Source of the DNA: Acidimicrobiia bacterium
GTDB taxonomy: Bacteria; Actinomycetota; Acidimicrobiia; Acidimicrobiales; Bin134
DNA length: 64,000 bases
Direction: 5' to 3'
NCBI GenBank assembly: GCA_022819825.1
Contig: JAJEGM010000032.1
Span: forward strand, 1-64,000
Made by a program: the position numbers and the translations under genes. Shown here one piece after another: positions 1 through 64,000 of the stretch. Every line of letters starts with the position of its first letter. Within the stretch, counting starts at the first letter, position 1. The notes under the pieces are model-generated. The model was not told where the DNA came from, ran no database searches, and was given only the letters and a program-made list of their open reading frames with translations.

Positions 1-259
1 CCGAATAGCTCGCCGACACTGACGTATCACCCCTTAGGCCGGTCGGTCCTGACATGTCTACCCGGCAGCATCAGCACCTTGTTGGGGCTGCCCTGCGGTT
101 TTTTCTGCTGGAGAAATTTCTTCTTGCGTTTGGCACATTTCCGTGTCAAGGTTACGTTGTTGAAATTACAAGCACGTTGTTTCCCATCCCTGGGCTGATC
201 AGGCCGAAGGCGGGAGGCGATGGGCAGGGGGCGACACTTTCCATTTCCAGGAGGGCGCA

Positions 260-577
260 ATGAGACTGGTAGAGACGACACCGAAGCCACCGCAGACCGG
301 CGACGAAGGTCGGGCTTGGCAAGCACTGGCCAATTGTTTGGGGGTTGACCCCGATTTGTTCTTCCCCGAGCGGGGGGCTTCTACCCGAGAGGCCAAGGAG
401 GTCTGCCGGGCCTGCGTGGTGCGCGAAGAGTGCCTGGAATACGCCATTGTGAATGGTGAAAAATTCGGGATCTGGGGTGGCATGAGCGAGCGGGAGCGGC
501 GCCGGGTGCGCCGGGCCCGAGGACTCACCCGGGTGCGGGAGCCGCTGAAAGCGGTAGCTGACACCTCTAGCGCCTGA
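260..577 (+). CDS. WhiB family iron-sulfur transcription regulator
   Basis: This 105-residue protein carries the four WhiB cysteines at C26, C49, C52 and C58, followed by the G-I-W-G-G turn near residue 70 and an Arg-rich tail. WhiB proteins bind a [4Fe-4S] cluster that senses redox or NO, and they usually act by binding the primary sigma factor. The ATG follows an AGGAGG-like Shine-Dalgarno sequence at good spacing. The gene stands alone, with a GC hairpin just downstream. A second, shorter WhiB lies on the other strand at 1737-1961. The family is certain from the cysteine pattern; which paralogue (WhiB1, 2 and so on) cannot be told from sequence alone. Confidence 0.95.
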   Translation: MRLVETTPKPPQTGDEGRAWQALANCLGVDPDLFFPERGASTREAKEVCRACVVREECLEYAIVNGEKFGIWGGMSERERRRVRRARGLTRVREPLKAVADTSSA

Positions 578-600
578 GCTGTCCCCAGTAGATCGAAACC

Positions 601-620
601 GCCCGCCCTGTGACGCGGGC
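601..620 (+). terminator. GC hairpin after whiB
   Basis: GCCCGC and GCGGGC form a 6-bp stem around an 8-base loop, 23 bases after the whiB stop. There is no U-run, so it may be a weak terminator or an mRNA 3' stabiliser. It lies between whiB and the tatA promoter. Confidence 0.35.
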
Positions 621-635
621 AGGACCGCAAAGGGG

Positions 636-641
636 TAGCCT
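636..641 (+). promoter_or_regulatory. Leaderless -10 element for tatA
   Basis: TAGCCT ends 6 bases before the tatA ATG, so transcription would begin at or beside the start codon. No Shine-Dalgarno sequence is present. The spacing matches twelve other genes in this window. Confidence 0.55.
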
Positions 642-647
642 GATCCC

Positions 648-827
648 ATGAATCTCGGGGCAACGGAGTTGATCATCGTCTTGGTCATCCTGCTGGTGCT
701 GTTCGGCGGGGCCAAGCTCCCCAAGCTGGCCCGCTCGCTGGGTCGGGCCCAGAAAGAGTTCAAAGAAGGCGTGACCGAGGGTTCGAAGGCTGAGGACAGC
801 GCCGACGAGAAGCCCACCGACGCCTAG
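648..827 (+). CDS. tatA: Twin-arginine translocase subunit TatA/E
   Basis: This 59-residue protein has one N-terminal membrane helix (about residues 6-19, rich in Ile, Leu and Val), then the F-G-G-A-K-L-P hinge, an amphipathic helix (K-L-A-R-S-L-G-R-A) and a charged acidic tail. That is the standard TatA layout. TatA oligomers form the pore of the Sec-independent system that exports folded proteins. tatB and tatC are not in the window. The start has no Shine-Dalgarno sequence but sits 6 bases after TAGCCT, suggesting leaderless translation. The protein is short but within the range of actinobacterial TatA. Confidence 0.9.
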   Translation: MNLGATELIIVLVILLVLFGGAKLPKLARSLGRAQKEFKEGVTEGSKAEDSADEKPTDA

Positions 828-862
828 CTCCACTCCACAGCTTCATCTAATATCGCGCCTCC

Positions 863-1705
863 ATGACCGCAGCCTCGACCTCAGAAGAGCTCGTCATGTC
901 GTTGGGCACGCTATGCGTCAATCCCTTCGAGCTGAATTTCGACCAGTTGGAGTCGTCGCTGGCTGCGACCGCCGAGGCGGGCTACACCGGCATCAGTGTT
1001 TGGCCGTTCGTGTTGGGGACGGCTGGGGTCGATACCGCCTGGCTGGTCGACCGGCTCCAAGAGCTCGGATTGGCCCATCCGGTGGCTGAAGCCGCTTTCG
1101 GCTGGCTGAATTCCGACCGCGACGCGGCCGCAGGAGAGGTGGCCTATCTGAGCCAGTACGCCAATGCGGTGGGCAGCCGGGAGCTGGTGGCGGTCACCAT
1201 GGAGGCCACACTGCCACCCATGGACGATGTTGTGGATCGCTTCCGAACCTTGTGCCAGGGCGCGGCCGAGGCCGGCTTGCAGGTGAGCGTGGAGTTCCTC
1301 CCCTGGACCGGCATCCCCGATTTGGCCACCGCGTGGGAGATCATCGAGCGGGCCGACTGCGACAACAGCGGCATCATGGTGGACACGTGGCACTGGTTCC
1401 GCCAGCCCGGCGGTCCCAACCCCGATCTGCTGCGCCAGATTCCCGCCGAGAAGCTGCGGGTGGTTCAGCTGTGCGATGCCGCCGTCGAGCTCCCCGACGA
1501 TATGGACATCGCCACCGAGACCATGACCGCCCGACTCCTACCCGGCGAGGGTGCGGTGGACTTCGCCGAGGTCCTGGGCATCATCACTGCGTCTGGCGCC
1601 ACCCCTATCTGGTTCCCCGAGGTGTTCAGCACTCCTCTGGCCGCGGCCGGCCCCCAGACCATGGCCCCCCAAGTGCTTGCTGCCTCTCGCTCCGTGATGG
1701 TGTAG
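863..1705 (+). CDS. Sugar phosphate isomerase/epimerase-like TIM-barrel protein
   Basis: This 280-residue protein looks like the xylose-isomerase-type TIM barrel (AP endonuclease family 2). Its pattern of strand ends includes G-Y-T-G-I-S near residue 40, a V-E-F-L-P-W segment near 143 and D-T-W-H-W near 172, where metal-binding Glu, Asp and His are expected. The substrate is unknown; the family includes hydroxypyruvate isomerase, inosose dehydratase and sugar epimerases. TAATAT lies 9 bases before the first ATG. A second in-frame ATG at 896, just where homology should begin, is an alternative start. The gene converges on the minus-strand whiB. A second, unrelated-looking isomerase-like gene is at 59255. 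Confidence 0.75.
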   Translation: MTAASTSEELVMSLGTLCVNPFELNFDQLESSLAATAEAGYTGISVWPFVLGTAGVDTAWLVDRLQELGLAHPVAEAAFGWLNSDRDAAAGEVAYLSQYANAVGSRELVAVTMEATLPPMDDVVDRFRTLCQGAAEAGLQVSVEFLPWTGIPDLATAWEIIERADCDNSGIMVDTWHWFRQPGGPNPDLLRQIPAEKLRVVQLCDAAVELPDDMDIATETMTARLLPGEGAVDFAEVLGIITASGATPIWFPEVFSTPLAAAGPQTMAPQVLAASRSVMV

Positions 1706-1736
1706 CGGACGCCAGTCCCTCAATAGAGAATCACCC

Positions 1737-1961
1737 TCAGGCCGCGGCCTGGCGCAACATCCGGCGGCGCTGGCGCTCGGAGCTCCCGCCCCACACCCCG
1801 TGCTTGATGCGATTGCACAGGGCGTAGGCCAGACAAGCCTCCTGCACCAGGCATTCCTGGCAGATTTTCTTGGCCTTCTCCACTCCTAGCCCGTCGCTGG
1901 GGAAGAAGATATCGGGCGACTCTTCGACGCACCTGCCGTAAGCCATCCAGCTCTCGTTCAT
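1737..1961 (-). CDS. WhiB family regulator (short)
   Basis: This 74-residue protein has WhiB cysteines at C11, C34, C37 and C43, the G-V-W-G-G turn near residue 55, and a basic R-Q-R-R-R-M-L-R tail. An extra cysteine sits at residue 49. An upstream in-frame ATG at 1991 is possible, but GGAGG lies 4 bases before the ATG at 1961 and decides the start. It is divergent from the small gene at 2186. The role is as for other WhiB proteins: iron-sulfur sensing and sigma-factor-linked regulation. Its targets are unknown. Confidence 0.92.
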   Translation of the reverse strand: MNESWMAYGRCVEESPDIFFPSDGLGVEKAKKICQECLVQEACLAYALCNRIKHGVWGGSSERQRRRMLRQAAA

Positions 1962-2185
1962 GGGACCTCCATTGATTACATGCCCCCGCATGTAAGACGC
2001 CCCACCTCAGCCAAAAGTTCCCTCGCAAAAGGGAATTCATGAGCTATCGGCTGTCCGGACGCCCATCATAGCGGGAAGCATGGAGGAGGGGTGTCGCGGG
2101 GAGGTTCGACCGTTGAAGTGCGCATTCGGGATATCGCCTGATTGCGGTTAGAATGACTCGGCCCCGATTCCACAGGAGCAACGCG

Positions 2186-2488
2186 ATGACTGACACCATG
2201 GATGCCCTGCCCGAGCCGCCGGTTGGGCACGTCAAGGTGGTTTATATGGGCCCAGTGGCGCCCCATTGGGACTTCATGTCCGACTTTGGCGACTCGGGGC
2301 TCATCGAGCAGTTCAGAACCCGGGCAGAGGCCCGTCTTCTGCTTCTTCCCCCCCATGATCCGCAGTTCCGCAGGAATCGGGAGCGAATCAACCGGGACGC
2401 CGAGCGCGAGAACCTGCTGATCGACTGGGACTTGGGCTACGACGAAGAGGACGAGCAGAGCGAGACCGACGGCAGGGGAGAGGGGTAG
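2186..2488 (+). CDS. Conserved-looking acidic protein upstream of ppk1
   Basis: This protein of about 100 residues has no family I recognise. It contains a V-K-V-V-Y-M-G-P-V-A-P-H-W segment near its start and a strongly acidic C-terminus (D-E-E-D-E-Q-S-E). There is no signal peptide or membrane segment. ATG 2186 is preferred over the upstream ATG at 2153 because AGGAG lies just before it. The stop is 18 bases before ppk1, so the two are probably co-transcribed and this protein may be linked to polyphosphate metabolism. That link rests on context only. Confidence 0.65.
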   Translation: MTDTMDALPEPPVGHVKVVYMGPVAPHWDFMSDFGDSGLIEQFRTRAEARLLLLPPHDPQFRRNRERINRDAERENLLIDWDLGYDEEDEQSETDGRGEG

Positions 2489-2506
2489 ACCCGAAGGCAG
2501 CGCAGC

Positions 2507-4573
2507 ATGGAATTGGAATCCATCGATATTGAGGCTGAGTCTGGACGGTTCATAAACCGCGAGCTCTCTTGGCTGGAATTCAACAGCCGGGTACTGGCCC
2601 AAGCCGAGGATCCGTCGCTGCCCCTGCTGGAACGGGTCAAGTTCTGCGCCATCTGGTGCTCCAATCTGGACGAGTTCTTCCAGGTTCGAGTTGCCGGTCT
2701 CAAAGACCAGATGGCCGGCCAGTTCACCGGCACCACTCCCGACGGGCGCACCGCCGCCCAGCAGCTCCACGAGATCCGCATCGAAGTAGATCGCCAGATG
2801 GACCGGGCCGCCCGCTGCCTGAGCGGCCTGACCGTGGAGATGGCCGACGCCAGCATCGAGGTTCTGAACTGGGACGACTTGGACGACGAAGACCGCAAGT
2901 TCCTCTCTGGCGAGTTTGACGACCGCATCTACCCCGTGCTCACCCCCCTGGCGGTGGACCTCGGCCACCCGTTCCCCTACATATCCAATCTGTCGCTGAG
3001 CTTGGGCGTGCTGATGATCGACCCGGCCGACGGCCACCAGCGGTTTGCCCGTCTGAAGGTTCCGGCCACGTTCGGCCGCTTCCTCCAACTCCCCGACGAG
3101 CATCGCTTCGTTCCCATCGAACAGGTGGTGGCTGCTCACCTCCCCACCCTGTTCCCCGGGATGGAGATCACCGAGACGGTGGCTTTCCGGGTTACCCGCA
3201 ACGCCGACTTGGCGGTGGACGAGGGCGAGGCCCAAGACCTGCTGGCCGCGGTGGAGGTGGAACTGCGCCGCCGCCGATTCCGCAGCGTGGTCCGCCTGGA
3301 GGTGGAGCACCTGGTGTCGTCGGAGATCCGCAATCTGCTCATCGACGAGCTCGACATCGAGCGCGACGACGTGTACGAGGTGGACACCCTCCTCGAGCTG
3401 TCCAGCCTGTGGGACCTGTTCGCAGTGGACCGCCCCGATCTCAAGAACCCGTCATGGAAACCGGTCAATCCCCTGCCCTCCAAAGCGCCGGGCGACCAGC
3501 CGATCGACCTGTTCGCCCGCATCCGCGAGGGCGACATCCTGGTCCACCATCCCTACGACTCCTTCACCGCCACCGTGCAGGAGTTCATCTGGCAGGCGGC
3601 CAACGACCCCAAGGTGCTGGCCATCAAGCTCACCTTGTACCGAACCTCGGGTGACAGCCCGATCGTGCGGTCGCTCATTCGGGCGGCAGAAAGCGGCAAG
3701 CAGGTGGCGGTGGTGGTGGAACTCAAGGCCCGCTTCGACGAGGAGGCCAACATCGAGTGGGCCCGCCGTCTGGAGCAGGCCGGCGTCCACGTGGCCTATG
3801 GGCTGGTGGGCCTAAAGGTCCACGCCAAGACCTGCCTGGTGGTGCGGGAAGAGGCCGACGGTGTGCGCCGCTACTGCCACATCGGCACCGGCAACTACAA
3901 CTCCATCACCGCCCGGGTGTACACCGATCTGGGGCTGTTCACCGCCGACCCCGAGGTCGGGGTCGATCTGACCCAGTTGTTCAACTCCTTGACCGGCTAC
4001 GGCCGCGACATCCAATTCCGCCGCCTGGTGCCCGCGCCCCAAGCCCTGCGCCCCACGGTGACGGAGCTGATCCGCAACGAAGCGGCCCGCGGCCCCGAAG
4101 GCCGGATCATCATGAAGATGAACAGCCTGGCCGATTCCGAGATGGTGGAAGCCCTCTATGAGGCCTCCCAGGCCGGAGTGGAGATCGATCTGATCGTGCG
4201 GGCCATTTGCTGCCTTCGCCCCGGGGTGCCTGGCATGTCCGACACCATCCGAGTCCGCTCCCTCATCGGGCGGTACCTGGAGCACAGTCGCATCTACTAC
4301 TTCGGCAACGGCGAGGACATCGGCGCTCCCGCCTACTACATCGGCTCCGCCGATCTCATGCCCCGCAACCTCATCCGCCGAATCGAAGCTCTGGTGGCGG
4401 TGGTCAACCCGGAGCTGCGCCACCGCCTCGACCAAGTGCTGGAATACAACCTCAAAGATGACACGCTGGCCTGGGATCTCTTGGCTGACGGGAGATGGCA
4501 GCGGACCCACTCCCAGTCCGGTTTTGAAGCCCATACCGCCTTTGAGCGACTGGCCGTAGCCGCAATTTCCTAG
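2507..4573 (+). CDS. ppk1: Polyphosphate kinase 1
   Basis: This 688-residue protein has full PPK1 length and architecture: an N-terminal domain (F-I-N-R-E-L-S-W-L-E-F-N), a head domain, and two phospholipase-D-like catalytic domains. The autophosphorylated histidine is H439 (K-V-H-A-K) and the second histidine is H458 (C-H-I-G-T-G-N-Y-N), 19 residues apart as in E. coli PPK1. The enzyme reversibly builds polyphosphate from the ATP gamma-phosphate. The gene lies 0.6 kb upstream of the pst regulon and next to a MutT1-like Nudix gene, an order also seen in mycobacteria. A hairpin follows directly after the stop. Confidence 0.97.
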   Translation: MELESIDIEAESGRFINRELSWLEFNSRVLAQAEDPSLPLLERVKFCAIWCSNLDEFFQVRVAGLKDQMAGQFTGTTPDGRTAAQQLHEIRIEVDRQMDRAARCLSGLTVEMADASIEVLNWDDLDDEDRKFLSGEFDDRIYPVLTPLAVDLGHPFPYISNLSLSLGVLMIDPADGHQRFARLKVPATFGRFLQLPDEHRFVPIEQVVAAHLPTLFPGMEITETVAFRVTRNADLAVDEGEAQDLLAAVEVELRRRRFRSVVRLEVEHLVSSEIRNLLIDELDIERDDVYEVDTLLELSSLWDLFAVDRPDLKNPSWKPVNPLPSKAPGDQPIDLFARIREGDILVHHPYDSFTATVQEFIWQAANDPKVLAIKLTLYRTSGDSPIVRSLIRAAESGKQVAVVVELKARFDEEANIEWARRLEQAGVHVAYGLVGLKVHAKTCLVVREEADGVRRYCHIGTGNYNSITARVYTDLGLFTADPEVGVDLTQLFNSLTGYGRDIQFRRLVPAPQALRPTVTELIRNEAARGPEGRIIMKMNSLADSEMVEALYEASQAGVEIDLIVRAICCLRPGVPGMSDTIRVRSLIGRYLEHSRIYYFGNGEDIGAPAYYIGSADLMPRNLIRRIEALVAVVNPELRHRLDQVLEYNLKDDTLAWDLLADGRWQRTHSQSGFEAHTAFERLAVAAIS

Positions 4574-4595
4574 CTGATCGACCGCGGCCGATCAG
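4574..4595 (+). terminator. Hairpin directly after ppk1
   Basis: CTGATCG and CGATCAG form a 7-bp perfect stem around an 8-base GC loop, beginning at the base after the ppk1 stop. No T-run follows. It is a plausible weak terminator or 3' protector separating ppk1 from the Nudix gene. Confidence 0.4.
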
Positions 4596-4642
4596 CGGGA
4601 TATCCGCATTTTGGGTGCGTTCAAGCCCTACCGTTAAATTCC

Positions 4643-5071
4643 GTGCCTTTCGGAACAGTAGCGGTCATACTCGGCGGCGGCGGGCTCGTTACCCGTCACA
4701 GCGACGGCGAGTTGGAAGTTCTGATGGTCCACCGGCCCAAGCACGATGACTGGTCGCTGCCCGCAGGCAAACTCGACCCGGGCGAGACGTTGGCGGAGTG
4801 CGCGCTGCGCGAAGTCCACGAGGAAACGGGCTACGTCTGCGAGTTGGGGCGAGAGCTCGACATGGTGGAATACGCCGATCGAAGGGGCCGGACCCGTCAA
4901 GTCCACTACTGGGAGATGGACGCCATCTCCGGCAGCTTCACCCCCACTCTCGAGGTAGACGCCATCGCCTGGGTGCCCCTGGTGGAGTCTTTGAACTACT
5001 TCACCAATGAGCGAGACCTCAAGATCGTGAGCGCATTCTTGGCCCTGATGGGTGACAGCGTGCTGGCCTGA
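4643..5071 (+). CDS. mutT1: Nudix hydrolase, MutT1-like
   Basis: This 142-residue single-domain Nudix protein has the box starting at G42, with E48, R56-E57 and the E60-E61 metal ligands. The preceding W-S-L-P-A-G-K-L-D-P-G-E-T context is typical of actinobacterial MutT1, which removes 8-oxo-dGTP and other nucleoside polyphosphates. The C-terminal histidine-phosphatase domain of mycobacterial MutT1 is absent. Neighbourhood with ppk1 supports the assignment. The start is GTG with no Shine-Dalgarno sequence; TACCGT at 4629-4634 lies 8 bases before it, so leaderless translation is possible. Confidence 0.85.
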   Translation: MPFGTVAVILGGGGLVTRHSDGELEVLMVHRPKHDDWSLPAGKLDPGETLAECALREVHEETGYVCELGRELDMVEYADRRGRTRQVHYWEMDAISGSFTPTLEVDAIAWVPLVESLNYFTNERDLKIVSAFLALMGDSVLA

Positions 5072-5111
5072 TCGCCAGCCTGATTCTCGCCTCGCCAAAG
5101 CTTTTGTCCCT

Positions 5112-5133
5112 GTTCACCTTCCGTTCAGACAGT
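5112..5133 (+). promoter_or_regulatory. PHO-box-like direct repeat upstream of pstS
   Basis: Two 11-base units stand head to tail, GTTCACCTTCC then GTTCAGACAGT, sharing GTTCA at the same offset. Streptomyces PHO boxes are 11-base direct repeats starting GTTCACC and are bound by PhoP. The site lies about 90 bases before the pstS start, and a TAGAAA -10-like sequence follows at 5144. The regulator encoded at the end of this operon is the likely ligand (inference). Confidence 0.6.
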
Positions 5134-5221
5134 CGCGGCAGGCTAGAAACCCGTCTCTCCTAGCTTTACGTCTGATCCAGAGCGCCGATCGGTGTGTTCG
5201 GCGGGTAGCCAAGGAGGAAGT

Positions 5222-6268
5222 GTGAGGCAAGCGAGACTGTTTGTGCTGATTATTGGGCTGTTGACGACGTTTGCACTGGTCGTCGCAGCTTGTGGCGGTG
5301 GCAACGGCGACGATGGTGGTGAACCAGCGAGCCAGCCTGGCGATGGGGGCAATGCGGATGGCGGAAGCCAAGAAAGCGGCAGTTCCGTTTCCGGCCGGGT
5401 GACGATCTCGGGTTCGTCCACGGTGGAGCCGATTTCAGTGCGGGTGGCCGAGCTCTTCGAGGACGTGCAGCCCGACGTGCGGGTGACGGTGGACGGCCCG
5501 GGCACTGGCGACGGGTTCAAGCTGTTCTGTGAGGGCGAGACCGACATCTCCGACGCGTCCCGTCCGATCAAGGAATCCGAGGCCGCTGACTGCGCTGAGG
5601 CTGGAATCGAATATGTCGAGTTGCGGGTGGGCATCGACGGCATCGCGGTGATGACCGGTGAGAACAATCCCGTTGATTGCGTGAGCTTCAAAGACATCTA
5701 CGGCATGGTCGGCCCCGAGTCCACTGGCTTCGGCTCATGGTCTGACGCCGGCTCGCTGAGCGGGCTGGAAACGTCCAACCTGCCAGATGCCTCCTTGGAC
5801 ATCTACGGTCCGGGCGAGGAGTCGGGCACGTTCGACAGCTTCGTCGAGATCGTGCTGGAGCACATCGCCGACGAGCGGGGCCAAGACGCCACCACCCGTC
5901 CCGACTACAACGCCAACGCCGACGACAACGTGATCATCCAGGGCATCCAGTCGAGCGACACAAGCTTTGGCTGGGTCGGGTTCGCCTTCGCCGCCCACGC
6001 CTCGGGCGTGAAACTGCTCCAAGTGGATGGCGGCGATGGCTGCAAGAGCGCCAATGCCGACACTATTGCCTCGGGCGAATACCCGGTGTCGCGGGCGCTG
6101 TACATCTATGTGAACAAGGCCAATGCCGTGGCCAGCCCGGCGTTGACCGCCTACGTGGACTTCTATTTGAGCGACGAAGGTTTGGGCACCGCGGTCAGCC
6201 AAGTGGGCTACGTGAACCTCACCGACGATGCCAAGAGCGCCACTCGGGCCAATTGGTCTGGACGCTAA
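5222..6268 (+). CDS. pstS: Phosphate-binding lipoprotein PstS
   Basis: This 348-residue high-affinity phosphate-binding protein of the Pst importer has a lipoprotein signal peptide ending V-V-A-A-C (C24), then a low-complexity Gly/Asp/Ser linker and the periplasmic-binding fold. S-G-S-S-T-V-E-P and G-P-G-T-G-D-G-F are the usual phosphate-contact loops, and D-I-S-D-A-S-R matches the PstS core. AAGGAGG sits 4 bases before the GTG at 5222, which is preferred to an upstream GTG at 5192. It is the first gene of pstSCAB-phoU-senX3-regX3, behind the PHO box. Confidence 0.96.
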   Translation: MRQARLFVLIIGLLTTFALVVAACGGGNGDDGGEPASQPGDGGNADGGSQESGSSVSGRVTISGSSTVEPISVRVAELFEDVQPDVRVTVDGPGTGDGFKLFCEGETDISDASRPIKESEAADCAEAGIEYVELRVGIDGIAVMTGENNPVDCVSFKDIYGMVGPESTGFGSWSDAGSLSGLETSNLPDASLDIYGPGEESGTFDSFVEIVLEHIADERGQDATTRPDYNANADDNVIIQGIQSSDTSFGWVGFAFAAHASGVKLLQVDGGDGCKSANADTIASGEYPVSRALYIYVNKANAVASPALTAYVDFYLSDEGLGTAVSQVGYVNLTDDAKSATRANWSGR

Positions 6269-6308
6269 GCCGGAGAAGCCAAGTGGCGGTGCCGGTGACC
6301 AGTAGCGT

Positions 6309-7259
6309 GTGGCCGTGAGCGACACCCGGGTCGATCTTGCCGAGGGGTTCTCCGTTGAATCCTTGACGGCGAACCCCCGACAGGCCCGCAAGGAGCGGCT
6401 CATCCGAGACTCCCTCGGAGTCACCGCGCTGGTGTCGGTGCTGATCTCCGGCCTGATCATCTGGTCGCTGTTCTCCGAGGCCTGGACATTCATGGTCGAG
6501 GTGGACTGGGGCGCGGTGTGGGACATCGGCTGGTTCCCCCGTCGGGGCATCTACGACATCAAGACGCTGATCGTGGCCAGCTTGATCGTGACCGGCATCG
6601 CCATGATTGTGGCCGGCCCGTTGGGCTTGGGCGCCGCCATCTATTTGTCGGAATATGCCCGACCGGGGGTCCGCCGAACGCTGAAGCCGATCTTGGAGAT
6701 CCTGGCCGGCATTCCCAGTGTGGTGCTCGGTTTCTTCGCTTTGGAGTGGATCGCCCCCAACGTGGTCAAGACCCTTTTCGGCGGACCGGCGGCCGGCTCG
6801 CTGCTGGCCGCCGGTATCGGTGTGGGGGTGCTGGTGATTCCACTGGTGGCTTCGATCTCCGAGGACGCTATGAAAGCGGTGCCCATGTCGTTGCGGGAAG
6901 CCTCCTCGGGGTTGGGGGCCCGCAAGATCACCACCACGGTCCGGGTGGTGCTGCCCGCCGCCGTCTCCGGATTGATGGCGGCGTTCATTGTGGCCGTCTC
7001 CCGAGCTTTGGGCGAGACCATGGTGGTGTTCATGGCCGGCGGCGCGGCCCAAACTGCCGTCTACACCCACGACCCGCTGGACGGCAGCCTCACCATGACG
7101 GCGGGGATGACCTCTTTGGCCCGGGGCACCGACAGCGTGGTGGGTGAGGGCCTCACCTTCCAGAGCCTGTTCTTCGTGGGGCTGGTGCTGTTTGTGGTGA
7201 CCTTCGCCTTGAACCTGGTGGCCGACCGCTTCGTCCATCGGGTGAGGGAGCAGTACTGA
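6309..7259 (+). CDS. pstC: Phosphate ABC transporter permease PstC
   Basis: This 316-residue inner-membrane permease has about six transmembrane helices. Its EAA loop (S-L-R-E-A-S-S-G-L-G-A-R near residue 195) is the docking site for PstB. The G-I-P-S-V-V-L-G-F-F segment is characteristic of PstC/PstA permeases. It starts with GTG, 40 bases after pstS, and its stop overlaps the pstA start by one base (TGATG). It forms the channel with PstA. Confidence 0.95.
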   Translation: MAVSDTRVDLAEGFSVESLTANPRQARKERLIRDSLGVTALVSVLISGLIIWSLFSEAWTFMVEVDWGAVWDIGWFPRRGIYDIKTLIVASLIVTGIAMIVAGPLGLGAAIYLSEYARPGVRRTLKPILEILAGIPSVVLGFFALEWIAPNVVKTLFGGPAAGSLLAAGIGVGVLVIPLVASISEDAMKAVPMSLREASSGLGARKITTTVRVVLPAAVSGLMAAFIVAVSRALGETMVVFMAGGAAQTAVYTHDPLDGSLTMTAGMTSLARGTDSVVGEGLTFQSLFFVGLVLFVVTFALNLVADRFVHRVREQY

Positions 7260-8215
7260 TGGCCAAGGCGAGGCTGATCGGCGACCGCACCAGCAGGGTG
7301 ATGGTGCAGGCCATGGAGCGCCGGGCCGCTGACGTGCGGGGACGAGTGTTCCAGTTCAGCTTGCTTGCGACCCTGCTGATATCGCTGTTCATCCTGGGCG
7401 TGCTGATCGCGGACGTGATGATCGACGCCTGGGGGTTGCTCACCGGACGACCGGGCGGCTTCTTGTCGGGCACCATGCGCTCCCTCTCCGACGATCCCAA
7501 GCTGGGCGTTCAGCAAGCGCTGGTGGGCACCTTCTGGATCGCCGTCTTCGTAGCCGTGCTGGCCTTTCCCATCGGTATCGGCGCGGCTATCTGGTTGGAG
7601 GAATACGCGCCCAGGAACCGGTTCACCCGGTTCATCGAATTGAACATCCGCAACCTGGCCGGGGTTCCGTCGATTGTGTACGGCCTGCTCGGCCTGTTCT
7701 TGTTCGTGCAGAGCCTGGGCGATCTCACCGGCGGCAAGTCGATCGCCGCCGCAGGTATCACGCTGGCCATCTTGGTGCTGCCCATCGTGATCATCACCGC
7801 CCAAGAGGCGATTCGAGCCGTGCCCCAAGGGCTGAAAGAGGGGGCCTACGGCGTCGGGGCCACCAAGTGGACCATGATTCGCAGCCAGGTGCTGCCCTAC
7901 GCCGCTCCCGGCATCTTCACCGGGACGCTGCTGTCGATGTCCCGGGGCATCGGCGAGGCCGCTCCGCTGCTCCTGGTGGGGGCGGTCTCCGGCCGGCTGG
8001 GGGGCAATCCGGGTTTCTTCGACCTCAGCGCCATCAACGCTGAGTCCTTCATGGCCATGCCAGTGATCATCGTGGAATGGGTGCAGAACTCCGGTCGCGA
8101 TCCGGGCTTTGCCGAAGCCGCGGCCGCTGCCATCGTGGTTCTTCTGGTGTTCGTTATCCTGATGAATGCTGCGGCCATCTTGTTGCGCAACCACTTCGAG
8201 AAAAAGAGAGGGTGA
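7259..8215 (+). CDS. pstA: Phosphate ABC transporter permease PstA
   Basis: This 318-residue permease partner of PstC has an N-terminal helix near residues 34-52 and several further helices. V-P-S-I-V-Y-G-L-L-G-L near residue 138 and the EAA loop (L-K-E-G-A-Y-G-V-G-A-T-K) mark a PstA. It is translationally coupled to pstC by a one-base overlap and lies 3 bases before pstB. Confidence 0.95.
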   Translation: MAKARLIGDRTSRVMVQAMERRAADVRGRVFQFSLLATLLISLFILGVLIADVMIDAWGLLTGRPGGFLSGTMRSLSDDPKLGVQQALVGTFWIAVFVAVLAFPIGIGAAIWLEEYAPRNRFTRFIELNIRNLAGVPSIVYGLLGLFLFVQSLGDLTGGKSIAAAGITLAILVLPIVIITAQEAIRAVPQGLKEGAYGVGATKWTMIRSQVLPYAAPGIFTGTLLSMSRGIGEAAPLLLVGAVSGRLGGNPGFFDLSAINAESFMAMPVIIVEWVQNSGRDPGFAEAAAAAIVVLLVFVILMNAAAILLRNHFEKKRG

Positions 8216-8218
8216 TTC

Positions 8219-9118
8219 GTGGTAACAGTCTCTGGAAGTATGGCCCCTGAAATGGTCGAGCCCGAAGCCACTCCTCATCTCCATTTGGACATTGATCGCA
8301 CCGGGCAGGCGGTTGCCCCTGACGCCACCGGCGACCCGGTTTTCGAGGTGGAAGACCTGAACGTGTACTACGGAGATTTCCGGGCTGTCCAAGGGGCCAC
8401 TTTCACGGTGTACGAGCACGAGATCACCGCCATGATCGGTCCCTCGGGCTGTGGCAAGACCACGGTGCTGCGCTGCTTCAACCGGATGAACGACCTCATT
8501 CCCACTGCCCGTGTCGAGGGCCGGTTGAATTTCCGAAACGTGCCCCTCTACGACCCCCGAGTCGACCCGGTGGAGGTCCGCCGCCGCATCGGCATGGTGT
8601 TCCAGAAGCCAAATCCGTTCCCCAAGTCGATATACGACAACGTCGCCTTCGGCCCCCGGGTGACCGGGATGGCCAAGAAGAAAGGCGACCTGGACGACAT
8701 CGTGGAGCGGTCGCTGCACCGGGCCGCCCTGTGGGACGAAGTCCACGATCGGATGAAAGACTCCGCGCTGGGGCTCTCCGGCGGGCAGCAGCAGCGGCTG
8801 TGCATCGCCCGGGCAATCGCCGTCGATCCCGACGTGCTGCTGATGGACGAACCGTGCTCAGCTCTCGATCCCATTGCCACCACCCGCATCGAAGATCTGA
8901 TGCAGGAGATCAAGGACGACTACACCATCGTGATCGTCACCCACAACATGCAGCAGGCCGCCCGCATCAGCGACCGCACCGCGTTCTTCACCGCCCAGCT
9001 CGACTCCACCACCGACCAGCGGAGCGGTCTGCTGGTGGAATACGACCGGACCGAGACCATCTTCTCGAACCCCTCCGACGAGCGCACCGAGAACTACGTG
9101 ACCGGCCGATTCGGCTGA
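8219..9118 (+). CDS. pstB: Phosphate ABC transporter ATPase PstB
   Basis: This 299-residue ATPase energises phosphate import. Walker A is G-P-S-G-C-G-K-T-T at residues 74-82, the signature is L-S-G-G-Q-Q-Q-R, and Walker B is [12 protein letters not shown]. About 40 extra residues, rich in Glu, Pro and Asp, precede the ABC domain; this extension is longer than in most PstB proteins, so the true start could be internal. The GTG start follows GAGAGGGTG, which includes the pstA stop. phoU follows 14 bases later. Confidence 0.95.
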
Positions 9119-9132
9119 TCCGAGGGGCAGCG

Positions 9133-9861
9133 ATGGAGGAGCTTCGCAAGTCGTTCCATGAGGAGTTGGACGAAATCCAGGCCGGCATCGTCCGTATGGC
9201 CGCGTTGGTGTCGGAGTCCATTCCCCGGGCCACCGAGGCTCTGCTGGAATCCGATCTGAAGCTGGCCCAGGAACTCATTACCGCCGACGATCAGCTCGAC
9301 TACCTGTCGGTACACCTTGAGGAGCGGTGCCATCAGGTGCTGGCCCTCCAGTCTCCCATGGCTGGTGACCTGCGGGCTCTCAGCACCGCCCTCCGGCTGA
9401 ACGCCGAATTGGAGCGGTCGGGGGACTTGGCCGTCAACATCGCCAAGGCCACGAGGCGCATCTACGGCACCCGCTACGACGCCACCCTTCGGGGGCTGCT
9501 GGTGCGAATGAGCGATGAGGCGTGCCGGCTGGTGCGTCTGGCCATCGATTCGTATGTGGAAGGCAATGCCGGATTGGCCTCGGCCCTTGACGACATCGAC
9601 GACCAACTCGACAACCTCAACCGCGAATGCGTGCAGGCAGTGTTCCAAGCCCACAACGACGGTTCTATCGACCTCCAGGCCGCGGTGCAGCTCTGCTTGA
9701 TCAGCCGGTACTACGAGCGCATTGGCGATCATGCGGTGAACATCGGCGAACGAGTGGTGTATATGGTCACGGGATGGCTCCCCGAGTACACCGGGTCGGC
9801 CCGAGTGCAGGTCCGAGAGCAAATCAACCGCGACGAGACCGGCGAGACCGACGAGGAGTGA
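9133..9861 (+). CDS. phoU: Phosphate signalling protein PhoU
   Basis: This 242-residue all-helical protein has two PhoU repeats, with E/D-rich metal-binding stretches (E-R-S-G-D-L-A-V-N-I in the first half, Y-E-R-I-G-D-H-A-V-N-I in the second). PhoU damps the Pst-linked sensor kinase when phosphate is plentiful. The frame stays open well upstream inside pstB, but GAGGGGCAGCG before the ATG at 9133 and the family length fix the start. It lies between pstB and the sensor kinase, as in many phosphate regulons. Confidence 0.95.
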   Translation: MEELRKSFHEELDEIQAGIVRMAALVSESIPRATEALLESDLKLAQELITADDQLDYLSVHLEERCHQVLALQSPMAGDLRALSTALRLNAELERSGDLAVNIAKATRRIYGTRYDATLRGLLVRMSDEACRLVRLAIDSYVEGNAGLASALDDIDDQLDNLNRECVQAVFQAHNDGSIDLQAAVQLCLISRYYERIGDHAVNIGERVVYMVTGWLPEYTGSARVQVREQINRDETGETDEE

Positions 9862-9898
9862 GGTTGATGAGCCTGGTCGCCGCTAGTGGGGTGACCGG

Positions 9899-11050
9899 GT
9901 GATTGTGACGCTGGTGGTGCTGGCCGCCGTGGCGGGCCTCATTCTGGTGGGAGCGGTGGCGTGGCGCGAGCACCGGCACTTTGTGGTTGCCGAGAGCAAT
10001 CGCCGCCGCGACGATGAACTGCGCCGCCGTCAAGAAGGCAAGGTGGTGGAAGATGAGACCCGCCTCCGGCTGTCGCTGGACGCCATTTCCCAAGGGGTGG
10101 TGATTGCCGATCCGGCTGGCACGGTGCTGTATCGCAATCCATTCGCCTTGCCCTACACCGAGGCCCGCCATGGCGAGGCCTTGGTGGAGGCCGCGGTGTC
10201 CGAGCTGTTGGCCGAGGCGGTTCAGGGGAAGGCAGTGGAGCGGGAAGTCGAGTTGTTCGGCCCCCCTCGCCAAACCCTGTTTGTCAGCGCCCTGCCCCTG
10301 CGACTCGACGGGCGAGACTATGGCTCGGTTGCCCTCATCGACGACATCACCGAGCCTCAGCGGCTGGATGCCATGCGACGGGACTTTGTGGCCAACATCA
10401 GCCACGAGCTTCGAACCCCGATGGGCGCGCTCAGCCTGTTGGCCGAGACCCTGGTTGGGGAAACCGAACCTGAGGTGGCCTCCCGATTGGCGGCGAGGGT
10501 CCAGGCCGAGGCCATCCGGCTGTCCGACATCATGGACGACCTGCTGGAGCTCAGCCGGATTGAGAGCAATGAGGCATCAGAGCGGGCCCCGGTATCGGTA
10601 CAGCACGTGATCAGCGACGCTCTTTCCCGGGTATCGCCCATCGCCGAGGAGAAGCAAGTACCCATCGAAACCGCTCTTCCCGCCCTCGACCTAGTTGTGA
10701 ATGCTGATCGTCGACAGCTCACGTCAGCGGTGTACAACCTGCTGGAAAACGCGGTCAAGCATTCCGAAGCCGACCGACTGGTCAGAGTCACGACCCGGCT
10801 GGAAGGCGATTGCGTGGAGGTGGAGGTAAGCGACCAGGGCCATGGGATCCCCCTGCGCCACCAAGAGCGCATCTTCGAGCGCTTCTACCAAGTGGACCGG
10901 TCACGGGAGAGCACCGAAGGCGGGGTGGGCCTGGGGTTGGCCATCGTGCGCCATGTGGCCAACAACCACGGGGGAGAGGTCCGGGTGGAGTCAGCCGAAG
11001 GGGAAGGCTCCTCGTTCACATTGGCCCTCCTGGTCGGAGCGCAGGCATGA
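9899..11050 (+). CDS. senX3: Phosphate sensor histidine kinase, SenX3/PhoR-like
   Basis: This 383-residue kinase has one N-terminal membrane helix (residues 2-22), a basic stretch, a PAS-like domain (about 55-150), a HisKA domain with phospho-acceptor H169 in I-S-H-E-L-R-T-P, and a HATPase domain with the N box (N-L-L-E-N-A-V-K-H), G1 (D-Q-G-H-G-I-P) and G2 (G-V-G-L-G-L-A-I-V). There is no large extracellular sensor, so it probably senses the Pst/PhoU state. Its stop overlaps the regX3 start (ATGA). The GTG start follows a short gap after phoU. Confidence 0.92.
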   Translation: MIVTLVVLAAVAGLILVGAVAWREHRHFVVAESNRRRDDELRRRQEGKVVEDETRLRLSLDAISQGVVIADPAGTVLYRNPFALPYTEARHGEALVEAAVSELLAEAVQGKAVEREVELFGPPRQTLFVSALPLRLDGRDYGSVALIDDITEPQRLDAMRRDFVANISHELRTPMGALSLLAETLVGETEPEVASRLAARVQAEAIRLSDIMDDLLELSRIESNEASERAPVSVQHVISDALSRVSPIAEEKQVPIETALPALDLVVNADRRQLTSAVYNLLENAVKHSEADRLVRVTTRLEGDCVEVEVSDQGHGIPLRHQERIFERFYQVDRSRESTEGGVGLGLAIVRHVANNHGGEVRVESAEGEGSSFTLALLVGAQA

Positions 11051-11772
11051 GCGGGTCGGCCCGGGTACTCATCGTCGAAGACGAGGAGTCCTTCGTCGAG
11101 GCGCTGACCGTGGGGCTGACCCGTGAGGGTTTCACCGTGAACGTGGCCCGCGACGGCAAGGAGGCTCTCGACTTCTTCAACGCCTATTCCCCCGACATTG
11201 TGCTGCTCGACGTGATGTTGCCCCTGGTTTCCGGGGTGGATGTCTGCCGCCAGATCCGGGCCCGTTCTCAAGTGCCCATCATCATGGTCACCGCCAAGGG
11301 CGAGGAGATCGATGCGGTGGTTGGCCTGGAGGTGGGGGCCGACGACTATGTGACCAAGCCCTATCGCCTGCGCGAGCTGATCTCCCGCATGCGCTCGTTG
11401 CTGCGGCGATCCCGATGGACGGCGGAGAGCGAGGCATTCCGGGGAGAAGTCGTCGAGGTGGGCGATGTGGCCGTCGACCCCGAGCGCCACGAAGTGTTTG
11501 TACGCGGCGAGCAAATCGAGTTGCCGCTGAAGGAGTTCGACCTCTTGGAACTGCTGATGACCAACGCGGGCCGGGTGTTGACCCGCGACGCGCTGATCGA
11601 CCAAGTGTGGGGCAGTGACTATGTGGGCGACACCAAGACGCTCGACGTCCACGTCAAACGGCTTCGGTCCAAGATCGAAGACGATCCTTCCAAGCCCCGC
11701 CGCATCGTGACCATCCGCGGCCTGGGCTACAAGTACGCCACCGGCGTTCCTGCGGAACCCGCGCCGCCTTGA
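11047..11772 (+). CDS. regX3: Response regulator RegX3/PhoP-like (OmpR family)
   Basis: This 241-residue protein has a receiver domain with phospho-acceptor D55 (L-L-D-V-M-L-P) and conserved K104 (G-A-D-D-Y-V-T-K-P), then an OmpR winged helix ending in the R-G-L-G-Y-K-Y motif. The receiver closely resembles RegX3 in wording (V-L-I-V-E-D-E-E-S, G-A-D-D-Y-V-T-K-P-Y). The start is the ATG overlapping the kinase stop; the open frame further upstream is a shadow. It is the probable activator binding the PHO box at 5112, completing a self-contained phosphate circuit. Confidence 0.94.
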   Translation: MSGSARVLIVEDEESFVEALTVGLTREGFTVNVARDGKEALDFFNAYSPDIVLLDVMLPLVSGVDVCRQIRARSQVPIIMVTAKGEEIDAVVGLEVGADDYVTKPYRLRELISRMRSLLRRSRWTAESEAFRGEVVEVGDVAVDPERHEVFVRGEQIELPLKEFDLLELLMTNAGRVLTRDALIDQVWGSDYVGDTKTLDVHVKRLRSKIEDDPSKPRRIVTIRGLGYKYATGVPAEPAPP

Positions 11773-11781
11773 TCTTGGCCA

Positions 11782-11787
11782 TAATCT
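11782..11787 (+). promoter_or_regulatory. Leaderless -10 element for the MFS-like gene
   Basis: TAATCT ends 7 bases before the GTG at 11795, with no Shine-Dalgarno sequence between. It would give the MFS-like gene its own leaderless transcript after the phosphate operon. Confidence 0.5.
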
Positions 11788-11794
11788 TCAAGAC

Positions 11795-13078
11795 GTGATC
11801 AACGTTCCGTTCTTGCGGCTGGTGAGGGTTCATGCCCTTGGCGCTGCGGGCGATGCCATGATCACCGTGGCGCTGGCGGGTTCTCTCTTCTTCTCCATCG
11901 ATCCCAGCGCAGCTCGATTCAGGGTCACCCTCTATCTGCTGCTGACCATGGCCCCGTTCGCGGTGGTAGGCCCGCTGATCGGCCCGGCTCTGGACCGCTT
12001 TCGGGGCGGACGGCGTCCCATGATCCTCGCCATCAATGGGGGGAGGGCGTTCTTCGCCTTCCTGATGATCTCCAACATGGATTCGCTGCTGTTGTTCCCC
12101 CTTGCCTTCGCCATGCTGATTCTCCAGAAGAGCTACGGCGTGGCCAAGGCCTCAATGGTGCCGCTCATCTTGCCGAAAGAAGAGCAGTTTGTGGGGGGCA
12201 ACGCCCGATTGGCGCTGGTGGGGAGCGTCTGCGGTTTCATCGGCGCCGGTCCGGCGCTGCTGGCCAACCTGCTGGGGGGCGCTTCGTGGACGGTAGGCCT
12301 GGCCATGGTGGTCTACATCCTGGCGGCGCTCTCCGCCCTGTCGCTGCCCCAGGGTCGCATCGTCCCCGGGCAGATTGACGATGAGGAGGCGGGCAAACTC
12401 CGCGGCATAGGTATCCGCAAAGCGGCGTCAGCCACCGGCACGCTGCGGGGCATCGTCGGGTTTATGACCTTTCTGGCCGCCTTCGCCTTGCGGGGTGGGG
12501 CCGACGACGTGAACCTCTCCGGGGTGGGCAAGGCATTCGGAGCCGGCATCCGCCACGCCCTGCAAGGCGATGTGGCTTCTGACGCCAGCCCGGCGTGGAA
12601 GCTGGGGCTGGTGGCCGCCGCCTTAGTCTGCGGGTTCTTGGTCGGCTCGCTTCTGGCCCCAAAGCTGCGGGACCGGATTCGCGAGGAGATCATCATCGCC
12701 ACCGCGCTGGTCGCCCTGTTCTTTGTGGGCCTCCTGGCCGCGTGGGGAGGGGGCTATGGCTCGACGCTTCTGCTGGCCCTGGGTGTGGGGATCACGGCTA
12801 GCGCGGGCAAGCTCTCCTTTGACTCCATCGTGCAGCGCGACGCCGAGGGGGCCAATCACGGGCGGGCGTTTGCCGTCTTTGAGACCCGCTTCCAGATCTT
12901 CTGGGTGGTGGGCGCGCTCATCCCCGTGGTCATCCCCATGCCCGCCCGAGTGGGCTTCATCCTTATCGCCGTAGCTGCCGCAGTGGCGGCGGTGCTCTTC
13001 TGGCTGCGGCGGACGCCTACTCAGGGAGGTCGATTCGGGCCAGCCACAGACCGGGGGCATCAACCTCAGCAGGCGTAG
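11795..13078 (+). CDS. MFS-like multi-pass membrane protein
   Basis: This 427-residue protein has roughly eleven to twelve hydrophobic segments. Between helices 2 and 3 it has D-R-F-R-G-G-R-R, which resembles the MFS inter-helix motif. An insert of about 60 residues around 185-250 contains charged cytoplasmic sequence (D-D-E-E-A-G-K-L-R). The substrate is unknown. The last 21 codons overlap the 3' end of the opposite-strand Zincin_2 gene by 62 bases, and this tail (T-P-T-Q-G-G-R-F-G) is hydrophilic and probably dispensable. It lies just after the phosphate operon but looks separately transcribed. Confidence 0.75.
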   Translation: MINVPFLRLVRVHALGAAGDAMITVALAGSLFFSIDPSAARFRVTLYLLLTMAPFAVVGPLIGPALDRFRGGRRPMILAINGGRAFFAFLMISNMDSLLLFPLAFAMLILQKSYGVAKASMVPLILPKEEQFVGGNARLALVGSVCGFIGAGPALLANLLGGASWTVGLAMVVYILAALSALSLPQGRIVPGQIDDEEAGKLRGIGIRKAASATGTLRGIVGFMTFLAAFALRGGADDVNLSGVGKAFGAGIRHALQGDVASDASPAWKLGLVAAALVCGFLVGSLLAPKLRDRIREEIIIATALVALFFVGLLAAWGGGYGSTLLLALGVGITASAGKLSFDSIVQRDAEGANHGRAFAVFETRFQIFWVVGALIPVVIPMPARVGFILIAVAAAVAAVLFWLRRTPTQGGRFGPATDRGHQPQQA

Positions 13079-14195
13079 GCAGCTCCCGGGCCGAATGCCA
13101 TAGCCGGGCCAGTCCGTCGGCGCCCGCCCGTTCCACCACCCCGCTGGCGAAGGCCGATCCCCGGTCGTACTGGTCTTGGCTGAGCTCGAGGCCGAACATC
13201 CGCTCGATGAAGCGGTCAGACGCATCAGCCGTCACCCGTCGCCGCCTCAGGGCTTCGCTGAGGCGCTGGTAGGAGCTGATGAGCCCGCGTCCGATGCTGT
13301 CCATGGTCCAGTCGACATATCCGGCGATCACCGTCACCAATGCCGTGATCTGGGGCAGCAGAACCCGCTGGGCCGGCGATTGGATCGCCCCCAGGATGAT
13401 CTCGGGATCGCCCAGTGCCGACTGGAGGTCGCCCAGTGAATCGGGATTGGCCAGGTCCAGTTCGCCTAGTCGGCTCTCCAGAGCACCGGGGTCGGCTTCG
13501 AATCCCCGGACATAATCGGCCAGCAGCTCTTCGATCCGCTGGCTCACATGGGGGATCGTCAGCACCGAATGGTGGGTCAGCTCGCTCAAGCACACCCAAA
13601 GCCGCAGGTCAGAGCGATCCAAGCTCCACTCGTCGGCCAACGCGTCGATGTTGGCCGGCACCACCATCAACTCCGAGCCATCCCGGGGAATGGGCAGGTC
13701 GTACTGGCCCAGACTGCGGCGGGCGAGGTTGCCCACCATGCTTCCAGCGGTCATGCTCAGCATGACCGGGCCGATCATCTTCATGATCTGGCCGAACATG
13801 GCCTGGGCGGGGTCGAAGGAAGCCTCCTCCGCTTCAACCCGGCCCGACACGTTCCCGATGGGTTCCAGCAGATCCTGGTAGGCCTCCAGGGTGGCGGTGG
13901 CCCACTGTGTTCGGGTCACCGGCACGATGGTGGCGGCTTGGCCGTCGCGGGTTGTCGACAGACCGGTGGCATTGGCCACCTGGAGCTCGGCCACCCGGCC
14001 CAGCTCTTCCAGGGTGATGCGGTCGGCGGGATCGACATTGGGCTCCGACTGGCCCTCGGTGGCCACTGCCACCGCGAACTGGCGCGCCGTCTCCCAGGTA
14101 TTCGCTGCCTGCTGCGAGAAGAGCTTGCCCAGATCCCCGAAAATGGGCATCCCTTTGAAGGGGTTGAACTCCTCGGGCGAGTCGGGTTCGCTCAC
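13017..14195 (-). CDS. Zincin_2 / DUF2342-type putative metalloprotease
   Basis: This 392-residue protein resembles the actinobacterial family annotated as zinc-dependent metalloprotease or putative hydrolase (DUF2342, TIGR03624). Family-like segments are N-P-F-K-G-M-P-I-F-G-D-L near the N-terminus, D-E-W-S-L-D-R-S-D-L-R-L-W-V near residue 190, an S-E-L-T-H-H helix, and the C-terminal R-R-R-R-V-T-A region. A full HExxH motif is not visible, so catalysis is unproven. The GTG start lies 6 bases after TAACCT (read on the minus strand), suggesting leaderless translation. Its 3' end overlaps the MFS-like gene; it is divergent from moaE. Confidence 0.75.
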   Translation of the reverse strand: MSEPDSPEEFNPFKGMPIFGDLGKLFSQQAANTWETARQFAVAVATEGQSEPNVDPADRITLEELGRVAELQVANATGLSTTRDGQAATIVPVTRTQWATATLEAYQDLLEPIGNVSGRVEAEEASFDPAQAMFGQIMKMIGPVMLSMTAGSMVGNLARRSLGQYDLPIPRDGSELMVVPANIDALADEWSLDRSDLRLWVCLSELTHHSVLTIPHVSQRIEELLADYVRGFEADPGALESRLGELDLANPDSLGDLQSALGDPEIILGAIQSPAQRVLLPQITALVTVIAGYVDWTMDSIGRGLISSYQRLSEALRRRRVTADASDRFIERMFGLELSQDQYDRGSAFASGVVERAGADGLARLWHSARELPTPAEVDAPGLWLARIDLPE

Positions 14196-14201
14196 ACCGC
14201 G

Positions 14202-14207
14202 AGGTTA
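14202..14207 (-). promoter_or_regulatory. Leaderless -10 element for the Zincin_2 gene
   Basis: On the minus strand TAACCT ends 6 bases before the GTG at 14195. It pairs with a mirror-image element for moaE in the same 78-base divergent region. Confidence 0.55.
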
Positions 14208-14261
14208 CCGGCAATACTCCGATAACGGTTGTGGGGATGAATCGACGAGAGTGTCAGGGTT

Positions 14262-14267
14262 TACACT
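14262..14267 (+). promoter_or_regulatory. Leaderless -10 element for moaE
   Basis: TACACT, a good -10 match, ends 6 bases before the GTG at 14274. No Shine-Dalgarno sequence and no clear -35 box are visible. Confidence 0.6.
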
Positions 14268-14273
14268 CAGTCT

Positions 14274-14765
14274 GTGAATCCGCCGGAGACCTCTGAGCTG
14301 TGGATAGGGCTTAGCGAGTCGCCCCTGCCGTTAGACCAGGTGCTTGCTTGGGTGGGTCGCCCGGATTGCGGCGGCACTGTCCTGTTCAGCGGCACGGCCC
14401 GCGACCACTCGGAGGGTCGGCCGGGGGTTACCGTGCTCGAATACGAGGCCTACGAGGAGCAGGTGACACCCCGTTTGGAGGCGTTGGCGCAGGAGGCTCG
14501 GATCAGGTGGCCCGATATCGGACGGGTGGCGATGCTGCATCGGGTGGGCCGGGTGGAGATCGGGGAGTCGGCGGTGGTGGCGGCTGTTTCTGCTCCCCAT
14601 CGCGAGGAGGCCTTTGCCGCCGCCCGGTTCTGCATTGATGCTTTGAAGGCCACCGTGCCCATTTGGAAAAAGGAGGCCTGGGAGGGCGGCGAGAGCTGGG
14701 GTTTGGAAGCCCAGCACATCTCCGATGCTGAGGCGGTCTCTACTTCAGGCGAGTTCGCCGGCTGA
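14274..14765 (+). CDS. moaE: Molybdopterin synthase catalytic subunit MoaE
   Basis: This 163-residue protein is the large subunit of molybdopterin synthase, which uses MoaD thiocarboxylate to put the dithiolene sulfurs into precursor Z. Family marks are G-T-A-R-D-H near residue 42, L-E-Y-E-A-Y near 55, H-R-V-G near 91, and K-A-T-V-P-I-W-K-K-E with the active-site lysines near 123-131. The GTG start is leaderless-looking. mreB follows 3 bases after the stop. No other moa gene is in the window, but a molybdenum hydroxylase subunit at 32015 would need this cofactor. Confidence 0.93.
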   Translation: MNPPETSELWIGLSESPLPLDQVLAWVGRPDCGGTVLFSGTARDHSEGRPGVTVLEYEAYEEQVTPRLEALAQEARIRWPDIGRVAMLHRVGRVEIGESAVVAAVSAPHREEAFAAARFCIDALKATVPIWKKEAWEGGESWGLEAQHISDAEAVSTSGEFAG

Positions 14766-14768
14766 TCC

Positions 14769-15764
14769 ATGGCCCGAGACCTGGCGATCGATCTAGGCAC
14801 GGCCAACACGCTGGTCTATGCGCGCGGCCAGGGGATCATCCTGAACGAGCCCTCGGTGATCGCGTTGAACCGCAAGACCAACGAGGTGCTGGCCATGGGC
14901 CGAGAGGCGTGGCAGATGATCGGACGCACGCCAGCCCACATCGTGGCCGTTCGCCCATTGCGAAAGGGGGCGATCACCGATTTCGAGGTGACCCAGCGCA
15001 TGATCCGCCTGCTGTTGATGGATGCAGGGGTCAACCGGTTCAGCCGGCCGAAGGTGGTCATCTGCGTGCCGTCGGCGATCACCGCGGTCGAGCGCCGGGC
15101 GGTGGTGGAGGCGGCCCGCCGGGCCGGGGCGGCCGAGACCCGGCTCATTGAGCAGCCCCTGGCTGCGGCCATTGGGGCTTCGCTGCCCATTCACGAGCCC
15201 ATCGGCAACATGGTGGTGGACATCGGCGGGGGAACCAGCGAGACCGCGCTGATCTCGATGGGCGGGGTCATATCTCTCAAGGCCATCCGAGTGGGCTCGT
15301 TCGACATCGATGCCGCAATCCAGGCCTTTGTTCGACGCGAGTTCGGCATCGCCATCGGTGAGCGCACCGCTGAAGAGGTGAAAATCACCATCGGCTCCGC
15401 GGCCTACGTTCCCGGGGAGTGCAGCGCCGAAGTTCGAGGTCGCAATCTGATGAACGGCCTGCCCGAGACCATTGTGTTGTCGCCGTTCGAAGTGCGCACC
15501 GCCACTGCCGAACCAGTCTCCGCTTTCGTGGACTCGGTGGTGGCTTGCCTGGTGGAAGCCCCCCCAGAGCTGTCTCAAGACGTGATCACCCATGGCATCC
15601 ACTTAGTGGGAGGCGGCTCGCTGCTGCGGGGTCTGGCCGATCGGCTGTCCCAGGCCGCGGAAGTGCCGGTGAGCCTGGTGGATGCTCCCTTGGAGGCGGT
15701 GGTGATGGGAGCGGGCCGCTGTCTGGAGTCCTTCGAGGACGTCCAGGCGATGTTCATGGAGTGA
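14769..15764 (+). CDS. mreB: Rod shape-determining protein MreB
   Basis: This 331-residue actin-like ATPase has phosphate-1 (D-L-G-T-A-N-T near residue 8), phosphate-2 (V-D-I-G-G-G-T-S-E near 147) and the adenosine loop (G-G-G-S-L-L-R-G near 283). MreB filaments guide lateral wall synthesis. No mreC, mreD, rodA or PBP gene is adjacent; instead it sits 3 bases after moaE with no clear Shine-Dalgarno sequence, so coupling to moaE is likely. It is about 10-15 residues shorter than typical MreB proteins. The last 11 bases of the coding sequence are repeated just after the stop (see the repeat at 15752). Confidence 0.93.
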   Translation: MARDLAIDLGTANTLVYARGQGIILNEPSVIALNRKTNEVLAMGREAWQMIGRTPAHIVAVRPLRKGAITDFEVTQRMIRLLLMDAGVNRFSRPKVVICVPSAITAVERRAVVEAARRAGAAETRLIEQPLAAAIGASLPIHEPIGNMVVDIGGGTSETALISMGGVISLKAIRVGSFDIDAAIQAFVRREFGIAIGERTAEEVKITIGSAAYVPGECSAEVRGRNLMNGLPETIVLSPFEVRTATAEPVSAFVDSVVACLVEAPPELSQDVITHGIHLVGGGSLLRGLADRLSQAAEVPVSLVDAPLEAVVMGAGRCLESFEDVQAMFME

Positions 15765-15780
15765 TTTGGGTTCATGGAGT
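15752..15780 (+). repeat. Short direct repeat of the mreB 3' end
   Basis: GTTCATGGAGT occurs at 15752-15762 and again at 15770-15780, 18 bases apart. The first copy encodes the last residues of MreB and leads into TGA; the second leads into TAG in the same reading frame. So the Phe-Met-Glu-stop end of the gene is present twice, which looks like a small tandem duplication. Confidence 0.6.
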
Positions 15781-15789
15781 AGGCCCGAG

Positions 15790-16407
15790 TCAATCAGGGT
15801 TGATGAGCAGCTCGGCCGCGTCTCTGGTCTGCCAGTCTCGGTCTTCGGCGGCCCGCCGGAGAGCGGCTTCCACCTCCGGGCCGTCGAAGGGGGCCAGCGC
15901 CAGCACCGCTCGTCGGCGCACCGCCACTCGGTCGGTGGTTGCCCCCAGAATGGCTTCGAGTCCAGCAGGGTGGCCGATCGCTCCCAACGCGGCGACGGCT
16001 GCCTCCCGCACCAGGGGATTCGAGTGATCGGCGGCCAATTCTCCTAGCCGGGTCACGGTGCCGAGATCTTCAAAGTCCCGCTCCCCGCAGGCCCATGCGG
16101 CGGTTTCGGCCACATCATCGCTTGGGTCGTCCAAGAGGGGAGCGGGCGACACCTCTGTGCGACCAACGGTCAAAGCGGCAGCCCGCAGCCTCACCTTCGG
16201 CGACGGATCGCGAAACGCGGCTCGCAGCTCTTCGTCGGCCAGCGCGCCCATCCGGTCTAAAGCCCCGAGTGCCGATGCCCGCACTTGGGGGTCCTCCTCG
16301 TGCCGGGCTGCTCTCGCCGTGGCCTCATCGCTGGTGTGCCCGGCGATTACCGCATCGCGCCGTGCAATCCTGCGGGTGGGCTGATTGTCTTCTGGGTTTC
16401 CGCTCAC
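15790..16407 (-). CDS. HEAT-repeat protein
   Basis: This 205-residue protein is made almost entirely of HEAT or PBS-lyase-type repeats: units such as D-P-Q-V-R-A-S-A-L-G-A-L, D-P-S-P-K-V-R-L-R-A-A-A-L, N-P-L-V-R-E-A-A-V-A-A-L-G-A-I and V-A-V-R-R-R-A-V-L-A-L. Such solenoids bind partner proteins; no enzyme motif is seen. The GTG start at 16407 overlaps the stop of the upstream small membrane protein (GTGA), so the two are translationally coupled and may work together at the membrane. Confidence 0.8.
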   Translation of the reverse strand: MSGNPEDNQPTRRIARRDAVIAGHTSDEATARAARHEEDPQVRASALGALDRMGALADEELRAAFRDPSPKVRLRAAALTVGRTEVSPAPLLDDPSDDVAETAAWACGERDFEDLGTVTRLGELAADHSNPLVREAAVAALGAIGHPAGLEAILGATTDRVAVRRRAVLALAPFDGPEVEAALRRAAEDRDWQTRDAAELLINPD

Positions 16408-16691
16408 ACCAGCGTTTCCAAGGCAATTGTGAGGCCGACGAAGAAGAGCCCCACCAACATGGTCAGCCCCGCCCCCAGCAAGACGATCACAAAGAAGAGG
16501 CCGACACCGGCCCGTAAACGCTGCCACCAGCGAAACCGCGCCTCTTCGCCGTAATCAGCCCGGTAGGAGGCCAAAACATCTCTCTCGGCCCTGGCCTCCC
16601 GCCAGTCTTCCCACCGGTGCTGCCACCAGCTCTTCAGCGTGCCCCAAGTATCGTCGGAGAGGGAAATACGAATGCGCGACCAGTCGACCAC
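16404..16691 (-). CDS. Small membrane protein of unknown function
   Basis: This protein of about 95 residues has a charged, Trp-rich N-terminal half (S-W-W-Q-H-R-W-E-D-W-R-E) and a C-terminal pair of hydrophobic segments (F-F-V-I-V-L-L-G-A, L-V-G-L-F-F-V-G-L). GTG 16691 is the best start visible; it lies 20 bases inside the opposite-strand protease gene, so the 5' ends of the two genes overlap. It is coupled to the HEAT-repeat gene by GTGA. I do not recognise a family. Confidence 0.6.
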   Translation of the reverse strand: MVDWSRIRISLSDDTWGTLKSWWQHRWEDWREARAERDVLASYRADYGEEARFRWWQRLRAGVGLFFVIVLLGAGLTMLVGLFFVGLTIALETLV

Positions 16692-17754
16692 AGAGCCACC
16701 CAGGATAGTTCCACCCACCGAAAACCGGGGGCCGTCTTGGTGGCGGCGTAACTTGGCCTGGCTGGTTCCCGTGGCCGTGCTGATTTTCTTGCTGGTGGTC
16801 ACTTCGGTTGTGTTCACCTTCTGGCGCACCGATCAGGTAGCGGTTCGGCCCGGCTCGGTGGAAGATGTGCCATCGCGGGTCACCGTTACGGGGGCTGAGG
16901 TTTATCCTCCGGAAAGCGAGATCGCCCTGGTGACCGTGAAGGTCAGCCAGCGTTTGAACATCTGGCAGCGAATCGGCGCCGAATTCGAGTCGGGGGTCGA
17001 CATCGAGCCCGAACGGACGTTCACCGGCGGTGGCACCCGCGACGAGTTGCGCCGACTCAACGAGCTGCGAATGGAGACTTCCCAGCACACCGCCGTCGTG
17101 GTGGCGCTGGAGCATTTGGGCTATGAGATCCCCCGTCATGCCTCTGGAGTCATCGTGGCCGATGCGATGAGCGGGACACCCGCCGCGGAAGTGTTGGAGA
17201 GGGGCGACGTGATCGTGGGTATCGAAGGTGTGCCCGCGTCCGACTTGGATGACTTGGCCGAGGTCTTGGCCTTGCGGAGCGCGGGCCAGACGGTGGTATT
17301 GGACGTGGAGAGAGCCGACAGCGGGGAGGTGGAAGCGGTGGCGGTCGAGCTCATCGAGTCTTCCGATGAGCCGGGGCGGGCGCTGATCGGCGTGGGGGCG
17401 CGCGAGAGGGTGGATATCGGGGATCTTCCGGTGCAGGTCGAAATCGACAGCGGCAAGATCGGAGGGCCGTCAGCCGGATTGGCCCTCACCCTCGGCATCA
17501 TCGACCTGTTGACTCCCGGGGAGCTGATGGGGGGCCAGCGGGTGGCTACTACTGGAACGATCACGTTCGACGGCTCGGTGGGGGCCATCGGCGAGGTTGA
17601 TCAGAAGGCCATCGCCGCGGAAAGAGCCGGAGTAGACCTGCTGCTGGTGCCCGTTTTGAATCTGAGCGATGCCCTCGACCATGTCAGCGGCGACATGCAG
17701 GTGGTGGGTGTGGAGACTTTGCAGGAGGCATTGGACGCATTGGCCGGCAACTAA
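16672..17754 (+). CDS. Membrane-anchored Lon-like PDZ serine protease (YlbL-type)
   Basis: This 360-residue protein has an N-terminal membrane anchor (about residues 28-50), an extracytoplasmic PDZ domain (about 135-215) and a C-terminal S16 Lon-type peptidase domain. The catalytic Ser-Lys dyad is visible as S267 (G-G-P-S-A-G-L) and K312 (D-Q-K-A-I-A-A-E). This is the YlbL/SdrC-type layout common in Gram-positives. GGAGAGG lies about 9 bases before the ATG at 16672, preferred to GTG 16639. It is divergent from and overlapping with the small membrane protein, and followed closely by a DivIVA-like gene. Confidence 0.9.
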   Translation: MRDQSTTEPPRIVPPTENRGPSWWRRNLAWLVPVAVLIFLLVVTSVVFTFWRTDQVAVRPGSVEDVPSRVTVTGAEVYPPESEIALVTVKVSQRLNIWQRIGAEFESGVDIEPERTFTGGGTRDELRRLNELRMETSQHTAVVVALEHLGYEIPRHASGVIVADAMSGTPAAEVLERGDVIVGIEGVPASDLDDLAEVLALRSAGQTVVLDVERADSGEVEAVAVELIESSDEPGRALIGVGARERVDIGDLPVQVEIDSGKIGGPSAGLALTLGIIDLLTPGELMGGQRVATTGTITFDGSVGAIGEVDQKAIAAERAGVDLLLVPVLNLSDALDHVSGDMQVVGVETLQEALDALAGN

Positions 17755-17757
17755 GAT
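17752..17757 (+). promoter_or_regulatory. Leaderless -10 element for the DivIVA-like gene
   Basis: TAAGAT ends 6 bases before the ATG at 17764. Its TAA is also the stop codon of the upstream protease gene, so promoter and stop codon share bases. Confidence 0.5.
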
Positions 17758-17763
17758 TTGGCG

Positions 17764-18828
17764 ATGGCCGAGCGCCCATCTTCTGAAACTCCCTTTGAGC
17801 GGATGGACCCTGCCCAAGTATCCGGCCAGAGTTTTGCCATTACTCGCAAAGGCTTCGACCAAATGCAGGTTCAGGCCTATTTGGTGTCGGTGAGCAATCA
17901 GGTCAAAGCAGGCCAGCAGCAAATTCGAGACCTTCGAGAGCAGGTGGCCCAGGCCGAAGGGCAGTCGGAGCCGGATTCTGAGTTCAGTTCGCAGGGGGTC
18001 AAGCTGCTCGACAGCGGTGTGGAGGCGTCTCGTCGGCAAGCCCAGACGGAAGCCGACGAAATGGCGGCCCGGGCCCGCCGGTTGGCTGAAGAGCTCCAGA
18101 CGACGTTCGAGGAGTTGCGTTCGCACCAGGACTTCTCCGGAGCCGACGAGCTGGCAGAACTGCTGGAGCAGGCGTACGAGCAGGCTCAGGCGGTGGCAGG
18201 CTTGCTCCAGGAGGCTCGAGATCAGGCCGAGGCCGAGGTAGAGCACGGTCGGGCCCAAGGTCGGGAGATAGTGGAGCAGGCCAAAGCCCTCCGCCTCACC
18301 GTGCTGCGGGACATGGCCCGGCGTCGCCAGGGTGCCCGGGCTCAGGTGGAGCGGCTTCGAGCCGGGCGCGACAAGCTCATCTCAATGCTGAGCGATGCCC
18401 GGAGTTCCATCGACCAGTCGATGGAAACGGCCAGGCTCTCGCTGGCCGAGGCCAAAGTGCTGGCCGATGCCGCCGCTCGCCGGATTGAAGACGAGGCTGA
18501 GCCCACCGACCTGGCCCTGTTGTCGGAGCTGGACGATGCCGAGGACGTGGGGATGATCCCCGAACCCGCGGTCGTTCCCGATATTTCCGAAGGCGATTCC
18601 CCTCCCGATGTTCCCGAAACCGATTCCGCTTCCGAGATCCACGAGGGCGTGACGCTGCTGCCTCCCTTGGAGCCCGATCCGGTGGAGGCTGCGGCCGATC
18701 ATCCCGCGGTGGCCAGTGCTGACGACAGCCGCGATGTGGACGCTATCTTCGCCCGTCTTCGATCCCAGGGGGATCAGCAACGAGAAGACGGACGGGACGC
18801 TGCCGAATCCTCGGTCGGCAAGGACTAA
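17764..18828 (+). CDS. DivIVA-domain coiled-coil protein
   Basis: This 354-residue protein starts with a DivIVA/Wag31-like segment (F-A-I-T-R-K-G-F-D-Q-M-Q-V-Q-A-Y-L near residues 22-38). Long coiled coils rich in Ala, Gln, Glu and Arg follow to about residue 240, then an acidic Pro/Asp-rich tail. Such proteins gather at curved membranes and organise cell poles or division sites. There is no membrane helix. It is much longer at the C-terminus than a minimal DivIVA. The ATG lies 6 bases after TAAGAT. Together with mreB nearby it suggests a loose cell-shape neighbourhood. Confidence 0.8.
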   Translation: MAERPSSETPFERMDPAQVSGQSFAITRKGFDQMQVQAYLVSVSNQVKAGQQQIRDLREQVAQAEGQSEPDSEFSSQGVKLLDSGVEASRRQAQTEADEMAARARRLAEELQTTFEELRSHQDFSGADELAELLEQAYEQAQAVAGLLQEARDQAEAEVEHGRAQGREIVEQAKALRLTVLRDMARRRQGARAQVERLRAGRDKLISMLSDARSSIDQSMETARLSLAEAKVLADAAARRIEDEAEPTDLALLSELDDAEDVGMIPEPAVVPDISEGDSPPDVPETDSASEIHEGVTLLPPLEPDPVEAAADHPAVASADDSRDVDAIFARLRSQGDQQREDGRDAAESSVGKD

Positions 18829-18840
18829 CCTCCAATCGGT

Positions 18841-21840
18841 ATGCGAAATCCCCGAGATGTGTTCAGGCCGCGCCCGCCATCTCGCCCGCGCTTCTCGCGC
18901 CGGTCCAAGATCATCGCCGGACTCATCTTGGTGGTATTGCTGGCCGCCATCTTGTCGTTGCGGGGCACGGCCCGCATGTGGACCGACTACCTGTGGTTCG
19001 ACTCTCTCGGTCACGGGGATGTCTGGACCGAGATTCTGGTCTACAAGATCGTCTTGTCGGTCATCTTCATCGCCGCCTTCTTCCTCCTCATGTACTCCAA
19101 CCTGGCCATTGCCGACCGGTTGGCGCCCCAAACCCGCCCGCCGGGCCCTGAAGAGGAGTTGATACGCCACTATCACGACGCGGTTGGCCATCGCCGGCGG
19201 CTGGTAAGCGTGGTGATTGCCATCTTGTTCGCCCTTATTGTGGGCGGCGGCACCGGGGGAGAGTGGCAGAAGGCCATGCTGTTCTTCAACAGCGTGGACT
19301 TCGGCATCGATGATCCTCAGTTCGACCGTGACATCGGCTTCTACGTCTTCCAACTGCCGTTCATCCAGTTCCTAATCAGCTGGTTCTTCCGAGCCCTCAT
19401 CATCGTGGCCGTTATCACCGCCATCGCCCATTACGTGAACGGCGGCATCCGGGTGCAGACCACCGGGCAGCGGGTGACTCCCCAGGTGAAGGTCCACCTG
19501 TCGGTTCTCTTGGCCCTGATCGCCCTGGTTCGGGCCGTGGGCTACTACTACGACCGGTTCGGCCTCAACTTCTCCTCTCGGGGACCGGTGGACGGTGCCA
19601 CCTTCACCGACATCAACGCCCAGTTGCCCGCCATCAACCTGCTGCTGCTGATCTCGGTGCTGTCCGCCGTTTTGCTGGTGATCAACATCTGGCAGCGGGG
19701 TTGGGTGCTGCCGGTGACCGCGGTGGGCCTGTGGATGGTGGTGGCTATCGTCATGGGCGCGATCTATCCCGCCATCATCCAGCGATTCCAGGTTGAGCCG
19801 GAGGAGTCCAAGAGAGAGGCGCAATACATCTCTCGCAACATTGAGGCCACCCGCCACGCCTTGGGATTCGACAAAGTTCCCGGTGACGAGAACACCAAGG
19901 ACAACGTCGACACCCGCGAGTTTCGTTTCGACACCACGATCACCGCCGAGGAGCTGGCGGCCAGTCCCAGTGTGCGCAATATTCGGCTTCTGGATCCCGA
20001 TGTGGTGCCCAACGCCTTCCAAGTGGAGCAATCCGAGCGCACGTTTTATTCCTTCAACGGCGAAGTCGATGTGGACCGGTATGTGATCGACGACCAGATA
20101 ACCGAGGTGGTGATCGGCGCCCGCCAGCTCAACGTGGCCGACATCCCCCAGCAGTCGTGGGAGGGTCGTCACGTCCAGTACACCCATGGGTACGGCGTGG
20201 CGGTGGCGCCGGTTAACTCGGTTACCACCCAGGGTTCTCCCGATTTTGTGGTTGGCAACGTCCCGGTGGAGGCCAGCGCCGACCTCGAGCTGGCCCGGCC
20301 CCAGCTCTACATAGGCGAGAACCTCACCGGCTACGCCATCGTCGGGGCCTCGATTTCCGAGGTGGACTACACCCAGGACAACGAGACCGTTACCTTCGAA
20401 TACGACGGTGAGGACGGTGTGGGCATCGGGAGCTTCTTCCGCCAAGCGGCATTCGCCCTGCGCTTCGGCGACATCAACCCGCTGATCTCCGGTTTCGTTC
20501 AGGACGATTCTCGGATCATCTTCAATCGGGATCTGCGCCTCCGAGTGCAGAACCTGGCCCCGTTCTTGGAGTTGGACGCCGATCCCTATCCGGTGGTCTC
20601 CGACGGGCGGGTGTTCTACATCGTGGACGCCTACACCACCAGCGACCGGTATCCCTACGGCCAGCGACCGGACGTGAGCGACCTGTCGGCGGACAGCGGG
20701 CTGCGCAAGCGGTTCAACTATGTGCGCAACTCCGTCAAGGTGGTGGTGGACGCCTTCGACGGCACCACCACCTTCTACGTGATCGACCCTGACGATCCCA
20801 TAATCCAGGCTTGGAGGAAGATTTTCCCCGGGCTGTTCCAAGACTTCGACCAGATGCCCGCCGACCTTCAGGACCACCTGCGCTACCCCGAGGACCTGTT
20901 CCGGGTGCAGACCTCCATGTGGGCCCGCTATTTCATCGACGAAGACGAGCCCGAGACCTTCTACGCCAATTCGGTGACGTGGGCCGTGGCCCAGGATCCA
21001 GGCACCCGGATCACCGCCCGGACGTTCTTGGACGAGGTGACTGAGGCCATCGCCGCCGAGGAGACGGCCACGGCAACGGCCAGCCGTCAGCTCGAGCGGA
21101 GAATCCGGCCGTTCTACCAACTCCTCCAGCTTCCCGAAGAAGACGATGTGGACTTCGTGATCTTCCGGACCTTTGTCCCCATATCCGGGGCAGGTGACGA
21201 AGAAGACGAGCGCAAGGAGTTGACCGCGTTCATGGTCGCCAAGAGCGACTTCGACGCCAACGAGGACGAAAACGAGTACGGCCAATTGGTGGTGTACACC
21301 GTGCCGGGCACGAGCATTCCCGGGCCTAGCATTGTGGACGCCAAAATCCAGGCCGACACGGAGATAGCCGACGCCTTCACCCAGTTGAATCAGCAGGGCT
21401 CGACCGTGCTCCAGGGGAACCTGCTGATGATCCCGGTGGGCGACTCGCTGCTGTTTGTGCGCCCCGTGTATGTGCAGGCCACCGGCGAGACCGAGTTGCC
21501 CCAGGTGAAGCAGGTGATCGCCGGGATCGGCAACGACGACGACTTCGTGCTTCGCATCCGCCCCACATTGGACGAGGCCCTGGCTGCTCTCTCTGATCCC
21601 GACGGGTTCTCGGTGCTCCCCGCTCAGCCGGCGACTCTAGAACCGGGCGACGCGCAGCCCGCACCCACCGCCGCGCCGTCGCCTTCGAACGCAGAGCCCA
21701 TCGACGCAGACACCCGTCGAGCCCTGACCGAGCTCGTCTCCGAGTTGCGGACAACCCAAGACTCCATTGACGAGGACCGCCGCCGCCTCGACGGTCTCAT
21801 CGAGGAGTTGGAGTCTTTGCTGGACTCCTCCGGCGGCTGA
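18841..21840 (+). CDS. UPF0182 family membrane protein
   Basis: This 999-residue protein has about seven membrane helices in the first 310 residues (for example I-I-A-G-L-I-L-V-V-L-L-A-A-I near residue 22) and a long extracytoplasmic region (about 320-900) with the family's typical wording: F-Q-V-E-P-E-E near 320, Y-I-S-R-N-I-E-A-T-R, and S-V-K-V-V-V-D-A-F-D-G near 635. The tail is Pro/Ala-rich with a predicted coiled coil. UPF0182 proteins are widespread in actinobacteria but their function is unknown. It follows the DivIVA-like gene by 12 bases. Confidence 0.92.
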   Translation: MRNPRDVFRPRPPSRPRFSRRSKIIAGLILVVLLAAILSLRGTARMWTDYLWFDSLGHGDVWTEILVYKIVLSVIFIAAFFLLMYSNLAIADRLAPQTRPPGPEEELIRHYHDAVGHRRRLVSVVIAILFALIVGGGTGGEWQKAMLFFNSVDFGIDDPQFDRDIGFYVFQLPFIQFLISWFFRALIIVAVITAIAHYVNGGIRVQTTGQRVTPQVKVHLSVLLALIALVRAVGYYYDRFGLNFSSRGPVDGATFTDINAQLPAINLLLLISVLSAVLLVINIWQRGWVLPVTAVGLWMVVAIVMGAIYPAIIQRFQVEPEESKREAQYISRNIEATRHALGFDKVPGDENTKDNVDTREFRFDTTITAEELAASPSVRNIRLLDPDVVPNAFQVEQSERTFYSFNGEVDVDRYVIDDQITEVVIGARQLNVADIPQQSWEGRHVQYTHGYGVAVAPVNSVTTQGSPDFVVGNVPVEASADLELARPQLYIGENLTGYAIVGASISEVDYTQDNETVTFEYDGEDGVGIGSFFRQAAFALRFGDINPLISGFVQDDSRIIFNRDLRLRVQNLAPFLELDADPYPVVSDGRVFYIVDAYTTSDRYPYGQRPDVSDLSADSGLRKRFNYVRNSVKVVVDAFDGTTTFYVIDPDDPIIQAWRKIFPGLFQDFDQMPADLQDHLRYPEDLFRVQTSMWARYFIDEDEPETFYANSVTWAVAQDPGTRITARTFLDEVTEAIAAEETATATASRQLERRIRPFYQLLQLPEEDDVDFVIFRTFVPISGAGDEEDERKELTAFMVAKSDFDANEDENEYGQLVVYTVPGTSIPGPSIVDAKIQADTEIADAFTQLNQQGSTVLQGNLLMIPVGDSLLFVRPVYVQATGETELPQVKQVIAGIGNDDDFVLRIRPTLDEALAALSDPDGFSVLPAQPATLEPGDAQPAPTAAPSPSNAEPIDADTRRALTELVSELRTTQDSIDEDRRRLDGLIEELESLLDSSGG

Positions 21841-21854
21841 GCACCAAGAAGCGG

Positions 21855-22325
21855 CTATTCCACCAGGATGTTGTCGGGCCGGGGAGTGCCCTGGGCTTCG
21901 AGCATGAAGTAATAGCCCATCAGCACGGTTTGGCCATCGGTGATGCTCTCGATGTTGCCGTCAGCATCCATGTTGAGGTTGGCACCCCAGATGGCGAAGA
22001 ACACCTCGGTGGTCTCGGTGTTGTCGTCGGGGGTGTAGAGGGTGTGAACGGAGCCGGCCGGCTCATAGAGGAACGAGCCGGCCCGATTCAGAAAGTCGCT
22101 CTCCTTGTAGCCCCAGGCTCCGGCACTGGTGTAGGCAAACACTTGGCCGGTGTGCTTGTGGGTCTGCACCGAGAAGCCCGGTGGGAACTGGTTCTTGATA
22201 ACCCAGAGCCCCTCGCTCTCCTTGATTTGGAGCACCTTGAGGCCGATGCCGTCTTCGCCGAAGGCCCAGGGGAGGTCGTCTTCCCCGATGTGCTGGGCGG
22301 TGGGGGCAACCATCATGTCAAGCAT
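21855..22325 (-). CDS. Cupin protein, 2,4'-dihydroxyacetophenone dioxygenase-like
   Basis: This 156-residue single-domain cupin has metal-ligand candidates in the first motif (H-K-H-T-G-Q-V-F near residue 57) and the second (P-A-G-S-V-H-T-L near 89). The overall pattern resembles the 2,4'-dihydroxyacetophenone dioxygenase/ChrR-like cupin group, with G-L-W-V-I-K before the first motif. The substrate is not known. The ATG lies 6 bases after TAAGAT on the minus strand, so it has its own leaderless promoter after the ABC operon. It converges on UPF0182 with a 14-base gap. Confidence 0.75.
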   Translation of the reverse strand: MLDMMVAPTAQHIGEDDLPWAFGEDGIGLKVLQIKESEGLWVIKNQFPPGFSVQTHKHTGQVFAYTSAGAWGYKESDFLNRAGSFLYEPAGSVHTLYTPDDNTETTEVFFAIWGANLNMDADGNIESITDGQTVLMGYYFMLEAQGTPRPDNILVE

Positions 22326-22331
22326 GGGGGA

Positions 22332-22337
22332 ATCTTA
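22332..22337 (-). promoter_or_regulatory. Leaderless -10 element for the cupin gene
   Basis: On the minus strand TAAGAT ends 6 bases before the ATG at 22325. It lies in the 41-base gap after the ABC permease stop. Confidence 0.55.
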
Positions 22338-22366
22338 CGCCCCTGCCCCGTTACCCGCCCCAGCCC

Positions 22367-23065
22367 CTAGTCGATCTCGGTGCGGTTGAGGCGCCAGGAG
22401 GTGTAGAGGAGTCCGGCCACGCCGACAGCCAGCGGCACGATGTACGACGTCAGCGTGGAGCGGTCGGCCAGTCGCATGCTCACGTCGGTGGCGTCGGAGA
22501 GGATGCTCATGGGGTAGCTGCGAATGGAGAGGCGGGCGAACCAGTCGCCCAGCCGGGACATCAGCAGCTCCCAGATGGCGATGTAGCCCAGCCCGATAAG
22601 CAGGGATCGCTTGAACCGCAGACCTAAGGCCAAGAAGATCCCCGAGTAGGCGAATACTGCCAGCGCGGTGGCCACCGCAGTTGCCGCCACCAACTCGTCG
22701 ACCCCGGTGATAACCGCAGCCACGGTCATGACCACCACCAGGGTCGGCGCCACCACGGTCAACACTGCGGCCATGGCTGCGGTGGCGATCGAATGGCGGC
22801 TGACGGGGCGTAGCCACAGATACACCAGGGTGCGGTCTTCCACCAGATTGCCGAGCGCGGCTGAGCCCAGCGACAAGGCGATGAAGGCGGCGAAGATGTT
22901 GATACCGAAGTTGGCGATGGTCCGGGTGGCGACTTCCACCGTGTCGTCGGCTGCTCTGGCGGTAAAGGCCAGCAGAATTGCCACGCCGCTCAGCCCGGCC
23001 AATACCAGCAACCGGGCCGGGCTCAGCTGAGTGCGGAGGATAACCCGATACACCGCGAGGTTCAC
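22367..23065 (-). CDS. ABC-2 type permease
   Basis: This 232-residue membrane protein has about six helices, the first at residues 18-34 (L-V-L-A-G-L-S-G-V-A-I). The V-E-D-R-T-L-V-Y-L-W-L-R-P segment near residue 75 is typical of ABC-2 permeases, in the cytoplasmic loop that meets the ATPase. It is the last gene of the nine-gene ABC block, paired with the ATPase at 23108. Its GTG start overlaps the stop of a tiny ORF built from a tandem repeat (see 23063). The substrate is unknown; export is likely. Confidence 0.85.
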   Translation of the reverse strand: MNLAVYRVILRTQLSPARLLVLAGLSGVAILLAFTARAADDTVEVATRTIANFGINIFAAFIALSLGSAALGNLVEDRTLVYLWLRPVSRHSIATAAMAAVLTVVAPTLVVVMTVAAVITGVDELVAATAVATALAVFAYSGIFLALGLRFKRSLLIGLGYIAIWELLMSRLGDWFARLSIRSYPMSILSDATDVSMRLADRSTLTSYIVPLAVGVAGLLYTSWRLNRTEID

Positions 23066-23113
23066 TGTTTCTCCCGATGCGTTGTCACTGTGCCTCCAGA
23101 TGCGTTGTCACTG
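23063..23113 (-). repeat. 23-base tandem repeat carrying two micro-ORFs at an ABC gene junction
   Basis: Two 23-base units (23063-23085 and 23086-23108, 20 of 23 identical) plus the start of a third fill the gap between the ATPase and its permease. Read on the minus strand, each unit opens with GTGACAACGCAT and carries GGAGG or GGAGA just before the next GTGA. This makes two 8-codon ORFs, 23085-23111 (Met-TTHLEAQ) and 23062-23088 (Met-TTHREKQ). The ATPase stop overlaps the first GTG, the first stop overlaps the second GTG, and the second stop overlaps the permease GTG. Translation of either peptide is unproven. Confidence 0.65.
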
Positions 23114-24043
23114 GGTCACCAAATATCGGAAGACGCTTTCCAAGTCGTCGTCGAGCGGGCGCAACTCCCGCAGCGAGACGTTCCGGTCACGGGCCACAGG
23201 AGCTACCGCTCGGCGAAACGCAGCAGGGTCTGTGGTGTCCACCACCACCACGTCGGCGCCTTCCAAGCGGCATCCCGAGATGACGCCCCGGTCCAGCAGG
23301 GCAATGGCCAGCTCCCGGGGCCGATCGGTCCGGATGCTGATGCGCAGCGGCCGATCGTCCATCAGGTTGCGGATCTCGCGGAAGTCCCCCTCGGCGGCCA
23401 GCCGGCCTTGGGCCATCACCAGCACCCGGGAACCGAATCGCTCCACCTCGTCGAGCACATGGCTGGACACGATCACGCACTTGCCCTCCGACCCCAGCCG
23501 GTGGAAGAGCTCGATCATCTCCCGCCGCTGTCGGGGATCGAGCCCGGTGAGGGGCTCGTCGAGGGCAATCACCAGGGGATCGTGGACAATGGCCTGGGCC
23601 AGCTTGATGCGCTGGCGCATCCCCTTGGAGTAGGTGGAGAGACGGCGAGTGTCGTCGGGATCGAGTTCCACGGTCTGAATGGCCTGGCGGGCGGCCTCGC
23701 CAGGGCGCTGGAGGTGATGCAACTGGGCGGCCAGCTCTACGAACTCCCGGCCGCTCAGGTGATCGAGCAGCGATTCCTGCTGGGGGGCCATGCCGATGCG
23801 GCCCAGCACGGATACATCGGATCGGGGATCCTTGCCCAGCACGGTCACCGACCCATTGGAGGGCCTGGCCAGGCCGCACATCATCCGCAGCATGGTGGAC
23901 TTCCCCGCTCCGTTGGGCCCCAGCAGGGCAGTTACCCCGGCGCCGATGCTGAAGCTCACATCCGACACCGCCACCAGGTCTCCGAACCACTTGGACGCCC
24001 CAGCCGCCTGCACCATGGGCGGCGGTCCCGCTTGGGTGCTCAT
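23108..24043 (-). CDS. ABC transporter ATPase (export type)
   Basis: This 311-residue ATPase has Walker A G-P-N-G-A-G-K-S-T near residue 42, signature Y-S-K-G-M-R-Q-R, and Walker B L-V-I-A-L-D-E-P-L-T-G-L-D. The C-terminal region after the ABC domain (about 225-311) is typical of CcmA/NatA-type export ATPases. The ATG at 24043 overlaps the stop of the upstream permease (ATGA). The signature has Y-S-K-G instead of the usual L-S-G-G, as in NosF/CcmA-like ATPases. It partners the permease at 24040, at 22367, or both. Confidence 0.9.
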   Translation of the reverse strand: MSTQAGPPPMVQAAGASKWFGDLVAVSDVSFSIGAGVTALLGPNGAGKSTMLRMMCGLARPSNGSVTVLGKDPRSDVSVLGRIGMAPQQESLLDHLSGREFVELAAQLHHLQRPGEAARQAIQTVELDPDDTRRLSTYSKGMRQRIKLAQAIVHDPLVIALDEPLTGLDPRQRREMIELFHRLGSEGKCVIVSSHVLDEVERFGSRVLVMAQGRLAAEGDFREIRNLMDDRPLRISIRTDRPRELAIALLDRGVISGCRLEGADVVVVDTTDPAAFRRAVAPVARDRNVSLRELRPLDDDLESVFRYLVTQ

Positions 24044-24912
24044 CCGTTGACCTCGATTCGCTGGTAGCGCCATCGGGCAAACCATCCGAACACGACGATG
24101 AGCCCGAGGAAGGTAAGAAGAATCGGCAGAGTCTCCACATTTCTAATGGGGGGTCCGTCGGGATTGACCTCTCCGTAGATGCGGTAGACGGTCTCGATGG
24201 GCAGGGCGATCATGTTCAGCAATGCGAACGAGTCGCCCACCTCGGCACCTTCGGCAAGCCCATCGCCTACTGCGGCGGATACCAGCAGGCTGACGAAGAT
24301 GGCCACGCTGGCCAGCGTTCGGCGAGGGGAGAGACTGGAAATGGCCAGCGCCAGCGACCCCCAGAAGGCAGCCATGGCCAGGCCTGAGGCCAGCACCCGG
24401 CCGAATTCGATCAACCAGTCGATAGCGCCGTCGGGTCCACTGCCATCCAAAGTGAAGGCGATCAGCATCAGCAGAGTTGGCCCGATCGTCATGACGCCTA
24501 GCACGGCGATCACGGCAACAAACTTGGAGGCCAGGTAGGTGTCCCGGTTCAAGGGAGAGGCCAGATATAGCCCGAGCATGCCGCTGCGGCGGTCGGTGCA
24601 GAGGGCCTCGGGGGTCACAAAGGAGGTGAACAAGAACAGCACGAAGGAGATGGGCACGTAGTACCCGGCCGGATCCCCTAGATCTAAGTCGCTGCTCGCG
24701 GGAAGCAGGGCTGCAAGGCCGATGAACACGATGGCCGGCACGAAAGCAACCAGCAGGGCTATTGCCGGCATGACCTTCTGCCAGTTGGACCGCTTCAGGC
24801 CCAGCACCCGCTGCGCGGTGTGATAGCTCAAGACCACCATGGCGCGCCCTGGCCCATGACGGGGACCGTCGTAGGACAAGTTGCCTCGGTCGTGGATTTG
24901 TGCCTCGGTCAT
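24040..24912 (-). CDS. ABC-2 type permease
   Basis: This 290-residue permease has about six membrane helices, with the cytoplasmic segment T-D-R-R-S-G-M-L-G-L-Y-L-A-S-P-L near residue 105 that is typical of ABC-2 permeases of the NatB/NosY type. Its ATG overlaps the stop of a 17-codon ORF (ATGA), and its own stop overlaps the next ATPase start. Probably exports a substrate or modifies the membrane; the substrate is unknown. Confidence 0.87.
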   Translation of the reverse strand: MTEAQIHDRGNLSYDGPRHGPGRAMVVLSYHTAQRVLGLKRSNWQKVMPAIALLVAFVPAIVFIGLAALLPASSDLDLGDPAGYYVPISFVLFLFTSFVTPEALCTDRRSGMLGLYLASPLNRDTYLASKFVAVIAVLGVMTIGPTLLMLIAFTLDGSGPDGAIDWLIEFGRVLASGLAMAAFWGSLALAISSLSPRRTLASVAIFVSLLVSAAVGDGLAEGAEVGDSFALLNMIALPIETVYRIYGEVNPDGPPIRNVETLPILLTFLGLIVVFGWFARWRYQRIEVNG

Positions 24913-24974
24913 CGGGAGGCCTCGGCAAGAATCCGTTCGAAGGCAGCCCGGGCCTCAGTCATCGGGAGGCCTCG
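24902..24974 (-). repeat. Duplicated gene junction with a 17-codon micro-ORF
   Basis: A 23-base sequence is present at 24902-24924 and 24952-24974 (22 of 23 identical, 50 bases apart). Each copy spans the end of one frame (Glu-Ala-Ser-Arg-stop) and the start of the next (Met-Thr-Glu-Ala). Between them lies a complete small ORF, 24909-24962 on the minus strand, encoding MTEARAAFERILAEASR. It overlaps the ATPase stop at one end and the permease start at the other by ATGA. The ATPase ends in the same E-A-S-R and the permease begins M-T-E-A, so the ORF joins copies of both ends. Confidence 0.65.
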
Positions 24975-25864
24975 ATGAACACGTCTTCCAGGGTGGTCCG
25001 GCGAGGCTCCAGACGGCGCAGGCCCAAGTCCAGATCGGCCACAAGGTCCCGAACCAGATCGCCGATCTCGTCGACGCCGGTCACGGTGATGATGTGCCCG
25101 TCGATGGTTGCTTGCGCGCCTCGGGCCGCCAGTGCAGCGGCCAGCGGCTGGGGATCGGAGTCCAACTCCACCTTCACTCCCGATGCGGCCGACCCCAGGC
25201 CATCGAGGGCGCCGCTGTGGCCCACCACGCCGTTAGCCAGGATGACCACCGAATCGCACACCCGCTCCACTTCCTCCAGCAGGTGCGACGACAGCAGGAT
25301 GTCAATGCCGAACTCGCGGCCCACTCGTCGGATGAGGGCCAGCATGTCGTCGCGCTGCACTGGATCGAGGCCGTCGGTGGGCTCGTCCAGTAGAAGCAGG
25401 TCGGGATCATGGGCGATGGCCTGGGCCATCTTCACCCGCTGGCGCTGACCGGTGGACATGGTGCCGATGGGGCGGAACCGCTCCTCGCCCAGGCCCACCT
25501 GCCAGAGGGCGTCACTGGCCCTCTCGGTGGCCGCCCGTCGGGGCAGCCCGTGGAGTTGGGCAATGTGGCGCACCAAATCGGCGGCCTGCACATCGTCGGG
25601 CAGATCGTGATGTTCGGGGGCATAGCCCAGTCGGGCACGCAGTTCAGGCCCGCTCTGGTCGGGGTCGACTCCCAGTACATTGAGCGTGCCGCCTTGACGG
25701 GGGCGCAGTCCCAACACCAACCCCATGAAGGTGCTCTTGCCCGCACCGTTCGGTCCCAACAGCCCGGTGATGCCCGGTCCGATGTCGCAATCCAGGCCCT
25801 GGAGCACGTGGTTCGACCCGTAGCTCTTTTGCACTCCTCGGGCGGAGATCACGATGTCGGACAC
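24959..25864 (-). CDS. ABC transporter ATPase (export type)
   Basis: This 301-residue ATPase has Walker A G-P-N-G-A-G-K-S-T near residue 40, signature M-S-T-G-Q-R-Q-R, and Walker B L-L-L-L-D-E-P-T-D-G-L-D. The frame stays open upstream into dppF, but GTG 25864 (V-S-D-I-V-I-S-A-R-G) is where ABC homology begins. It partners the permease at 24040 across the 17-codon micro-ORF. The gene follows dppF by 11 bases, so it is probably part of the same transcript as the peptide importer. Confidence 0.9.
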   Translation of the reverse strand: MSDIVISARGVQKSYGSNHVLQGLDCDIGPGITGLLGPNGAGKSTFMGLVLGLRPRQGGTLNVLGVDPDQSGPELRARLGYAPEHHDLPDDVQAADLVRHIAQLHGLPRRAATERASDALWQVGLGEERFRPIGTMSTGQRQRVKMAQAIAHDPDLLLLDEPTDGLDPVQRDDMLALIRRVGREFGIDILLSSHLLEEVERVCDSVVILANGVVGHSGALDGLGSAASGVKVELDSDPQPLAAALAARGAQATIDGHIITVTGVDEIGDLVRDLVADLDLGLRRLEPRRTTLEDVFIEASR

Positions 25865-25875
25865 TGGGCGAAACC

Positions 25876-26904
25876 CTATCCCTGGTCTGACCCCATTAGG
25901 TCGTCGGGGGTGGGGAAGTGGCAGGCAACCGGGTGTCCGATGCCAAGATCGAGCAACTCCGGGTCGTACTCGGCGCATATCGACTGCGCCTTCCAACATC
26001 GGGTCCGAAAGCGGCATCCCGAAGGGGGCGCGGCTGGGTTGGGCGCGTCCCCTTCCAGCACGATGCGCCTTCGCCTCTTCTCGAGCTTGGGGTCGGGAAT
26101 GGGTACTGCGGACAGCAAGGCCTGGGTGTAGGGATGAGCCGGGGTTTCGTACACTTCCGGCCCGGTACCCGTCTCCACGATCCGTCCCAGATACATCACT
26201 GCCACCCGATCGGAGATGTGGCGCACCACCGATAGATCGTGGGCCACGAACAGGTAGGTGAGTCCCAGTTGGCGCTGGAGATCTTCCAGCAGGTTGAGCA
26301 CGCCAGCCTGAATGCTCACGTCGAGGGCTGACACCGGCTCGTCCAGGATGATCAGCTCGGGTTCGAGGGCGAGGGCTCGGGCGATTCCGATGCGCTGGCG
26401 CTGGCCGCCGGAGAACTCGTGAGGGTAGCGATTGCCGTGCTCGGGGTTCAGCCCAACCAGCTCCAGCAGTTCGCCCACCCGAGTCTGGATGTCGTCGCTG
26501 GCGCGGTGGATTCGCAGGGGCTCGGAGATGATGGCCGAGACCGTCATGCGGGGGTCGAGGGAGGCCATCGGGTCTTGGAACACGATCTGCATGTTTTGGC
26601 GCAGGGCCTGAAGCTGGCGGCGGCTCAGGTCGGCCAGCTCTTGGCCTTTGAATCGCACTGAGCCCGAGGTGGGCTGGATGAGGCGGAGAATGCAGCGGGC
26701 GATGGTGGATTTGCCGGACCCTGATTCTCCTACCAGTCCTAGGGTCTCTCCCTGATTGATGTGCAGGGACACGCCGCTTACGGCTTGGACGGTGCCCACG
26801 GTGCGGCGGATTACGCCTTTGGACTTTATGGGGAAGGTCTTGACCAGGTCGGTGACTTCTACCAGGGGTTTACCATCCCCCGGCAGGTCGGCGGGGCTAG
26901 ACAT
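25876..26904 (-). CDS. dppF: Oligopeptide/dipeptide ABC importer ATPase (DppF/OppF type)
   Basis: This 342-residue ATPase has Walker [10 protein letters not shown] near residue 59, signature F-S-G-G-Q-R-Q-R and Walker [13 protein letters not shown]. The C-terminal oligopeptide domain contains the cysteine motif G-C-R-F-R-T-R-C, with further cysteines nearby, as in OppD/F proteins that carry a [4Fe-4S] cluster. The start overlaps the end of dppD by 8 bases. Substrates are probably peptides, but nickel or glycoside importers share this family. Confidence 0.92.
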
Positions 26905-27910
26905 CTTCGGCCTCGCCGTATTGGTCTTCAGCGTGGTGGCAGGCGGTGAGCTGGGTGCCTATAGGGCGTAGCTCGGGGGTCTCTTGGGAGCAGATTTCGG
27001 TGGCTCGGGGGCAGCGGGGGGCGAAGGCGCATCCGGGGGGTGGGGCCAGCATGGATGGCGGGGTTCCGTCGATGGGCATCAGGCGGGTGCCCTTGGGGGC
27101 GTCGAGGCGGGGTATGGCGCCGAGAAGGCCGGCGGTGTAGGGGTGGGCGGGGCGTTCGAACACGTTGTCGGCCATTCCGGTCTCGGCTATCCGACCGGCG
27201 TACATCACCAGCAGCCGGTGGGCGGTGCGGGCTACGACGCCGAGGTCGTGGGTGATCACCACCAGGGCTGAGCCAGCGGCCTCCCGGGCCCGCTCCAGAA
27301 CATCCAGCACCTGGGCCTGAATGGTGACGTCGAGGGCGGTGGTGGGCTCGTCGGCGATGAGCAGATCGGGGTCGTTGGCGATGGCCATGGCGATCATGGC
27401 CCGCTGGCGCATCCCGCCCGACAGCTCGTGGGGGTAGGAGTCCACCCGCTGCGAGGCATTGGGGATGCCCACCAAGTGCAGCAGTTCGACTGCCTTCGAC
27501 CGGGCGATGGCCATCTTCGTCCGCTGGTGGACGCGGACCCCTTCGGCAATCTGGGCCCCCACGGTCATCACCGGGTTCAGCGAGGTCATCGGATCTTGGA
27601 ACACCATGGAGATGGCCGATCCCCGCAATTTTTCGAGTTCCTTGTCGGCCATGGCCGTCACGTCTTGGCCTCGGTAGGAAATCGACCCGCTCACTTGGGC
27701 GGAGGGCGGCAGCAGGCCCAGGGCGGCCATCACGCTGACCGATTTCCCCGAGCCGGATTCGCCGGCGATGGCCAGCACCTCGCCCTCGTAGATGTCCCAG
27801 CTCACCCCCCGCACCGCCTGCACGTCGCCGTCGGGGGTGGGGAACACCACTTCCAAGTCCTGCACCGACAGCACCGGGACCTCGGCTTTGGGGTTGGCCG
27901 GGCTGGTCAT
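26897..27910 (-). CDS. dppD: Oligopeptide/dipeptide ABC importer ATPase (DppD/OppD type)
   Basis: This 337-residue ATPase has Walker [10 protein letters not shown] near residue 47, signature L-S-G-G-M-R-Q-R and Walker [13 protein letters not shown]. The C-terminal G-C-A-F-A-P-R-C-P motif belongs to the oligopeptide domain. The ATG at 27910 overlaps the dppC stop (ATGA); the longer open frame upstream is a shadow of dppC. It pairs with DppF as the heterodimeric motor. Confidence 0.93.
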
Positions 27911-28815
27911 CGCCGCTGCTCCCGGCGGGGATCGAGGGCGTCGCGCAGGCCGTCGCCCACGAAGTTCACGCACAGCACCAGCAGCACCAGCACCGCCCCC
28001 GGCAGATAGAACAGCCACCACCGGGTGCGGGCGGCGTCTCGGCCCTCGTCCACCAGCGATCCCAGCGACACCTCGGGGGGCTGGATGCCGAAGCCCAGAA
28101 AGGCCAGCGCGGTCTCCAGCAGGATGGCGGTGGCCACCGTGAGGGTGGCGTACACGATGATCGAGCTCATGGCGTTGGGGATGAGGTGGCGGAAGATGAT
28201 ACGGGTGTTCGAGGCGCCTAGGGCCTCGGCGGCCTCGATGTACTCCTTTTCCCGGATGGAGAACACCTCGCCCCGCACCACCCGAGCCAGCGGCGCCCAC
28301 AGGAACAGGCCGATCACCACCGCCACGAACATGAGCGAGCTGCCGCCGCTGGCCCGAGTGCGGGTGCCCAGAACCATCAGCACCGGCAGCAGGGGGAGAA
28401 TCAGCAAGAAGTCCACCAAGAGCCCCAAGGCGCCGTCTACTCGTCCTCGGAACCAACCCTGCACCGCGCCCAGAACCGAACCCAGCACGGTGGCGATGCC
28501 GGCCACCACCAGGCTGACGTGGACCGACACCCGCAGTCCTCGCATCGACTGGGCGAACATGTCGTGGCCGATGGTGTCGGTGCCGAACCAGTGGTCGCCC
28601 GACGGCCCCTGCGAAAGATCGGGGGACAGGTCTTTGTAGCCCCAGCCGGAGATCGGCTCGGCCAGGTAGCTGAACAAGTAGGCCACCACCAGCACGACAC
28701 CCGCGGCTACCGCCAGCCGGTGGGCGAGGAAGCGGCGAAGCACCAGCCGCCACTGCGACCGGACCTCTGTCTCGGCCGGGGCGTCGGCGAACACGTTGGC
28801 CGGGATGTCAGCCAT
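27907..28815 (-). CDS. dppC: Oligopeptide/dipeptide ABC importer permease (DppC/OppC type)
   Basis: This 302-residue permease has an N-terminal cytoplasmic segment, a first helix near residues 35-52, the D-H-W-F-G-T-D-T-I-G-H-D motif (near 91) that marks DppC/OppC proteins, five further helices, and the EAA loop (E-A-A-E-A-L-G-A-S-N-T-R). The start overlaps dppB by 8 bases, so it is translationally coupled. Confidence 0.93.
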   Translation of the reverse strand: MADIPANVFADAPAETEVRSQWRLVLRRFLAHRLAVAAGVVLVVAYLFSYLAEPISGWGYKDLSPDLSQGPSGDHWFGTDTIGHDMFAQSMRGLRVSVHVSLVVAGIATVLGSVLGAVQGWFRGRVDGALGLLVDFLLILPLLPVLMVLGTRTRASGGSSLMFVAVVIGLFLWAPLARVVRGEVFSIREKEYIEAAEALGASNTRIIFRHLIPNAMSSIIVYATLTVATAILLETALAFLGFGIQPPEVSLGSLVDEGRDAARTRWWLFYLPGAVLVLLVLCVNFVGDGLRDALDPRREQRR

Positions 28816-29791
28816 CTCGCACCCTCGGATCCAGGAAGCCGTAAGTCAGGTCGGTGAGCAGATTGACGATGATCACCGAGATGCCCACCGCCAATAGCCA
28901 GCCCTGGGTCACGGCCACATCTCCGTTGAGCAGGGACTCCAGGAACAGCCGGCCCATGCCCTTCCAGTTGAACACCACCTCGGTGACCACCGTGCCGCCG
29001 ATCAGCGTTCCGAACGTGAGCCCGGTGTAGCTCACCACCGGAAGCAGGGCGTTGCGAAGGGCGTGGTGGGTGATGACCCGGCGCCGGGGCACTCCTTTGG
29101 CTCGGGCGGTTCGGATGTAGTCGCTCTCCAGCACATCGAGCATGGCCGAGCGCTGGAACCGGCTGGTGGCGGCCAGTTGGATCGCGATCAGGGTGAGGGC
29201 GGGAAGGATGATATGGCCGGCCCGGTCGGCCCATGTCCCCCAGAAGTCGGCATCAAGCCGGGGCGACTGCTCGCCGATGGTGAAGAAGATCCGGCGACCC
29301 CACCAGTCGTTGAACCGGATGCCTAAGTCTTTGAGCAACGCTCCGAGCCAGAAGACGGGCATGGCGAAGAACAGGAAGGCGAAGAAGGTGGAGATGTTGT
29401 CGAACTTCCCGTACTGGCGCATCGCGCTCACCACCCCTACCGCCACGCCCAGGATCACCGAGATGACGGTGGCGGCGATGACCAATCGCAAGGTGACCGG
29501 TATGGCCTCGCCCAGCAAGGTGGTGACCGCCCGGCCGTTGTCGGTGGACGTGCCCATGTCCCCGGTGAACATGTCGCCCAGCCAGCTTCCGTAGCGCTCC
29601 ATAAGGGGCTTGTCTAGGCCCAGGCTGGCTTCCAGCCGTTGGACCTGCTCGGCTCCGCCGGGTTGCGACAGCAGAAAAACCCGCTGTTCGGCGATGGGAT
29701 CGACGGTGGCCACCAGCAAGAAGGCCACCAGGGTGGCGAAGAATAGGACGACGACGGATATGAGCAGCTTGCGTGTCGCGTACCCGAGCAC
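28808..29791 (-). CDS. dppB: Oligopeptide/dipeptide ABC importer permease (DppB/OppB type)
   Basis: This 327-residue permease has an N-terminal helix (residues 9-27), the L-G-L-D-K-P motif near residue 56 typical of DppB/OppB, and an EAA loop (T-A-R-A-K-G-V-P-R-R-R). An insert of about 40 residues around 170-210 (D-W-W-G-R-R-I-F-F) is compatible with larger OppB proteins. It begins 11 bases after the binding-protein stop. It forms the translocation pore with DppC. Confidence 0.93.
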   Translation of the reverse strand: MLGYATRKLLISVVVLFFATLVAFLLVATVDPIAEQRVFLLSQPGGAEQVQRLEASLGLDKPLMERYGSWLGDMFTGDMGTSTDNGRAVTTLLGEAIPVTLRLVIAATVISVILGVAVGVVSAMRQYGKFDNISTFFAFLFFAMPVFWLGALLKDLGIRFNDWWGRRIFFTIGEQSPRLDADFWGTWADRAGHIILPALTLIAIQLAATSRFQRSAMLDVLESDYIRTARAKGVPRRRVITHHALRNALLPVVSYTGLTFGTLIGGTVVTEVVFNWKGMGRLFLESLLNGDVAVTQGWLLAVGISVIIVNLLTDLTYGFLDPRVRDG

Positions 29792-29802
29792 CAGTAGGAA
29801 AG

Positions 29803-31524
29803 CTAGTTAGCGAGCGCCCACTCCTCCAGATTCCAGGTGAAGCTTTCCAAGGTGGGGTTGTCTTGGATGTTTTGGAGGTTGTCGTTCCAGGCCAAGAAGA
29901 AGGGGAGTTGGTACACGGGTGTGTTGGGGAGGGTTTCCCACATGAGAGCGTCGGCCTGATTGAGTAACTCGGCTTGGCGGTCGGCGTCGAGGGTGAAGGT
30001 GGCCTCCACCAGCAGTTCGTTGACCTGATCGTCCACGTAGGCGCCGGGGTTGCTGTCGCTGCCGGTGCCGAACACCTGAAGAGCCGATGTGGCCGGCAGC
30101 GGTCCGCCCACCCAGGCGAAGATCACCAGATCGAAGTCGCCGGGGGGGCCGGGCGGGTCGTTGGTTGAGCCGAACACTGGACCGAAGATCTCGCCTCCGG
30201 GCAGGTTGTCGATGATGATTCTGATTCCGGCTTCCCCCAGCTGGTTCTGCACCAGTTCTTGGAACTGCTCCCGGCGGTCGTTGCCTCCGGTGGTGCGGAT
30301 GCGCAGGCTCAGCTGCCGGCCGTCTTTGGCGTACACGTCGCCGTCGAGCTCCCAGCCGGCGGCTTCCAGAACGGCGCGGGCCGCGGCCACATCCCGCTGT
30401 TGGAACTCAGCCGGAGTGTTGTCCTGATACTGGGCTTGGCCGTTCATGTAGATCCGGTTGCCCAGCGGTTGAGCCGACTCCGAGAACGGCCGCATGAGCG
30501 CGGTCACGATCAGCTCTCGATCGAGCGCCAATGCGATGGCCTGGCGCGCCTCCAAAGGAACGGTGGCAGTGTTGAACGTGATGTGCTCCCAGGTGGGGCC
30601 GAAGGTGATGGAGGATTCCACTCCGCCTATTCCGTTGATCTGTTGCACTAAGTCCACTTGGGGTTGCGGATAGATCACGTCTACTTCGCCGTTTTCCAGC
30701 GCGAGGGGCAGGTTGCCCACGTCGCTGATGAACCGGAAGGTGACCTCGTCGATATGGGGACCTTCGCCGAACCAGGTGGGGTTGGCCACCAGGGTCAGAT
30801 CGCTGCCCGGGTTGTACTCGTCCACCACATAGGGACCGGCGCCCACACCTGGATCGGTGCGGAAGCCGTCGCTCCAGTCCCGGCCCAGGTGGGCGGGCGG
30901 GAACGGTCCGGAGAACAGCAGGATGTATTCCACGAAAGGCTGGCCCTCGGGCCAACTCAGACGGACGGCCTTGTCGTCCACCACCTCCAAGGTTGCGCTG
31001 TCGAAGCCCTGAGTGGCGGCGCAATCATCTTGGGGGTCGTTGCAGTTCTCGAAATAAAACACCATGTCGTCGGAGCTCACCGGGGTTCCGTCGCTCCACA
31101 TGGCGTCGGCTCGCAGCCGGTACTCCACCACCAGGGGGTCCTCTTGGATGATGGTGGGCAGGGTTTCGCAGAAGTACGGCTCGAAGGAGAAATCGGGGCG
31201 GGTCCGCGTGCAGGTGGGGTAGATAGCCCGGGTGATTTGGCGACCAGCCAGGAGGTTGTCGCCGGCCGTCAAGTTGTTGAAGTTGGTGATCTCCTGCTCC
31301 AGACCGACGACCACGCTGGTGGGCTGCTCTTCTTCCGGGCTGGGGTCTTCGGCTTGGGTCGGGGCCGCCGCAGGCTCTTCATCTGTGGCCGGGGCCGCAG
31401 TGGGCCCTGAGGCATCCGGTGGAGGCGAGTCGTCGTCGTTGCCACAGGCAGCGGCTAGCAGGACTAGTGCCAGCAGGACCGCGACCACTCGCGAATATCG
31501 ATCGATTTTCATGTGCTTTGTCAT
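29803..31524 (-). CDS. Peptide-type ABC substrate-binding lipoprotein (SBP_bac_5)
   Basis: This 573-residue binding protein of the adjacent importer has a lipoprotein signal with lipobox L-A-A-A-C (C27), then an acidic Asp/Pro/Ala/Glu-rich linker (about 28-60) and the family-5 binding fold. Typical segments are D-P-L-V-V-E-Y-R-L-R-A-D-A-M-W-S-D-G-T-P near residue 150 and an N-T-A-T-V-P-L-E-A-R-Q-A-I segment near 330. The start is ATG 31524; ATG 31512 is possible, and neither has a clear Shine-Dalgarno sequence. It is the first gene of the nine-gene ABC block. Confidence 0.9.
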   Translation of the reverse strand: MTKHMKIDRYSRVVAVLLALVLLAAACGNDDDSPPPDASGPTAAPATDEEPAAAPTQAEDPSPEEEQPTSVVVGLEQEITNFNNLTAGDNLLAGRQITRAIYPTCTRTRPDFSFEPYFCETLPTIIQEDPLVVEYRLRADAMWSDGTPVSSDDMVFYFENCNDPQDDCAATQGFDSATLEVVDDKAVRLSWPEGQPFVEYILLFSGPFPPAHLGRDWSDGFRTDPGVGAGPYVVDEYNPGSDLTLVANPTWFGEGPHIDEVTFRFISDVGNLPLALENGEVDVIYPQPQVDLVQQINGIGGVESSITFGPTWEHITFNTATVPLEARQAIALALDRELIVTALMRPFSESAQPLGNRIYMNGQAQYQDNTPAEFQQRDVAAARAVLEAAGWELDGDVYAKDGRQLSLRIRTTGGNDRREQFQELVQNQLGEAGIRIIIDNLPGGEIFGPVFGSTNDPPGPPGDFDLVIFAWVGGPLPATSALQVFGTGSDSNPGAYVDDQVNELLVEATFTLDADRQAELLNQADALMWETLPNTPVYQLPFFLAWNDNLQNIQDNPTLESFTWNLEEWALAN

Positions 31525-31635
31525 AGCAAGGTCAATTATGGCTGGCCTGATAGCCACGGGGGCAAAGAACCCTGTTCGCGGGATGTCGCTAAGGTCGATA
31601 GCATGGGAGCGAAGGGAACATATCCGGGTGTCCGG

Positions 31636-31653
31636 CGGTTGTAACCTCAACCG
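31636..31653 (+). promoter_or_regulatory. Inverted repeat in a divergent promoter region
   Basis: CGGTTG-TAACCT-CAACCG is a perfect 6-bp palindrome with a 6-base centre that is itself a TANNNT -10-like hexamer (31642-31647). It lies between the divergent binding-protein gene and the small gene at 31672, so it may be an operator overlapping a promoter. No regulator can be named. Confidence 0.35.
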
Positions 31654-31671
31654 GTAGCGAAGGAGAGAGCA

Positions 31672-31938
31672 GTGACATTGGAAACCGTCCGCAACCCAGC
31701 GGCCCTCATCGAGATCACCGAGTTGGTGGATCGGCTGCTGGACGCCATCGATGGAGAGCTCACCAGCCGCTCCCGGGTGGTAGACGGACTGTTGGACCTG
31801 CGTCTTGCCGCCGCTGATCTTCCCGAAGTGGTCGCCCAAGTCGACGACTGCCTGGCCACGCTCCCCGGCAACACCACGGTGACCAACCTGTGGTGGATGG
31901 AGACATTGGCCGACCTCCGCACCGCTGCTTCCAACTGA
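31672..31938 (+). CDS. Small helical protein of unknown function
   Basis: This 88-residue protein is predicted to be mainly helical (L-I-E-I-T-E-L-V-D-R-L-L-D-A-I) and acidic, with no signal peptide, membrane helix or cysteine. The GTG start is supported by GAAGGAGAG about 6 bases upstream. It is divergent from the peptide importer and precedes the CoxL-like gene by 76 bases, which has its own Shine-Dalgarno sequence. No family recognised. Confidence 0.65.
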   Translation: MTLETVRNPAALIEITELVDRLLDAIDGELTSRSRVVDGLLDLRLAAADLPEVVAQVDDCLATLPGNTTVTNLWWMETLADLRTAASN

Positions 31939-32014
31939 TCCCCTGATTGGCGGCAGCTCGGCTGCACCGGAGATATAGGAGGGATACGCTCGCGGGGCAG
32001 CAGGAGGTGGCGAG

Positions 32015-34417
32015 ATGACTGAATCCTCTACGGCGGTGGTGGGGAGCAGGTTGCTTCGGAAGGAGGATCCTGAACTGCTTACCGGGGAGGCCCGGTTTGT
32101 GGACGATCTGGACCTCACGGGGGCGCTTTGGGTGGCTTGTGTGCGGAGTCCTCATGCGCATGCCCGCATCAACTCGGTGGACTTGAGCGCTGCTCTTGAT
32201 GCCGATGGGGTGGTGGCTGCTTATTCGGGGGCGGATCTGGCGGAGTCTTGGGGGCCGTTGCCTTGTGCTTGGCCGGTGACCGACGACATGAAGAATCCGG
32301 CCCATCTGCCGATTGCGGTGGACAAGGCCAACTATGTGGGCGATGTGGTGGCGGTGGTGCTGGCTAACGACCGCTACGGGGCGGTCGACGCTGCCGCGCT
32401 GGTGGAAGTGGACTACGAGCCCCTCGACGCGGTAGTAGACCTTGAGGACGCCTTGGCCGATGGCACGGTCATCCACGATGACTTGGGTACCAACGCTTCC
32501 TACACCTGGGAGCTGACCCCGGATGCCGACGCGGTGGAGGCTGCGTTCTCCGGTGCTGCCCACGTGGTGTCGGAGCGCTACATCCAACAGCGGCTGATTC
32601 CCGCGGCCATGGAGCCTCGGGGGGTGGTGGCGGTGCCTTCGCCGTTCGGGGGCGACATCACCATCTACTCGGCTACTCAGATTCCCCACATCCTCAAGGT
32701 CATGGTGGCCCTCACTCTGGGGCTCCCAGAGCAGAAGGTGCGGGTGGTGGCTCCTTCGGTTGGGGGCGGTTTCGGCTCGAAGCTGAACGTGTATGCCGAG
32801 GAGATCATGTGTACTGCGCTGGCCCTGCGCCATGGCGTGCCGGTGCGCTGGACCGAGGGCCGCTCCGAGGCTGCCGGGTCCACCATTCAGGGCCGGGGCC
32901 AGATTCAGGACATCGAGCTGGCCGCCGACGCCGAGGGCCGGATAAGCGCGGTGCGGGTGAAGCTGGTGGCCGACATGGGGGCCTACCTCCAGTTGGTGAC
33001 TCCCGGCGTGCCCCTGTTGGGTGCTTTCCTATACCACGGCTGCTACGACATCCCGAACTACTCCTTCGTGTGTACGGGGGTGTTCACCAACATGACCCCC
33101 ACCGATGCCTACCGGGGGGCCGGCCGGCCTGAAGCCACCTACGCCATCGAGCGGGCCATGGACACGCTGGCCGCGGCGGTGGGGGTGGACCCGGCCGAGA
33201 TTCGGCGGCGCAACTTCATCGGTCCGGAGCAGTTCCCCTACGAGTCGGCCCCCGGGCTGGTGTTCGATAGCGGCAACTACCCCCAGGCCCTGGAGCGGGC
33301 CTTGGAGGTGGTGGACTACGAGGGCCTGCGGGCCCAGCAGGCTGAGCGCCGGGCCTCAGGCGATTCCCGACAACTTGGAATGGGCCTGTCGAGCTACGTG
33401 GAGATGTGCGGTTTGGCTCCCAGCCGGGTGCTGGCCTCGCTCAACTACGCGGCTGGCGGCTGGGAGTCGGCCACCGTGCGGGTGCTGCCCACTGCCAAGG
33501 TGCAGGTGGTGACCGGCACGTCGCCCCACGGACAGGGCCATGAGACGTGCTGGTCGATGATCGTGGCCGACCAGCTGGGCGTTGATCCCGACGACGTGGA
33601 GGTGCTGCACTCCGACACCGCCATCTCTCCGTTGGGCCTCGATTCCTACGGCTCCCGCTCGCTGTCGGTGGGCGGCACCGCGGTGTACATGGCTGCAGAC
33701 AAGGTGATCGACAAGGCCCGTCTGATTGCCGCGCACCAGATGGAAGCCAACGTGGAGGACTTGGAGTTCTCCGACGGCACCTTCCGGGTAAAGGGCCAGC
33801 CCGACGCCGAGATGCCGCTGGCTGCGGTGGCCTTCGAGGCGTTCACCGCCCACAACCTGCCCGACGGCATGGAGCCCAACCTGGAGGGCCACATGACTTG
33901 GGACCCGCCGAACTTCACCTTCCCGTTCGGAACCCATGTGGCCGTGGTGGAGGTGGACACCGAGACCGGCGAAGTGGAGATGGTGGAATACGTGGCGGTG
34001 GACGACTGCGGCAACCAGATCAACCCGATGGTGGTGGAGGGACAGATCCACGGCGGCATCCTCCAGGGGGTGGCCCAGGCGCTGTGGGAGGAAGCCGCGT
34101 TCGACGACGACGGCCAGCCCCGCAACGTGAGCTTCCTGGACTATCTGGTGCCGTCATCGGCTGAGACCCCGTCGTTCCGTACCGACTCCACGGTGACCCC
34201 TAGCCCCACCAACCCGATGGGGGTGAAGGGCATCGGTGAGGCTGGCACCATCGCCTCCACCCCAGCAGTGGTCAACGCCATTGCCGACGCGCTATCCCCG
34301 CTGGGGATCAACGACGTGGAGATGCCGGCCACGCCCGAACGAATCTGGGAGCTGATCTCCGGGTCGCAGGATCCACCTAGCCGCCGTCGGGGGCTGAGAG
34401 GGCCATTGCGGCGTTGA
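32015..34417 (+). CDS. Molybdenum hydroxylase large subunit, CoxL form II-like
   Basis: This 800-residue protein has the xanthine dehydrogenase / aldehyde oxidase / CO dehydrogenase large-subunit fold and binds molybdopterin cytosine dinucleotide. It has A-Y-R-G-A-G-R at residues 365-371, the form II signature, not the A-Y-x-C-S-F-R of true CO dehydrogenase. G-V-K-G-I-G-E-A-G near residue 740 holds the catalytic Glu. AGGAGG precedes the ATG. The FAD (CoxM) and 2Fe-2S (CoxS) subunits are not adjacent, so its partners must be elsewhere. The Arg-rich tail overlaps the opposite-strand gene by 41 bases. The substrate is unknown. Confidence 0.9.
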   Translation: MTESSTAVVGSRLLRKEDPELLTGEARFVDDLDLTGALWVACVRSPHAHARINSVDLSAALDADGVVAAYSGADLAESWGPLPCAWPVTDDMKNPAHLPIAVDKANYVGDVVAVVLANDRYGAVDAAALVEVDYEPLDAVVDLEDALADGTVIHDDLGTNASYTWELTPDADAVEAAFSGAAHVVSERYIQQRLIPAAMEPRGVVAVPSPFGGDITIYSATQIPHILKVMVALTLGLPEQKVRVVAPSVGGGFGSKLNVYAEEIMCTALALRHGVPVRWTEGRSEAAGSTIQGRGQIQDIELAADAEGRISAVRVKLVADMGAYLQLVTPGVPLLGAFLYHGCYDIPNYSFVCTGVFTNMTPTDAYRGAGRPEATYAIERAMDTLAAAVGVDPAEIRRRNFIGPEQFPYESAPGLVFDSGNYPQALERALEVVDYEGLRAQQAERRASGDSRQLGMGLSSYVEMCGLAPSRVLASLNYAAGGWESATVRVLPTAKVQVVTGTSPHGQGHETCWSMIVADQLGVDPDDVEVLHSDTAISPLGLDSYGSRSLSVGGTAVYMAADKVIDKARLIAAHQMEANVEDLEFSDGTFRVKGQPDAEMPLAAVAFEAFTAHNLPDGMEPNLEGHMTWDPPNFTFPFGTHVAVVEVDTETGEVEMVEYVAVDDCGNQINPMVVEGQIHGGILQGVAQALWEEAAFDDDGQPRNVSFLDYLVPSSAETPSFRTDSTVTPSPTNPMGVKGIGEAGTIASTPAVVNAIADALSPLGINDVEMPATPERIWELISGSQDPPSRRRGLRGPLRR

Positions 34418-36941
34418 TCAGGCCGAGGTGGGAGTAGGCCTGGGGGTGGTTGCCCAGCAAGCGCTCGCTGGCGGGGTCGTATTGCTCGGGAAGCAGGCCG
34501 GTGGGGCCGCATAGGTCGAGATAGCGGTCGAACAGGGCCCGGGCGTCGTCGATCTGGCCGATGAGCGCGTAGGCCTCTATCAGCCAAGACGTGCAGATCA
34601 GAAAGCCGCCCTCGACGCCGGGCAGCCCGTCGTCGTGGCGGTAGCGGTATACCGTCTGGCCGTCTCGAAGCTCGCTCTCCACCGCTTTGAGGGTGGAGAC
34701 GAAGCGGGAGTCGTCGGGGGGAAGCAATCCGCTCAAGCCGATCCACAGCAGGCTGGCGTCCAGGTCAGTCGAGCCGTAGGCGGTGGTGTAGGAGCGGCGC
34801 TGCTCGTTCCACCCGTTCAAGATCACATCGGCGGCGATCTGGTGGCGAAGCGGGCTCCAGTACGAGGCCAGCTCGGGGTCGATGCGCTCGGCGATCTTGA
34901 TGGCCCGGTCTACGGCCATCCAGCACATCACCTTGGAGTGGACGTGATGGCGGGGCGGGCGGCGCTCCTCCCAGATGCCGTGGTCGGGCTCGTGCCAGCG
35001 GGCGGCCACCGCCCCCACCACTGCCTTGACCACCTCCCAGTGCTGGTCGGTGAGGGTTACTTGGGCTTCGCACAGTCGCCAGGCCAAGTCCACCACTGGA
35101 CCGAACACGTCGAGCTGCACTTGGTGCTCGGCGGCATTGCCGATTCTCACCGGGCGACTGCCGGCGTACCCGGCCAACTCGGGCAGCACCGCCTCCGGCA
35201 GGGCTTCGTCGCCGACCAGGGGATACACCGGGCGGAGCTGTTCGGGTCCGGGGAGATGCTCCACTCGGTCGAGTATCCAGTCGAGCAGATGGCAGGCTTC
35301 CTGGCTGCTGCCCAGGGCCAGCAGCGCGGCTGCGCTCATGCTGGCGTCTCGGGGCCAGCAGTAGCGGTAATCCCAGTTGCGGACGCCGCCCATCACCTCG
35401 GGCAGGCTGGTGGTGGCGGCGGCCAGGATCGCTCCCGAGGGCTGGTGGCACAGCGCCTTGATCACCAGCGCTGATCGCTCCACTTCCTCGGCGGCCGTGG
35501 ACGGCAGCGTGAGCTTGTTTGTCCAGTCGCGCCAGTACTGCTCGGTGGCCTCGCGGCGATCGGGCTCAGCAGTCTCCGACCAGCCAAACCGGCCAGGAAC
35601 GCCCAGACGCAGCATCAGCTCCAGCGGCGTGCCGTCGAGCTGGACATGGGCTACCGCGGTCTGATGGGGGCCGTCGTCCACAATGTTCCAGCGCACCCCG
35701 GGCGCGGTCAGCATCATGGTCTCGGCGGCGCCGGTGATCTCGAGGCCGTCGTGGACCACGTGCAGGCCGGTGGGGGCCCGGCCGAAGTCCAAACGGGGGG
35801 CGAACTCGATCTCGATTTTCCCGGTGCCCTCGATGACTCGGACCAAGGTGGTGCGGCCCGCCGACTTGAAGGGCCGCCCGCGGGAGCAGTCCAGGTAGTC
35901 GGTAACGGTCACATCTGACCACCGGGTCTCCACCACCATGGTGCCGTCCAGGTAGCGGTGGGAGATGGGCGGGCTCTCGTCGTGGCGGCTGATGGAGAAA
36001 TGCCCGGCTCGGGCGCCCCCCAGCAGTCCGGCGAACACCGCCGGTGAGTCGGCCCGGGGGTGGCACATCCAATTCACCGAGGCGTCGGAGGTGACCAGCG
36101 CCACCGTCCGCTGGTCGCTGAGCAGGCTGTGGCGCTCGATGGCCAGGTCGTGTTCACCCATGAGCCACGCCCGCCGACGCTCGGCCACAAGGGCCAGCAT
36201 CTGGGCCACTGACTGGGGGTCGTGCAGGCGGCCCCGGGCCAGGGTCGGCTCCGGCCCCACCTTCAGGCCGAGGTCGGGGCCCGTAAGCCGGGCGAAGGCG
36301 TCCTCGTCGGTGACATCGTCGCCGGCGAAGATCACCGCCTCGGCCGAAACGTCGGTTCTCAGCCGGTCGAGGGCGTCGCCCTTGTTGAGGTCCAGCACCG
36401 ACAGCTCCACCACCATCTTGCCGGTCTTGAGGTGAACGCCATCCCGGGAGCCCGGACCTCTAAGCACGTCTTCCACCGCGATGGCGGCGATCTCGGGTTC
36501 GGCCTTGCGATAGTGGAAGGCGACTCCGGCCGGCTTGGGCTCGACGATGAACCCGTGATCGCGTCGGGCGATGTCGTTCAGCTCCCCCAGTACCCGGTCG
36601 CGCAGGTCCCGCTGCTCGGGGGACAGGTCGTCGGCGAAGCCGACGTCGAACTCGGTGCCGTGGCTGCCCACCAGGTGGATCTCCTCGGGCAGGCGGCTCA
36701 GCGCGGCCAGGTCCCGCAGCGCCCGTCCCGAGATCACCGCCACGTGGGTGTCGGGCATGGCGGCCAACTGGCGCAGCGCGGCCACCGACTCCCGGAGGGG
36801 TCGGGCCTCGTCGGGGTTGTCGATGATGGGGGCCAGGGTGCCGTCATAGTCGCAGGCCACCAGCAGCACCGGCACTCGGGCCAGCTCTCGCAGCCGGGCG
36901 TCCACTTCTTCGGCCGCCATGATGGGGCTGGCCTCGTTCAT
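34377..36941 (-). CDS. Trehalose-6-phosphate phosphatase fused to GH15 trehalase/glucoamylase
   Basis: This 854-residue protein is a fusion. Residues 1-260 form an OtsB-type HAD phosphatase, with nucleophile D31 and D33 in D-Y-D-G-T-L-A-P and the metal motif G-D-D-V-T-D-E-D near 207-214. Residues from about 263 form a GH15 enzyme with W-D-Y-R-Y-C-W-P-R-D at 523-532, G-I-W-E-E near 655-659 (likely general acid) and G-V-E-G-G-F near 775-780 (likely general base). The start overlaps the otsA stop (ATGA). OtsA and the OtsB half make trehalose; the GH15 half could cleave trehalose or another alpha-glucoside. Such architectures are known, but the substrate here is not. Confidence 0.92.
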   Translation of the reverse strand: MNEASPIMAAEEVDARLRELARVPVLLVACDYDGTLAPIIDNPDEARPLRESVAALRQLAAMPDTHVAVISGRALRDLAALSRLPEEIHLVGSHGTEFDVGFADDLSPEQRDLRDRVLGELNDIARRDHGFIVEPKPAGVAFHYRKAEPEIAAIAVEDVLRGPGSRDGVHLKTGKMVVELSVLDLNKGDALDRLRTDVSAEAVIFAGDDVTDEDAFARLTGPDLGLKVGPEPTLARGRLHDPQSVAQMLALVAERRRAWLMGEHDLAIERHSLLSDQRTVALVTSDASVNWMCHPRADSPAVFAGLLGGARAGHFSISRHDESPPISHRYLDGTMVVETRWSDVTVTDYLDCSRGRPFKSAGRTTLVRVIEGTGKIEIEFAPRLDFGRAPTGLHVVHDGLEITGAAETMMLTAPGVRWNIVDDGPHQTAVAHVQLDGTPLELMLRLGVPGRFGWSETAEPDRREATEQYWRDWTNKLTLPSTAAEEVERSALVIKALCHQPSGAILAAATTSLPEVMGGVRNWDYRYCWPRDASMSAAALLALGSSQEACHLLDWILDRVEHLPGPEQLRPVYPLVGDEALPEAVLPELAGYAGSRPVRIGNAAEHQVQLDVFGPVVDLAWRLCEAQVTLTDQHWEVVKAVVGAVAARWHEPDHGIWEERRPPRHHVHSKVMCWMAVDRAIKIAERIDPELASYWSPLRHQIAADVILNGWNEQRRSYTTAYGSTDLDASLLWIGLSGLLPPDDSRFVSTLKAVESELRDGQTVYRYRHDDGLPGVEGGFLICTSWLIEAYALIGQIDDARALFDRYLDLCGPTGLLPEQYDPASERLLGNHPQAYSHLGLINAAMALSAPDGG

Positions 36942-38338
36942 TCGCAGGCCTCCAGGCGGTCCAGAAAACGCTCGGCCCAGCGCTGGGCGGTATTGGACCG
37001 CACCACCCGCCTCATGGTCCGCATGGCTGGTCCGGCTTCGGCGGGGGGGCGGCGGGCGGCGGCCTCCATGGCGGATTTCAGCCCCTCGATGTCGTGGGGA
37101 TTGATCAATTCGGCGGTTCGCAGTTCTTGGGCCGCCCCGGTGAATTCCGACAGCACCAGCACGCCGGTGTTGTCGGGACGGGAGGCCACGTATTCCTTGG
37201 CCACCAGGTTCATGCCGTCGCGCAACGGGGTCACCAGCATGATGTCGGCAATCAGGTACATGGCCACCAGCTCTTCGATGGGCTGGCTCTGGTGCAGGTA
37301 GTGGACCACCGGACGGCCCATCACCCCGAAGTTCCCGTTGACGTCGCCCACCATCTGCTCCACCTCTCGGCGTACCTCGGCGTAGCCGGTGACCTGGGAG
37401 CGGCTGGGCTCGGCGATCTGCACCAACACGCAGTCGTCCACTGAGAGCCGCCCCTCGGCCAACAGCTCCCGGAAGGCTCGCAGCCGCACCTCGATGCCCT
37501 TGGTGTAATCCAGGCGATCCACTCCCAGAAGCACGGTGCGGGGCGAGCCCAGGGTCTGGTGGATCTCCGCCGCCCGGGCCTGCACGGCGGGGTCGGCGGC
37601 CAGCCGGGAAATCCGGTCGGTGTCGATCCCTATGGGGAAGGCGCCCGCCTGGGTGGCCCGGCCGTTGTGCTGAATCACTCTTCCGGTGGTCTTGGCGCCG
37701 GTGATTCGATTCACCGCCCGGCAGAAATTGTCGGCGCTCAGCTGTGTTTGCAGGCCGATCAAGTCCGCCCCCAGCAAGCCGTCGACTATCTCGGCCCGCC
37801 ACGGCAGCCGGATATACAGCTCGCGGGCTGGGAACGGGATGTGGAGGAAGAACCCGATCCGCAGGTCAGGCCGGGCCTCCCGCAAAAGGCCGGGCACCAG
37901 CAGTAGGTGGTAGTCGTGAATCCACACCGTGGCGCCGGGGGCGGCGAGATCGGCCACGGTGGCGGCGTAGCGCTGGTTGACGGTTCGGTAGGCGTCCCAC
38001 CACGTGCGGTGATACTCGGGGGGCACTAGGGCGTCGTGGAACAGGGGCCACAAAGTGGCGTTGGAAAACCCCTCGTAGAACAGCTGGAGCTCGCCCTGGC
38101 TCACGCTCACGGGGTGGCATTGGAAGCCGTCGACCTCGAATGGTTCAGTCCCCGGACCGGGAACGCCGGTCCAGCCCGCCCAAACCGCGTCGGGATTGCC
38201 CGACATGACCGGCCGCAGCGCCGATACCAGCCCACCAGGGCTGGGAACCCATTGGGCGGTGTCGCCCTCCCACACCCGCCTCACGGGGAGCCGGTTGGCC
38301 ACGACCACAAAGCTCCACTTCTGGTCACCGGCGGCCAT
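36938..38338 (-). CDS. otsA: Trehalose-6-phosphate synthase OtsA
   Basis: This 466-residue GT20 enzyme joins UDP- or other NDP-glucose to glucose-6-phosphate. Conserved marks are N-R-L-P-V near the start, the H-D-Y-H-L-L segment near residue 138, R-L-D-Y-T-K-G near 265, and the R-D-G-M-N-L-V-A-K-E-Y segment near 365 that binds the sugar donor. A TTG at 38362 extends the frame, but the ATG at 38338 lies 6 bases after TATTTT, pointing to a leaderless start there. It is coupled to the OtsB-GH15 fusion downstream. Confidence 0.95.
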   Translation of the reverse strand: MAAGDQKWSFVVVANRLPVRRVWEGDTAQWVPSPGGLVSALRPVMSGNPDAVWAGWTGVPGPGTEPFEVDGFQCHPVSVSQGELQLFYEGFSNATLWPLFHDALVPPEYHRTWWDAYRTVNQRYAATVADLAAPGATVWIHDYHLLLVPGLLREARPDLRIGFFLHIPFPARELYIRLPWRAEIVDGLLGADLIGLQTQLSADNFCRAVNRITGAKTTGRVIQHNGRATQAGAFPIGIDTDRISRLAADPAVQARAAEIHQTLGSPRTVLLGVDRLDYTKGIEVRLRAFRELLAEGRLSVDDCVLVQIAEPSRSQVTGYAEVRREVEQMVGDVNGNFGVMGRPVVHYLHQSQPIEELVAMYLIADIMLVTPLRDGMNLVAKEYVASRPDNTGVLVLSEFTGAAQELRTAELINPHDIEGLKSAMEAAARRPPAEAGPAMRTMRRVVRSNTAQRWAERFLDRLEACE

Positions 38339-38344
38339 TTGGCC

Positions 38345-38350
38345 AAAATA
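38345..38350 (-). promoter_or_regulatory. Leaderless -10 element for otsA
   Basis: On the minus strand TATTTT ends 6 bases before the ATG at 38338. It lies inside the alternative TTG-started frame and so argues for the shorter OtsA. Confidence 0.55.
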
Positions 38351-38461
38351 TCGCGCTGCCAACCGAGAGCAGAGGTTGTTATGCTGATCAGCGAGATGGC
38401 CCCGTCCCGGGTGGCCGAGTCCGGTTTTTTGTTTTGCGCCGGGCCGGGGTCGCCCTCTCCC

Positions 38462-40693
38462 TTAGTCGAGAACCAGTAGTTGGGCCGGCAACTCGCGGTC
38501 GTCGGCGATATCAATCACCACTCGGCTGAGAGTGCCGGTGAAGGGGAATTGGCCGCTGGTGCGGGGGCTGGGGGACGGCGCTTTGGTGAAACCCACGCTG
38601 ATGCCCACCGCGTGGATGTGGGTGTTGTGGGTTATGGGCATGTCCACCGAGGCGGCTTCTACGCCGTCCACCAGTAGTCGGCCGGTGCCGGCGTAGCTGC
38701 CGGTTCGCTCGAAGGCGGCGGTCACCGTAACTGAGCCGGAGGGCAAGGGCTCAGTCTCGGCCACGTAGTGCTCCCAGGCCATGTTGTAGTCCCACACCAG
38801 CCGCCCGCCCTGGATGAACAGAGCGAAGCCTGACGCCACGTCGCCGCAGGCCACCAGGGTGCCGTCGTCGCCATCGGCCCGGATGAGCTCTGCGGTGATC
38901 TCATAGGACACGTTCTTGAGGTCGGGGCAGCCGTCGCTGGGGATGTACGCCCCGTCGTAGTAGACGAATCGGGACCGGCCGGTGATGGGCCGGGGTTTGG
39001 GCACGTGGAACCTCTCCAGAATGCGGTCGTCCAGGGGCAGCACTTGATAGGCCCGGGCCGCCTCCCACCACCGGTCGACGAGCGCAGCCAACCGTTCGGG
39101 CTCGGCTTGGGCCAAGTCCCGGGCCTCGGAGAAGTCCTGATCGAGGTGGTACAGCTCCCAGCGGTCGTCGTCGAAGTTCTCCCCGGGAATGTGGCGGGTC
39201 ACCGCCTTCCAGCCGTCGACCCACATGGCCCGATGGCCGAACATCTCGTAGTACTGCTCGGCTTTGTTGGTGGGGGCATCAGCGTCGGTGAAGGAGTAGG
39301 CCATGCTGGTGCCTTCCATCGGCATCTGGTGCACCCCGGCCACCTCGGCGGGCGGCTCCAGGCCGATGGCCTCCAGCAGCGTGGGGGTGATGTCGCTCAC
39401 GTGGTGGTACTGAGTACGAATCGCGCCCCCCTCCGCGATTCCGTCGGCCCAGGAGATGATGAGCGGGTCGCGCACCCCGCCGGCGTGGGTGTTCTGCTTG
39501 TACCACTTGAGCGGGGTGTTGCCGGCCATGGCCCAGCCCATGGGGTACACCATCCAGTTGCCAGGCCCGCCGATGTCGTCGATATTGGCGAGCTGCTGGT
39601 CGATGGGCCGGGGGCCGAGGCCGTTCACATAGCGCATGGCGTTCTCGTGGCCCGACGGGCCGCCTTCTTGGGTGGCCCCGTTGTCGGACAGCAGCACGAA
39701 CACGGTGTTGGTGGCCTGGCCGATCTCCTCGAGCGTGGCGACGAAACGGCCGAGGTGCTCGTCGGTGTGGGTGAGCATCCCGGCGTAGGCCTGCTGCATC
39801 CGGGCGGCCACCTTCTGCTCGTCGGCGCTCAGGTCGCCCCAGTCGGGCACGCCGGGGTTGAACGGGGGCAGCTCGGTGTCGGCGGGAATGATGCCGTTGT
39901 CCTTCTGGCGGTGGTACCGCTCTTCTCGGATGGCCCCCCAGCCCGCGTCGTATCGGTTGTTGTAGCGGTCGACGTAGGGCTTGGGGACATGGATCGGATA
40001 GTGGCCGGTGCCGAAGCACAGATACATAAAGAAGGGCCGCTCGGGCCACGCCGATGTCTGGGCGGTGACCATGGCGATGGCCTGGTCCACCAGATCCTCG
40101 GTGGCGTGGTAGTCGGGCTTCTCGGGTCGGTCGATGTGGTGGTTGTCGGCTACCAGGTCGGGATCCCAGTGGTTGGTGGCACCGTCCAGAAAGCCGTAGT
40201 AGCGGTCGAAGCCCCGTTGGAGCGGCCATTGGTCGAAGGGGCCGGCCGGGGTGGTGTCCTCGATGGGGGCCAGATGCCATTTGCCTACCGCGAAGGTGGA
40301 GTAGCCCGCGGGGCGGAGGATCTCGGCCAGGGTGGCTGCCCGGTTGGTGATGCGGCCGGTGCAGCCGGGATAGCCGGTGTCCCAATTGCTGACCACCGCC
40401 ATGCCCACCGAGTGGTGGTTGCGTCCGGTGAGCAGGGACGCCCGAGTGGGGGAGCAGATGGAGGTGGTGTGGAAGTTGTTGTAGCGCAGGCCGGCCGCGG
40501 CCAGGGCGTCCATGGTGGGGGTTTCGATTTCCGAGCCGAAGCAGCCGAGGTCGGCGAAGCCGACATCGTCGAGGACGACCATTACTACGTTGGGGCTGTT
40601 CGGCGGCGGGGTTACTGGGTCGGGCCACCAGGGGGTGGAGTCGGCGACGGTGTTGCCGACTTTGCCGCCGTAGGGTTGGTTGTTGGAGTTCAT
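38462..40693 (-). CDS. Type I sulfatase (arylsulfatase-like)
   Basis: This 743-residue sulfatase has D42-D43 as metal ligands and C80 in C-S-P-T-R, the residue converted to formylglycine. G-K-W-H-L near residue 137 is the second family motif. The C-terminal part (from about residue 575) looks like a beta-sandwich module. No signal peptide is seen, so the enzyme appears cytoplasmic unless another route is used. The formylglycine-generating enzyme is not in the window. The substrate (sulfated aryl, sugar or lipid) is unknown. The start has no Shine-Dalgarno sequence; a weak TAGCAA lies 6 bases upstream. Confidence 0.92.
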   Translation of the reverse strand: MNSNNQPYGGKVGNTVADSTPWWPDPVTPPPNSPNVVMVVLDDVGFADLGCFGSEIETPTMDALAAAGLRYNNFHTTSICSPTRASLLTGRNHHSVGMAVVSNWDTGYPGCTGRITNRAATLAEILRPAGYSTFAVGKWHLAPIEDTTPAGPFDQWPLQRGFDRYYGFLDGATNHWDPDLVADNHHIDRPEKPDYHATEDLVDQAIAMVTAQTSAWPERPFFMYLCFGTGHYPIHVPKPYVDRYNNRYDAGWGAIREERYHRQKDNGIIPADTELPPFNPGVPDWGDLSADEQKVAARMQQAYAGMLTHTDEHLGRFVATLEEIGQATNTVFVLLSDNGATQEGGPSGHENAMRYVNGLGPRPIDQQLANIDDIGGPGNWMVYPMGWAMAGNTPLKWYKQNTHAGGVRDPLIISWADGIAEGGAIRTQYHHVSDITPTLLEAIGLEPPAEVAGVHQMPMEGTSMAYSFTDADAPTNKAEQYYEMFGHRAMWVDGWKAVTRHIPGENFDDDRWELYHLDQDFSEARDLAQAEPERLAALVDRWWEAARAYQVLPLDDRILERFHVPKPRPITGRSRFVYYDGAYIPSDGCPDLKNVSYEITAELIRADGDDGTLVACGDVASGFALFIQGGRLVWDYNMAWEHYVAETEPLPSGSVTVTAAFERTGSYAGTGRLLVDGVEAASVDMPITHNTHIHAVGISVGFTKAPSPSPRTSGQFPFTGTLSRVVIDIADDRELPAQLLVLD

Positions 40694-40747
40694 GGGTGGT
40701 TGCTAGCACATAGGCATATCGAGCACAGAAGCAGTCTGGGTGGCCAT

Positions 40748-40753
40748 TAAGCT
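40748..40753 (+). promoter_or_regulatory. Leaderless -10 element for the aminotransferase gene
   Basis: TAAGCT ends 6 bases before the GTG at 40760, in the 66-base divergent gap next to the sulfatase gene. Confidence 0.55.
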
Positions 40754-40759
40754 TCTGCC

Positions 40760-41926
40760 GTGCCGGAGCGGGTTTTGAATGAGCGGTTGGTGGAGTTTGG
40801 GACCACCATTTTTACGGAGATGTCGGCTTTGGCTTTGGCTACGGGGGCTATCAATTTGGGGCAGGGGTTTCCTGATACTGATGGGCCGCGGGAGGTGGCG
40901 GATGCGGCGGTGGCGGCTATTCGGGCGGGGCACAACCAGTATCCGCCGGGGTTGGGGATTGCCGATCTGCGGCTGGCGGTGGCGGAGCACCAGAAGCGGT
41001 TCTACGACCTGGATTTTGACCCCGACACCGAGGTGCTCATCACCGCGGGGGCTACCGAGGCAATCGCCGCCGTCATGCTGTCGCTATTGGAGCCGGGCGA
41101 CGAGGTGGTGTTGTTCGAGCCCTATTACGACTCCCACATTGCGGGGATTGCCATGGCAGGGGCCCAGCGGCGGCTGGTGACGCTGCGGCCTCCCCATTAC
41201 CGGTTCGACTTCGACGAGTTGGCCGCGGCCATCGGGCCCCGCACCCGGATGATCGTGGTGAACTCGCCCCACAACCCCACCGGGAAGGTGTTCGACCGGG
41301 AGGAGCTCGAGTTCATCGCCGATTTGTGCCGCCGCCACGACCTGTTGGCGGTGACCGACGAGGTGTACGAGCATCTGGCCTACGACGGCGAGCACATTCC
41401 CCTGGTCTCGCTGCCGGGGATGCGGGAGCGCACCATCTCGGTGTCTTCCGGGGGGAAGACGTTCTCGTTCACGGGGTGGAAGATCGGCTGGGTGTGCGCG
41501 ATTCCCGAGTTGCGGGACGCGGTCACGACCACGAAGCAGTTCTTGACCTTCGTCAACGGGGCGCCGTTCCAACACGCCATCGCGGTGGGCCTGCGGCTGG
41601 GCGACGATTACTTCGACGGCCTGCGGGCCAACCTGATGGCTCGGCGGGACCAGCTTTCCGATGGGCTGGCCGCGGCCGGGTTTGAGGTGTACCGACCGGC
41701 GGGTACCTACTTCGTGACTGCCGATGTGCGGCCGCTGGGTTTCGACGACGGCATGGACCTGTGCCGCAAGCTGCCGGAACTGTGCGGTGTGGTGGCCGTG
41801 CCCAGCGTGGTGTTCTACGACAACGAGGATGAGGGGCGGCATCTGGTGCGGTTCGCCTTCTGCAAGCGACCCGAAGTGCTCGACGAGGCGGTGGAGCGGT
41901 TGGCCAAGCTGGGGACGGGCTCATGA
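40760..41926 (+). CDS. PLP aminotransferase, kynurenine/glutamine transaminase K-like
   Basis: This 388-residue class I aminotransferase has the PLP-binding lysine at K233 in S-G-G-K-T-F-S-F-T-G-W-K, the wording of glutamine transaminase K / kynurenine aminotransferase / methionine aminotransferase. N-S-P-H-N-P-T-G near residue 172 is the substrate-binding Asn loop. The stop overlaps the next gene (ATGA), an omega-amidase. The pair fits the glutamine transaminase / omega-amidase route, which makes glutamine-driven transamination irreversible, often in methionine salvage. Confidence 0.9.
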   Translation: MPERVLNERLVEFGTTIFTEMSALALATGAINLGQGFPDTDGPREVADAAVAAIRAGHNQYPPGLGIADLRLAVAEHQKRFYDLDFDPDTEVLITAGATEAIAAVMLSLLEPGDEVVLFEPYYDSHIAGIAMAGAQRRLVTLRPPHYRFDFDELAAAIGPRTRMIVVNSPHNPTGKVFDREELEFIADLCRRHDLLAVTDEVYEHLAYDGEHIPLVSLPGMRERTISVSSGGKTFSFTGWKIGWVCAIPELRDAVTTTKQFLTFVNGAPFQHAIAVGLRLGDDYFDGLRANLMARRDQLSDGLAAAGFEVYRPAGTYFVTADVRPLGFDDGMDLCRKLPELCGVVAVPSVVFYDNEDEGRHLVRFAFCKRPEVLDEAVERLAKLGTGS

Positions 41927-42687
41927 AGATCGCCGCCGTTCAGCACGACATCGTGTGGGAGGACCCTGAGGCCAACTTCGAGCTGCTGGCCCCCAAGGTG
42001 GCCCAGGCCGCGGCCGAAGGGGCGCGCCTGGTGGTGCTGGCCGAGATGTACTCAACCGGCTTCTCCATGGCCTCCGACCGGGTGGCCGAGCCGCCCGACG
42101 GGCCCAGCGTGAGGTTTCTGGCCGACCAGGCCGCGGCCAACGGGGTCTGGGTGTGCGGGTCGGTGCCGGTGCGGGACTCTTCGGCAGCCGAGCTGCCCGT
42201 GAACCGGTTTGTGCTGGCCGGTCCCGACGGGGTGGCCGCGGTCTACGACAAGATCCACCCGTTCTCCTACGGCGGCGAGCACGAGCACTACGCCGCGGGG
42301 GCGGAGCGACTGACCATCTCCGTGGAAGGCGTGAGGATCACCCCGTTCGTTTGCTACGACCTGCGGTTTTCCGACGAGTTCTGGAGTCTGGCCCACGACA
42401 CCGACTGCTATGTGGTGGTGGCCAACTGGCCCGCACCCCGCCGGGCCCACTGGTCGGCGCTTCTGGTGGCTCGGGCCATCGAGAACCAGGCCTACGTGGT
42501 GGGGGTGAACCGGGTGGGCACCGGCGGCGGCATCGACTACCAGGGCGATTCCGTGGTGATCGACCCATTCGGGGTCGAGGTGGCTGGCGCGTCTGATGGT
42601 GAGGAGGCCGTGTTGTACGCCGAAATCGACCTCGCCCGCCTAGAACAGGTTCGGTCGCGCTATCCATTTCTCGAAGATCGCCGATAG
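41923..42687 (+). CDS. Carbon-nitrogen hydrolase, omega-amidase-like
   Basis: This 254-residue nitrilase-superfamily enzyme has the catalytic triad E41 (L-A-E-M-Y-S-T-G-F), K110 (Y-D-K-I-H-P-F) and C144 (V-C-Y-D-L-R-F). Sequence and length match omega-amidases such as YafV and Nit2, which hydrolyse 2-oxoglutaramate or oxosuccinamate. The ATGA overlap with the aminotransferase supports a joint role. Confidence 0.9.
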   Translation: MKIAAVQHDIVWEDPEANFELLAPKVAQAAAEGARLVVLAEMYSTGFSMASDRVAEPPDGPSVRFLADQAAANGVWVCGSVPVRDSSAAELPVNRFVLAGPDGVAAVYDKIHPFSYGGEHEHYAAGAERLTISVEGVRITPFVCYDLRFSDEFWSLAHDTDCYVVVANWPAPRRAHWSALLVARAIENQAYVVGVNRVGTGGGIDYQGDSVVIDPFGVEVAGASDGEEAVLYAEIDLARLEQVRSRYPFLEDRR

Positions 42688-42704
42688 TCAAGAGTGCTGC
42701 TGCG

Positions 42705-42763
42705 ATGACCGGCGATAATCCGCCGGTGCTGCCCTGATGAACGGCGATAATCCGCCGGTGCTG
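42705..42763 (+). repeat. Duplicated gene start creating a 10-codon micro-ORF
   Basis: A 27-base sequence occurs at 42705-42731 and 42737-42763 (26 of 27 identical, offset 32 bases). The second copy is the start of the MFS gene (M-N-G-D-N-P-P-V-L-E). The first, in another frame, encodes MTGDNPPVLP and stops at TGA 42735-42737, sharing one base with the MFS ATG. Neither copy has a strong Shine-Dalgarno sequence. It looks like a recent tandem duplication that left an upstream ORF translationally joined to the real gene. Confidence 0.7.
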
Positions 42764-43915
42764 GAATCCCAGCCACTGCTCACGGCCCGCTTTGTGGTGC
42801 TGTGTCTGGGCGGCGTGTGTTACTTCATGTCGCTGGGACTGGTGTATCCGGTAATGCCCGGCTTTGTGGAGAACGACTTGGGAGGCGGGCCGGTGGCAGT
42901 AGGCCTGGCGGTGGGCGGATTCGGGCTCTCGGCCGCGGTGGCCCGTCCGCTTGTCGCCCCTCTGGGCGACTCCAAGGGGCGTCGATTCTTGGGGGTGTGG
43001 GGTTGCGTGCTGGCCGGCCTCGGCATTCTCGGCAATCTGTGGGTGTCCTCGGTGGCGGTGGCGGTGCTGTTCCGGCTTCTCACCGGGTTGGGGGAAGCGG
43101 CGTTTTTCGTGGGCATCGCCGCTGCCGCCCAAGACATGGCCCCCGAGCATCGCCGGGGCGAGGCAAGCTCGTACTTCTCGGTCACGGCGTACTCCGGTTT
43201 GGCCGCAGGGCCGATCATTGGCGAGCAGTTGGCGGCCGCGGTCAGCACCGACGCGGTGTGGGTGCTGGGCGGGATGCTGTGCGCCATCGGAACCGTGCTG
43301 GGTGCAGTCTCCATGCCCGGCCGTCCCGAAGGTGCCCTGTCGGGGTGGCCGACCTCGTTCATTTACTGGCCTGCCGCCCGCCCGGCCCTGTTGCTCGGGC
43401 TGGGGCTGATGGGCTACTCCGGTTTCCTGGCCTTCATAAAGCTGCATGTGGACGACATCGGGTTCGCCCACTCCGGGGCAGTATTCGCCACTTTCGCCAT
43501 CTGCGTCATCAGCCTGCGAATCCTGCTGGCCCGGTTGCCCGACCGACTGGGACCCCAGCGCACCAGCACCTTGTCGTACGCATTCTCGGCCTCCGGCCTG
43601 TGGGTGGTGGCCTTTTGGTCGCAGATCCCCGGTGTATTCATCGGCACCGCTCTGTTGGCCATGGGCCAGACATTCCTATTCCCCGCCCTGTTTGTGATGG
43701 CCATCCAATCGGCGCCGGTCAACCGGCGCAGCCAGGCCATCGGAACCTTCAGCATCGCCTTCGATTTGGCCGTTGGACTGGGCGGGCTGATCCTGGGCGG
43801 CGTGGTGGAGGTGTCGTCGTATTCGATGGCCTTCTTCGCTGGCGGGTGCTTCTCGTTGATTGCCCTGGTGGTGAGCCGAACAGTGGTCCGACCCCAGTTG
43901 CAGTCCGCCCATTGA
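42737..43915 (+). CDS. MFS transporter
   Basis: This 392-residue protein has twelve predicted helices. The loop between helices 2 and 3 reads L-G-D-S-K-G-R-R, the classic MFS motif A region. A small-molecule exporter or permease is likely; the substrate is unknown. The ATG follows a duplicated copy of its own start region (see 42705). It lies 49 bases after the omega-amidase gene and may be in the same transcript. Confidence 0.88.
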   Translation: MNGDNPPVLESQPLLTARFVVLCLGGVCYFMSLGLVYPVMPGFVENDLGGGPVAVGLAVGGFGLSAAVARPLVAPLGDSKGRRFLGVWGCVLAGLGILGNLWVSSVAVAVLFRLLTGLGEAAFFVGIAAAAQDMAPEHRRGEASSYFSVTAYSGLAAGPIIGEQLAAAVSTDAVWVLGGMLCAIGTVLGAVSMPGRPEGALSGWPTSFIYWPAARPALLLGLGLMGYSGFLAFIKLHVDDIGFAHSGAVFATFAICVISLRILLARLPDRLGPQRTSTLSYAFSASGLWVVAFWSQIPGVFIGTALLAMGQTFLFPALFVMAIQSAPVNRRSQAIGTFSIAFDLAVGLGGLILGGVVEVSSYSMAFFAGGCFSLIALVVSRTVVRPQLQSAH

Positions 43916-44022
43916 CATCGTCTATTGACATCCGAGGGCTGGCATAGGAAAGTTGCCCCCTTCCCCCTGAGCTTCCCCCTTCTCGCGCCACGCGCGCCCC
44001 CGAAGACCCGAAGGGAAGTTCA

Positions 44023-44940
44023 ATGCGACGCACTGCGCTGCTGGTGTCGGCCGCCACCTGCGTGCTTGCGGTGTCCAGTGCGGGTTCGGCCGCTGGATGG
44101 CAGCAGCATGATGAAGGCACATCGGTCGAGACGGAAGACGGCCAAGTGGAGATCGGTGTATGGATCGAGGTGGACATCCCCGGAGTGTCTGAGCCCGATA
44201 CAAACCCGGCCGACCCATCGACACCGCCGTGCTACTTCCGACAGGGCGACCACACCGAGCTGAACGCCAGGTTGGAGAACGACTATGTGGTCGCCCCCGA
44301 CCCCGGTGAGACCTACATCTTGAAGCTGTGCCAGACCGAGGCGGGAACGAAGCTCGTCACGTTCTGGGTGTACCGGCCCGCGCCGCCGAAGGAGCCTCCG
44401 CCGCCCTCATTGAAGGAGACCACTCGGCTGCGCAACGAGGCCTGGGGCCAGATGGCCATCCCCCAGCCGACCACGCTGACCGCACCCGGCGAGATCGCCA
44501 TTGTGCAGCTTCCTACCTATGTGTGGGTGCCGGCCGCCGATCGCGCCCCGGTGTCGGAGACGGTGACCACCACGCTTGACGGACACGAACTGACCCTCAC
44601 CGCTACCGCCACTCCCCGGCGACTGGGCTTTCTGCGAATTGCCATGGGCGACGGGACCACGCTGTGGTGCGACGCCGACGATGTAGTGGCCTTCAACCCC
44701 GCTCGCGACCCGCTGGACCAGCTATCCAACTGCTACCACTACTACCGCTACTCATCGGTCAACCAACCCGACCTCCGCTACCAAGTGGCCCTCACCGCCT
44801 ACTGGGACGTCTCGGTGGCGTGCGTGTTCAACGGCGGCCCTTGCACCAATCCGCCACCCGCCGTCCCCACCCAAGTGCTCACCGCACCGCCCCACCCCAT
44901 CGCAGTGGCCGAGATCCAAGCCCTCGCCGACCCCGCCTAG
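44023..44940 (+). CDS. Secreted actinobacterial protein with PKD-like region
   Basis: This 305-residue protein starts with a Sec-type signal peptide (M-R-R-T-A-L-L-V-S-A-A, likely cleaved near residue 24). It then has a Pro-rich spacer (P-P-K-E-P-P-P-P) and a region like secreted actinobacterial proteins with a W-V-P-A-A-D-R-A-P-V segment followed by M-G-D-G-T-T-L-W-C and an aromatic Y-H-Y-Y-R-Y stretch. Cysteines come in pairs, suggesting disulfides. The exact role is unknown; surface or envelope function is likely. GAAGGGAA lies just before the ATG. A strong hairpin follows. Confidence 0.75.
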   Translation: MRRTALLVSAATCVLAVSSAGSAAGWQQHDEGTSVETEDGQVEIGVWIEVDIPGVSEPDTNPADPSTPPCYFRQGDHTELNARLENDYVVAPDPGETYILKLCQTEAGTKLVTFWVYRPAPPKEPPPPSLKETTRLRNEAWGQMAIPQPTTLTAPGEIAIVQLPTYVWVPAADRAPVSETVTTTLDGHELTLTATATPRRLGFLRIAMGDGTTLWCDADDVVAFNPARDPLDQLSNCYHYYRYSSVNQPDLRYQVALTAYWDVSVACVFNGGPCTNPPPAVPTQVLTAPPHPIAVAEIQALADPA

Positions 44941-44976
44941 CCCGATCACCCAACAAGCTCGTCGACCCCCTGGCGA

Positions 44977-45027
44977 CCGCCGGGCTGTCACCAACGAACC
45001 ATGGAAAACCAGGTGACAGCCCGGCGG
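44977..45027 (+). terminator. Long perfect hairpin after the secreted-protein gene
   Basis: Arms 44977-44992 and 45012-45027 form a 16-bp perfect stem (5' arm CCGCCGGGCTGTCACC) around a 19-base loop. No T-run follows, but the stem is very stable. It separates the secreted-protein gene from the initiator tRNA 29 bases further on. Confidence 0.6.
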
Positions 45028-45056
45028 GAGGGGGGTAAGGTAATCAACCCACTCGA

Positions 45057-45130
<74 letters not shown>

Positions 45131-45231
45131 CTTAGAGATCTTTGCCGAAGGCCTCTCGCGGGCCGGGCGGGCTTCGTCGGCGGGGTCGCCGCGGCCGGCA
45201 TGTTCCTGTGGCCCGTATGCGCTCTTTTCGC

Positions 45232-47655
45232 CTATCCCCAGGACGGGGGTCGGGTGCCGATGACTTGGGTTTGGGCGAGGCGGGCGATCTCGGTTGCGTC
45301 GAGGCCGAGCACGTCGCGAAGGATCTCCTCGTTGTGCTCTCCCAGGGTGGGGGCGGGCCGGCCCAGGTGGTGGTATTGGCCGTTGAACCGGCCGGAGAAG
45401 CTCGGATAGGGCACTCGCCCGACCACCGCATGGTCCATCCACTGGTGGTGGCCACGGGCGGCGAGCTGGGGGTTGTCGATCGACTCGCGGCCGCTGATAA
45501 CCGGGGCGGCGGGCACGCCGGCGTCGAGGAGAACGAGAACCGCGCGGTCGCGGTCTCGGCTAGCCGTCCATCTGGCTATGGCGTCGTCGATCTCGTCGTG
45601 CCGGGCGCGGCGCTCGTCTCGGCTGGCCCACCGGTCCCAGTCGTCGTGTCCGATCAGCGCGGCGAGCGCGGGCCATTGGGAGTCCTCGTCGATTGAGATG
45701 GCAACCCACTTGTCCTCCCCTTCGGCGGGGTATACGCCCTGGGGTGCGGCGTAGGGGGAGCGGTTGCCCTGGCGTTGGAGGAGTTGGCCGTAGGCCGTCC
45801 ACTCGATGACCTGCTCGGCGGCTGCGTTCAGTCCGGCCTCGACCAGCGGGATCTCCACCAAGGTTCCCTCGCCGGTCTGGGCCCGGTGCTCCAAAGCCAG
45901 CAGAGTGGCGAACACTGCGTGCATGCCGCCCAGCGGGTCGCACACCCCCCGGGGCACCAGGGGTGGGCCGCCGGGATCGCCGGTGAGGAAGGCCAGGCCG
46001 CTGGCCTGCTCGATGGTCATGGCGAAGCCGGTGCGGTCGCGCCACGGCCCGGTCAGCCCGAACGCCGGCATTCTCACCATGACCGCGCCTGGGTTCAGCC
46101 GGTGGACCTCGTCCCAGCCCAATCCGAAGTTCTCCATGACCCGGGGGGAGTAGTTCTCGATCACGATGTCGGACATCTCCACGAGCCGCTTCGCCAGCCC
46201 TAGGCCGTCGCCGCTGGACAAGTCGAGCGTCACCGACCGCTTGCCGGTGTTGGCCCCGTGGGTCAAAGGGCTCCACTCCCACCAGTCGTCTCGTCGGAGC
46301 CCGCTCACATAGCGCATCCCGTCGGCCCGCTGGATGGACTCCACCTTGACTACGTCGGCTCCCAGTGCGGACAGCAAACACGACGCCACCGGCCCGGCCC
46401 AGTACGTGGCCAGGTCGCACACCCGGAGCCCGTACAGCGGAAGCGACGGCTCGGTGCGGGCCGGCAGAGGGCTCGGGGCTCGACTCGCGACACCGTCGGC
46501 TCTCAGAAGCTCGTCTCCGGCTTCCCCCAGAGCAGGCGCGGGCGGCACCGGGCGGGGCTGGCGAGCACTGAGCTGATACGGCACGCGGGGCTGGATGAAC
46601 CCGCCGGGATTCTCCACGTAGACGCCCCGATCGGCGAAGTGGTCGATCTGGGCGACCCGGCTGCCGTCTCCGATGGGGGCCACCGGCACCCGCAGCAAAG
46701 TGGCCTTCTCCACGATCTCGTCCACGGTGTGGGTTCTGGTGTAGCGGGCGATGCGCTCCCGCACATCGTCGCGGCGGTCCATCCGCCCGTCGCCGTTGGC
46801 CAGCTTCGGATCGTCGGCCATCTCGGGATCGTCGATGACAACGCAGAAGTCCTTGAACTGCTGGCCGGTGACAGTGCAAAAGCCCACCCAGCCGTCTTTG
46901 GCCGGCTCGATTGAGGGGATTTCGATGGAACGGTCGAATCCGGTGCGGGATTCGGGGGCGTAGGTGGCGTACAGGTGGGCATAGACAGCGAAGCTGTTTG
47001 TCATGGCCTCATAGGCCGACACGTCCACATGCTCGCCCCGGGCAATGCCCTCCCGGGCGGCCAACAGCGCGGCCAGCCCCAGGGCAGCGGCGTTGGCCGC
47101 CACCACAAACTCCCCGAGCCTGCCCCCCACCCCCAAGGGCGTCTCCCCGGGAATGCCGCGGCTGTGGGTGGAGCCCACCCAGGCCTGGAGGGTGAACTCG
47201 TTGGCCGGCCGTAAGTCCCACGGGCCCCCACGGCCCCACGGCGAGATCGACAGCAGCACCACAGACGGGTTGACCACCACCAACTCTGCGTGGCCCAAAC
47301 CCATCGACTCGACCGCCCCGGCACCCAGATCCTCCACCACCACATCGGCGGCAGCGGCCAGCGCCAAGAACCTTTCCCGGCCCACCGAATCGTCCAAGTC
47401 GATGACGACGCTGCGCTTGCCCGCGTTCAGGAACTGGAAGAACGCGCCGTCGCCGGCATCGCCGCCAGCAGGCGAGCCCGACGCCGACCAACTCCGCCAC
47501 CGGTCGCCGCCCGGGGGCTCGACCTTGACTACCTCCGCGCCGGCGTCGGTGAACAGCTTGCCGGTGTAGGCCCCGCCGACGGTGCGGGTCAGCTCGACAA
47601 CCCGCACCCGGTCGAGAACCGCCCCCTCTCGGGAGCCCAGCCGATTGTCGGTCAT
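45232..47655 (-). CDS. Tandem family III CoA-transferase (CaiB/BaiF type)
   Basis: This 807-residue protein is made of two full-length CoA-transferase family III domains joined head to tail. The first begins near residue 17 (V-V-E-L-T-R-T-V-G-G) and the second near 400 (V-C-D-L-A-T-Y-W-A-G), each with the A-D-V-V-K-V-E or A-E-V-V-K-V-E motif. Single-domain enzymes work as interlocked homodimers, so this may be a covalently linked dimer. The acyl-CoA substrate is unknown. The ATG has GAGG 5 bases upstream. It is divergent from the SRPBCC gene. Confidence 0.92.
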   Translation of the reverse strand: MTDNRLGSREGAVLDRVRVVELTRTVGGAYTGKLFTDAGAEVVKVEPPGGDRWRSWSASGSPAGGDAGDGAFFQFLNAGKRSVVIDLDDSVGRERFLALAAAADVVVEDLGAGAVESMGLGHAELVVVNPSVVLLSISPWGRGGPWDLRPANEFTLQAWVGSTHSRGIPGETPLGVGGRLGEFVVAANAAALGLAALLAAREGIARGEHVDVSAYEAMTNSFAVYAHLYATYAPESRTGFDRSIEIPSIEPAKDGWVGFCTVTGQQFKDFCVVIDDPEMADDPKLANGDGRMDRRDDVRERIARYTRTHTVDEIVEKATLLRVPVAPIGDGSRVAQIDHFADRGVYVENPGGFIQPRVPYQLSARQPRPVPPAPALGEAGDELLRADGVASRAPSPLPARTEPSLPLYGLRVCDLATYWAGPVASCLLSALGADVVKVESIQRADGMRYVSGLRRDDWWEWSPLTHGANTGKRSVTLDLSSGDGLGLAKRLVEMSDIVIENYSPRVMENFGLGWDEVHRLNPGAVMVRMPAFGLTGPWRDRTGFAMTIEQASGLAFLTGDPGGPPLVPRGVCDPLGGMHAVFATLLALEHRAQTGEGTLVEIPLVEAGLNAAAEQVIEWTAYGQLLQRQGNRSPYAAPQGVYPAEGEDKWVAISIDEDSQWPALAALIGHDDWDRWASRDERRARHDEIDDAIARWTASRDRDRAVLVLLDAGVPAAPVISGRESIDNPQLAARGHHQWMDHAVVGRVPYPSFSGRFNGQYHHLGRPAPTLGEHNEEILRDVLGLDATEIARLAQTQVIGTRPPSWG

Positions 47656-47723
47656 CGCGGCCTCAGACTACGGGCAACCGCCACCCGGTTGCCGCCTGAA
47701 TTCACGTAGGCTGAGCGATTGCT

Positions 47724-48155
47724 ATGAGCAATCGACTCTTTACCGCCAGCCGTGTGGTTCCCGCAGCTCCTGAGGACGTCTTCGCCTTGCTGGCCGACCC
47801 GGCCCGCCACGTTGAGATAGACGGCTCCGGAACCCTTCAAAGGCTCATCAAAGGTCAGGGGACCATGCAACTGGGGTCGAAATTCTCGATTGCCATGAAA
47901 GCCAATGGCGTTCCCTACAGAGTGACCAGCAAGGTGGTGGAGTACGAGGAGAACCGGCTCATCGCCTGGTGCCACTTCATCAAGAACCGCTGGCGCTTTG
48001 AGTTGGAGCCCGTAGAGGGCGGCACCCGGGTAACCGAGTCGGCTGACTACAGAGATATCCGATTCCCGCGCCTCACCATGAGGTTGATCAAAGACGACCT
48101 CATCGAAGACTCCATCGCCACCACCCTGGACAACCTCGTTAAGCGCTTCTCTTGA
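47724..48155 (+). CDS. SRPBCC (START/polyketide cyclase-like) protein
   Basis: This 143-residue protein has the beta-alpha helix-grip fold pattern, opening F-T-A-S-R-V-V-P-A-A-P-E-D-V-F-A-L-L-A-D-P. W-R-F-E-L-E-P-V-E-G-G-T-R-V-T-E is a typical SRPBCC strand-turn-strand. Such proteins bind hydrophobic ligands or cyclise polyketides; nothing identifies the ligand here. It is divergent from the CoA-transferase gene. Confidence 0.85.
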   Translation: MSNRLFTASRVVPAAPEDVFALLADPARHVEIDGSGTLQRLIKGQGTMQLGSKFSIAMKANGVPYRVTSKVVEYEENRLIAWCHFIKNRWRFELEPVEGGTRVTESADYRDIRFPRLTMRLIKDDLIEDSIATTLDNLVKRFS

Positions 48156-48256
48156 TTATCTGAGCCTGCCTCGCCTTTTCCGGGCTGTCCCGGAGCGGTC
48201 ATGTCGCCTCCTCCGTATCGCAGTTGTACACCCGGGGGCGGTGTTCAAGAGGCCAC

Positions 48257-48262
48257 TAAGGT
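48257..48262 (+). promoter_or_regulatory. Leaderless -10 element for the alpha/beta hydrolase gene
   Basis: TAAGGT ends 6 bases before the GTG at 48269, with no Shine-Dalgarno sequence. Confidence 0.55.
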
Positions 48263-48268
48263 GACTCG

Positions 48269-49240
48269 GTGGACGATGACGGGGCTGTCTACGACGACGA
48301 CTTCTGCTTGGAGAATGGGCTGGCGGGTGAAGCGCTGACCATTCCCTCGGCCAGTCCCAAGAACTTCTATCAGGCCATTTCCGACACGGCGGCGATGCCG
48401 CGCCTGGACCTGTGGGCCAAGCTCTTTGTGCCCGATGGGGCTGGGCCGTTTCCGGTGGTGATCGTCGTTCCCGGCAGCCTGGGCCTTCAGTCGCATCACC
48501 TGTCCCACGCGGCGACGATCACTGATGCTGGAATCGCAGCATGCGCCATTGACCCCTTTGGCCCTCGGGGCGTCGTTTCCACCGTGGACAATCAGATCCA
48601 GTACTCCTTTGCAGCTAGCGCCTGGGATGTTCTGGCCACTGCTGGGTTTATGGCGACCCGACCTGAAATCGACGCCTCGCGAATCGGAGCGCAAGGCCAC
48701 AGTCGAGGGGGTTCCGCGGTGTTGAGCGCCGCGTCAGTGAAATTGGCCTCGGCATCAAATGCTCCCAAGCTCGCTGGCACATACGCCGCCTACCCCTGGT
48801 GCGGCCACCAATTCCTCAATCCCGCCGTAGGCAGCACTCGCGTCAGGGCGATCATCGGAGACCTCGACGACTGGTGCTCACCCACTCAGGTTCAAGCCCA
48901 CATCCAGGCCATCCGGGTTGCAGGCGGCGACGCCAGCGTCCGGATAGTGGGCGGCGCCCACCACAGCTTCGATCGCACCACCCCCCTCGAGCACATACCC
49001 GATGCCGCCGTAGCCCCCAATGCGCCCACCGTCTACATCGCCGACGACGGCGCCTTCATCCTCCCCACCTCCGACCAGCCCGACCCGGCCCTAGTAGATC
49101 TCGACGGCTTCCTCTACGCCGCCAAAGCCGGCTTCGCCACCCGCGGCGCCCACATCGCCGGAACCCCCGACCTCGCTCCCGCATTCATCGAAGACATGAT
49201 GACCTTCTGGACCGATGTCATGTCCCCGTCAACCGCATAG
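48269..49240 (+). CDS. Alpha/beta hydrolase, dienelactone hydrolase-like
   Basis: This 323-residue protein has the nucleophile elbow G-H-S-R-G-G with S145, a likely acid in G-D-L-D-D-W-C (near residue 200) and a likely base in G-G-A-H-H-S-F-D (near 230). P-V-V-I-V-V-P-G-S near residue 65 is the oxyanion strand. It is closest to dienelactone hydrolase-type carboxylesterases, but the substrate is unknown. It begins 6 bases after TAAGGT. Confidence 0.82.
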   Translation: MDDDGAVYDDDFCLENGLAGEALTIPSASPKNFYQAISDTAAMPRLDLWAKLFVPDGAGPFPVVIVVPGSLGLQSHHLSHAATITDAGIAACAIDPFGPRGVVSTVDNQIQYSFAASAWDVLATAGFMATRPEIDASRIGAQGHSRGGSAVLSAASVKLASASNAPKLAGTYAAYPWCGHQFLNPAVGSTRVRAIIGDLDDWCSPTQVQAHIQAIRVAGGDASVRIVGGAHHSFDRTTPLEHIPDAAVAPNAPTVYIADDGAFILPTSDQPDPALVDLDGFLYAAKAGFATRGAHIAGTPDLAPAFIEDMMTFWTDVMSPSTA

Positions 49241-49276
49241 GCCGCCCCACACCAGCAACTCGGGATTTGTTGTCAG

Positions 49277-49282
49277 TAAGTT
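49277..49282 (+). promoter_or_regulatory. Leaderless -10 element deciding the start at 49290
   Basis: TAAGTT ends 7 bases before GTG 49290. It lies within a longer open frame (from 49215) that would overlap the upstream gene, and supports the shorter start. Confidence 0.5.
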
Positions 49283-49289
49283 CATTGAT

Positions 49290-49934
49290 GTGGGGGAGCG
49301 CAGACTGGATATCGAGGGGTTCCACAGTTGGGCTATGGGGAACCTTGTTGAGAACCGGAATCGGGGGATCTTCGCTGAGTGGTTAGTGGGGCAAGCGCTT
49401 GGGGTCATCAGCGAAGGTGATGTGCGCCTTGAGTGGGATTCTTACGATCTTCCCTATGGAGCGACAAGAGTCGAGGTCAAGGCGTCGGGCTTTTGCCAGA
49501 CCTGGTACCAGGTCCAGCCTTCGAAACCGATCTTCAACATCGCACCTAGGCGTTGGTGCTGGGACGCCAAGACCGGCGAGATGGTTGAGCACGTCCCCCC
49601 CGAGAGGTGCGCAGACGTGTATGTGCTCTGCCTCCATGAGACGAAGTGCGCGACGGACGAGGGTGTTTCCGAACATCCTCGCTACATCGGCCATTCCAAT
49701 GGGAGCGCCGAGCAGATCCACGCAACCACCGAAAACGTCGGCGACCCCAAGTACTGGAAGTTCTGGGTGGTATCAAAACATGCCCTCGACGATGAGTTCG
49801 GAGCGCAGAAGACTGTCGGCCTTGCGAGTCTGAATGGGCGATTCGGGAATCCGATCGCTTGGTCTGAAATCAGAGATGCGTTGGACCTTTGTATCGATGG
49901 CAGTCAGCGAGCGTCATTGCTACCGGAGTCTTAG
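49290..49934 (+). CDS. PD-(D/E)XK-like protein of unknown function
   Basis: This 214-residue soluble protein opens with the helical segment F-H-S-W-A-M-G-N-L-V-E-N-R-N-R-G and has E30 (F-A-E-W), D53 (S-Y-D-L) and E62-V-K64 (V-E-V-K-A-S-G). The order E...D...ExK matches the active site of PD-(D/E)XK nucleases. Later parts are rich in Trp and Cys (R-R-W-C-W-D-A). I believe similar proteins occur across bacteria as hypothetical proteins, but cannot check. No methylase or partner is adjacent, so a restriction role is not supported. Confidence 0.65.
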   Translation: MGERRLDIEGFHSWAMGNLVENRNRGIFAEWLVGQALGVISEGDVRLEWDSYDLPYGATRVEVKASGFCQTWYQVQPSKPIFNIAPRRWCWDAKTGEMVEHVPPERCADVYVLCLHETKCATDEGVSEHPRYIGHSNGSAEQIHATTENVGDPKYWKFWVVSKHALDDEFGAQKTVGLASLNGRFGNPIAWSEIRDALDLCIDGSQRASLLPES

Positions 49935-50009
49935 TTCTCCTTCAGCGCTGCTATTGAGCGAGGGAGGCCGGATCGGTCGAGGCGGTCGAGGACTCTCATC
50001 GAAGTGACA

Positions 50010-50033
50010 GGGGCCCCCACAAGGAGGGGCCCC
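50010..50033. terminator. GGGGCCCC hairpin
   Basis: GGGGCCCC at 50010-50017 and again at 50026-50033 form an 8-bp all-GC stem with an 8-base loop. A second hairpin, CCTGAG with CTCAGG (50038-50059), follows at once. They fill the otherwise gene-free stretch between the converging PD-(D/E)XK-like gene and the gene at 50200, where a bidirectional terminator is expected. Confidence 0.5.
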
Positions 50034-50062
50034 GGGTCCTGAGCGGAGAAGCACTCAGGGTG

Positions 50063-50197
50063 CTATGACCTCATCATAGAGGCAGAGTGCGACAATGTCG
50101 CGCGGATCAGTTCAGTAGTCGAGGTCGAGGCGTTGGGGTGCTTGCGAAGGAAGCGCTCTAGGGCGTCAACGGCTTCAGCGCCCTGTTGGCCGGCCGT
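50063..50197 (-). pseudogene. Possible gene fossil: 44 codons of protein-like sequence without a start
   Basis: On the minus strand an open frame of 44 codons plus stop reads like protein (A-V-D-A-L-E-R-F-L-R-K-H-P then T-E-L-I-R-A-T-L-S). It has no ATG, GTG or TTG start; upstream it runs in the wrong frame into the end of the gene at 50200. It could be the 3' remnant of a lost gene, a +1 frame extension, or chance. Confidence 0.3.
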
Positions 50198-50199
50198 AC

Positions 50200-50997
50200 C
50201 TACCAGAGTTCGTCTAGGTATTGGGTGGTGCCGGGGATGGTGGGGATGAAGGGGGCGGCTAGTTCTAGGCGGGCGCCTTGGGCGGCGACGTCGTCGGCGA
50301 GGGTGGCGAAGGCGTCCCAGCAGTGCTCGGGGTCTTGGTTGCAGAAGTAGAGGCGGAGGACTTCGGGGTGTTCACCGGTGAGGGGCGGGAGGCCGCCCTC
50401 TTTGGCCACTTGTACGAAGTCGATGATCTGGCCGATGGGGCTGTCCTCAGCCAGCAGCTCAAGGTCGCGCCCCGCTCGCAATCCGGCTGCGGCCGCCAGC
50501 ACTGAGTCGGTGTCGTCGCCTCTGATCCAGGCCACCACCAGGCCGGCGTAGGGGTGGTCGAGGGCGATCTCAGGGGGGACTGGGGCCGCTCCTCGGCCTG
50601 CCGACCCTGCCAAGTCGTAGGCAGCGGTGCTGACGTGGTCGCGATTGGGGTTCATCCGGCCTGCGGCGAACAGGTTGGGGCCGACCGAGAACGAGTAGCC
50701 AAAGGTGTCGGTGTCGCGCCCCTCCTCCATCCAGTAGAGGGCGATGAACGAGCCGTTGTCCACCGGGTCGGCCACCGCTCCATCGGCGGGGAAGCGCAGG
50801 TTCTTCAGCCGCCTCGGGGCCACGTAGCGCCGGTAGGCGAAGCAGCCCGGCGCGGCCAGCATGGCGGCATAGGCGTGGTCGTGCTCGTACCAGCGGTTGT
50901 ACTCGTGCAGCCCCTCACCTCGGTGGGGCTCGATGAAGGTGATCATCGAGTGGCCGAGATGGATCTGGCTGCCGACGGCCAGGTTCGTATCAGACAT
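50200..50997 (-). CDS. Hypothetical protein, possibly EthD-like
   Basis: This 265-residue protein starts with a H-S-M-I-T-F-I-E-P segment and N-R-W-Y-E-H-D-H-A-Y-A, wording seen in EthD-like or ferredoxin-fold (dimeric alpha-beta barrel) proteins, and may contain a second similar half (Y-F-C-N-Q-D-P-E-H-C-W near residue 215). No catalytic motif is clear. GGAGG lies 6 bases before the ATG. It is divergent from the PLP enzyme gene at 51091. Confidence 0.6.
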   Translation of the reverse strand: MSDTNLAVGSQIHLGHSMITFIEPHRGEGLHEYNRWYEHDHAYAAMLAAPGCFAYRRYVAPRRLKNLRFPADGAVADPVDNGSFIALYWMEEGRDTDTFGYSFSVGPNLFAAGRMNPNRDHVSTAAYDLAGSAGRGAAPVPPEIALDHPYAGLVVAWIRGDDTDSVLAAAAGLRAGRDLELLAEDSPIGQIIDFVQVAKEGGLPPLTGEHPEVLRLYFCNQDPEHCWDAFATLADDVAAQGARLELAAPFIPTIPGTTQYLDELW

Positions 50998-51078
50998 GTC
51001 GTCGCCTCCTGTCGATGCCGCATGATACGGGCGAGTTCGGGCTGCGCAAATGCCGGATAGTCGAGTCGAGCGCCGTTG

Positions 51079-51084
51079 TAGGGT
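51079..51084 (+). promoter_or_regulatory. Leaderless -10 element for the PLP enzyme gene
   Basis: TAGGGT ends 6 bases before the GTG at 51091; no Shine-Dalgarno sequence is visible. Confidence 0.5.
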
Positions 51085-51090
51085 TCGGCG

Positions 51091-52272
51091 GTGGTTTCAG
51101 TGAGTCCGTGGCTGCTTGAAGACGGGGTGCTGCACCTGAACCACGGGTCGTTTGGGGCGACTCCGGCTTCTGTGCTGGAAGCGCAGGAGCGGGTGCGCCG
51201 GCGCATGGAGGCCAACCCCACCAGATATTTCGTTGGCGACGAATACCAGGGGGAGCTGGACTCGACCCGCCGGGTGGTGGCCGACTTTGTGGGGGCCGAT
51301 GAGGCGGGGCTGGTGTTCGTGAACAACGCCACCACCGGCGTGAACGCGGTGATGCGGTCGCTGGAGCCGAGCCTCTCGTCCGGCGATGAGATCCTGGTCA
51401 CCGACCACGAATACAACGCCTGTGTGAACGCGGCGGCGGTCTCGGCAGAGAGGACCGGTGCCCAAGTGGTCACCGCTCGGGCGCCGTTCCCGCTGGAGTC
51501 CTCCCAGCAGATAGTCGATGCCGTGCTCGGGGCCGTCACCGATCGCACCCGCGTCCTGCTGATCGACGCGGTGACCTCGGCCACGGGGCTGGTGATGCCG
51601 GTGGCCGAGCTCGCCTCCGCCTTAGAGCCCGATGTGGCGGTGCTGGTGGACGCAGCCCACGGTCCCGGCATGATCGACTTCGACGTTTCTGCTCTCGGCG
51701 TCTCCTATGTGACCGCCAACTGCCACAAGTGGATGTGCGCGGCCAAGGGAGCGGCGTTGCTCTGGGTTCGGGAGGACCGCCGCGAGGGGGTGTACCCCCC
51801 GGTTATCAGCCACGGCTACAACGGCGGCTGGCCATCGAGCAGCAGCGACTTCCATGCCCAGTTCGACTGGACGGGAACCCAGGACCCCAGCCCCTGGCTC
51901 ACGGTGCCCGACGCCCTGGACGCGGTGGCCGCCGTGCACCCCGACGGCTGGCCCGGGGTCCGAAAGGCCATTCGGGAGCTGTGCCTGACCGGTCGGGAAA
52001 TCCTGCTCGACGCCCTGGGGATCGATCCGCCAGCTCCAGAGGACATGATCGGGTCCATCGCCTCGGTGCCGGTCCCGCCCGCCGACCATTCAGGGTCAGA
52101 GATCTTCGACCCCCTCATGGACGCGCTGGCCGAAAAGCACAACATCCTGGTACCGGTTTTCGCCTGGCCCGACCCGCCCGAGCGCCTGCTGCGAATCTCC
52201 GCCCACCTCTACAACGAGGAATCCCACTACCGCACCCTGGCCGATGCCCTCCTCGCCGAGCTCAGCGCCTGA
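51091..52272 (+). CDS. Class V aminotransferase, isopenicillin N epimerase-like
   Basis: This 393-residue PLP enzyme has L-N-H-G-S-F-G near residue 16 (substrate-binding Asn and His), V-D-A-A-H-G near 188 (pyridoxal Asp) and the PLP lysine K213 in N-C-H-K-W-M. This combination is typical of the isopenicillin N epimerase/cysteine desulfurase-like branch. No beta-lactam genes are nearby, so the real role is probably amino acid or hercynylcysteine-type C-S chemistry; it cannot be fixed. Its stop lies one base before the converging small membrane gene. Confidence 0.87.
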   Translation: MVSVSPWLLEDGVLHLNHGSFGATPASVLEAQERVRRRMEANPTRYFVGDEYQGELDSTRRVVADFVGADEAGLVFVNNATTGVNAVMRSLEPSLSSGDEILVTDHEYNACVNAAAVSAERTGAQVVTARAPFPLESSQQIVDAVLGAVTDRTRVLLIDAVTSATGLVMPVAELASALEPDVAVLVDAAHGPGMIDFDVSALGVSYVTANCHKWMCAAKGAALLWVREDRREGVYPPVISHGYNGGWPSSSSDFHAQFDWTGTQDPSPWLTVPDALDAVAAVHPDGWPGVRKAIRELCLTGREILLDALGIDPPAPEDMIGSIASVPVPPADHSGSEIFDPLMDALAEKHNILVPVFAWPDPPERLLRISAHLYNEESHYRTLADALLAELSA

Positions 52273-52273
52273 C

Positions 52274-52543
52274 CTATCCCGGATAGATGAGCCACAAAAC
52301 TGACAGCACGACCCAGGTCGAGACCACCAGCCAATAGGTACCCGGTTGGTCGCGGCGGGTGACGCGCTGGACGAAGCTGCTCTCGCCGGTGACGAGATCA
52401 AATGCGGCCCAGGCCAAGAACAGCAGGGCAAAGAGCCAGATCTGGTTGGATAGCGAAAAGGCCCACACCGCGGCCACCGCAGTCCATGTCGGCCACAACC
52501 GCAAAGATCGGGTTTGAGTTGGTCGTGCAGGATTTGAGATCAC
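52274..52543 (-). CDS. Small membrane protein coupled to the Rieske oxygenase
   Basis: This 89-residue protein has two or three hydrophobic segments (T-A-V-A-A-V-W-A-F near residue 20, I-W-L-F-A-L-L-F-L-A-W near 35, L-V-V-S-T-W-V-V-L-S near 72). The ATG overlaps the Rieske gene stop (ATGA), so it is made together with that enzyme. It is possibly a membrane anchor or electron-transfer helper, but nothing in its sequence shows a cofactor site. Confidence 0.7.
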   Translation of the reverse strand: MISNPARPTQTRSLRLWPTWTAVAAVWAFSLSNQIWLFALLFLAWAAFDLVTGESSFVQRVTRRDQPGTYWLVVSTWVVLSVLWLIYPG

Positions 52544-53637
52544 CGGATTTCCTCAGTGTGGACTGCGGGCGGCTCGATGCCGTTGATCCGCCAATTGAGG
52601 TAATGGCCGAAGTCGGCGACTATCCGCTCCATGGGAACGAGATGTCCGGGTTCGAAGTCCCCGATGGCACCACGCTGTCCTCTCTCGCAGATGGCTTTGT
52701 CCTCGGGGAGGAAGTCCGGCAGCGAGTAAGCCGCCGCGCTGCTGGCCAATTGACTGGCCCAGCGCCTGAACCGACCGCTAGTGCGGGCGCTGGGGGATGA
52801 GGCAAAGGCCCCACCAGTTCGGATGGTGCAGCGTTCGGCACCGATCGGGTGGGCTGTCTGCCAGTAGAAGCCGCCGGAGTTGAACACGCCCACGAAGTTG
52901 GGCGGCAGGCTGATCAGGAGGTAGTCGTCCTGGCTTTCCGCCTTGCCGCCAGTGGCGGTGGCCCTGGCCGAGCCTGCGATGTAGTAGGCGTCCCTCGTCG
53001 GCGTGTAGGGCTCGAGCGTCTTGGGGTGGACTTGGAACAAGTGGTAGCTCTCCATTGCGTTCACGATTGCCAGCTTCCAATTGCAGTCCCACTCCTGTGT
53101 GTCCTGCTGATCGGAGCGGTGGACCATTTGGTCGATTCCGTGTGCGACCACGTGGGGCTCGATGGCCGCGAAACGCTCGGTTAGCGGCTCCACGTCAGGG
53201 TTGAGGCTCACGAACACCAAGCCGTGCCAAGACTCGACTCGATATTTCGGCAGGCAGTGTGCGGCCTTGTCGATGGCGTCGTTGGGCGCAAAGGGCACCG
53301 ACAACAGCCGACCGTCGTCGTTGTAAGTCCAAGCATGGTACGGACACTGGATTCGCTTGGCACTCGACGGCCGATCAACCAGCAAGGTTCCCCGATGAGC
53401 GCAGAGATTCGACATTGCCGCCAGTTCGCCTTGTTGATTGCGCCACAACAGGACTGGTTGGTTGCCGATGATGACCGGAAGCTGATCGCCTTCAGCGCCA
53501 ACATGATCCTCGGTGGTGACGAACACCCAATCTCCATGCCAAATGCCGTCCATCTCGGCCTGGAGGAACGAAGGATCCCGATAGGCGACGTTGGGCAGGG
53601 CACGGTGGGGGTCGAACGTCAGTGCGGCGGTACTCAC
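52540..53637 (-). CDS. Rieske non-heme iron oxygenase, alpha subunit
   Basis: This 365-residue protein has a Rieske [2Fe-2S] site, C79-x-H81 and C98-x2-H101 (C-P-Y-H), and a catalytic domain with the iron-binding helix N-A-M-E-S-Y-H-L-F-Q-V-H. It has alpha-subunit size; no beta subunit, ferredoxin or reductase is adjacent. The substrate is unknown. The GTG start at 53637 lies 7 bases after TACATT; the longer open frame upstream is rejected. The small membrane protein is translationally coupled to it. Confidence 0.88.
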   Translation of the reverse strand: MSTAALTFDPHRALPNVAYRDPSFLQAEMDGIWHGDWVFVTTEDHVGAEGDQLPVIIGNQPVLLWRNQQGELAAMSNLCAHRGTLLVDRPSSAKRIQCPYHAWTYNDDGRLLSVPFAPNDAIDKAAHCLPKYRVESWHGLVFVSLNPDVEPLTERFAAIEPHVVAHGIDQMVHRSDQQDTQEWDCNWKLAIVNAMESYHLFQVHPKTLEPYTPTRDAYYIAGSARATATGGKAESQDDYLLISLPPNFVGVFNSGGFYWQTAHPIGAERCTIRTGGAFASSPSARTSGRFRRWASQLASSAAAYSLPDFLPEDKAICERGQRGAIGDFEPGHLVPMERIVADFGHYLNWRINGIEPPAVHTEEIR

Positions 53638-53644
53638 AAGGGGC

Positions 53645-53650
53645 AATGTA
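53645..53650 (-). promoter_or_regulatory. Leaderless -10 element for the Rieske oxygenase gene
   Basis: On the minus strand TACATT ends 7 bases before the GTG at 53637. The site sits in the 44-base gap after the queuosine salvage gene. Confidence 0.55.
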
Positions 53651-53681
53651 GCGGTCAGCGCTCGATGATGAACTTGGGTGG

Positions 53682-54683
53682 TTAGTACATGATGGTGCGG
53701 GTTAGGTGGTGGGGCCAGAAGGTGGCGTGGTACGCCTTCCAGAGCCGGAAGTCCACCCGGGGGACTACGAGTGCCGCCGACGGTGGGCGGATCTGGTTGA
53801 TGGCGTCGGTGAGCAGGGCGGTGGCGTAGAGAGTGTGGGCTCGGATCTCCACTTCTTCTGGGCTGTCCGCAGCGATCAGGGTGCCTCTGTTGATGGCAGC
53901 TTCCAGCTCTGGGGTGTAGGACAAGATGCCCATCAGCCGCAGGGCGACGGGGACGATGTAGTCGGCGAAGGCGGTCATCCGATCCAGATCGGCGACCGCG
54001 AAGGCACCTTCGCCGGCCAGCGCCATGTGCAGTTGCCACAGCCAGAGCTGGGCCAGCTTGTGCAAATGCACCTCGTGGCCATCGTGGGTGCTGATGTCGT
54101 TGAACCGGGGGAACTCGGCCACGAGCCGCTCCAACAGACCGTTGCCCGCGGCGTACATGGCGGGCGCACAGTCGGCGACGAACCGATGGGCAGCACCGCC
54201 ATAGCGCTCGGCCAAGACTTGGCCCGCAGCGTTGAGGATCTCGACCCGCTCATCGAGCATGGGGAGCTCGATGTTCCCGGTGAACACCCGGCTTAGTTCG
54301 GCTCGGCTGATCTCGGCCAGGTAGGCGCCGTCGGTCAGCGGCACGCCATCGTCCAACGCCTGGGCGACGCAGGCGAACATGCCCTCGCTATCCGACCAGG
54401 TGCGACCCCCATATTCGGCGGCGAACTTCACCCCGGAGTCGAAGTCGGTGAAGGCGAAGTTCATTACCGCATAGAAGAACGAGACGTCGATGATCTCCGC
54501 CGGGTCGGTCCGGTCGCTGATTGCTCCGTCGACCGGGCCGGATGGAAAGGCGAACTCCTCGTAGGCCATCCATGAGGCCACCTGCTCGACGGCCTCGACC
54601 GATGTGCGAACGTGTCGGGAGCGCTCGACCACCCCGCGTACCGACCGCAGAACCGGCGAGGACCACACTGGGGATTCATGCAC
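53682..54683 (-). CDS. Queuosine salvage protein (queuosine 5'-phosphate hydrolase-like, DUF2419)
   Basis: This 333-residue protein matches the Qng1/DUF2419 family, which frees queuine from queuosine nucleotides so it can be reused for tRNA. Typical segments are V-R-G-V-V-E-R-S-R-H-V near the start, G-I-L-S-Y-T-P-E-L and S-P-E-E-V-E-I-R-A near the C-terminus, and the closing H-H-L-T-R-T-I-M-Y. The start is placed at GTG 54683 because AGGAG lies about 7 bases upstream and homology begins there. It is divergent from pgeF. No queuine tRNA transferase gene is in the window. Confidence 0.85.
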   Translation of the reverse strand: MHESPVWSSPVLRSVRGVVERSRHVRTSVEAVEQVASWMAYEEFAFPSGPVDGAISDRTDPAEIIDVSFFYAVMNFAFTDFDSGVKFAAEYGGRTWSDSEGMFACVAQALDDGVPLTDGAYLAEISRAELSRVFTGNIELPMLDERVEILNAAGQVLAERYGGAAHRFVADCAPAMYAAGNGLLERLVAEFPRFNDISTHDGHEVHLHKLAQLWLWQLHMALAGEGAFAVADLDRMTAFADYIVPVALRLMGILSYTPELEAAINRGTLIAADSPEEVEIRAHTLYATALLTDAINQIRPPSAALVVPRVDFRLWKAYHATFWPHHLTRTIMY

Positions 54684-54747
54684 GATCTTCTCCTGGACGA
54701 ACACCACTTGCCGTACGATTTTGACTGGTTCGGCGTGAGGAACACGA

Positions 54748-55527
54748 ATGGATGCAATCCGGTTTAGCTTCGACGGGCCCCAGGCGTTGGCTGCGGTTAC
54801 GGTCCGTGACGGTGGGGTGAGTACGGGTGAGCTGGCCAGCCTGAACTTGAGTTTTGAGGTGGGGGACGACGTGGCGCGCGTTGTCGCCAACCGCAAGGTC
54901 GCGGGCGACAGCCTCGGCTTCGATTTCCGGGACTTGGTGGTGCCCCGTCAGGTGCACGGGGTTCGGGTCAAAGTCGTTGGCGAGCAGGACAGGGGCCGGG
55001 GGGCCGACTCGGCGGAACTAGGGGTGGCCGCTTGCGATGCGCTGGTAACCAGCACGCCGAATCTCCCGATGGCCGTCTTGGTGGCCGACTGCGCGCCGGT
55101 AGTGCTCTACGACTCGGCACAGCTGGCAATCGGCGTCGTGCACGTGGGATGGCGCGGGGCAATTGGTCGCATTGCCCAGAAGGCAGTGGAGACCATGGCT
55201 CGGGAGTTCGGCAGTCGACCACGGGATATCCAGGCTGGAATCGGTCCGTGCCTGCAACCGCTTTCCCTCGAGGTCTCAATGAATGAGGCCATGCAGGCCG
55301 AAGGGGAGTTCCACCAGCAACCGGCGGTTCTCTACGACGTGGGAGACAAGCCGCATCTGGACATCCCGTTCATGGTCAAACAGCAGCTGCTCGATGCCGG
55401 TGTGTGGCTCAAGAACATTGAAGACTGTCGGATGGACACGCTGGACGCCCGGCGATTCTTCACCCATCGCGGTCAGTCCGGCAGAGCGGGACGGTGCATG
55501 GGTGTCGCCATGCTGCGGTCGGTGTAG
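54748..55527 (+). CDS. pgeF: Laccase-domain protein PgeF (YfiH family)
   Basis: This 259-residue protein of the YfiH/PgeF family has metal-site motifs V-P-R-Q-V-H-G (near residue 69), L-V-A-D-C-A-P-V (near 112) and V-V-H-V-G-W-R-G (near 131). Members act as peptidoglycan-editing factors and as purine nucleoside-cleaving enzymes; older laccase labels are probably misleading. A GAGGA Shine-Dalgarno sequence precedes the ATG. It is usually found next to ftsZ, but here stands apart from division genes. Confidence 0.88.
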   Translation: MDAIRFSFDGPQALAAVTVRDGGVSTGELASLNLSFEVGDDVARVVANRKVAGDSLGFDFRDLVVPRQVHGVRVKVVGEQDRGRGADSAELGVAACDALVTSTPNLPMAVLVADCAPVVLYDSAQLAIGVVHVGWRGAIGRIAQKAVETMAREFGSRPRDIQAGIGPCLQPLSLEVSMNEAMQAEGEFHQQPAVLYDVGDKPHLDIPFMVKQQLLDAGVWLKNIEDCRMDTLDARRFFTHRGQSGRAGRCMGVAMLRSV

Positions 55528-55538
55528 GTGGCTGATCC

Positions 55539-56930
55539 TCAGTCAGGGATGAGGACGCCGGGGTTCATGAGGTTTTGGGGGTCGAGGGCCTGTTTGACGG
55601 CTCGCAGGACGCCGATGCCGGCGTCGCCGTGCTCGTCGGCCATCCAGGGGCGGCGGACGCGGCCGATACCGTGGTGGTGGGCGATTCCGGCACCGCAGTC
55701 GACAGCCGCCCCCATGGCGGCGGTCCAGCAGGCGTCGTAGACCGACTGGTACTCGTCGGGATCAGACGGCTGGGCGGCGAAGGTGAAGTAGAGGTTGGCC
55801 CCGGACTGGTAGGCATGCGAGGTGTGGGCCGTGGCCGCGATCACCGTGGGCACCGCGCTGATGGCCTCGACGACTTCGGTGTAGAGCCGGGCGAGGTGGC
55901 GCCACCCGGTGGCCACCTCGATGGTGTCGGCAACCAGGCCCTGCTCGAATAGCTCGGTCCAGGTCGGCACGGTGTTGCGGTGCTCGAACCAGTGGTCCAC
56001 CGCACCGGGATCAGCCGGCTCTCCACCACCCGTTCGGCACAGCTCGGCTACTGCGGTGGCCTCCAGCGCGGCGTGTCCTGTCGGTCCCTCGTGCAAGAAG
56101 ATGGCCGCGCAGCGGCCTTTGGGCACGTGGTCGCGGAAGTGGCGGCGTGTCTCGCCCGCGTCGTAGAGGCGCACCACCGGGGGTCGCCAACCGGGCACGA
56201 TCACGCTGCGCACCGCGTCGATTCCCGCGCTCATGTCCTCGAAGTGGAACGCCTGGCGCACTCCCGGCTCGGGGAGCGGGCGGAGCGAGAAGGTGACCTC
56301 GGTGATGATTCCGAGCGTGCCCTCGCTTCCCAACAGAAGCTGGCGCAGATCGGGGCCGGCCGACGCTCGGGGAGTGGGCCGCGACCGATAGATCGACCCA
56401 TCAGGCAACACAGCTTCCACCGAGTAGACGATGTCCTCGATGTTGCCGTAGGCGGTGGAGTACTGGCCCGACGCCCGGGTGGCCACCCACCCGCCCACCG
56501 AGGAAACCTCGATCGACTGGGGCCAGTGACCGATGGTGAAGCCGTTCTCCCGCACCCGGTTCTCGGCGTCGATCCCCATCGCACCTGCTCCGAACGCCGC
56601 CAGGCCGTCCACCGGGTCGAGCCACCGCAGCCCGGTCAAGCGCTCGGTGCTAATCACCACCGAGTCGGGGGAGGCCAACACTCCGCCCACACAGCCCGAT
56701 CCGGCGCCCCGGGGAATCATGGGTACCCCGTGGGTCTGGCACAACTGCACGGTCGCAGCCACTTGTTCAGCTGTCGACGGCATCGCCACTGCCTTGGGCA
56801 AATGCAACTGCCCCTGCCACTGGTCGAATTCGGAGCGGGGCCAGGTGTCGCGGGCTCGATTTCTGCGGGCATCGTCGTCGAGAAGGAGTCCGTCGCCCAG
56901 CAGTTCAGCGAGCTCGTCGATCAGCGTCAT
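55539..56930 (-). CDS. FAD-linked oxidase, alkyl-DHAP synthase-like
   Basis: This 463-residue flavoprotein has a PCMH-type FAD domain (P-R-G-A-G-S-G near residue 75; S-V-G-G-W-V-A-T near 145) and, near the C-terminus, the A-H-H-H-G-I-G motif typical of alkyldihydroxyacetonephosphate synthases. Related glycolate/lactate oxidases share the fold, so ether-lipid synthesis is possible but not certain. AAGGGAG precedes the ATG at 56930, chosen over ATG 56966. It converges on pgeF with an 11-base gap. Confidence 0.85.
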   Translation of the reverse strand: MTLIDELAELLGDGLLLDDDARRNRARDTWPRSEFDQWQGQLHLPKAVAMPSTAEQVAATVQLCQTHGVPMIPRGAGSGCVGGVLASPDSVVISTERLTGLRWLDPVDGLAAFGAGAMGIDAENRVRENGFTIGHWPQSIEVSSVGGWVATRASGQYSTAYGNIEDIVYSVEAVLPDGSIYRSRPTPRASAGPDLRQLLLGSEGTLGIITEVTFSLRPLPEPGVRQAFHFEDMSAGIDAVRSVIVPGWRPPVVRLYDAGETRRHFRDHVPKGRCAAIFLHEGPTGHAALEATAVAELCRTGGGEPADPGAVDHWFEHRNTVPTWTELFEQGLVADTIEVATGWRHLARLYTEVVEAISAVPTVIAATAHTSHAYQSGANLYFTFAAQPSDPDEYQSVYDACWTAAMGAAVDCGAGIAHHHGIGRVRRPWMADEHGDAGIGVLRAVKQALDPQNLMNPGVLIPD

Positions 56931-57009
56931 CAGGCATCTCCCTTGAATTGTCGACTGATCAGCCAAAGCGGCATCGGCTCAAATCGGATGATGCCAGACA
57001 GCGATGTTC

Positions 57010-57570
57010 CTACCAGTTCTTCCAGTAGCGGGAAGGAATGGGGCCGGCTTGGTCTTGGTACTTGGAGCCGGCCTCGGAAGAGCCGTAGGGGTTCTCGGCG
57101 GGGGTGGTCATGCGGATGAAGGAGATCTGGCCGATCTTCATCCCGGCGTACAGGGTGATGGGCAGGGTGGCCACGTTGGACAGCTCCAAGGTGAGGCGGC
57201 CGTTCCACCCGGCGTCCACAAACCCGGCGGTGGAGTGGATCAAAAGTCCGAGGCGGCCCAGCGACGACTTGCCCTCCAGCCGGGCCACCAGATCGTCGGG
57301 AATCCGCACTCGCTCCAGGGTGGAGCCCAGCACGAACTCGCCGGGGTGGAGGATGAACACCCCGTCGGATTCGATCTCCACCGGCTCGGTGAGGGTATCC
57401 ATGTTCTTCTTGACGTCGATCAGCCCCTCGGTGTGGTTGCGGAACACTCGGAAATGCCGGTCGATGCGCAGGTCGACCGACGAGGGCTGGATGGCGCCGT
57501 CGGCCAGCGGCTCGATCTCGATACGGCCCGCCTCCAGTTCCTTGCGGATGGATACGTCGGAGAGGATCAC
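57010..57570 (-). CDS. dcd: dCTP deaminase
   Basis: This 186-residue enzyme has the Dcd signature: Q-P-S-S-V-D-L-R near residue 28, G-K-S-S-L-G-R (S102, S103, R106) and H-S-T-A-G-F-V-D-A-G-W-N-G with catalytic E129 in L-T-L-E-L-S-N. It makes dUTP, or dUMP directly if bifunctional as in mycobacteria. Its ATG overlaps the stop of the HD gene by ATGA, so the two are made together. Confidence 0.95.
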   Translation of the reverse strand: MILSDVSIRKELEAGRIEIEPLADGAIQPSSVDLRIDRHFRVFRNHTEGLIDVKKNMDTLTEPVEIESDGVFILHPGEFVLGSTLERVRIPDDLVARLEGKSSLGRLGLLIHSTAGFVDAGWNGRLTLELSNVATLPITLYAGMKIGQISFIRMTTPAENPYGSSEAGSKYQDQAGPIPSRYWKNW

Positions 57571-58121
57571 GCTTTGGGGGCGAAGAAGCTGCGAACCAGC
57601 GGCTCGTAGTGCTCAAGCGGTGGCGTGGGGTAGGAGGGGTCGAACGCAGGCATGTCGTACTCGGCGCAGAACTCGGCGCAGCGGTCGTAGTGGGGGTGGT
57701 CGGTGTAGGCATCGCGGCTGTTGCGGTCCAGGCCTACGTGGTGCCAGAAGTAGTAGCCCTGGAAAACACCGTGCATCTGCACCATCCACAGATTGGCTTC
57801 CGATACGAACGGCTTGAGGATGGCCGCGGCCAGATCGGGGTGGTTGTGGGGGGTGAGCAGGTCGCCGATGTCGTGGACTAGCGCGCACACCAGATATTCG
57901 TCGTCCCGCCCGGCCTTCTCGGCCCGGTGAGCGGTCTGGATGCTGTGGGTCAGCCGGTCGACGGCGAACCCTTGGGGGCCGGAGGCCAGATCCTGAAGCT
58001 CTCGCAACACCCGGTCGGCTATCCGCTCTTCGAGGTATTGGTGGGCTGGGACGCTTGCCGCCCAGTCCTCAGCAGTGGACTCGTCCATGCGGGTGAACGT
58101 GGCTTGAGTCAGCGTGGCCAT
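57567..58121 (-). CDS. HD-domain protein coupled to dcd
   Basis: This 184-residue protein has the HD metal site H59 (T-H-S-I-Q-T-A), H83-D84 (L-V-H-D-I-G-D), more histidines at 92-94 and 117 and H127-H128. H-S-I-Q-T-A and the H-G-V-F-Q-G-Y-Y-F segment resemble the PhnZ/MIOX-type mixed-valent diiron oxygenases more than nucleotide phosphohydrolases. Coupling to dcd by ATGA would instead suggest a nucleotide role. Which of the two is correct is open. The ATG lies 6 bases after TAGGCT on the minus strand. Confidence 0.75.
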   Translation of the reverse strand: MATLTQATFTRMDESTAEDWAASVPAHQYLEERIADRVLRELQDLASGPQGFAVDRLTHSIQTAHRAEKAGRDDEYLVCALVHDIGDLLTPHNHPDLAAAILKPFVSEANLWMVQMHGVFQGYYFWHHVGLDRNSRDAYTDHPHYDRCAEFCAEYDMPAFDPSYPTPPLEHYEPLVRSFFAPKA

Positions 58122-58127
58122 GCCCGA

Positions 58128-58133
58128 AGCCTA
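58128..58133 (-). promoter_or_regulatory. Leaderless -10 element for the HD-dcd pair
   Basis: On the minus strand TAGGCT ends 6 bases before the ATG at 58121. Confidence 0.55.
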
Positions 58134-58196
58134 CGACATGGATGTCACAACGACACCCCCGCAATTGGCCGTTTTGACCACTACATTGCAGGGCTG

Positions 58197-59132
58197 ATGC
58201 GAGCGGTGGTATTTGAGGATGGCCAGGCGACGATCGGCGAGGTAGACGACCCGGAACCAGGCCACCGGCAGCTGCTGGTGGCGGTTCGGGCCGCAGGACT
58301 GAACGGGGCCGACATAACCCAGGCCCGAGGCGGCTATCCCCCGCCGCCCGGTGCGCCGACCACCGGAGGGCTGGAGATGGCCGGCGAGGTGGTGGCCACC
58401 GGTCCGGGCTGCCAGCGGTACTCGGTGGGCGACCGGGTCATGGCGGTGGTCCAGGGTGGAGGCCAGGCTGAGCAGTGCGTAGTAGATGAGCAGTTGGCCT
58501 TGCCGGTGCCCGAGTCGATGGACTGGGAAGGCGCCGGGGGATTCCCCGAGGTCTTCGCCACCGCCCACGATGCCCTGTTCACCCAGGCCGGCCTGGCCTT
58601 GGGGGAGCGGGTGTGTATCCACGGCGCGGCCGGAGGGGTGGGCGTGGCCGCCGTGCAGCTCGCCTCGGCCGCCGGTGCCCAGGTGACCGCGACCGTGCGC
58701 AACCCCGGCTCTCGCGGCGCGGTGGCCGAACTGGGGGCACACGCCATCGACCCTGCGGACTTCATCGATACCGGCCCGTTCGACGTGATCCTCGAGCTGG
58801 TGGGCGCCCCCAACTGGCCCGCCAATCTGAAGGCCCTGGCCACCGAAGGGCGCATTGTGGTGATCGGCGTGGGCGCGGGGTCGGAGATCACGCTGAATCT
58901 GGCACTGCTCATGGTCAAGCGGCTCCGGCTCTTTGCCTCCACTTTGCGGCCCCGCCCCCTGGAGCAACGGGCCGCCGTCGCCCGGCAGGTGGAGCACCAT
59001 GTGCTCCCGTTGGTGGATTCGGGTCAAATCCAGGTGCCCATCACTAGGATCTTTCCCCTGGCTGAGGCAGCCGCCGCCTATGACTACTTCGCCACCCCGG
59101 GCAAGCTCGGCAAAGTGGTGCTCGTCGCCTAA
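58197..59132 (+). CDS. NADPH:quinone oxidoreductase-like MDR enzyme
   Basis: This 311-residue medium-chain dehydrogenase lacks zinc ligands, as in quinone oxidoreductases. It has the nucleotide-binding H-G-A-A-G-G-V-G-V-A-A-V-Q-L-A near residue 141 and G-R-I-V-V-I-G near 220. The long open frame upstream is a shadow of the HD gene; the ATG at 58197 begins the family's N-terminal strand. TACATT lies 9 bases upstream. The substrate is a quinone or activated alkene, not determinable. Confidence 0.9.
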   Translation: MRAVVFEDGQATIGEVDDPEPGHRQLLVAVRAAGLNGADITQARGGYPPPPGAPTTGGLEMAGEVVATGPGCQRYSVGDRVMAVVQGGGQAEQCVVDEQLALPVPESMDWEGAGGFPEVFATAHDALFTQAGLALGERVCIHGAAGGVGVAAVQLASAAGAQVTATVRNPGSRGAVAELGAHAIDPADFIDTGPFDVILELVGAPNWPANLKALATEGRIVVIGVGAGSEITLNLALLMVKRLRLFASTLRPRPLEQRAAVARQVEHHVLPLVDSGQIQVPITRIFPLAEAAAAYDYFATPGKLGKVVLVA

Positions 59133-59178
59133 CCGACAGGCACCGACTACGTCTGTTTGGCTAATGTGCCGAGCACCT

Positions 59179-59252
59179 GCGGGTGTAGTTCAGTGGTAGA
59201 ACCCCAGCTTCCCAAGCTGATGACGCGAGTTCGATTCTCGTCACCCGCTCCA
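59179..59252 (+). tRNA. tRNA-Gly (CCC)
   Basis: A 74-base sequence including encoded CCA folds as a cloverleaf: acceptor GCGGGTG/CACCCGC, anticodon loop T-T-C-C-C-A-A with anticodon CCC, and T arm GCGAG-TTCGATT-CTCGT with one G-T pair. TAATGT at 59162-59167 may be its -10 box. The next gene's ATG lies only 2 bases after the CCA. Confidence 0.94.
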
Positions 59253-59254
59253 CG

Positions 59255-60052
59255 ATGACGGAACAGATCTATCTGGGCACAGTGGCCATCGAGCCGAACC
59301 GCTGGGGTCTGGCCGAGCCCGGCGGGCACCCGTTGATCCGGGTGTCCGAGTGGCTGGCGAACATCGGCGAGGCGGGGTTCGACGGCCTGGAGCTGTGGGA
59401 GCGCCACGCCCGCTCGGTGCCCGATGAGGAGTTCGACGCGCTGCTGGCCTCGGAGATCCCCATAAAAATCCTGAGCTGCTACACCAGTTGGGACGAGCCC
59501 GACGATGCCGACCGAACCGAGACTGCGGCGTGGATAGAGCGAGTGGGTGCACAGGGCGTCAAGTTCAATGTGGGCAGCGACGCCGACTCCATCGCTGATT
59601 ACACCGAGCGGCTCCGTCGCTTCGAGGCCGAGGTACCCGACGGCGCCCGGCTGCTGTGCGAATGCCACTTTGGAACGGTGGCTGAGGATCCCAACGTAGC
59701 TCGCGACATGTTCGACTCCATTGCCGACGCCGACCGGCTAGGAGCCATCGTCCACGTGCATCCCGGAGCCCGAGACGAGTGGTCAGAGCCTCTTGGCGTG
59801 CTCGGCGACCGGGTGCGCCACGTTCACATCCAAGTGGCCGAATACCCCCAGACCACCTCTGTCGAAGAGCTGAGCGAAGTGCTCCGGCCAGCCGCCGAGG
59901 CCATAAGCGCCGCATCCCCGACCGCCACCTGGACCATTGAGTTCTCCCACGGCATGTGGGGCTTCGGCCGCGACGACGCCGAATTCGACAACCCCGCCTA
60001 CATCCTTCAATCCGCCCAACGCGATCTTGTGGCCCTCCGAGCAGCGCTCTAA
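59255..60052 (+). CDS. Sugar phosphate isomerase/epimerase-like protein, starting directly after tRNA-Gly
   Basis: This 265-residue TIM-barrel protein of the xylose-isomerase-like group opens with I-Y-L-G-T-V-A-I-E-P-N-R-W (strand 1), with L-L-C-E-C-H-F-G-T near residue 129 and V-H-V-H-P-G-A near 165 as likely metal-site strands. The substrate is unknown. The ATG is 2 bases after the CCA of tRNA-Gly, so there is no room for a Shine-Dalgarno sequence outside the tRNA. Removal of the tRNA would leave a leaderless mRNA. No promoter lies between them. Confidence 0.78.
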   Translation: MTEQIYLGTVAIEPNRWGLAEPGGHPLIRVSEWLANIGEAGFDGLELWERHARSVPDEEFDALLASEIPIKILSCYTSWDEPDDADRTETAAWIERVGAQGVKFNVGSDADSIADYTERLRRFEAEVPDGARLLCECHFGTVAEDPNVARDMFDSIADADRLGAIVHVHPGARDEWSEPLGVLGDRVRHVHIQVAEYPQTTSVEELSEVLRPAAEAISAASPTATWTIEFSHGMWGFGRDDAEFDNPAYILQSAQRDLVALRAAL

Positions 60053-60076
60053 TTCTCAACCCCCAGGGAACCAGTG

Positions 60077-61384
60077 ATGGGTCTGGGGCGTCAAACAAGT
60101 ATGGCGAAGCTGATCGGTTTGGTTGTGGTGCTCGGTTCCATAGCGCTGGCCTGCGGTTCAACAGACACGACCAGAGCATCACCTCCAACCGCGACCCCTG
60201 AAGTTTCTGCCACGGCAACCATCGCCCCTGAGCCCGCGGTATCGACCGCGTTGCCGCTGACCGTTGCTCGTCTGCCCGTTGATCCGGGGGCCCCCGCAAG
60301 CGAGTGGGTAGCCGGACTCAACGCCGCCGGATGGGACTTCCACCGACATCTGAAGGGCAACGCGGTATCCAGCCCGATGAGCATTGGCATCGCATTCAGC
60401 CTCAGCCGGGCCGGGGCGTCGGCTGATTCCGGGGAATCACTTGACAAGATCTTCGGGTTTCCGGAGATGGGCATCCACAGTGCCGCCAACGCCGTCTCTC
60501 TTCGATTGGCCGAGGCATCTGCCGATCCCACCACCCTGGAAGTGGCCAATCGGCTCTTCCCCGATGACGGGTTCTCACCGTTGCCCGCTTTCGTCGACAT
60601 CGCCTCAGCCCACTACGGAGCGGCCATCCAACCGGTCGACACTGCTGACGCCGACAATGCAGCAAACGCCATCAACGGCTGGGTGTCGGAAAGCACCCGC
60701 GGGCTCATTCCAACCATCGTCAGCGAAGACGTTGTGAGAAACCAGGAGCTCATCTTGGTGAACACCGTTTACCTGAAGGCTGACTGGCTCGTGCCCTTCC
60801 TGGCCGACCTCACCCGCGTAGACGAGTTCGCCACCGCCGACGGCACGCCAGTGGCGGTGCCGTTCATGCGCGACCACGACCCCGTTGGACGCCGGTTTGT
60901 CCGACTGATCCACTCTGATGCGGTGGAACTCCCCTATCAAGGGGGCGAATTGGCCATGTGGCTTATCGTCCCCCACGCCGCTGTCGGGCTCGCGGCTGTC
61001 GAGAAATCCCTCAACGCCGAAGCACTGACAGGGCTGACCGATATGGCCCAAGAGGGATTGGTCGACCTCACCATGCCCAAGTGGGAGCAGACCCTTCCGC
61101 CCACTGATCTGTTCGAATGGCTCTGTCCGCTCGGATTCTGCGCTGGAGCAGGCTTCGACGGCATTGCCCCCGGCATCTTCATCACCGCCGCCCTCCACGG
61201 CGCCAAGGTGATCGTGGACGAGAAGGGCACCGAAGCAGCCGCCGCAACTGCCGTGGCCTTCGTCGAATCTGCGCCTCCTGAGCCCGATCTCACCGTGGTA
61301 GCTGACCGTCCCTTCCTCTGGGCCATCACCCACCAAGAAACCGGCGCACTCTTGTTCGTCGGCCGCCTCGTCGACCCAAGCTGA
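60077..61384 (+). CDS. Lipoprotein serpin
   Basis: This 435-residue serine protease inhibitor of the serpin family has a lipoprotein signal with lipobox A-L-A-C (C26), a Thr/Pro/Ala-rich linker to about residue 62 and the serpin fold. I-L-V-N-T-V-Y-L-K-A-D-W near residue 230 is the serpin breach signature, and V-D-E-K-G-T-E-A-A-A-A-T-A near 375 is an inhibitory hinge with small residues, followed by the reactive loop and the D-R-P-F-L-W block. An AGGGA Shine-Dalgarno sequence precedes ATG 60077; the GTG 3 bases earlier is an alternative. It would sit on the cell surface and trap proteases. Confidence 0.9.
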   Translation: MGLGRQTSMAKLIGLVVVLGSIALACGSTDTTRASPPTATPEVSATATIAPEPAVSTALPLTVARLPVDPGAPASEWVAGLNAAGWDFHRHLKGNAVSSPMSIGIAFSLSRAGASADSGESLDKIFGFPEMGIHSAANAVSLRLAEASADPTTLEVANRLFPDDGFSPLPAFVDIASAHYGAAIQPVDTADADNAANAINGWVSESTRGLIPTIVSEDVVRNQELILVNTVYLKADWLVPFLADLTRVDEFATADGTPVAVPFMRDHDPVGRRFVRLIHSDAVELPYQGGELAMWLIVPHAAVGLAAVEKSLNAEALTGLTDMAQEGLVDLTMPKWEQTLPPTDLFEWLCPLGFCAGAGFDGIAPGIFITAALHGAKVIVDEKGTEAAAATAVAFVESAPPEPDLTVVADRPFLWAITHQETGALLFVGRLVDPS

Positions 61385-61399
61385 TAAGGCCAGAATCTC

Positions 61400-61600
61400 T
61401 CAGTAGCGGATGGCGCGGCTGGGGCAGAGCGTCTCCGCTTCTTCGACGGCCTCTCGCTCGGATTCGGACGGATGCTTGTCGATGACGTGTGAAAGGGCAT
61501 CGTCGCCCAGCCGGAACACCCGGGGCGCGACTCGCTCGCAGTAGCCCACCCCCTGGCACTGAAGGTGGTCGACGGTGACGTGCAGCTGATCCTTGCCCAT
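61400..61600 (-). CDS. [3Fe-4S]-type ferredoxin, P450 partner
   Basis: This 66-residue protein has three cluster cysteines, C15 and C21 (C-Q-G-V-G-Y-C) and C59 (C-P-S-R-A-I), the pattern of small ferredoxins that feed actinobacterial P450s. It starts 7 bases after the P450 stop, so the pair is an operon. A ferredoxin reductase is not in the window. Confidence 0.9.
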   Translation of the reverse strand: MGKDQLHVTVDHLQCQGVGYCERVAPRVFRLGDDALSHVIDKHPSESEREAVEEAETLCPSRAIRY

Positions 61601-61607
61601 GGCTCGC

Positions 61608-62864
61608 CTACAACTTGGTCAACAAGATCGGGAAGCGGCCGTAGGCGTCGTGGTGGCTGGCCTCGGTGTAGGCCGGCGGATCATCCGGGTCGATCTCGAT
61701 GCCGGCGTCGTAGAGCGCACTGGCGATGTTGACCAGCGTGCCGTCGGTGCCCTCGTCGTTGTCGGTGCGGGCCGAGAGGCCGGTGACCAGGGTGCGCCCG
61801 ATACAGATGTGCTCGCCACCACCGAAGGTCAAACCCCAGGGCTTTACCGAGCTGACCTCCCGATAGGGGTTGAACTCCCCCGCATCGGGGCCGAACACAT
61901 TGGGATCGCGGTTTGCCGGGGTGAACAGGCACGCCACCCGCTCATCGGTGGCGATGGTCTTGCCGTTACTCAACATCACGTCTTCGTTGGCGATCCGCAG
62001 CAAGGCAGGGGATGGCAGGTGCAGCCTCAGCGCTTCATGAGCGGCCCGCTTGATGTACTCCCGGTCGGTCACCCTGGCTCGATCCTCGGGGTGAGTCTCA
62101 AACCACTCGTCGAGGTGGGCGATCAGGTGGGGCACCGAATGGGTGGTGGTTTGGGTGGCCGCCACCAAGAAAAGACAGGCCTCTCGGATGGACAGCCCCT
62201 CATCCCAGTCGTCGTTCCAATGCAGATAGAGCATGGTGATCAGATCGACGGGCAGTTCGTCTCTTTCGATCTCACCTTGGTGGAACTGCTCAATGAGGGC
62301 CCGTCGGCGGGCCACAGACGAGGCGAAGAAGTCGCGGTCGAAGTCGTCGCGAACCGCCAGGATGCGCCTGATCACCTCATCGTGGTCCTCGGTTGACCAC
62401 TCGACGGTGGCTCCGGTGCCGAGCTGCTCGACGTACTCCCGGAATGCGGTGGTGCGCTCGGGGGTGTCCACCCCGTCGATCCCGGTGGTGGCCGCGGCGA
62501 TGCGGGCCAGCATGGTGCGCAGCAGCACACAGAGGTCGGCCCGGACGATGCCGTCGTCGCCCCGGTTGTCTCGGCATTCCTCCAGTGTTTTGCCGATCAG
62601 CGGAATCAACTCGGTGTGCTCGTAGTACTCGAGTGCGGCCTTAGCGAATAGCGGGGCCTCGAGCCGGCGACGCTCGAAGTGCTCGTCGCCGTCGATGGTC
62701 AACAGGGAGCGCCCGAAGAACGGCTGGCTTTCCTGATGCGACCCCTGCCGGAAGCTCCGCGACCGGAGAATCTCATCGATTTCGGCATAGGTGATGAAGT
62801 GCTGCAACCCCACAATGTGCGGGGGCGGCGGCATCTCTCGGATGGTGGGCTCTCGAGTCGGCAC
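61608..62864 (-). CDS. Cytochrome P450
   Basis: This 418-residue bacterial P450 has the K-helix E-x-x-R (H-E-A-L-R), the heme loop F-G-G-G-E-H-I-C-I-G with ligand C354, and an I-helix segment A-A-T-Q-T-T-T-H in place of the usual A-G-x-E-T. After the heme loop it reads G-R-T-L-V-T-G-L instead of the common G-x-x-L-A-R. GGGAGG lies 7 bases before GTG 62864. It is co-transcribed with the ferredoxin. The substrate is unknown. Confidence 0.92.
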   Translation of the reverse strand: MPTREPTIREMPPPPHIVGLQHFITYAEIDEILRSRSFRQGSHQESQPFFGRSLLTIDGDEHFERRRLEAPLFAKAALEYYEHTELIPLIGKTLEECRDNRGDDGIVRADLCVLLRTMLARIAAATTGIDGVDTPERTTAFREYVEQLGTGATVEWSTEDHDEVIRRILAVRDDFDRDFFASSVARRRALIEQFHQGEIERDELPVDLITMLYLHWNDDWDEGLSIREACLFLVAATQTTTHSVPHLIAHLDEWFETHPEDRARVTDREYIKRAAHEALRLHLPSPALLRIANEDVMLSNGKTIATDERVACLFTPANRDPNVFGPDAGEFNPYREVSSVKPWGLTFGGGEHICIGRTLVTGLSARTDNDEGTDGTLVNIASALYDAGIEIDPDDPPAYTEASHHDAYGRFPILLTKL

Positions 62865-62941
62865 AATTGGACCTCCCGTGCGAAACAGAAGATAGCCGGT
62901 GAGCAATCGGGCATCTCTCGGGCCACTAGCGTGCGGAGGGC

Positions 62942-63769
62942 ATGCCGGTGTTGCTGGGGGCTTTGGCGTCGGGGCTGATCGGCGTTTCCGACTACTTCGG
63001 GCGGTATTGCAGTCGGCGCGCCCAGGCCCTGACTGCGGTGGGCACCGCTTTTGTGGGCGGGCTGGGCATCACGATGGTGCTGTTGGTGATTGTGCCCAGC
63101 GCCATCACTACGGCCGACCTGCTGCTGGGGGCGGCCTCGGGAGCGCTCATCGCCATCGCCCTCTCGGCTATGTGGCACAGCTTGGCCGTGTCCTCGTCGG
63201 CCATCGCGTCACCCATCGTGGCCGCCTTCACCTCGTTGGGGCCGCTGATCTACGGACTAACCACCGGGGAACGCCCCACTCTGGCGGCCAACATCGGCAT
63301 TGCCGTGGCTGTGGCCGGGCTGCTGTTGGCGGTGATCGTGCCCCAGACCGTGACGAACGTCGGCACAGGCATCGCCTACGCCATCCTCGGCGGACTCGCC
63401 TTCACCGCAGCCATCGTGCTGTTGGATCGAACCAGCGTTGAAAGTGGCATGTGGCCCGCAGCCACCCAGCGGGCGGCTGCCCTGGTGTTCATGCTGATGG
63501 TCACCCGGGCTAGGCGCATTCCCCAGATCCTGCCCCGCTCCCTGCGGTTGGCTGGCCTGGCCGGAGGCATCGCCGGTGGCTTGGGCATGGCGTCGTTCAT
63601 CGCCGGAGTCCAGCGAGGTCCGGTGGGTGAGGTGTCGGTAGCCGGATCGCTCTACCCCGTGGTCACCATCGCCCTGGCCGTGATCCTCGACGACGACACC
63701 CTGCGCTGGTGGCAGGCCGTCGGCATCGCCGCCGTACTGGCCGGCACCACCCTGATCACCATCGGCTAG
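62942..63769 (+). CDS. EamA/DMT-family membrane transporter
   Basis: This 275-residue protein has about ten hydrophobic helices arranged as two EamA-like halves (a P-I-V-A-A-F-T-S-L-G-P-L segment near residue 95, and G-S-L-Y-P-V-V-T-I-A-L-A near 235, the well-known DMT end-of-repeat motif). It probably exports a small metabolite; the substrate is unknown. TAGCGT lies 9 bases before the ATG. A strong hairpin follows. Confidence 0.85.
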   Translation: MPVLLGALASGLIGVSDYFGRYCSRRAQALTAVGTAFVGGLGITMVLLVIVPSAITTADLLLGAASGALIAIALSAMWHSLAVSSSAIASPIVAAFTSLGPLIYGLTTGERPTLAANIGIAVAVAGLLLAVIVPQTVTNVGTGIAYAILGGLAFTAAIVLLDRTSVESGMWPAATQRAAALVFMLMVTRARRIPQILPRSLRLAGLAGGIAGGLGMASFIAGVQRGPVGEVSVAGSLYPVVTIALAVILDDDTLRWWQAVGIAAVLAGTTLITIG

Positions 63770-63827
63770 GCCGACCGCGGGAGTTCTGTTGGCGGGCCAG
63801 TCGTGCGAGGTTGGAACGAAACCACTA

Positions 63828-63891
63828 AATTACGGCGCAGCCGGGGAGAGGAGGACGGGAGGGGGGCATTCCTCTCCCCGGCTGTGTAATT
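63828..63891. terminator. Bidirectional terminator hairpin
   Basis: A 14-bp perfect stem (CAGCCGGGGAGAGG at 63838-63851 with its complement at 63871-63884) has an outer AATTAC/GTAATT pairing (63828-63833 with 63886-63891). A/T-rich outer arms on both sides give it the look of a two-way terminator between the DMT gene and the converging gene at 63929. Confidence 0.8.
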
Positions 63892-63928
63892 CATTAAACC
63901 GGGATATGGGCTGGAAACGGCGCGTTAT

Positions 63929-64000
63929 TCAGGCGATAAGGGCCTGGACTTCGGCCACCCGCTGTTGCACCTCGTCGGGGGTGGGGGCCTCAAGATTCAA
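63929..64000 (-). CDS. C-terminal end of an unidentified protein (cut by the window edge)
   Basis: The last 23 codons and stop of a minus-strand frame lie here (E-A-P-T-P-D-E-V-Q-Q-R-V-A-E-V-Q-A-L-I-A-stop). The helical, acidic reading and the terminator placed just after the stop suggest a real gene entering from beyond the window. No function can be given. Confidence 0.6.
   Translation of the reverse strand: MNLEAPTPDEVQQRVAEVQALIA

Follow-up and report, generated by a model that had tools for sequence, protein, structure and literature searches.

Between an ABC transporter ATPase gene and the permease gene that follows it, two tandemly repeated 8-codon micro-ORFs form a bridge in which every stop codon overlaps the next start codon. 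The number of repeat units varies among related genomes while the overlaps are kept, and bridges of different sequence but the same phase recur at other gene junctions. The arrangement is probably best explained as a duplication-prone chain of micro-ORF bridges, in which units are added by duplication and retained by selection where they keep stop and start coupled; we infer from sequence comparison that ribosomes translate the micro-ORFs, that selection acts on coupling and that duplication is the mechanism. The window, i.e. the whole 64,000-nt stretch of DNA analysed, belongs to a marine-type actinobacterium (Acidimicrobiia bacterium, genome G000).

Anatomy of the junction and of its repeat unit

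The junction lies on the minus strand and reads, 5' to 3', CAGTGACAACGCATCTGGAGGCACAGTGACAACGCATCGGGAGAAACAGTGAAC (also given as ...TTGGTGACCCAGTGACAACGCATCTGGAGGCACAGTGACAACGCATCGGGAGAAACAGTGAACCTCGCG...). As the preliminary description had it, three GTGA overlaps (23111-23108, 23088-23085 and 23065-23062, minus strand) chain the ATPase 2 stop, micro-ORF 1, micro-ORF 2 and the permease 2 start, with micro-ORFs of eight codons plus a stop and a repeat unit of 23 nt; the GGAGG or GGAGA it had assigned to each unit was likewise found (Table 1). Tandem Repeats Finder reported the repeat at 23062-23113 (period 23, 2.3 copies, 89% matches, score 83), second by score in the window. The top-scoring tandem repeat in the window has a 32-nt unit (42694-42763, score 112), and a further one has a 27-nt unit (18576-18635, score 78). 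The start of ABC ATPase 2 itself overlaps permease 1 by ATGA (24043-24040) and the end of the gene forms the first GTGA of the chain, while the GTG start of permease 2 is backed by relatives that start at the same place in a direct ATGA overlap. A search of the junction against Rfam matched no family, and RNA folding of the junction relative to shuffles was not unusual (z = 0.24).

Table 1. Positions of the genes, micro-ORFs and bridges discussed in the text; coordinates are those of the window unless a genome and contig are given.
Feature	Position	Strand	Basis
ABC ATPase 1, ORF as listed (true start may be further in)	24959..26017	-	ABC_tran E=1.4e-24
17-codon micro-ORF MTEARAAFERILAEASR*, between ATPase 1 and permease 1; 50-nt unit 24962-24913, ATGA at each end	24909..24962	-	sequence
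ABC-2 permease 1, 290 aa	24040..24912	-	ABC2_membrane_2 E=1.5e-10
ABC ATPase 2, 311 aa	23108..24043	-	Pfam ABC_tran E=1.2e-27
Micro-ORF 1, VTTHLEAQ*, GTGA overlap at each end; repeat unit 1 = 23111-23089	23085..23111	-	sequence
GGAGG, Shine-Dalgarno-like, unit 1, shortly 5' of the next GTG	23093..23097	-	sequence
Micro-ORF 2, VTTHREKQ*, GTGA overlap at each end; repeat unit 2 = 23088-23066	23062..23088	-	sequence
GGAGA, Shine-Dalgarno-like, unit 2, shortly 5' of the next GTG	23070..23074	-	sequence
ABC-2 type permease 2, 232 aa, GTG start	22367..23065	-	weak Pfam ABC2_membrane_4 match, E=3.7e-4, below cut-off
TrkA-TrkH1 (59+11 nt) and TrkH1-TrkH2 (14-nt) bridges	G000:C36:210608-210538 and 209237-209209	-	
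L13-S9 (65-nt unit) and NuoD-NuoH (68-nt unit) duplicated joints	G021:C1:1258283 and 1330792	-	

When 26 units of 23 nt were aligned, the joint's TGA proved invariant and position 1 was only G or A, both of which give start codons. Ten stop codons arose within these units, nine in the frame of the upstream gene, one in the third frame and none in the frame of the micro-ORF. Positions 9-12, between the start and the GGAG, read GCAT in all 26 units, for which no reason was found. The encoded peptides are not conserved across the genus, their residues varying except for an invariant H and a usual final Q. In a search of 22 genomes with the exact pattern, the unit was matched at the ATPase 2-permease 2 locus only, and a looser pattern applied to six genomes added two isolated single matches. 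The units of G010 and G017 encode VNTHRETQ, which resembles permeases that begin VNTHIYRV; derivation of the 23-nt unit from the 5' end of the permease and the 3' end of the ATPase was suggestive only (shuffle p from 0.01 to 0.87 depending on the genome) and is not claimed.

A second bridge occupies the ATPase 1-permease 1 junction of the same operon. The start of its 17-codon micro-ORF resembles the permease and its end resembles the ATPase, and on this resemblance we therefore regard the 50-nt bridge as a duplication of the ATPase 1-permease 1 joint. The junction is a plain NTGA overlap in 18 relatives, and G002 carries another 50-nt bridge there, which may or may not share its origin with that of G000.

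Variation of the junction across the genus and the order

Orthologues of permease 2 were located in 20 further genomes of the same genus, giving a 21-genome comparison with G000; the named relatives are Acidimicrobiia metagenome-assembled genomes (MAGs) from several assemblies, two of which are single-contig chromosomes. The comparison of copy number in related genomes that the preliminary description had proposed revealed 0, 1, 2 or 4 units in separate assemblies. The genes overlap directly by ATGA, with no unit, in G004, G005, G006 and G018; one unit is present in G002, G009, G012, G013 and G015, two in the window genome, G003, G007, G010, G011, G017, G019 and G020, and four in G021. Two genomes carry other units: G008 combines 23- and 29-nt units, the latter containing a copy of the permease 5' end including its start, and G014 has a single 47-nt micro-ORF of unrelated sequence with ATGA at each end. 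(The G008 MAG also holds two differing copies of rpsI, which suggests contamination of that assembly.) Unit lengths at this junction, 23, 29 and 47 nt, are thus all 3n-1, or 2 mod 3. Assembly artefact is an unlikely source of the 23-nt repeat, because separate assemblies of relatives carry the same unit, including the single-contig chromosomes OX638350 (two units) and OX638344 (four units). In G021, G003, G020 and G019 the ATPase TGA is immediately followed by another in-frame stop (TAA or TGA).

Stop-start overlaps of 4 or 1 nt were kept at every step in 20 of the 21 genus genomes, the sole exception being G016, where a TAA is followed by a 3-nt gap. On a tree of the 21 genomes built from flanking coding sequences with the junction left out, unit number required at least 10 changes, about the same as with shuffled labels, and did not cluster; it thus appears that unit number drifts freely, whereas overlap geometry does not. 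Neighbouring units are identical in G021 and in G007. The earlier suggestion that the repeat might be newly arisen did not hold for the repeat itself, whose unit is common to most of the genus, although individual copies come and go. Over the order (70 genomes), the genes at the ABC junction mostly overlap directly, by NTGA or TGATG, and G120, from another family, has an independent 14-nt bridge there, made by duplicating GGCCGTGACGAGCC.

Bridges at other junctions and the phase of repeats

Bridges were also present in the genus at the TrkA-TrkH, TrkH-TrkH, NuoD-NuoH and L13-S9 junctions, with lengths of 11 to 68 nt, all 3n-1; these gene names are our own readings of the sequences, and observations at orthologous junctions are not mutually independent. 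The TrkA-TrkH1 junction varies: G006 and G016 have a direct ATGA, several others an 11-nt bridge, nine genomes 59+11 nt and G017 50+17+11 nt. Its 59-nt unit repeats the TrkA C-terminus RPDTVDEVKRFFG*; in G019, three copies of this C-terminus stand at 59-nt spacing, the downstream TrkH start there not being anchored. TrkH1-TrkH2 carries either one to four copies of a 14-nt unit (ATGAGGCTGGGGCG) or one 17-nt unit, and in the G005 MAG an in-frame TAG interrupts TrkH1. The 68-nt bridge at NuoD-NuoH was found in G021 and G019, the junction being direct in 18 genomes, and the 65-nt bridge at L13-S9 in G021 only, among the genomes read.

The extent to which such geometry departs from chance was estimated by running a simple home-made gene finder over 855 kb of the window's own genome. 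Lone micro-ORF bridges with overlaps at both ends occupied 32 of 286 non-overlapping same-strand junctions, compared with 35 and 25 after random insertion of 1 or 2 nt in the gaps. A lone bridge is therefore at chance level, and lone bridges, as a generic test of chain geometry, were dropped as evidence because they did not exceed the phase-shift control. Similarly, the earlier remark that the geometry looks selected could not be read from this locus alone, because a 23-nt duplication of an existing unit copies the geometry automatically; it draws support from the retention of the geometry in those 20 genomes and at other junctions. The case therefore rests on comparison, and as far as sequences can tell it is recurrence and phase that carry it.

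Phase was assessed by scanning 1.66 Mb of G000 and G021, in a manner itself blind to phase, for repeats in which a stop codon is duplicated along with its flanking sequence. Lengths of 2 mod 3 were observed at 8 of 10 distinct loci with an NTGA joint (14, 20, 23, 50, 56, 59, 65 and 68 nt; one-sided binomial P of at least 8 of 10 at 1/3 = 0.0034), a result that rests on roughly one quarter of each genome, on home-made gene calls and on a small number of independent loci, two of the ten being weak repeats (span 14). At one of the eight (G000 C36, 175110, 20-nt unit) the chain ends before the downstream start and thus shows the phase without a full bridge. The other two NTGA loci were 0 mod 3, one being a weak 12-nt match and the other a 36-nt array in G021. 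This tandem array (G021:C1:186278, plus strand) lies where a crotonase-like gene and an oxidoreductase subunit-like gene meet in an NTGA joint; its repeat is open in frame throughout, and the array may extend the second gene at its N-terminus. No phase was preferred at the four loci lacking an NTGA joint (phases 0, 1, 2 and 2), and within genes the same search gave 59 of 60 repeats at phase 0 and one at phase 2. No junction repeats were found in 400 kb (126 gene pairs) of G023, from another family, a sample too small to judge whether they are limited to the genus.

Explanations and relation to known systems

In the ancestral state, the ATPase stop and permease start would have overlapped directly (NTGA), so ribosomes finishing the ATPase could start the permease. 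Tandem duplication would then place DNA of all lengths between the two genes. An open insert of 3n-1 nt would become a micro-ORF that overlaps the upstream stop with its start codon and the downstream start with its stop codon, and ribosomes could terminate and re-initiate stepwise from the ATPase through micro-ORFs 1 and 2 to the permease, with no untranslated gap. Inserts of any other length would uncouple the genes by a gap, or create a frame that overruns the permease start, and would be selected against. Units would be gained and lost via the CAGTGA direct repeats at their ends; the micro-ORF peptides would have no function of their own, and each unit would also bring a ribosome-binding site. 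Reporters on native gene pairs have shown that coupling drops steeply with distance, a gap of about 20 nt nearly abolishing it (PMC10666635), and inserts between coupled genes should therefore do harm unless they are translated and end on the next start. In some spacing studies coupling withstood gaps of 25-40 nt (review PMC12548453), so bridges may be dispensable. Re-initiation and RNA-unfolding models of coupling would alike favour this stop-start geometry.

The same evidence bears on several other readings. If slippage alone were at work, one chance bridge would have had its geometry copied passively by the 23-nt period without selection, which agrees with the chance level of single bridges and with the ability of any 3n-1 repeat to keep geometry by itself; this is rather unlikely, since independent units of other length and sequence (29, 47, 50, 14, 59, 11, 17, 65 and 68 nt) follow the same rule and no micro-ORF-frame stop occurs among the diverged units. 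Alternatively, the zero to four units could set the ratio of ATPase to permease, ribosomes being lost at each re-initiation step (or gained at each Shine-Dalgarno site) and slippage letting the ratio evolve fast. Labile copy number with retained geometry would suit such a role, as would the identical adjacent units of G021 and G007, which point to recent expansion; yet copy number differs among close relatives and looks random on the tree, so there appears to be no conserved set-point, and neutral drift fits equally well. We regard this role as unlikely, if somewhat less so than slippage alone. A wider reading for the genus, which seems to us doubtful, is that recurrent stop-start duplication is filtered by phase, with core operons (ABC transporters, Trk, NADH dehydrogenase, ribosomal proteins) gaining locus-made relays whose number would adjust the output of the downstream subunit.

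Each unit carries a good Shine-Dalgarno-like site, so the permease might initiate independently, and the units could serve to free its start from ATPase coding sequence by supplying their own site, with the micro-ORFs incidental. A GGA core in nearly all aligned units and the near invariance of columns 15-17 are in keeping with this proposal, but predicted anti-Shine-Dalgarno pairing ranged from -4.3 to -10.3 kcal/mol at starts that follow a unit and was no stronger there than the -9.5 of the three ATGCGATGA relatives that have none, and the phase rule at other junctions would go unexplained, as would the fact that stops are missing from just one frame; we consider it improbable, slightly more so than slippage. 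Far less probable is insertion of a mobile interspersed element of the MIRU type at the stop-start site: the architecture is as described for MIRUs (PMC12548453), whose published lengths, 77 and 53 bp, likewise equal 2 mod 3 (PMC4213456), whereas the 23-nt unit is confined to one locus in all genomes searched and the bridges at other junctions differ in sequence, several being built from local gene ends. Finally, two units put the permease in frame with the ATPase, and in the window this frame is open for 14 codons from the ATPase TGA to the permease GTG (open frame 246 aa), which would permit a fusion protein by stop read-through. The arrangement is not kept in genomes with 0, 1 or 4 units, and in several two-unit relatives the first stop is immediately followed by another in the same frame (e.g. 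TGATAA in G003); as a conserved feature, read-through fusion is thus refuted, and we give it almost no credence otherwise.

If the phase rule holds, natural duplications amount to an unplanned experiment on translational coupling, intergenic DNA can lengthen freely provided that ribosomes are still passed across it, and many species and several operons provide field evidence on selection for overlapping stop-start coupling. The genomes also offer ready-made relays of 0, 1, 2 and 4 steps for measuring the loss per step. Bridges made at their own locus and subject to a phase rule were not found described in the open-access literature searched, and comparison was made with related systems. Direct stop-start overlap is the commonest prokaryotic gene spacing (PMC10666635), and the joint of direct ATGA or TGATG termination-re-initiation pairs is identical to that at every step here, where one to four extra joints stand in series. 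In Salmonella, mgtQ, a small ORF between mgtC and mgtB, promotes translation of the transporter gene (PMC8092293) and is likewise a short ORF in an operon gap ahead of a transporter gene; it uses RNA structure and acidic codons, whereas the bridge described here has repeats, no unusual folding and no conserved peptide. A synthetic 'nonsense' short ORF that contains a binding site and is set immediately ahead of a gene raises the translation of that gene (PMC13255528); that element is engineered and a single unit, whereas those here are natural, lie in operons and are repeated.

The closest known system is the mycobacterial MIRU, an intergenic tandem repeat with a short ORF coupled to its neighbour gene at -4 nt spacing (PMC12548453); in senX3-regX3, the 77- and 53-bp units vary in copy number and type among strains (PMC4213456). 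The three GTGA joints correspond to the MIRU short ORF with -4 nt overlaps in geometry only, the tandem arrangement with variable copy number (0, 1, 2 or 4 units) is found here between species, and both systems have 3n-1 units. MIRUs form one dispersed sequence family that is thought to be mobile, whereas here each junction has its own unit, several of which are copies of local gene ends, interspersed related copies were not found with the exact pattern in 22 genomes, and the units are mostly shorter (11-68 nt). By this analogy the bridge chain probably works like a MIRU but is not one, because the dispersal that defines MIRUs is not seen, and the comparison suggests that MIRU-like coupled repeats can arise by local duplication without a mobile element.
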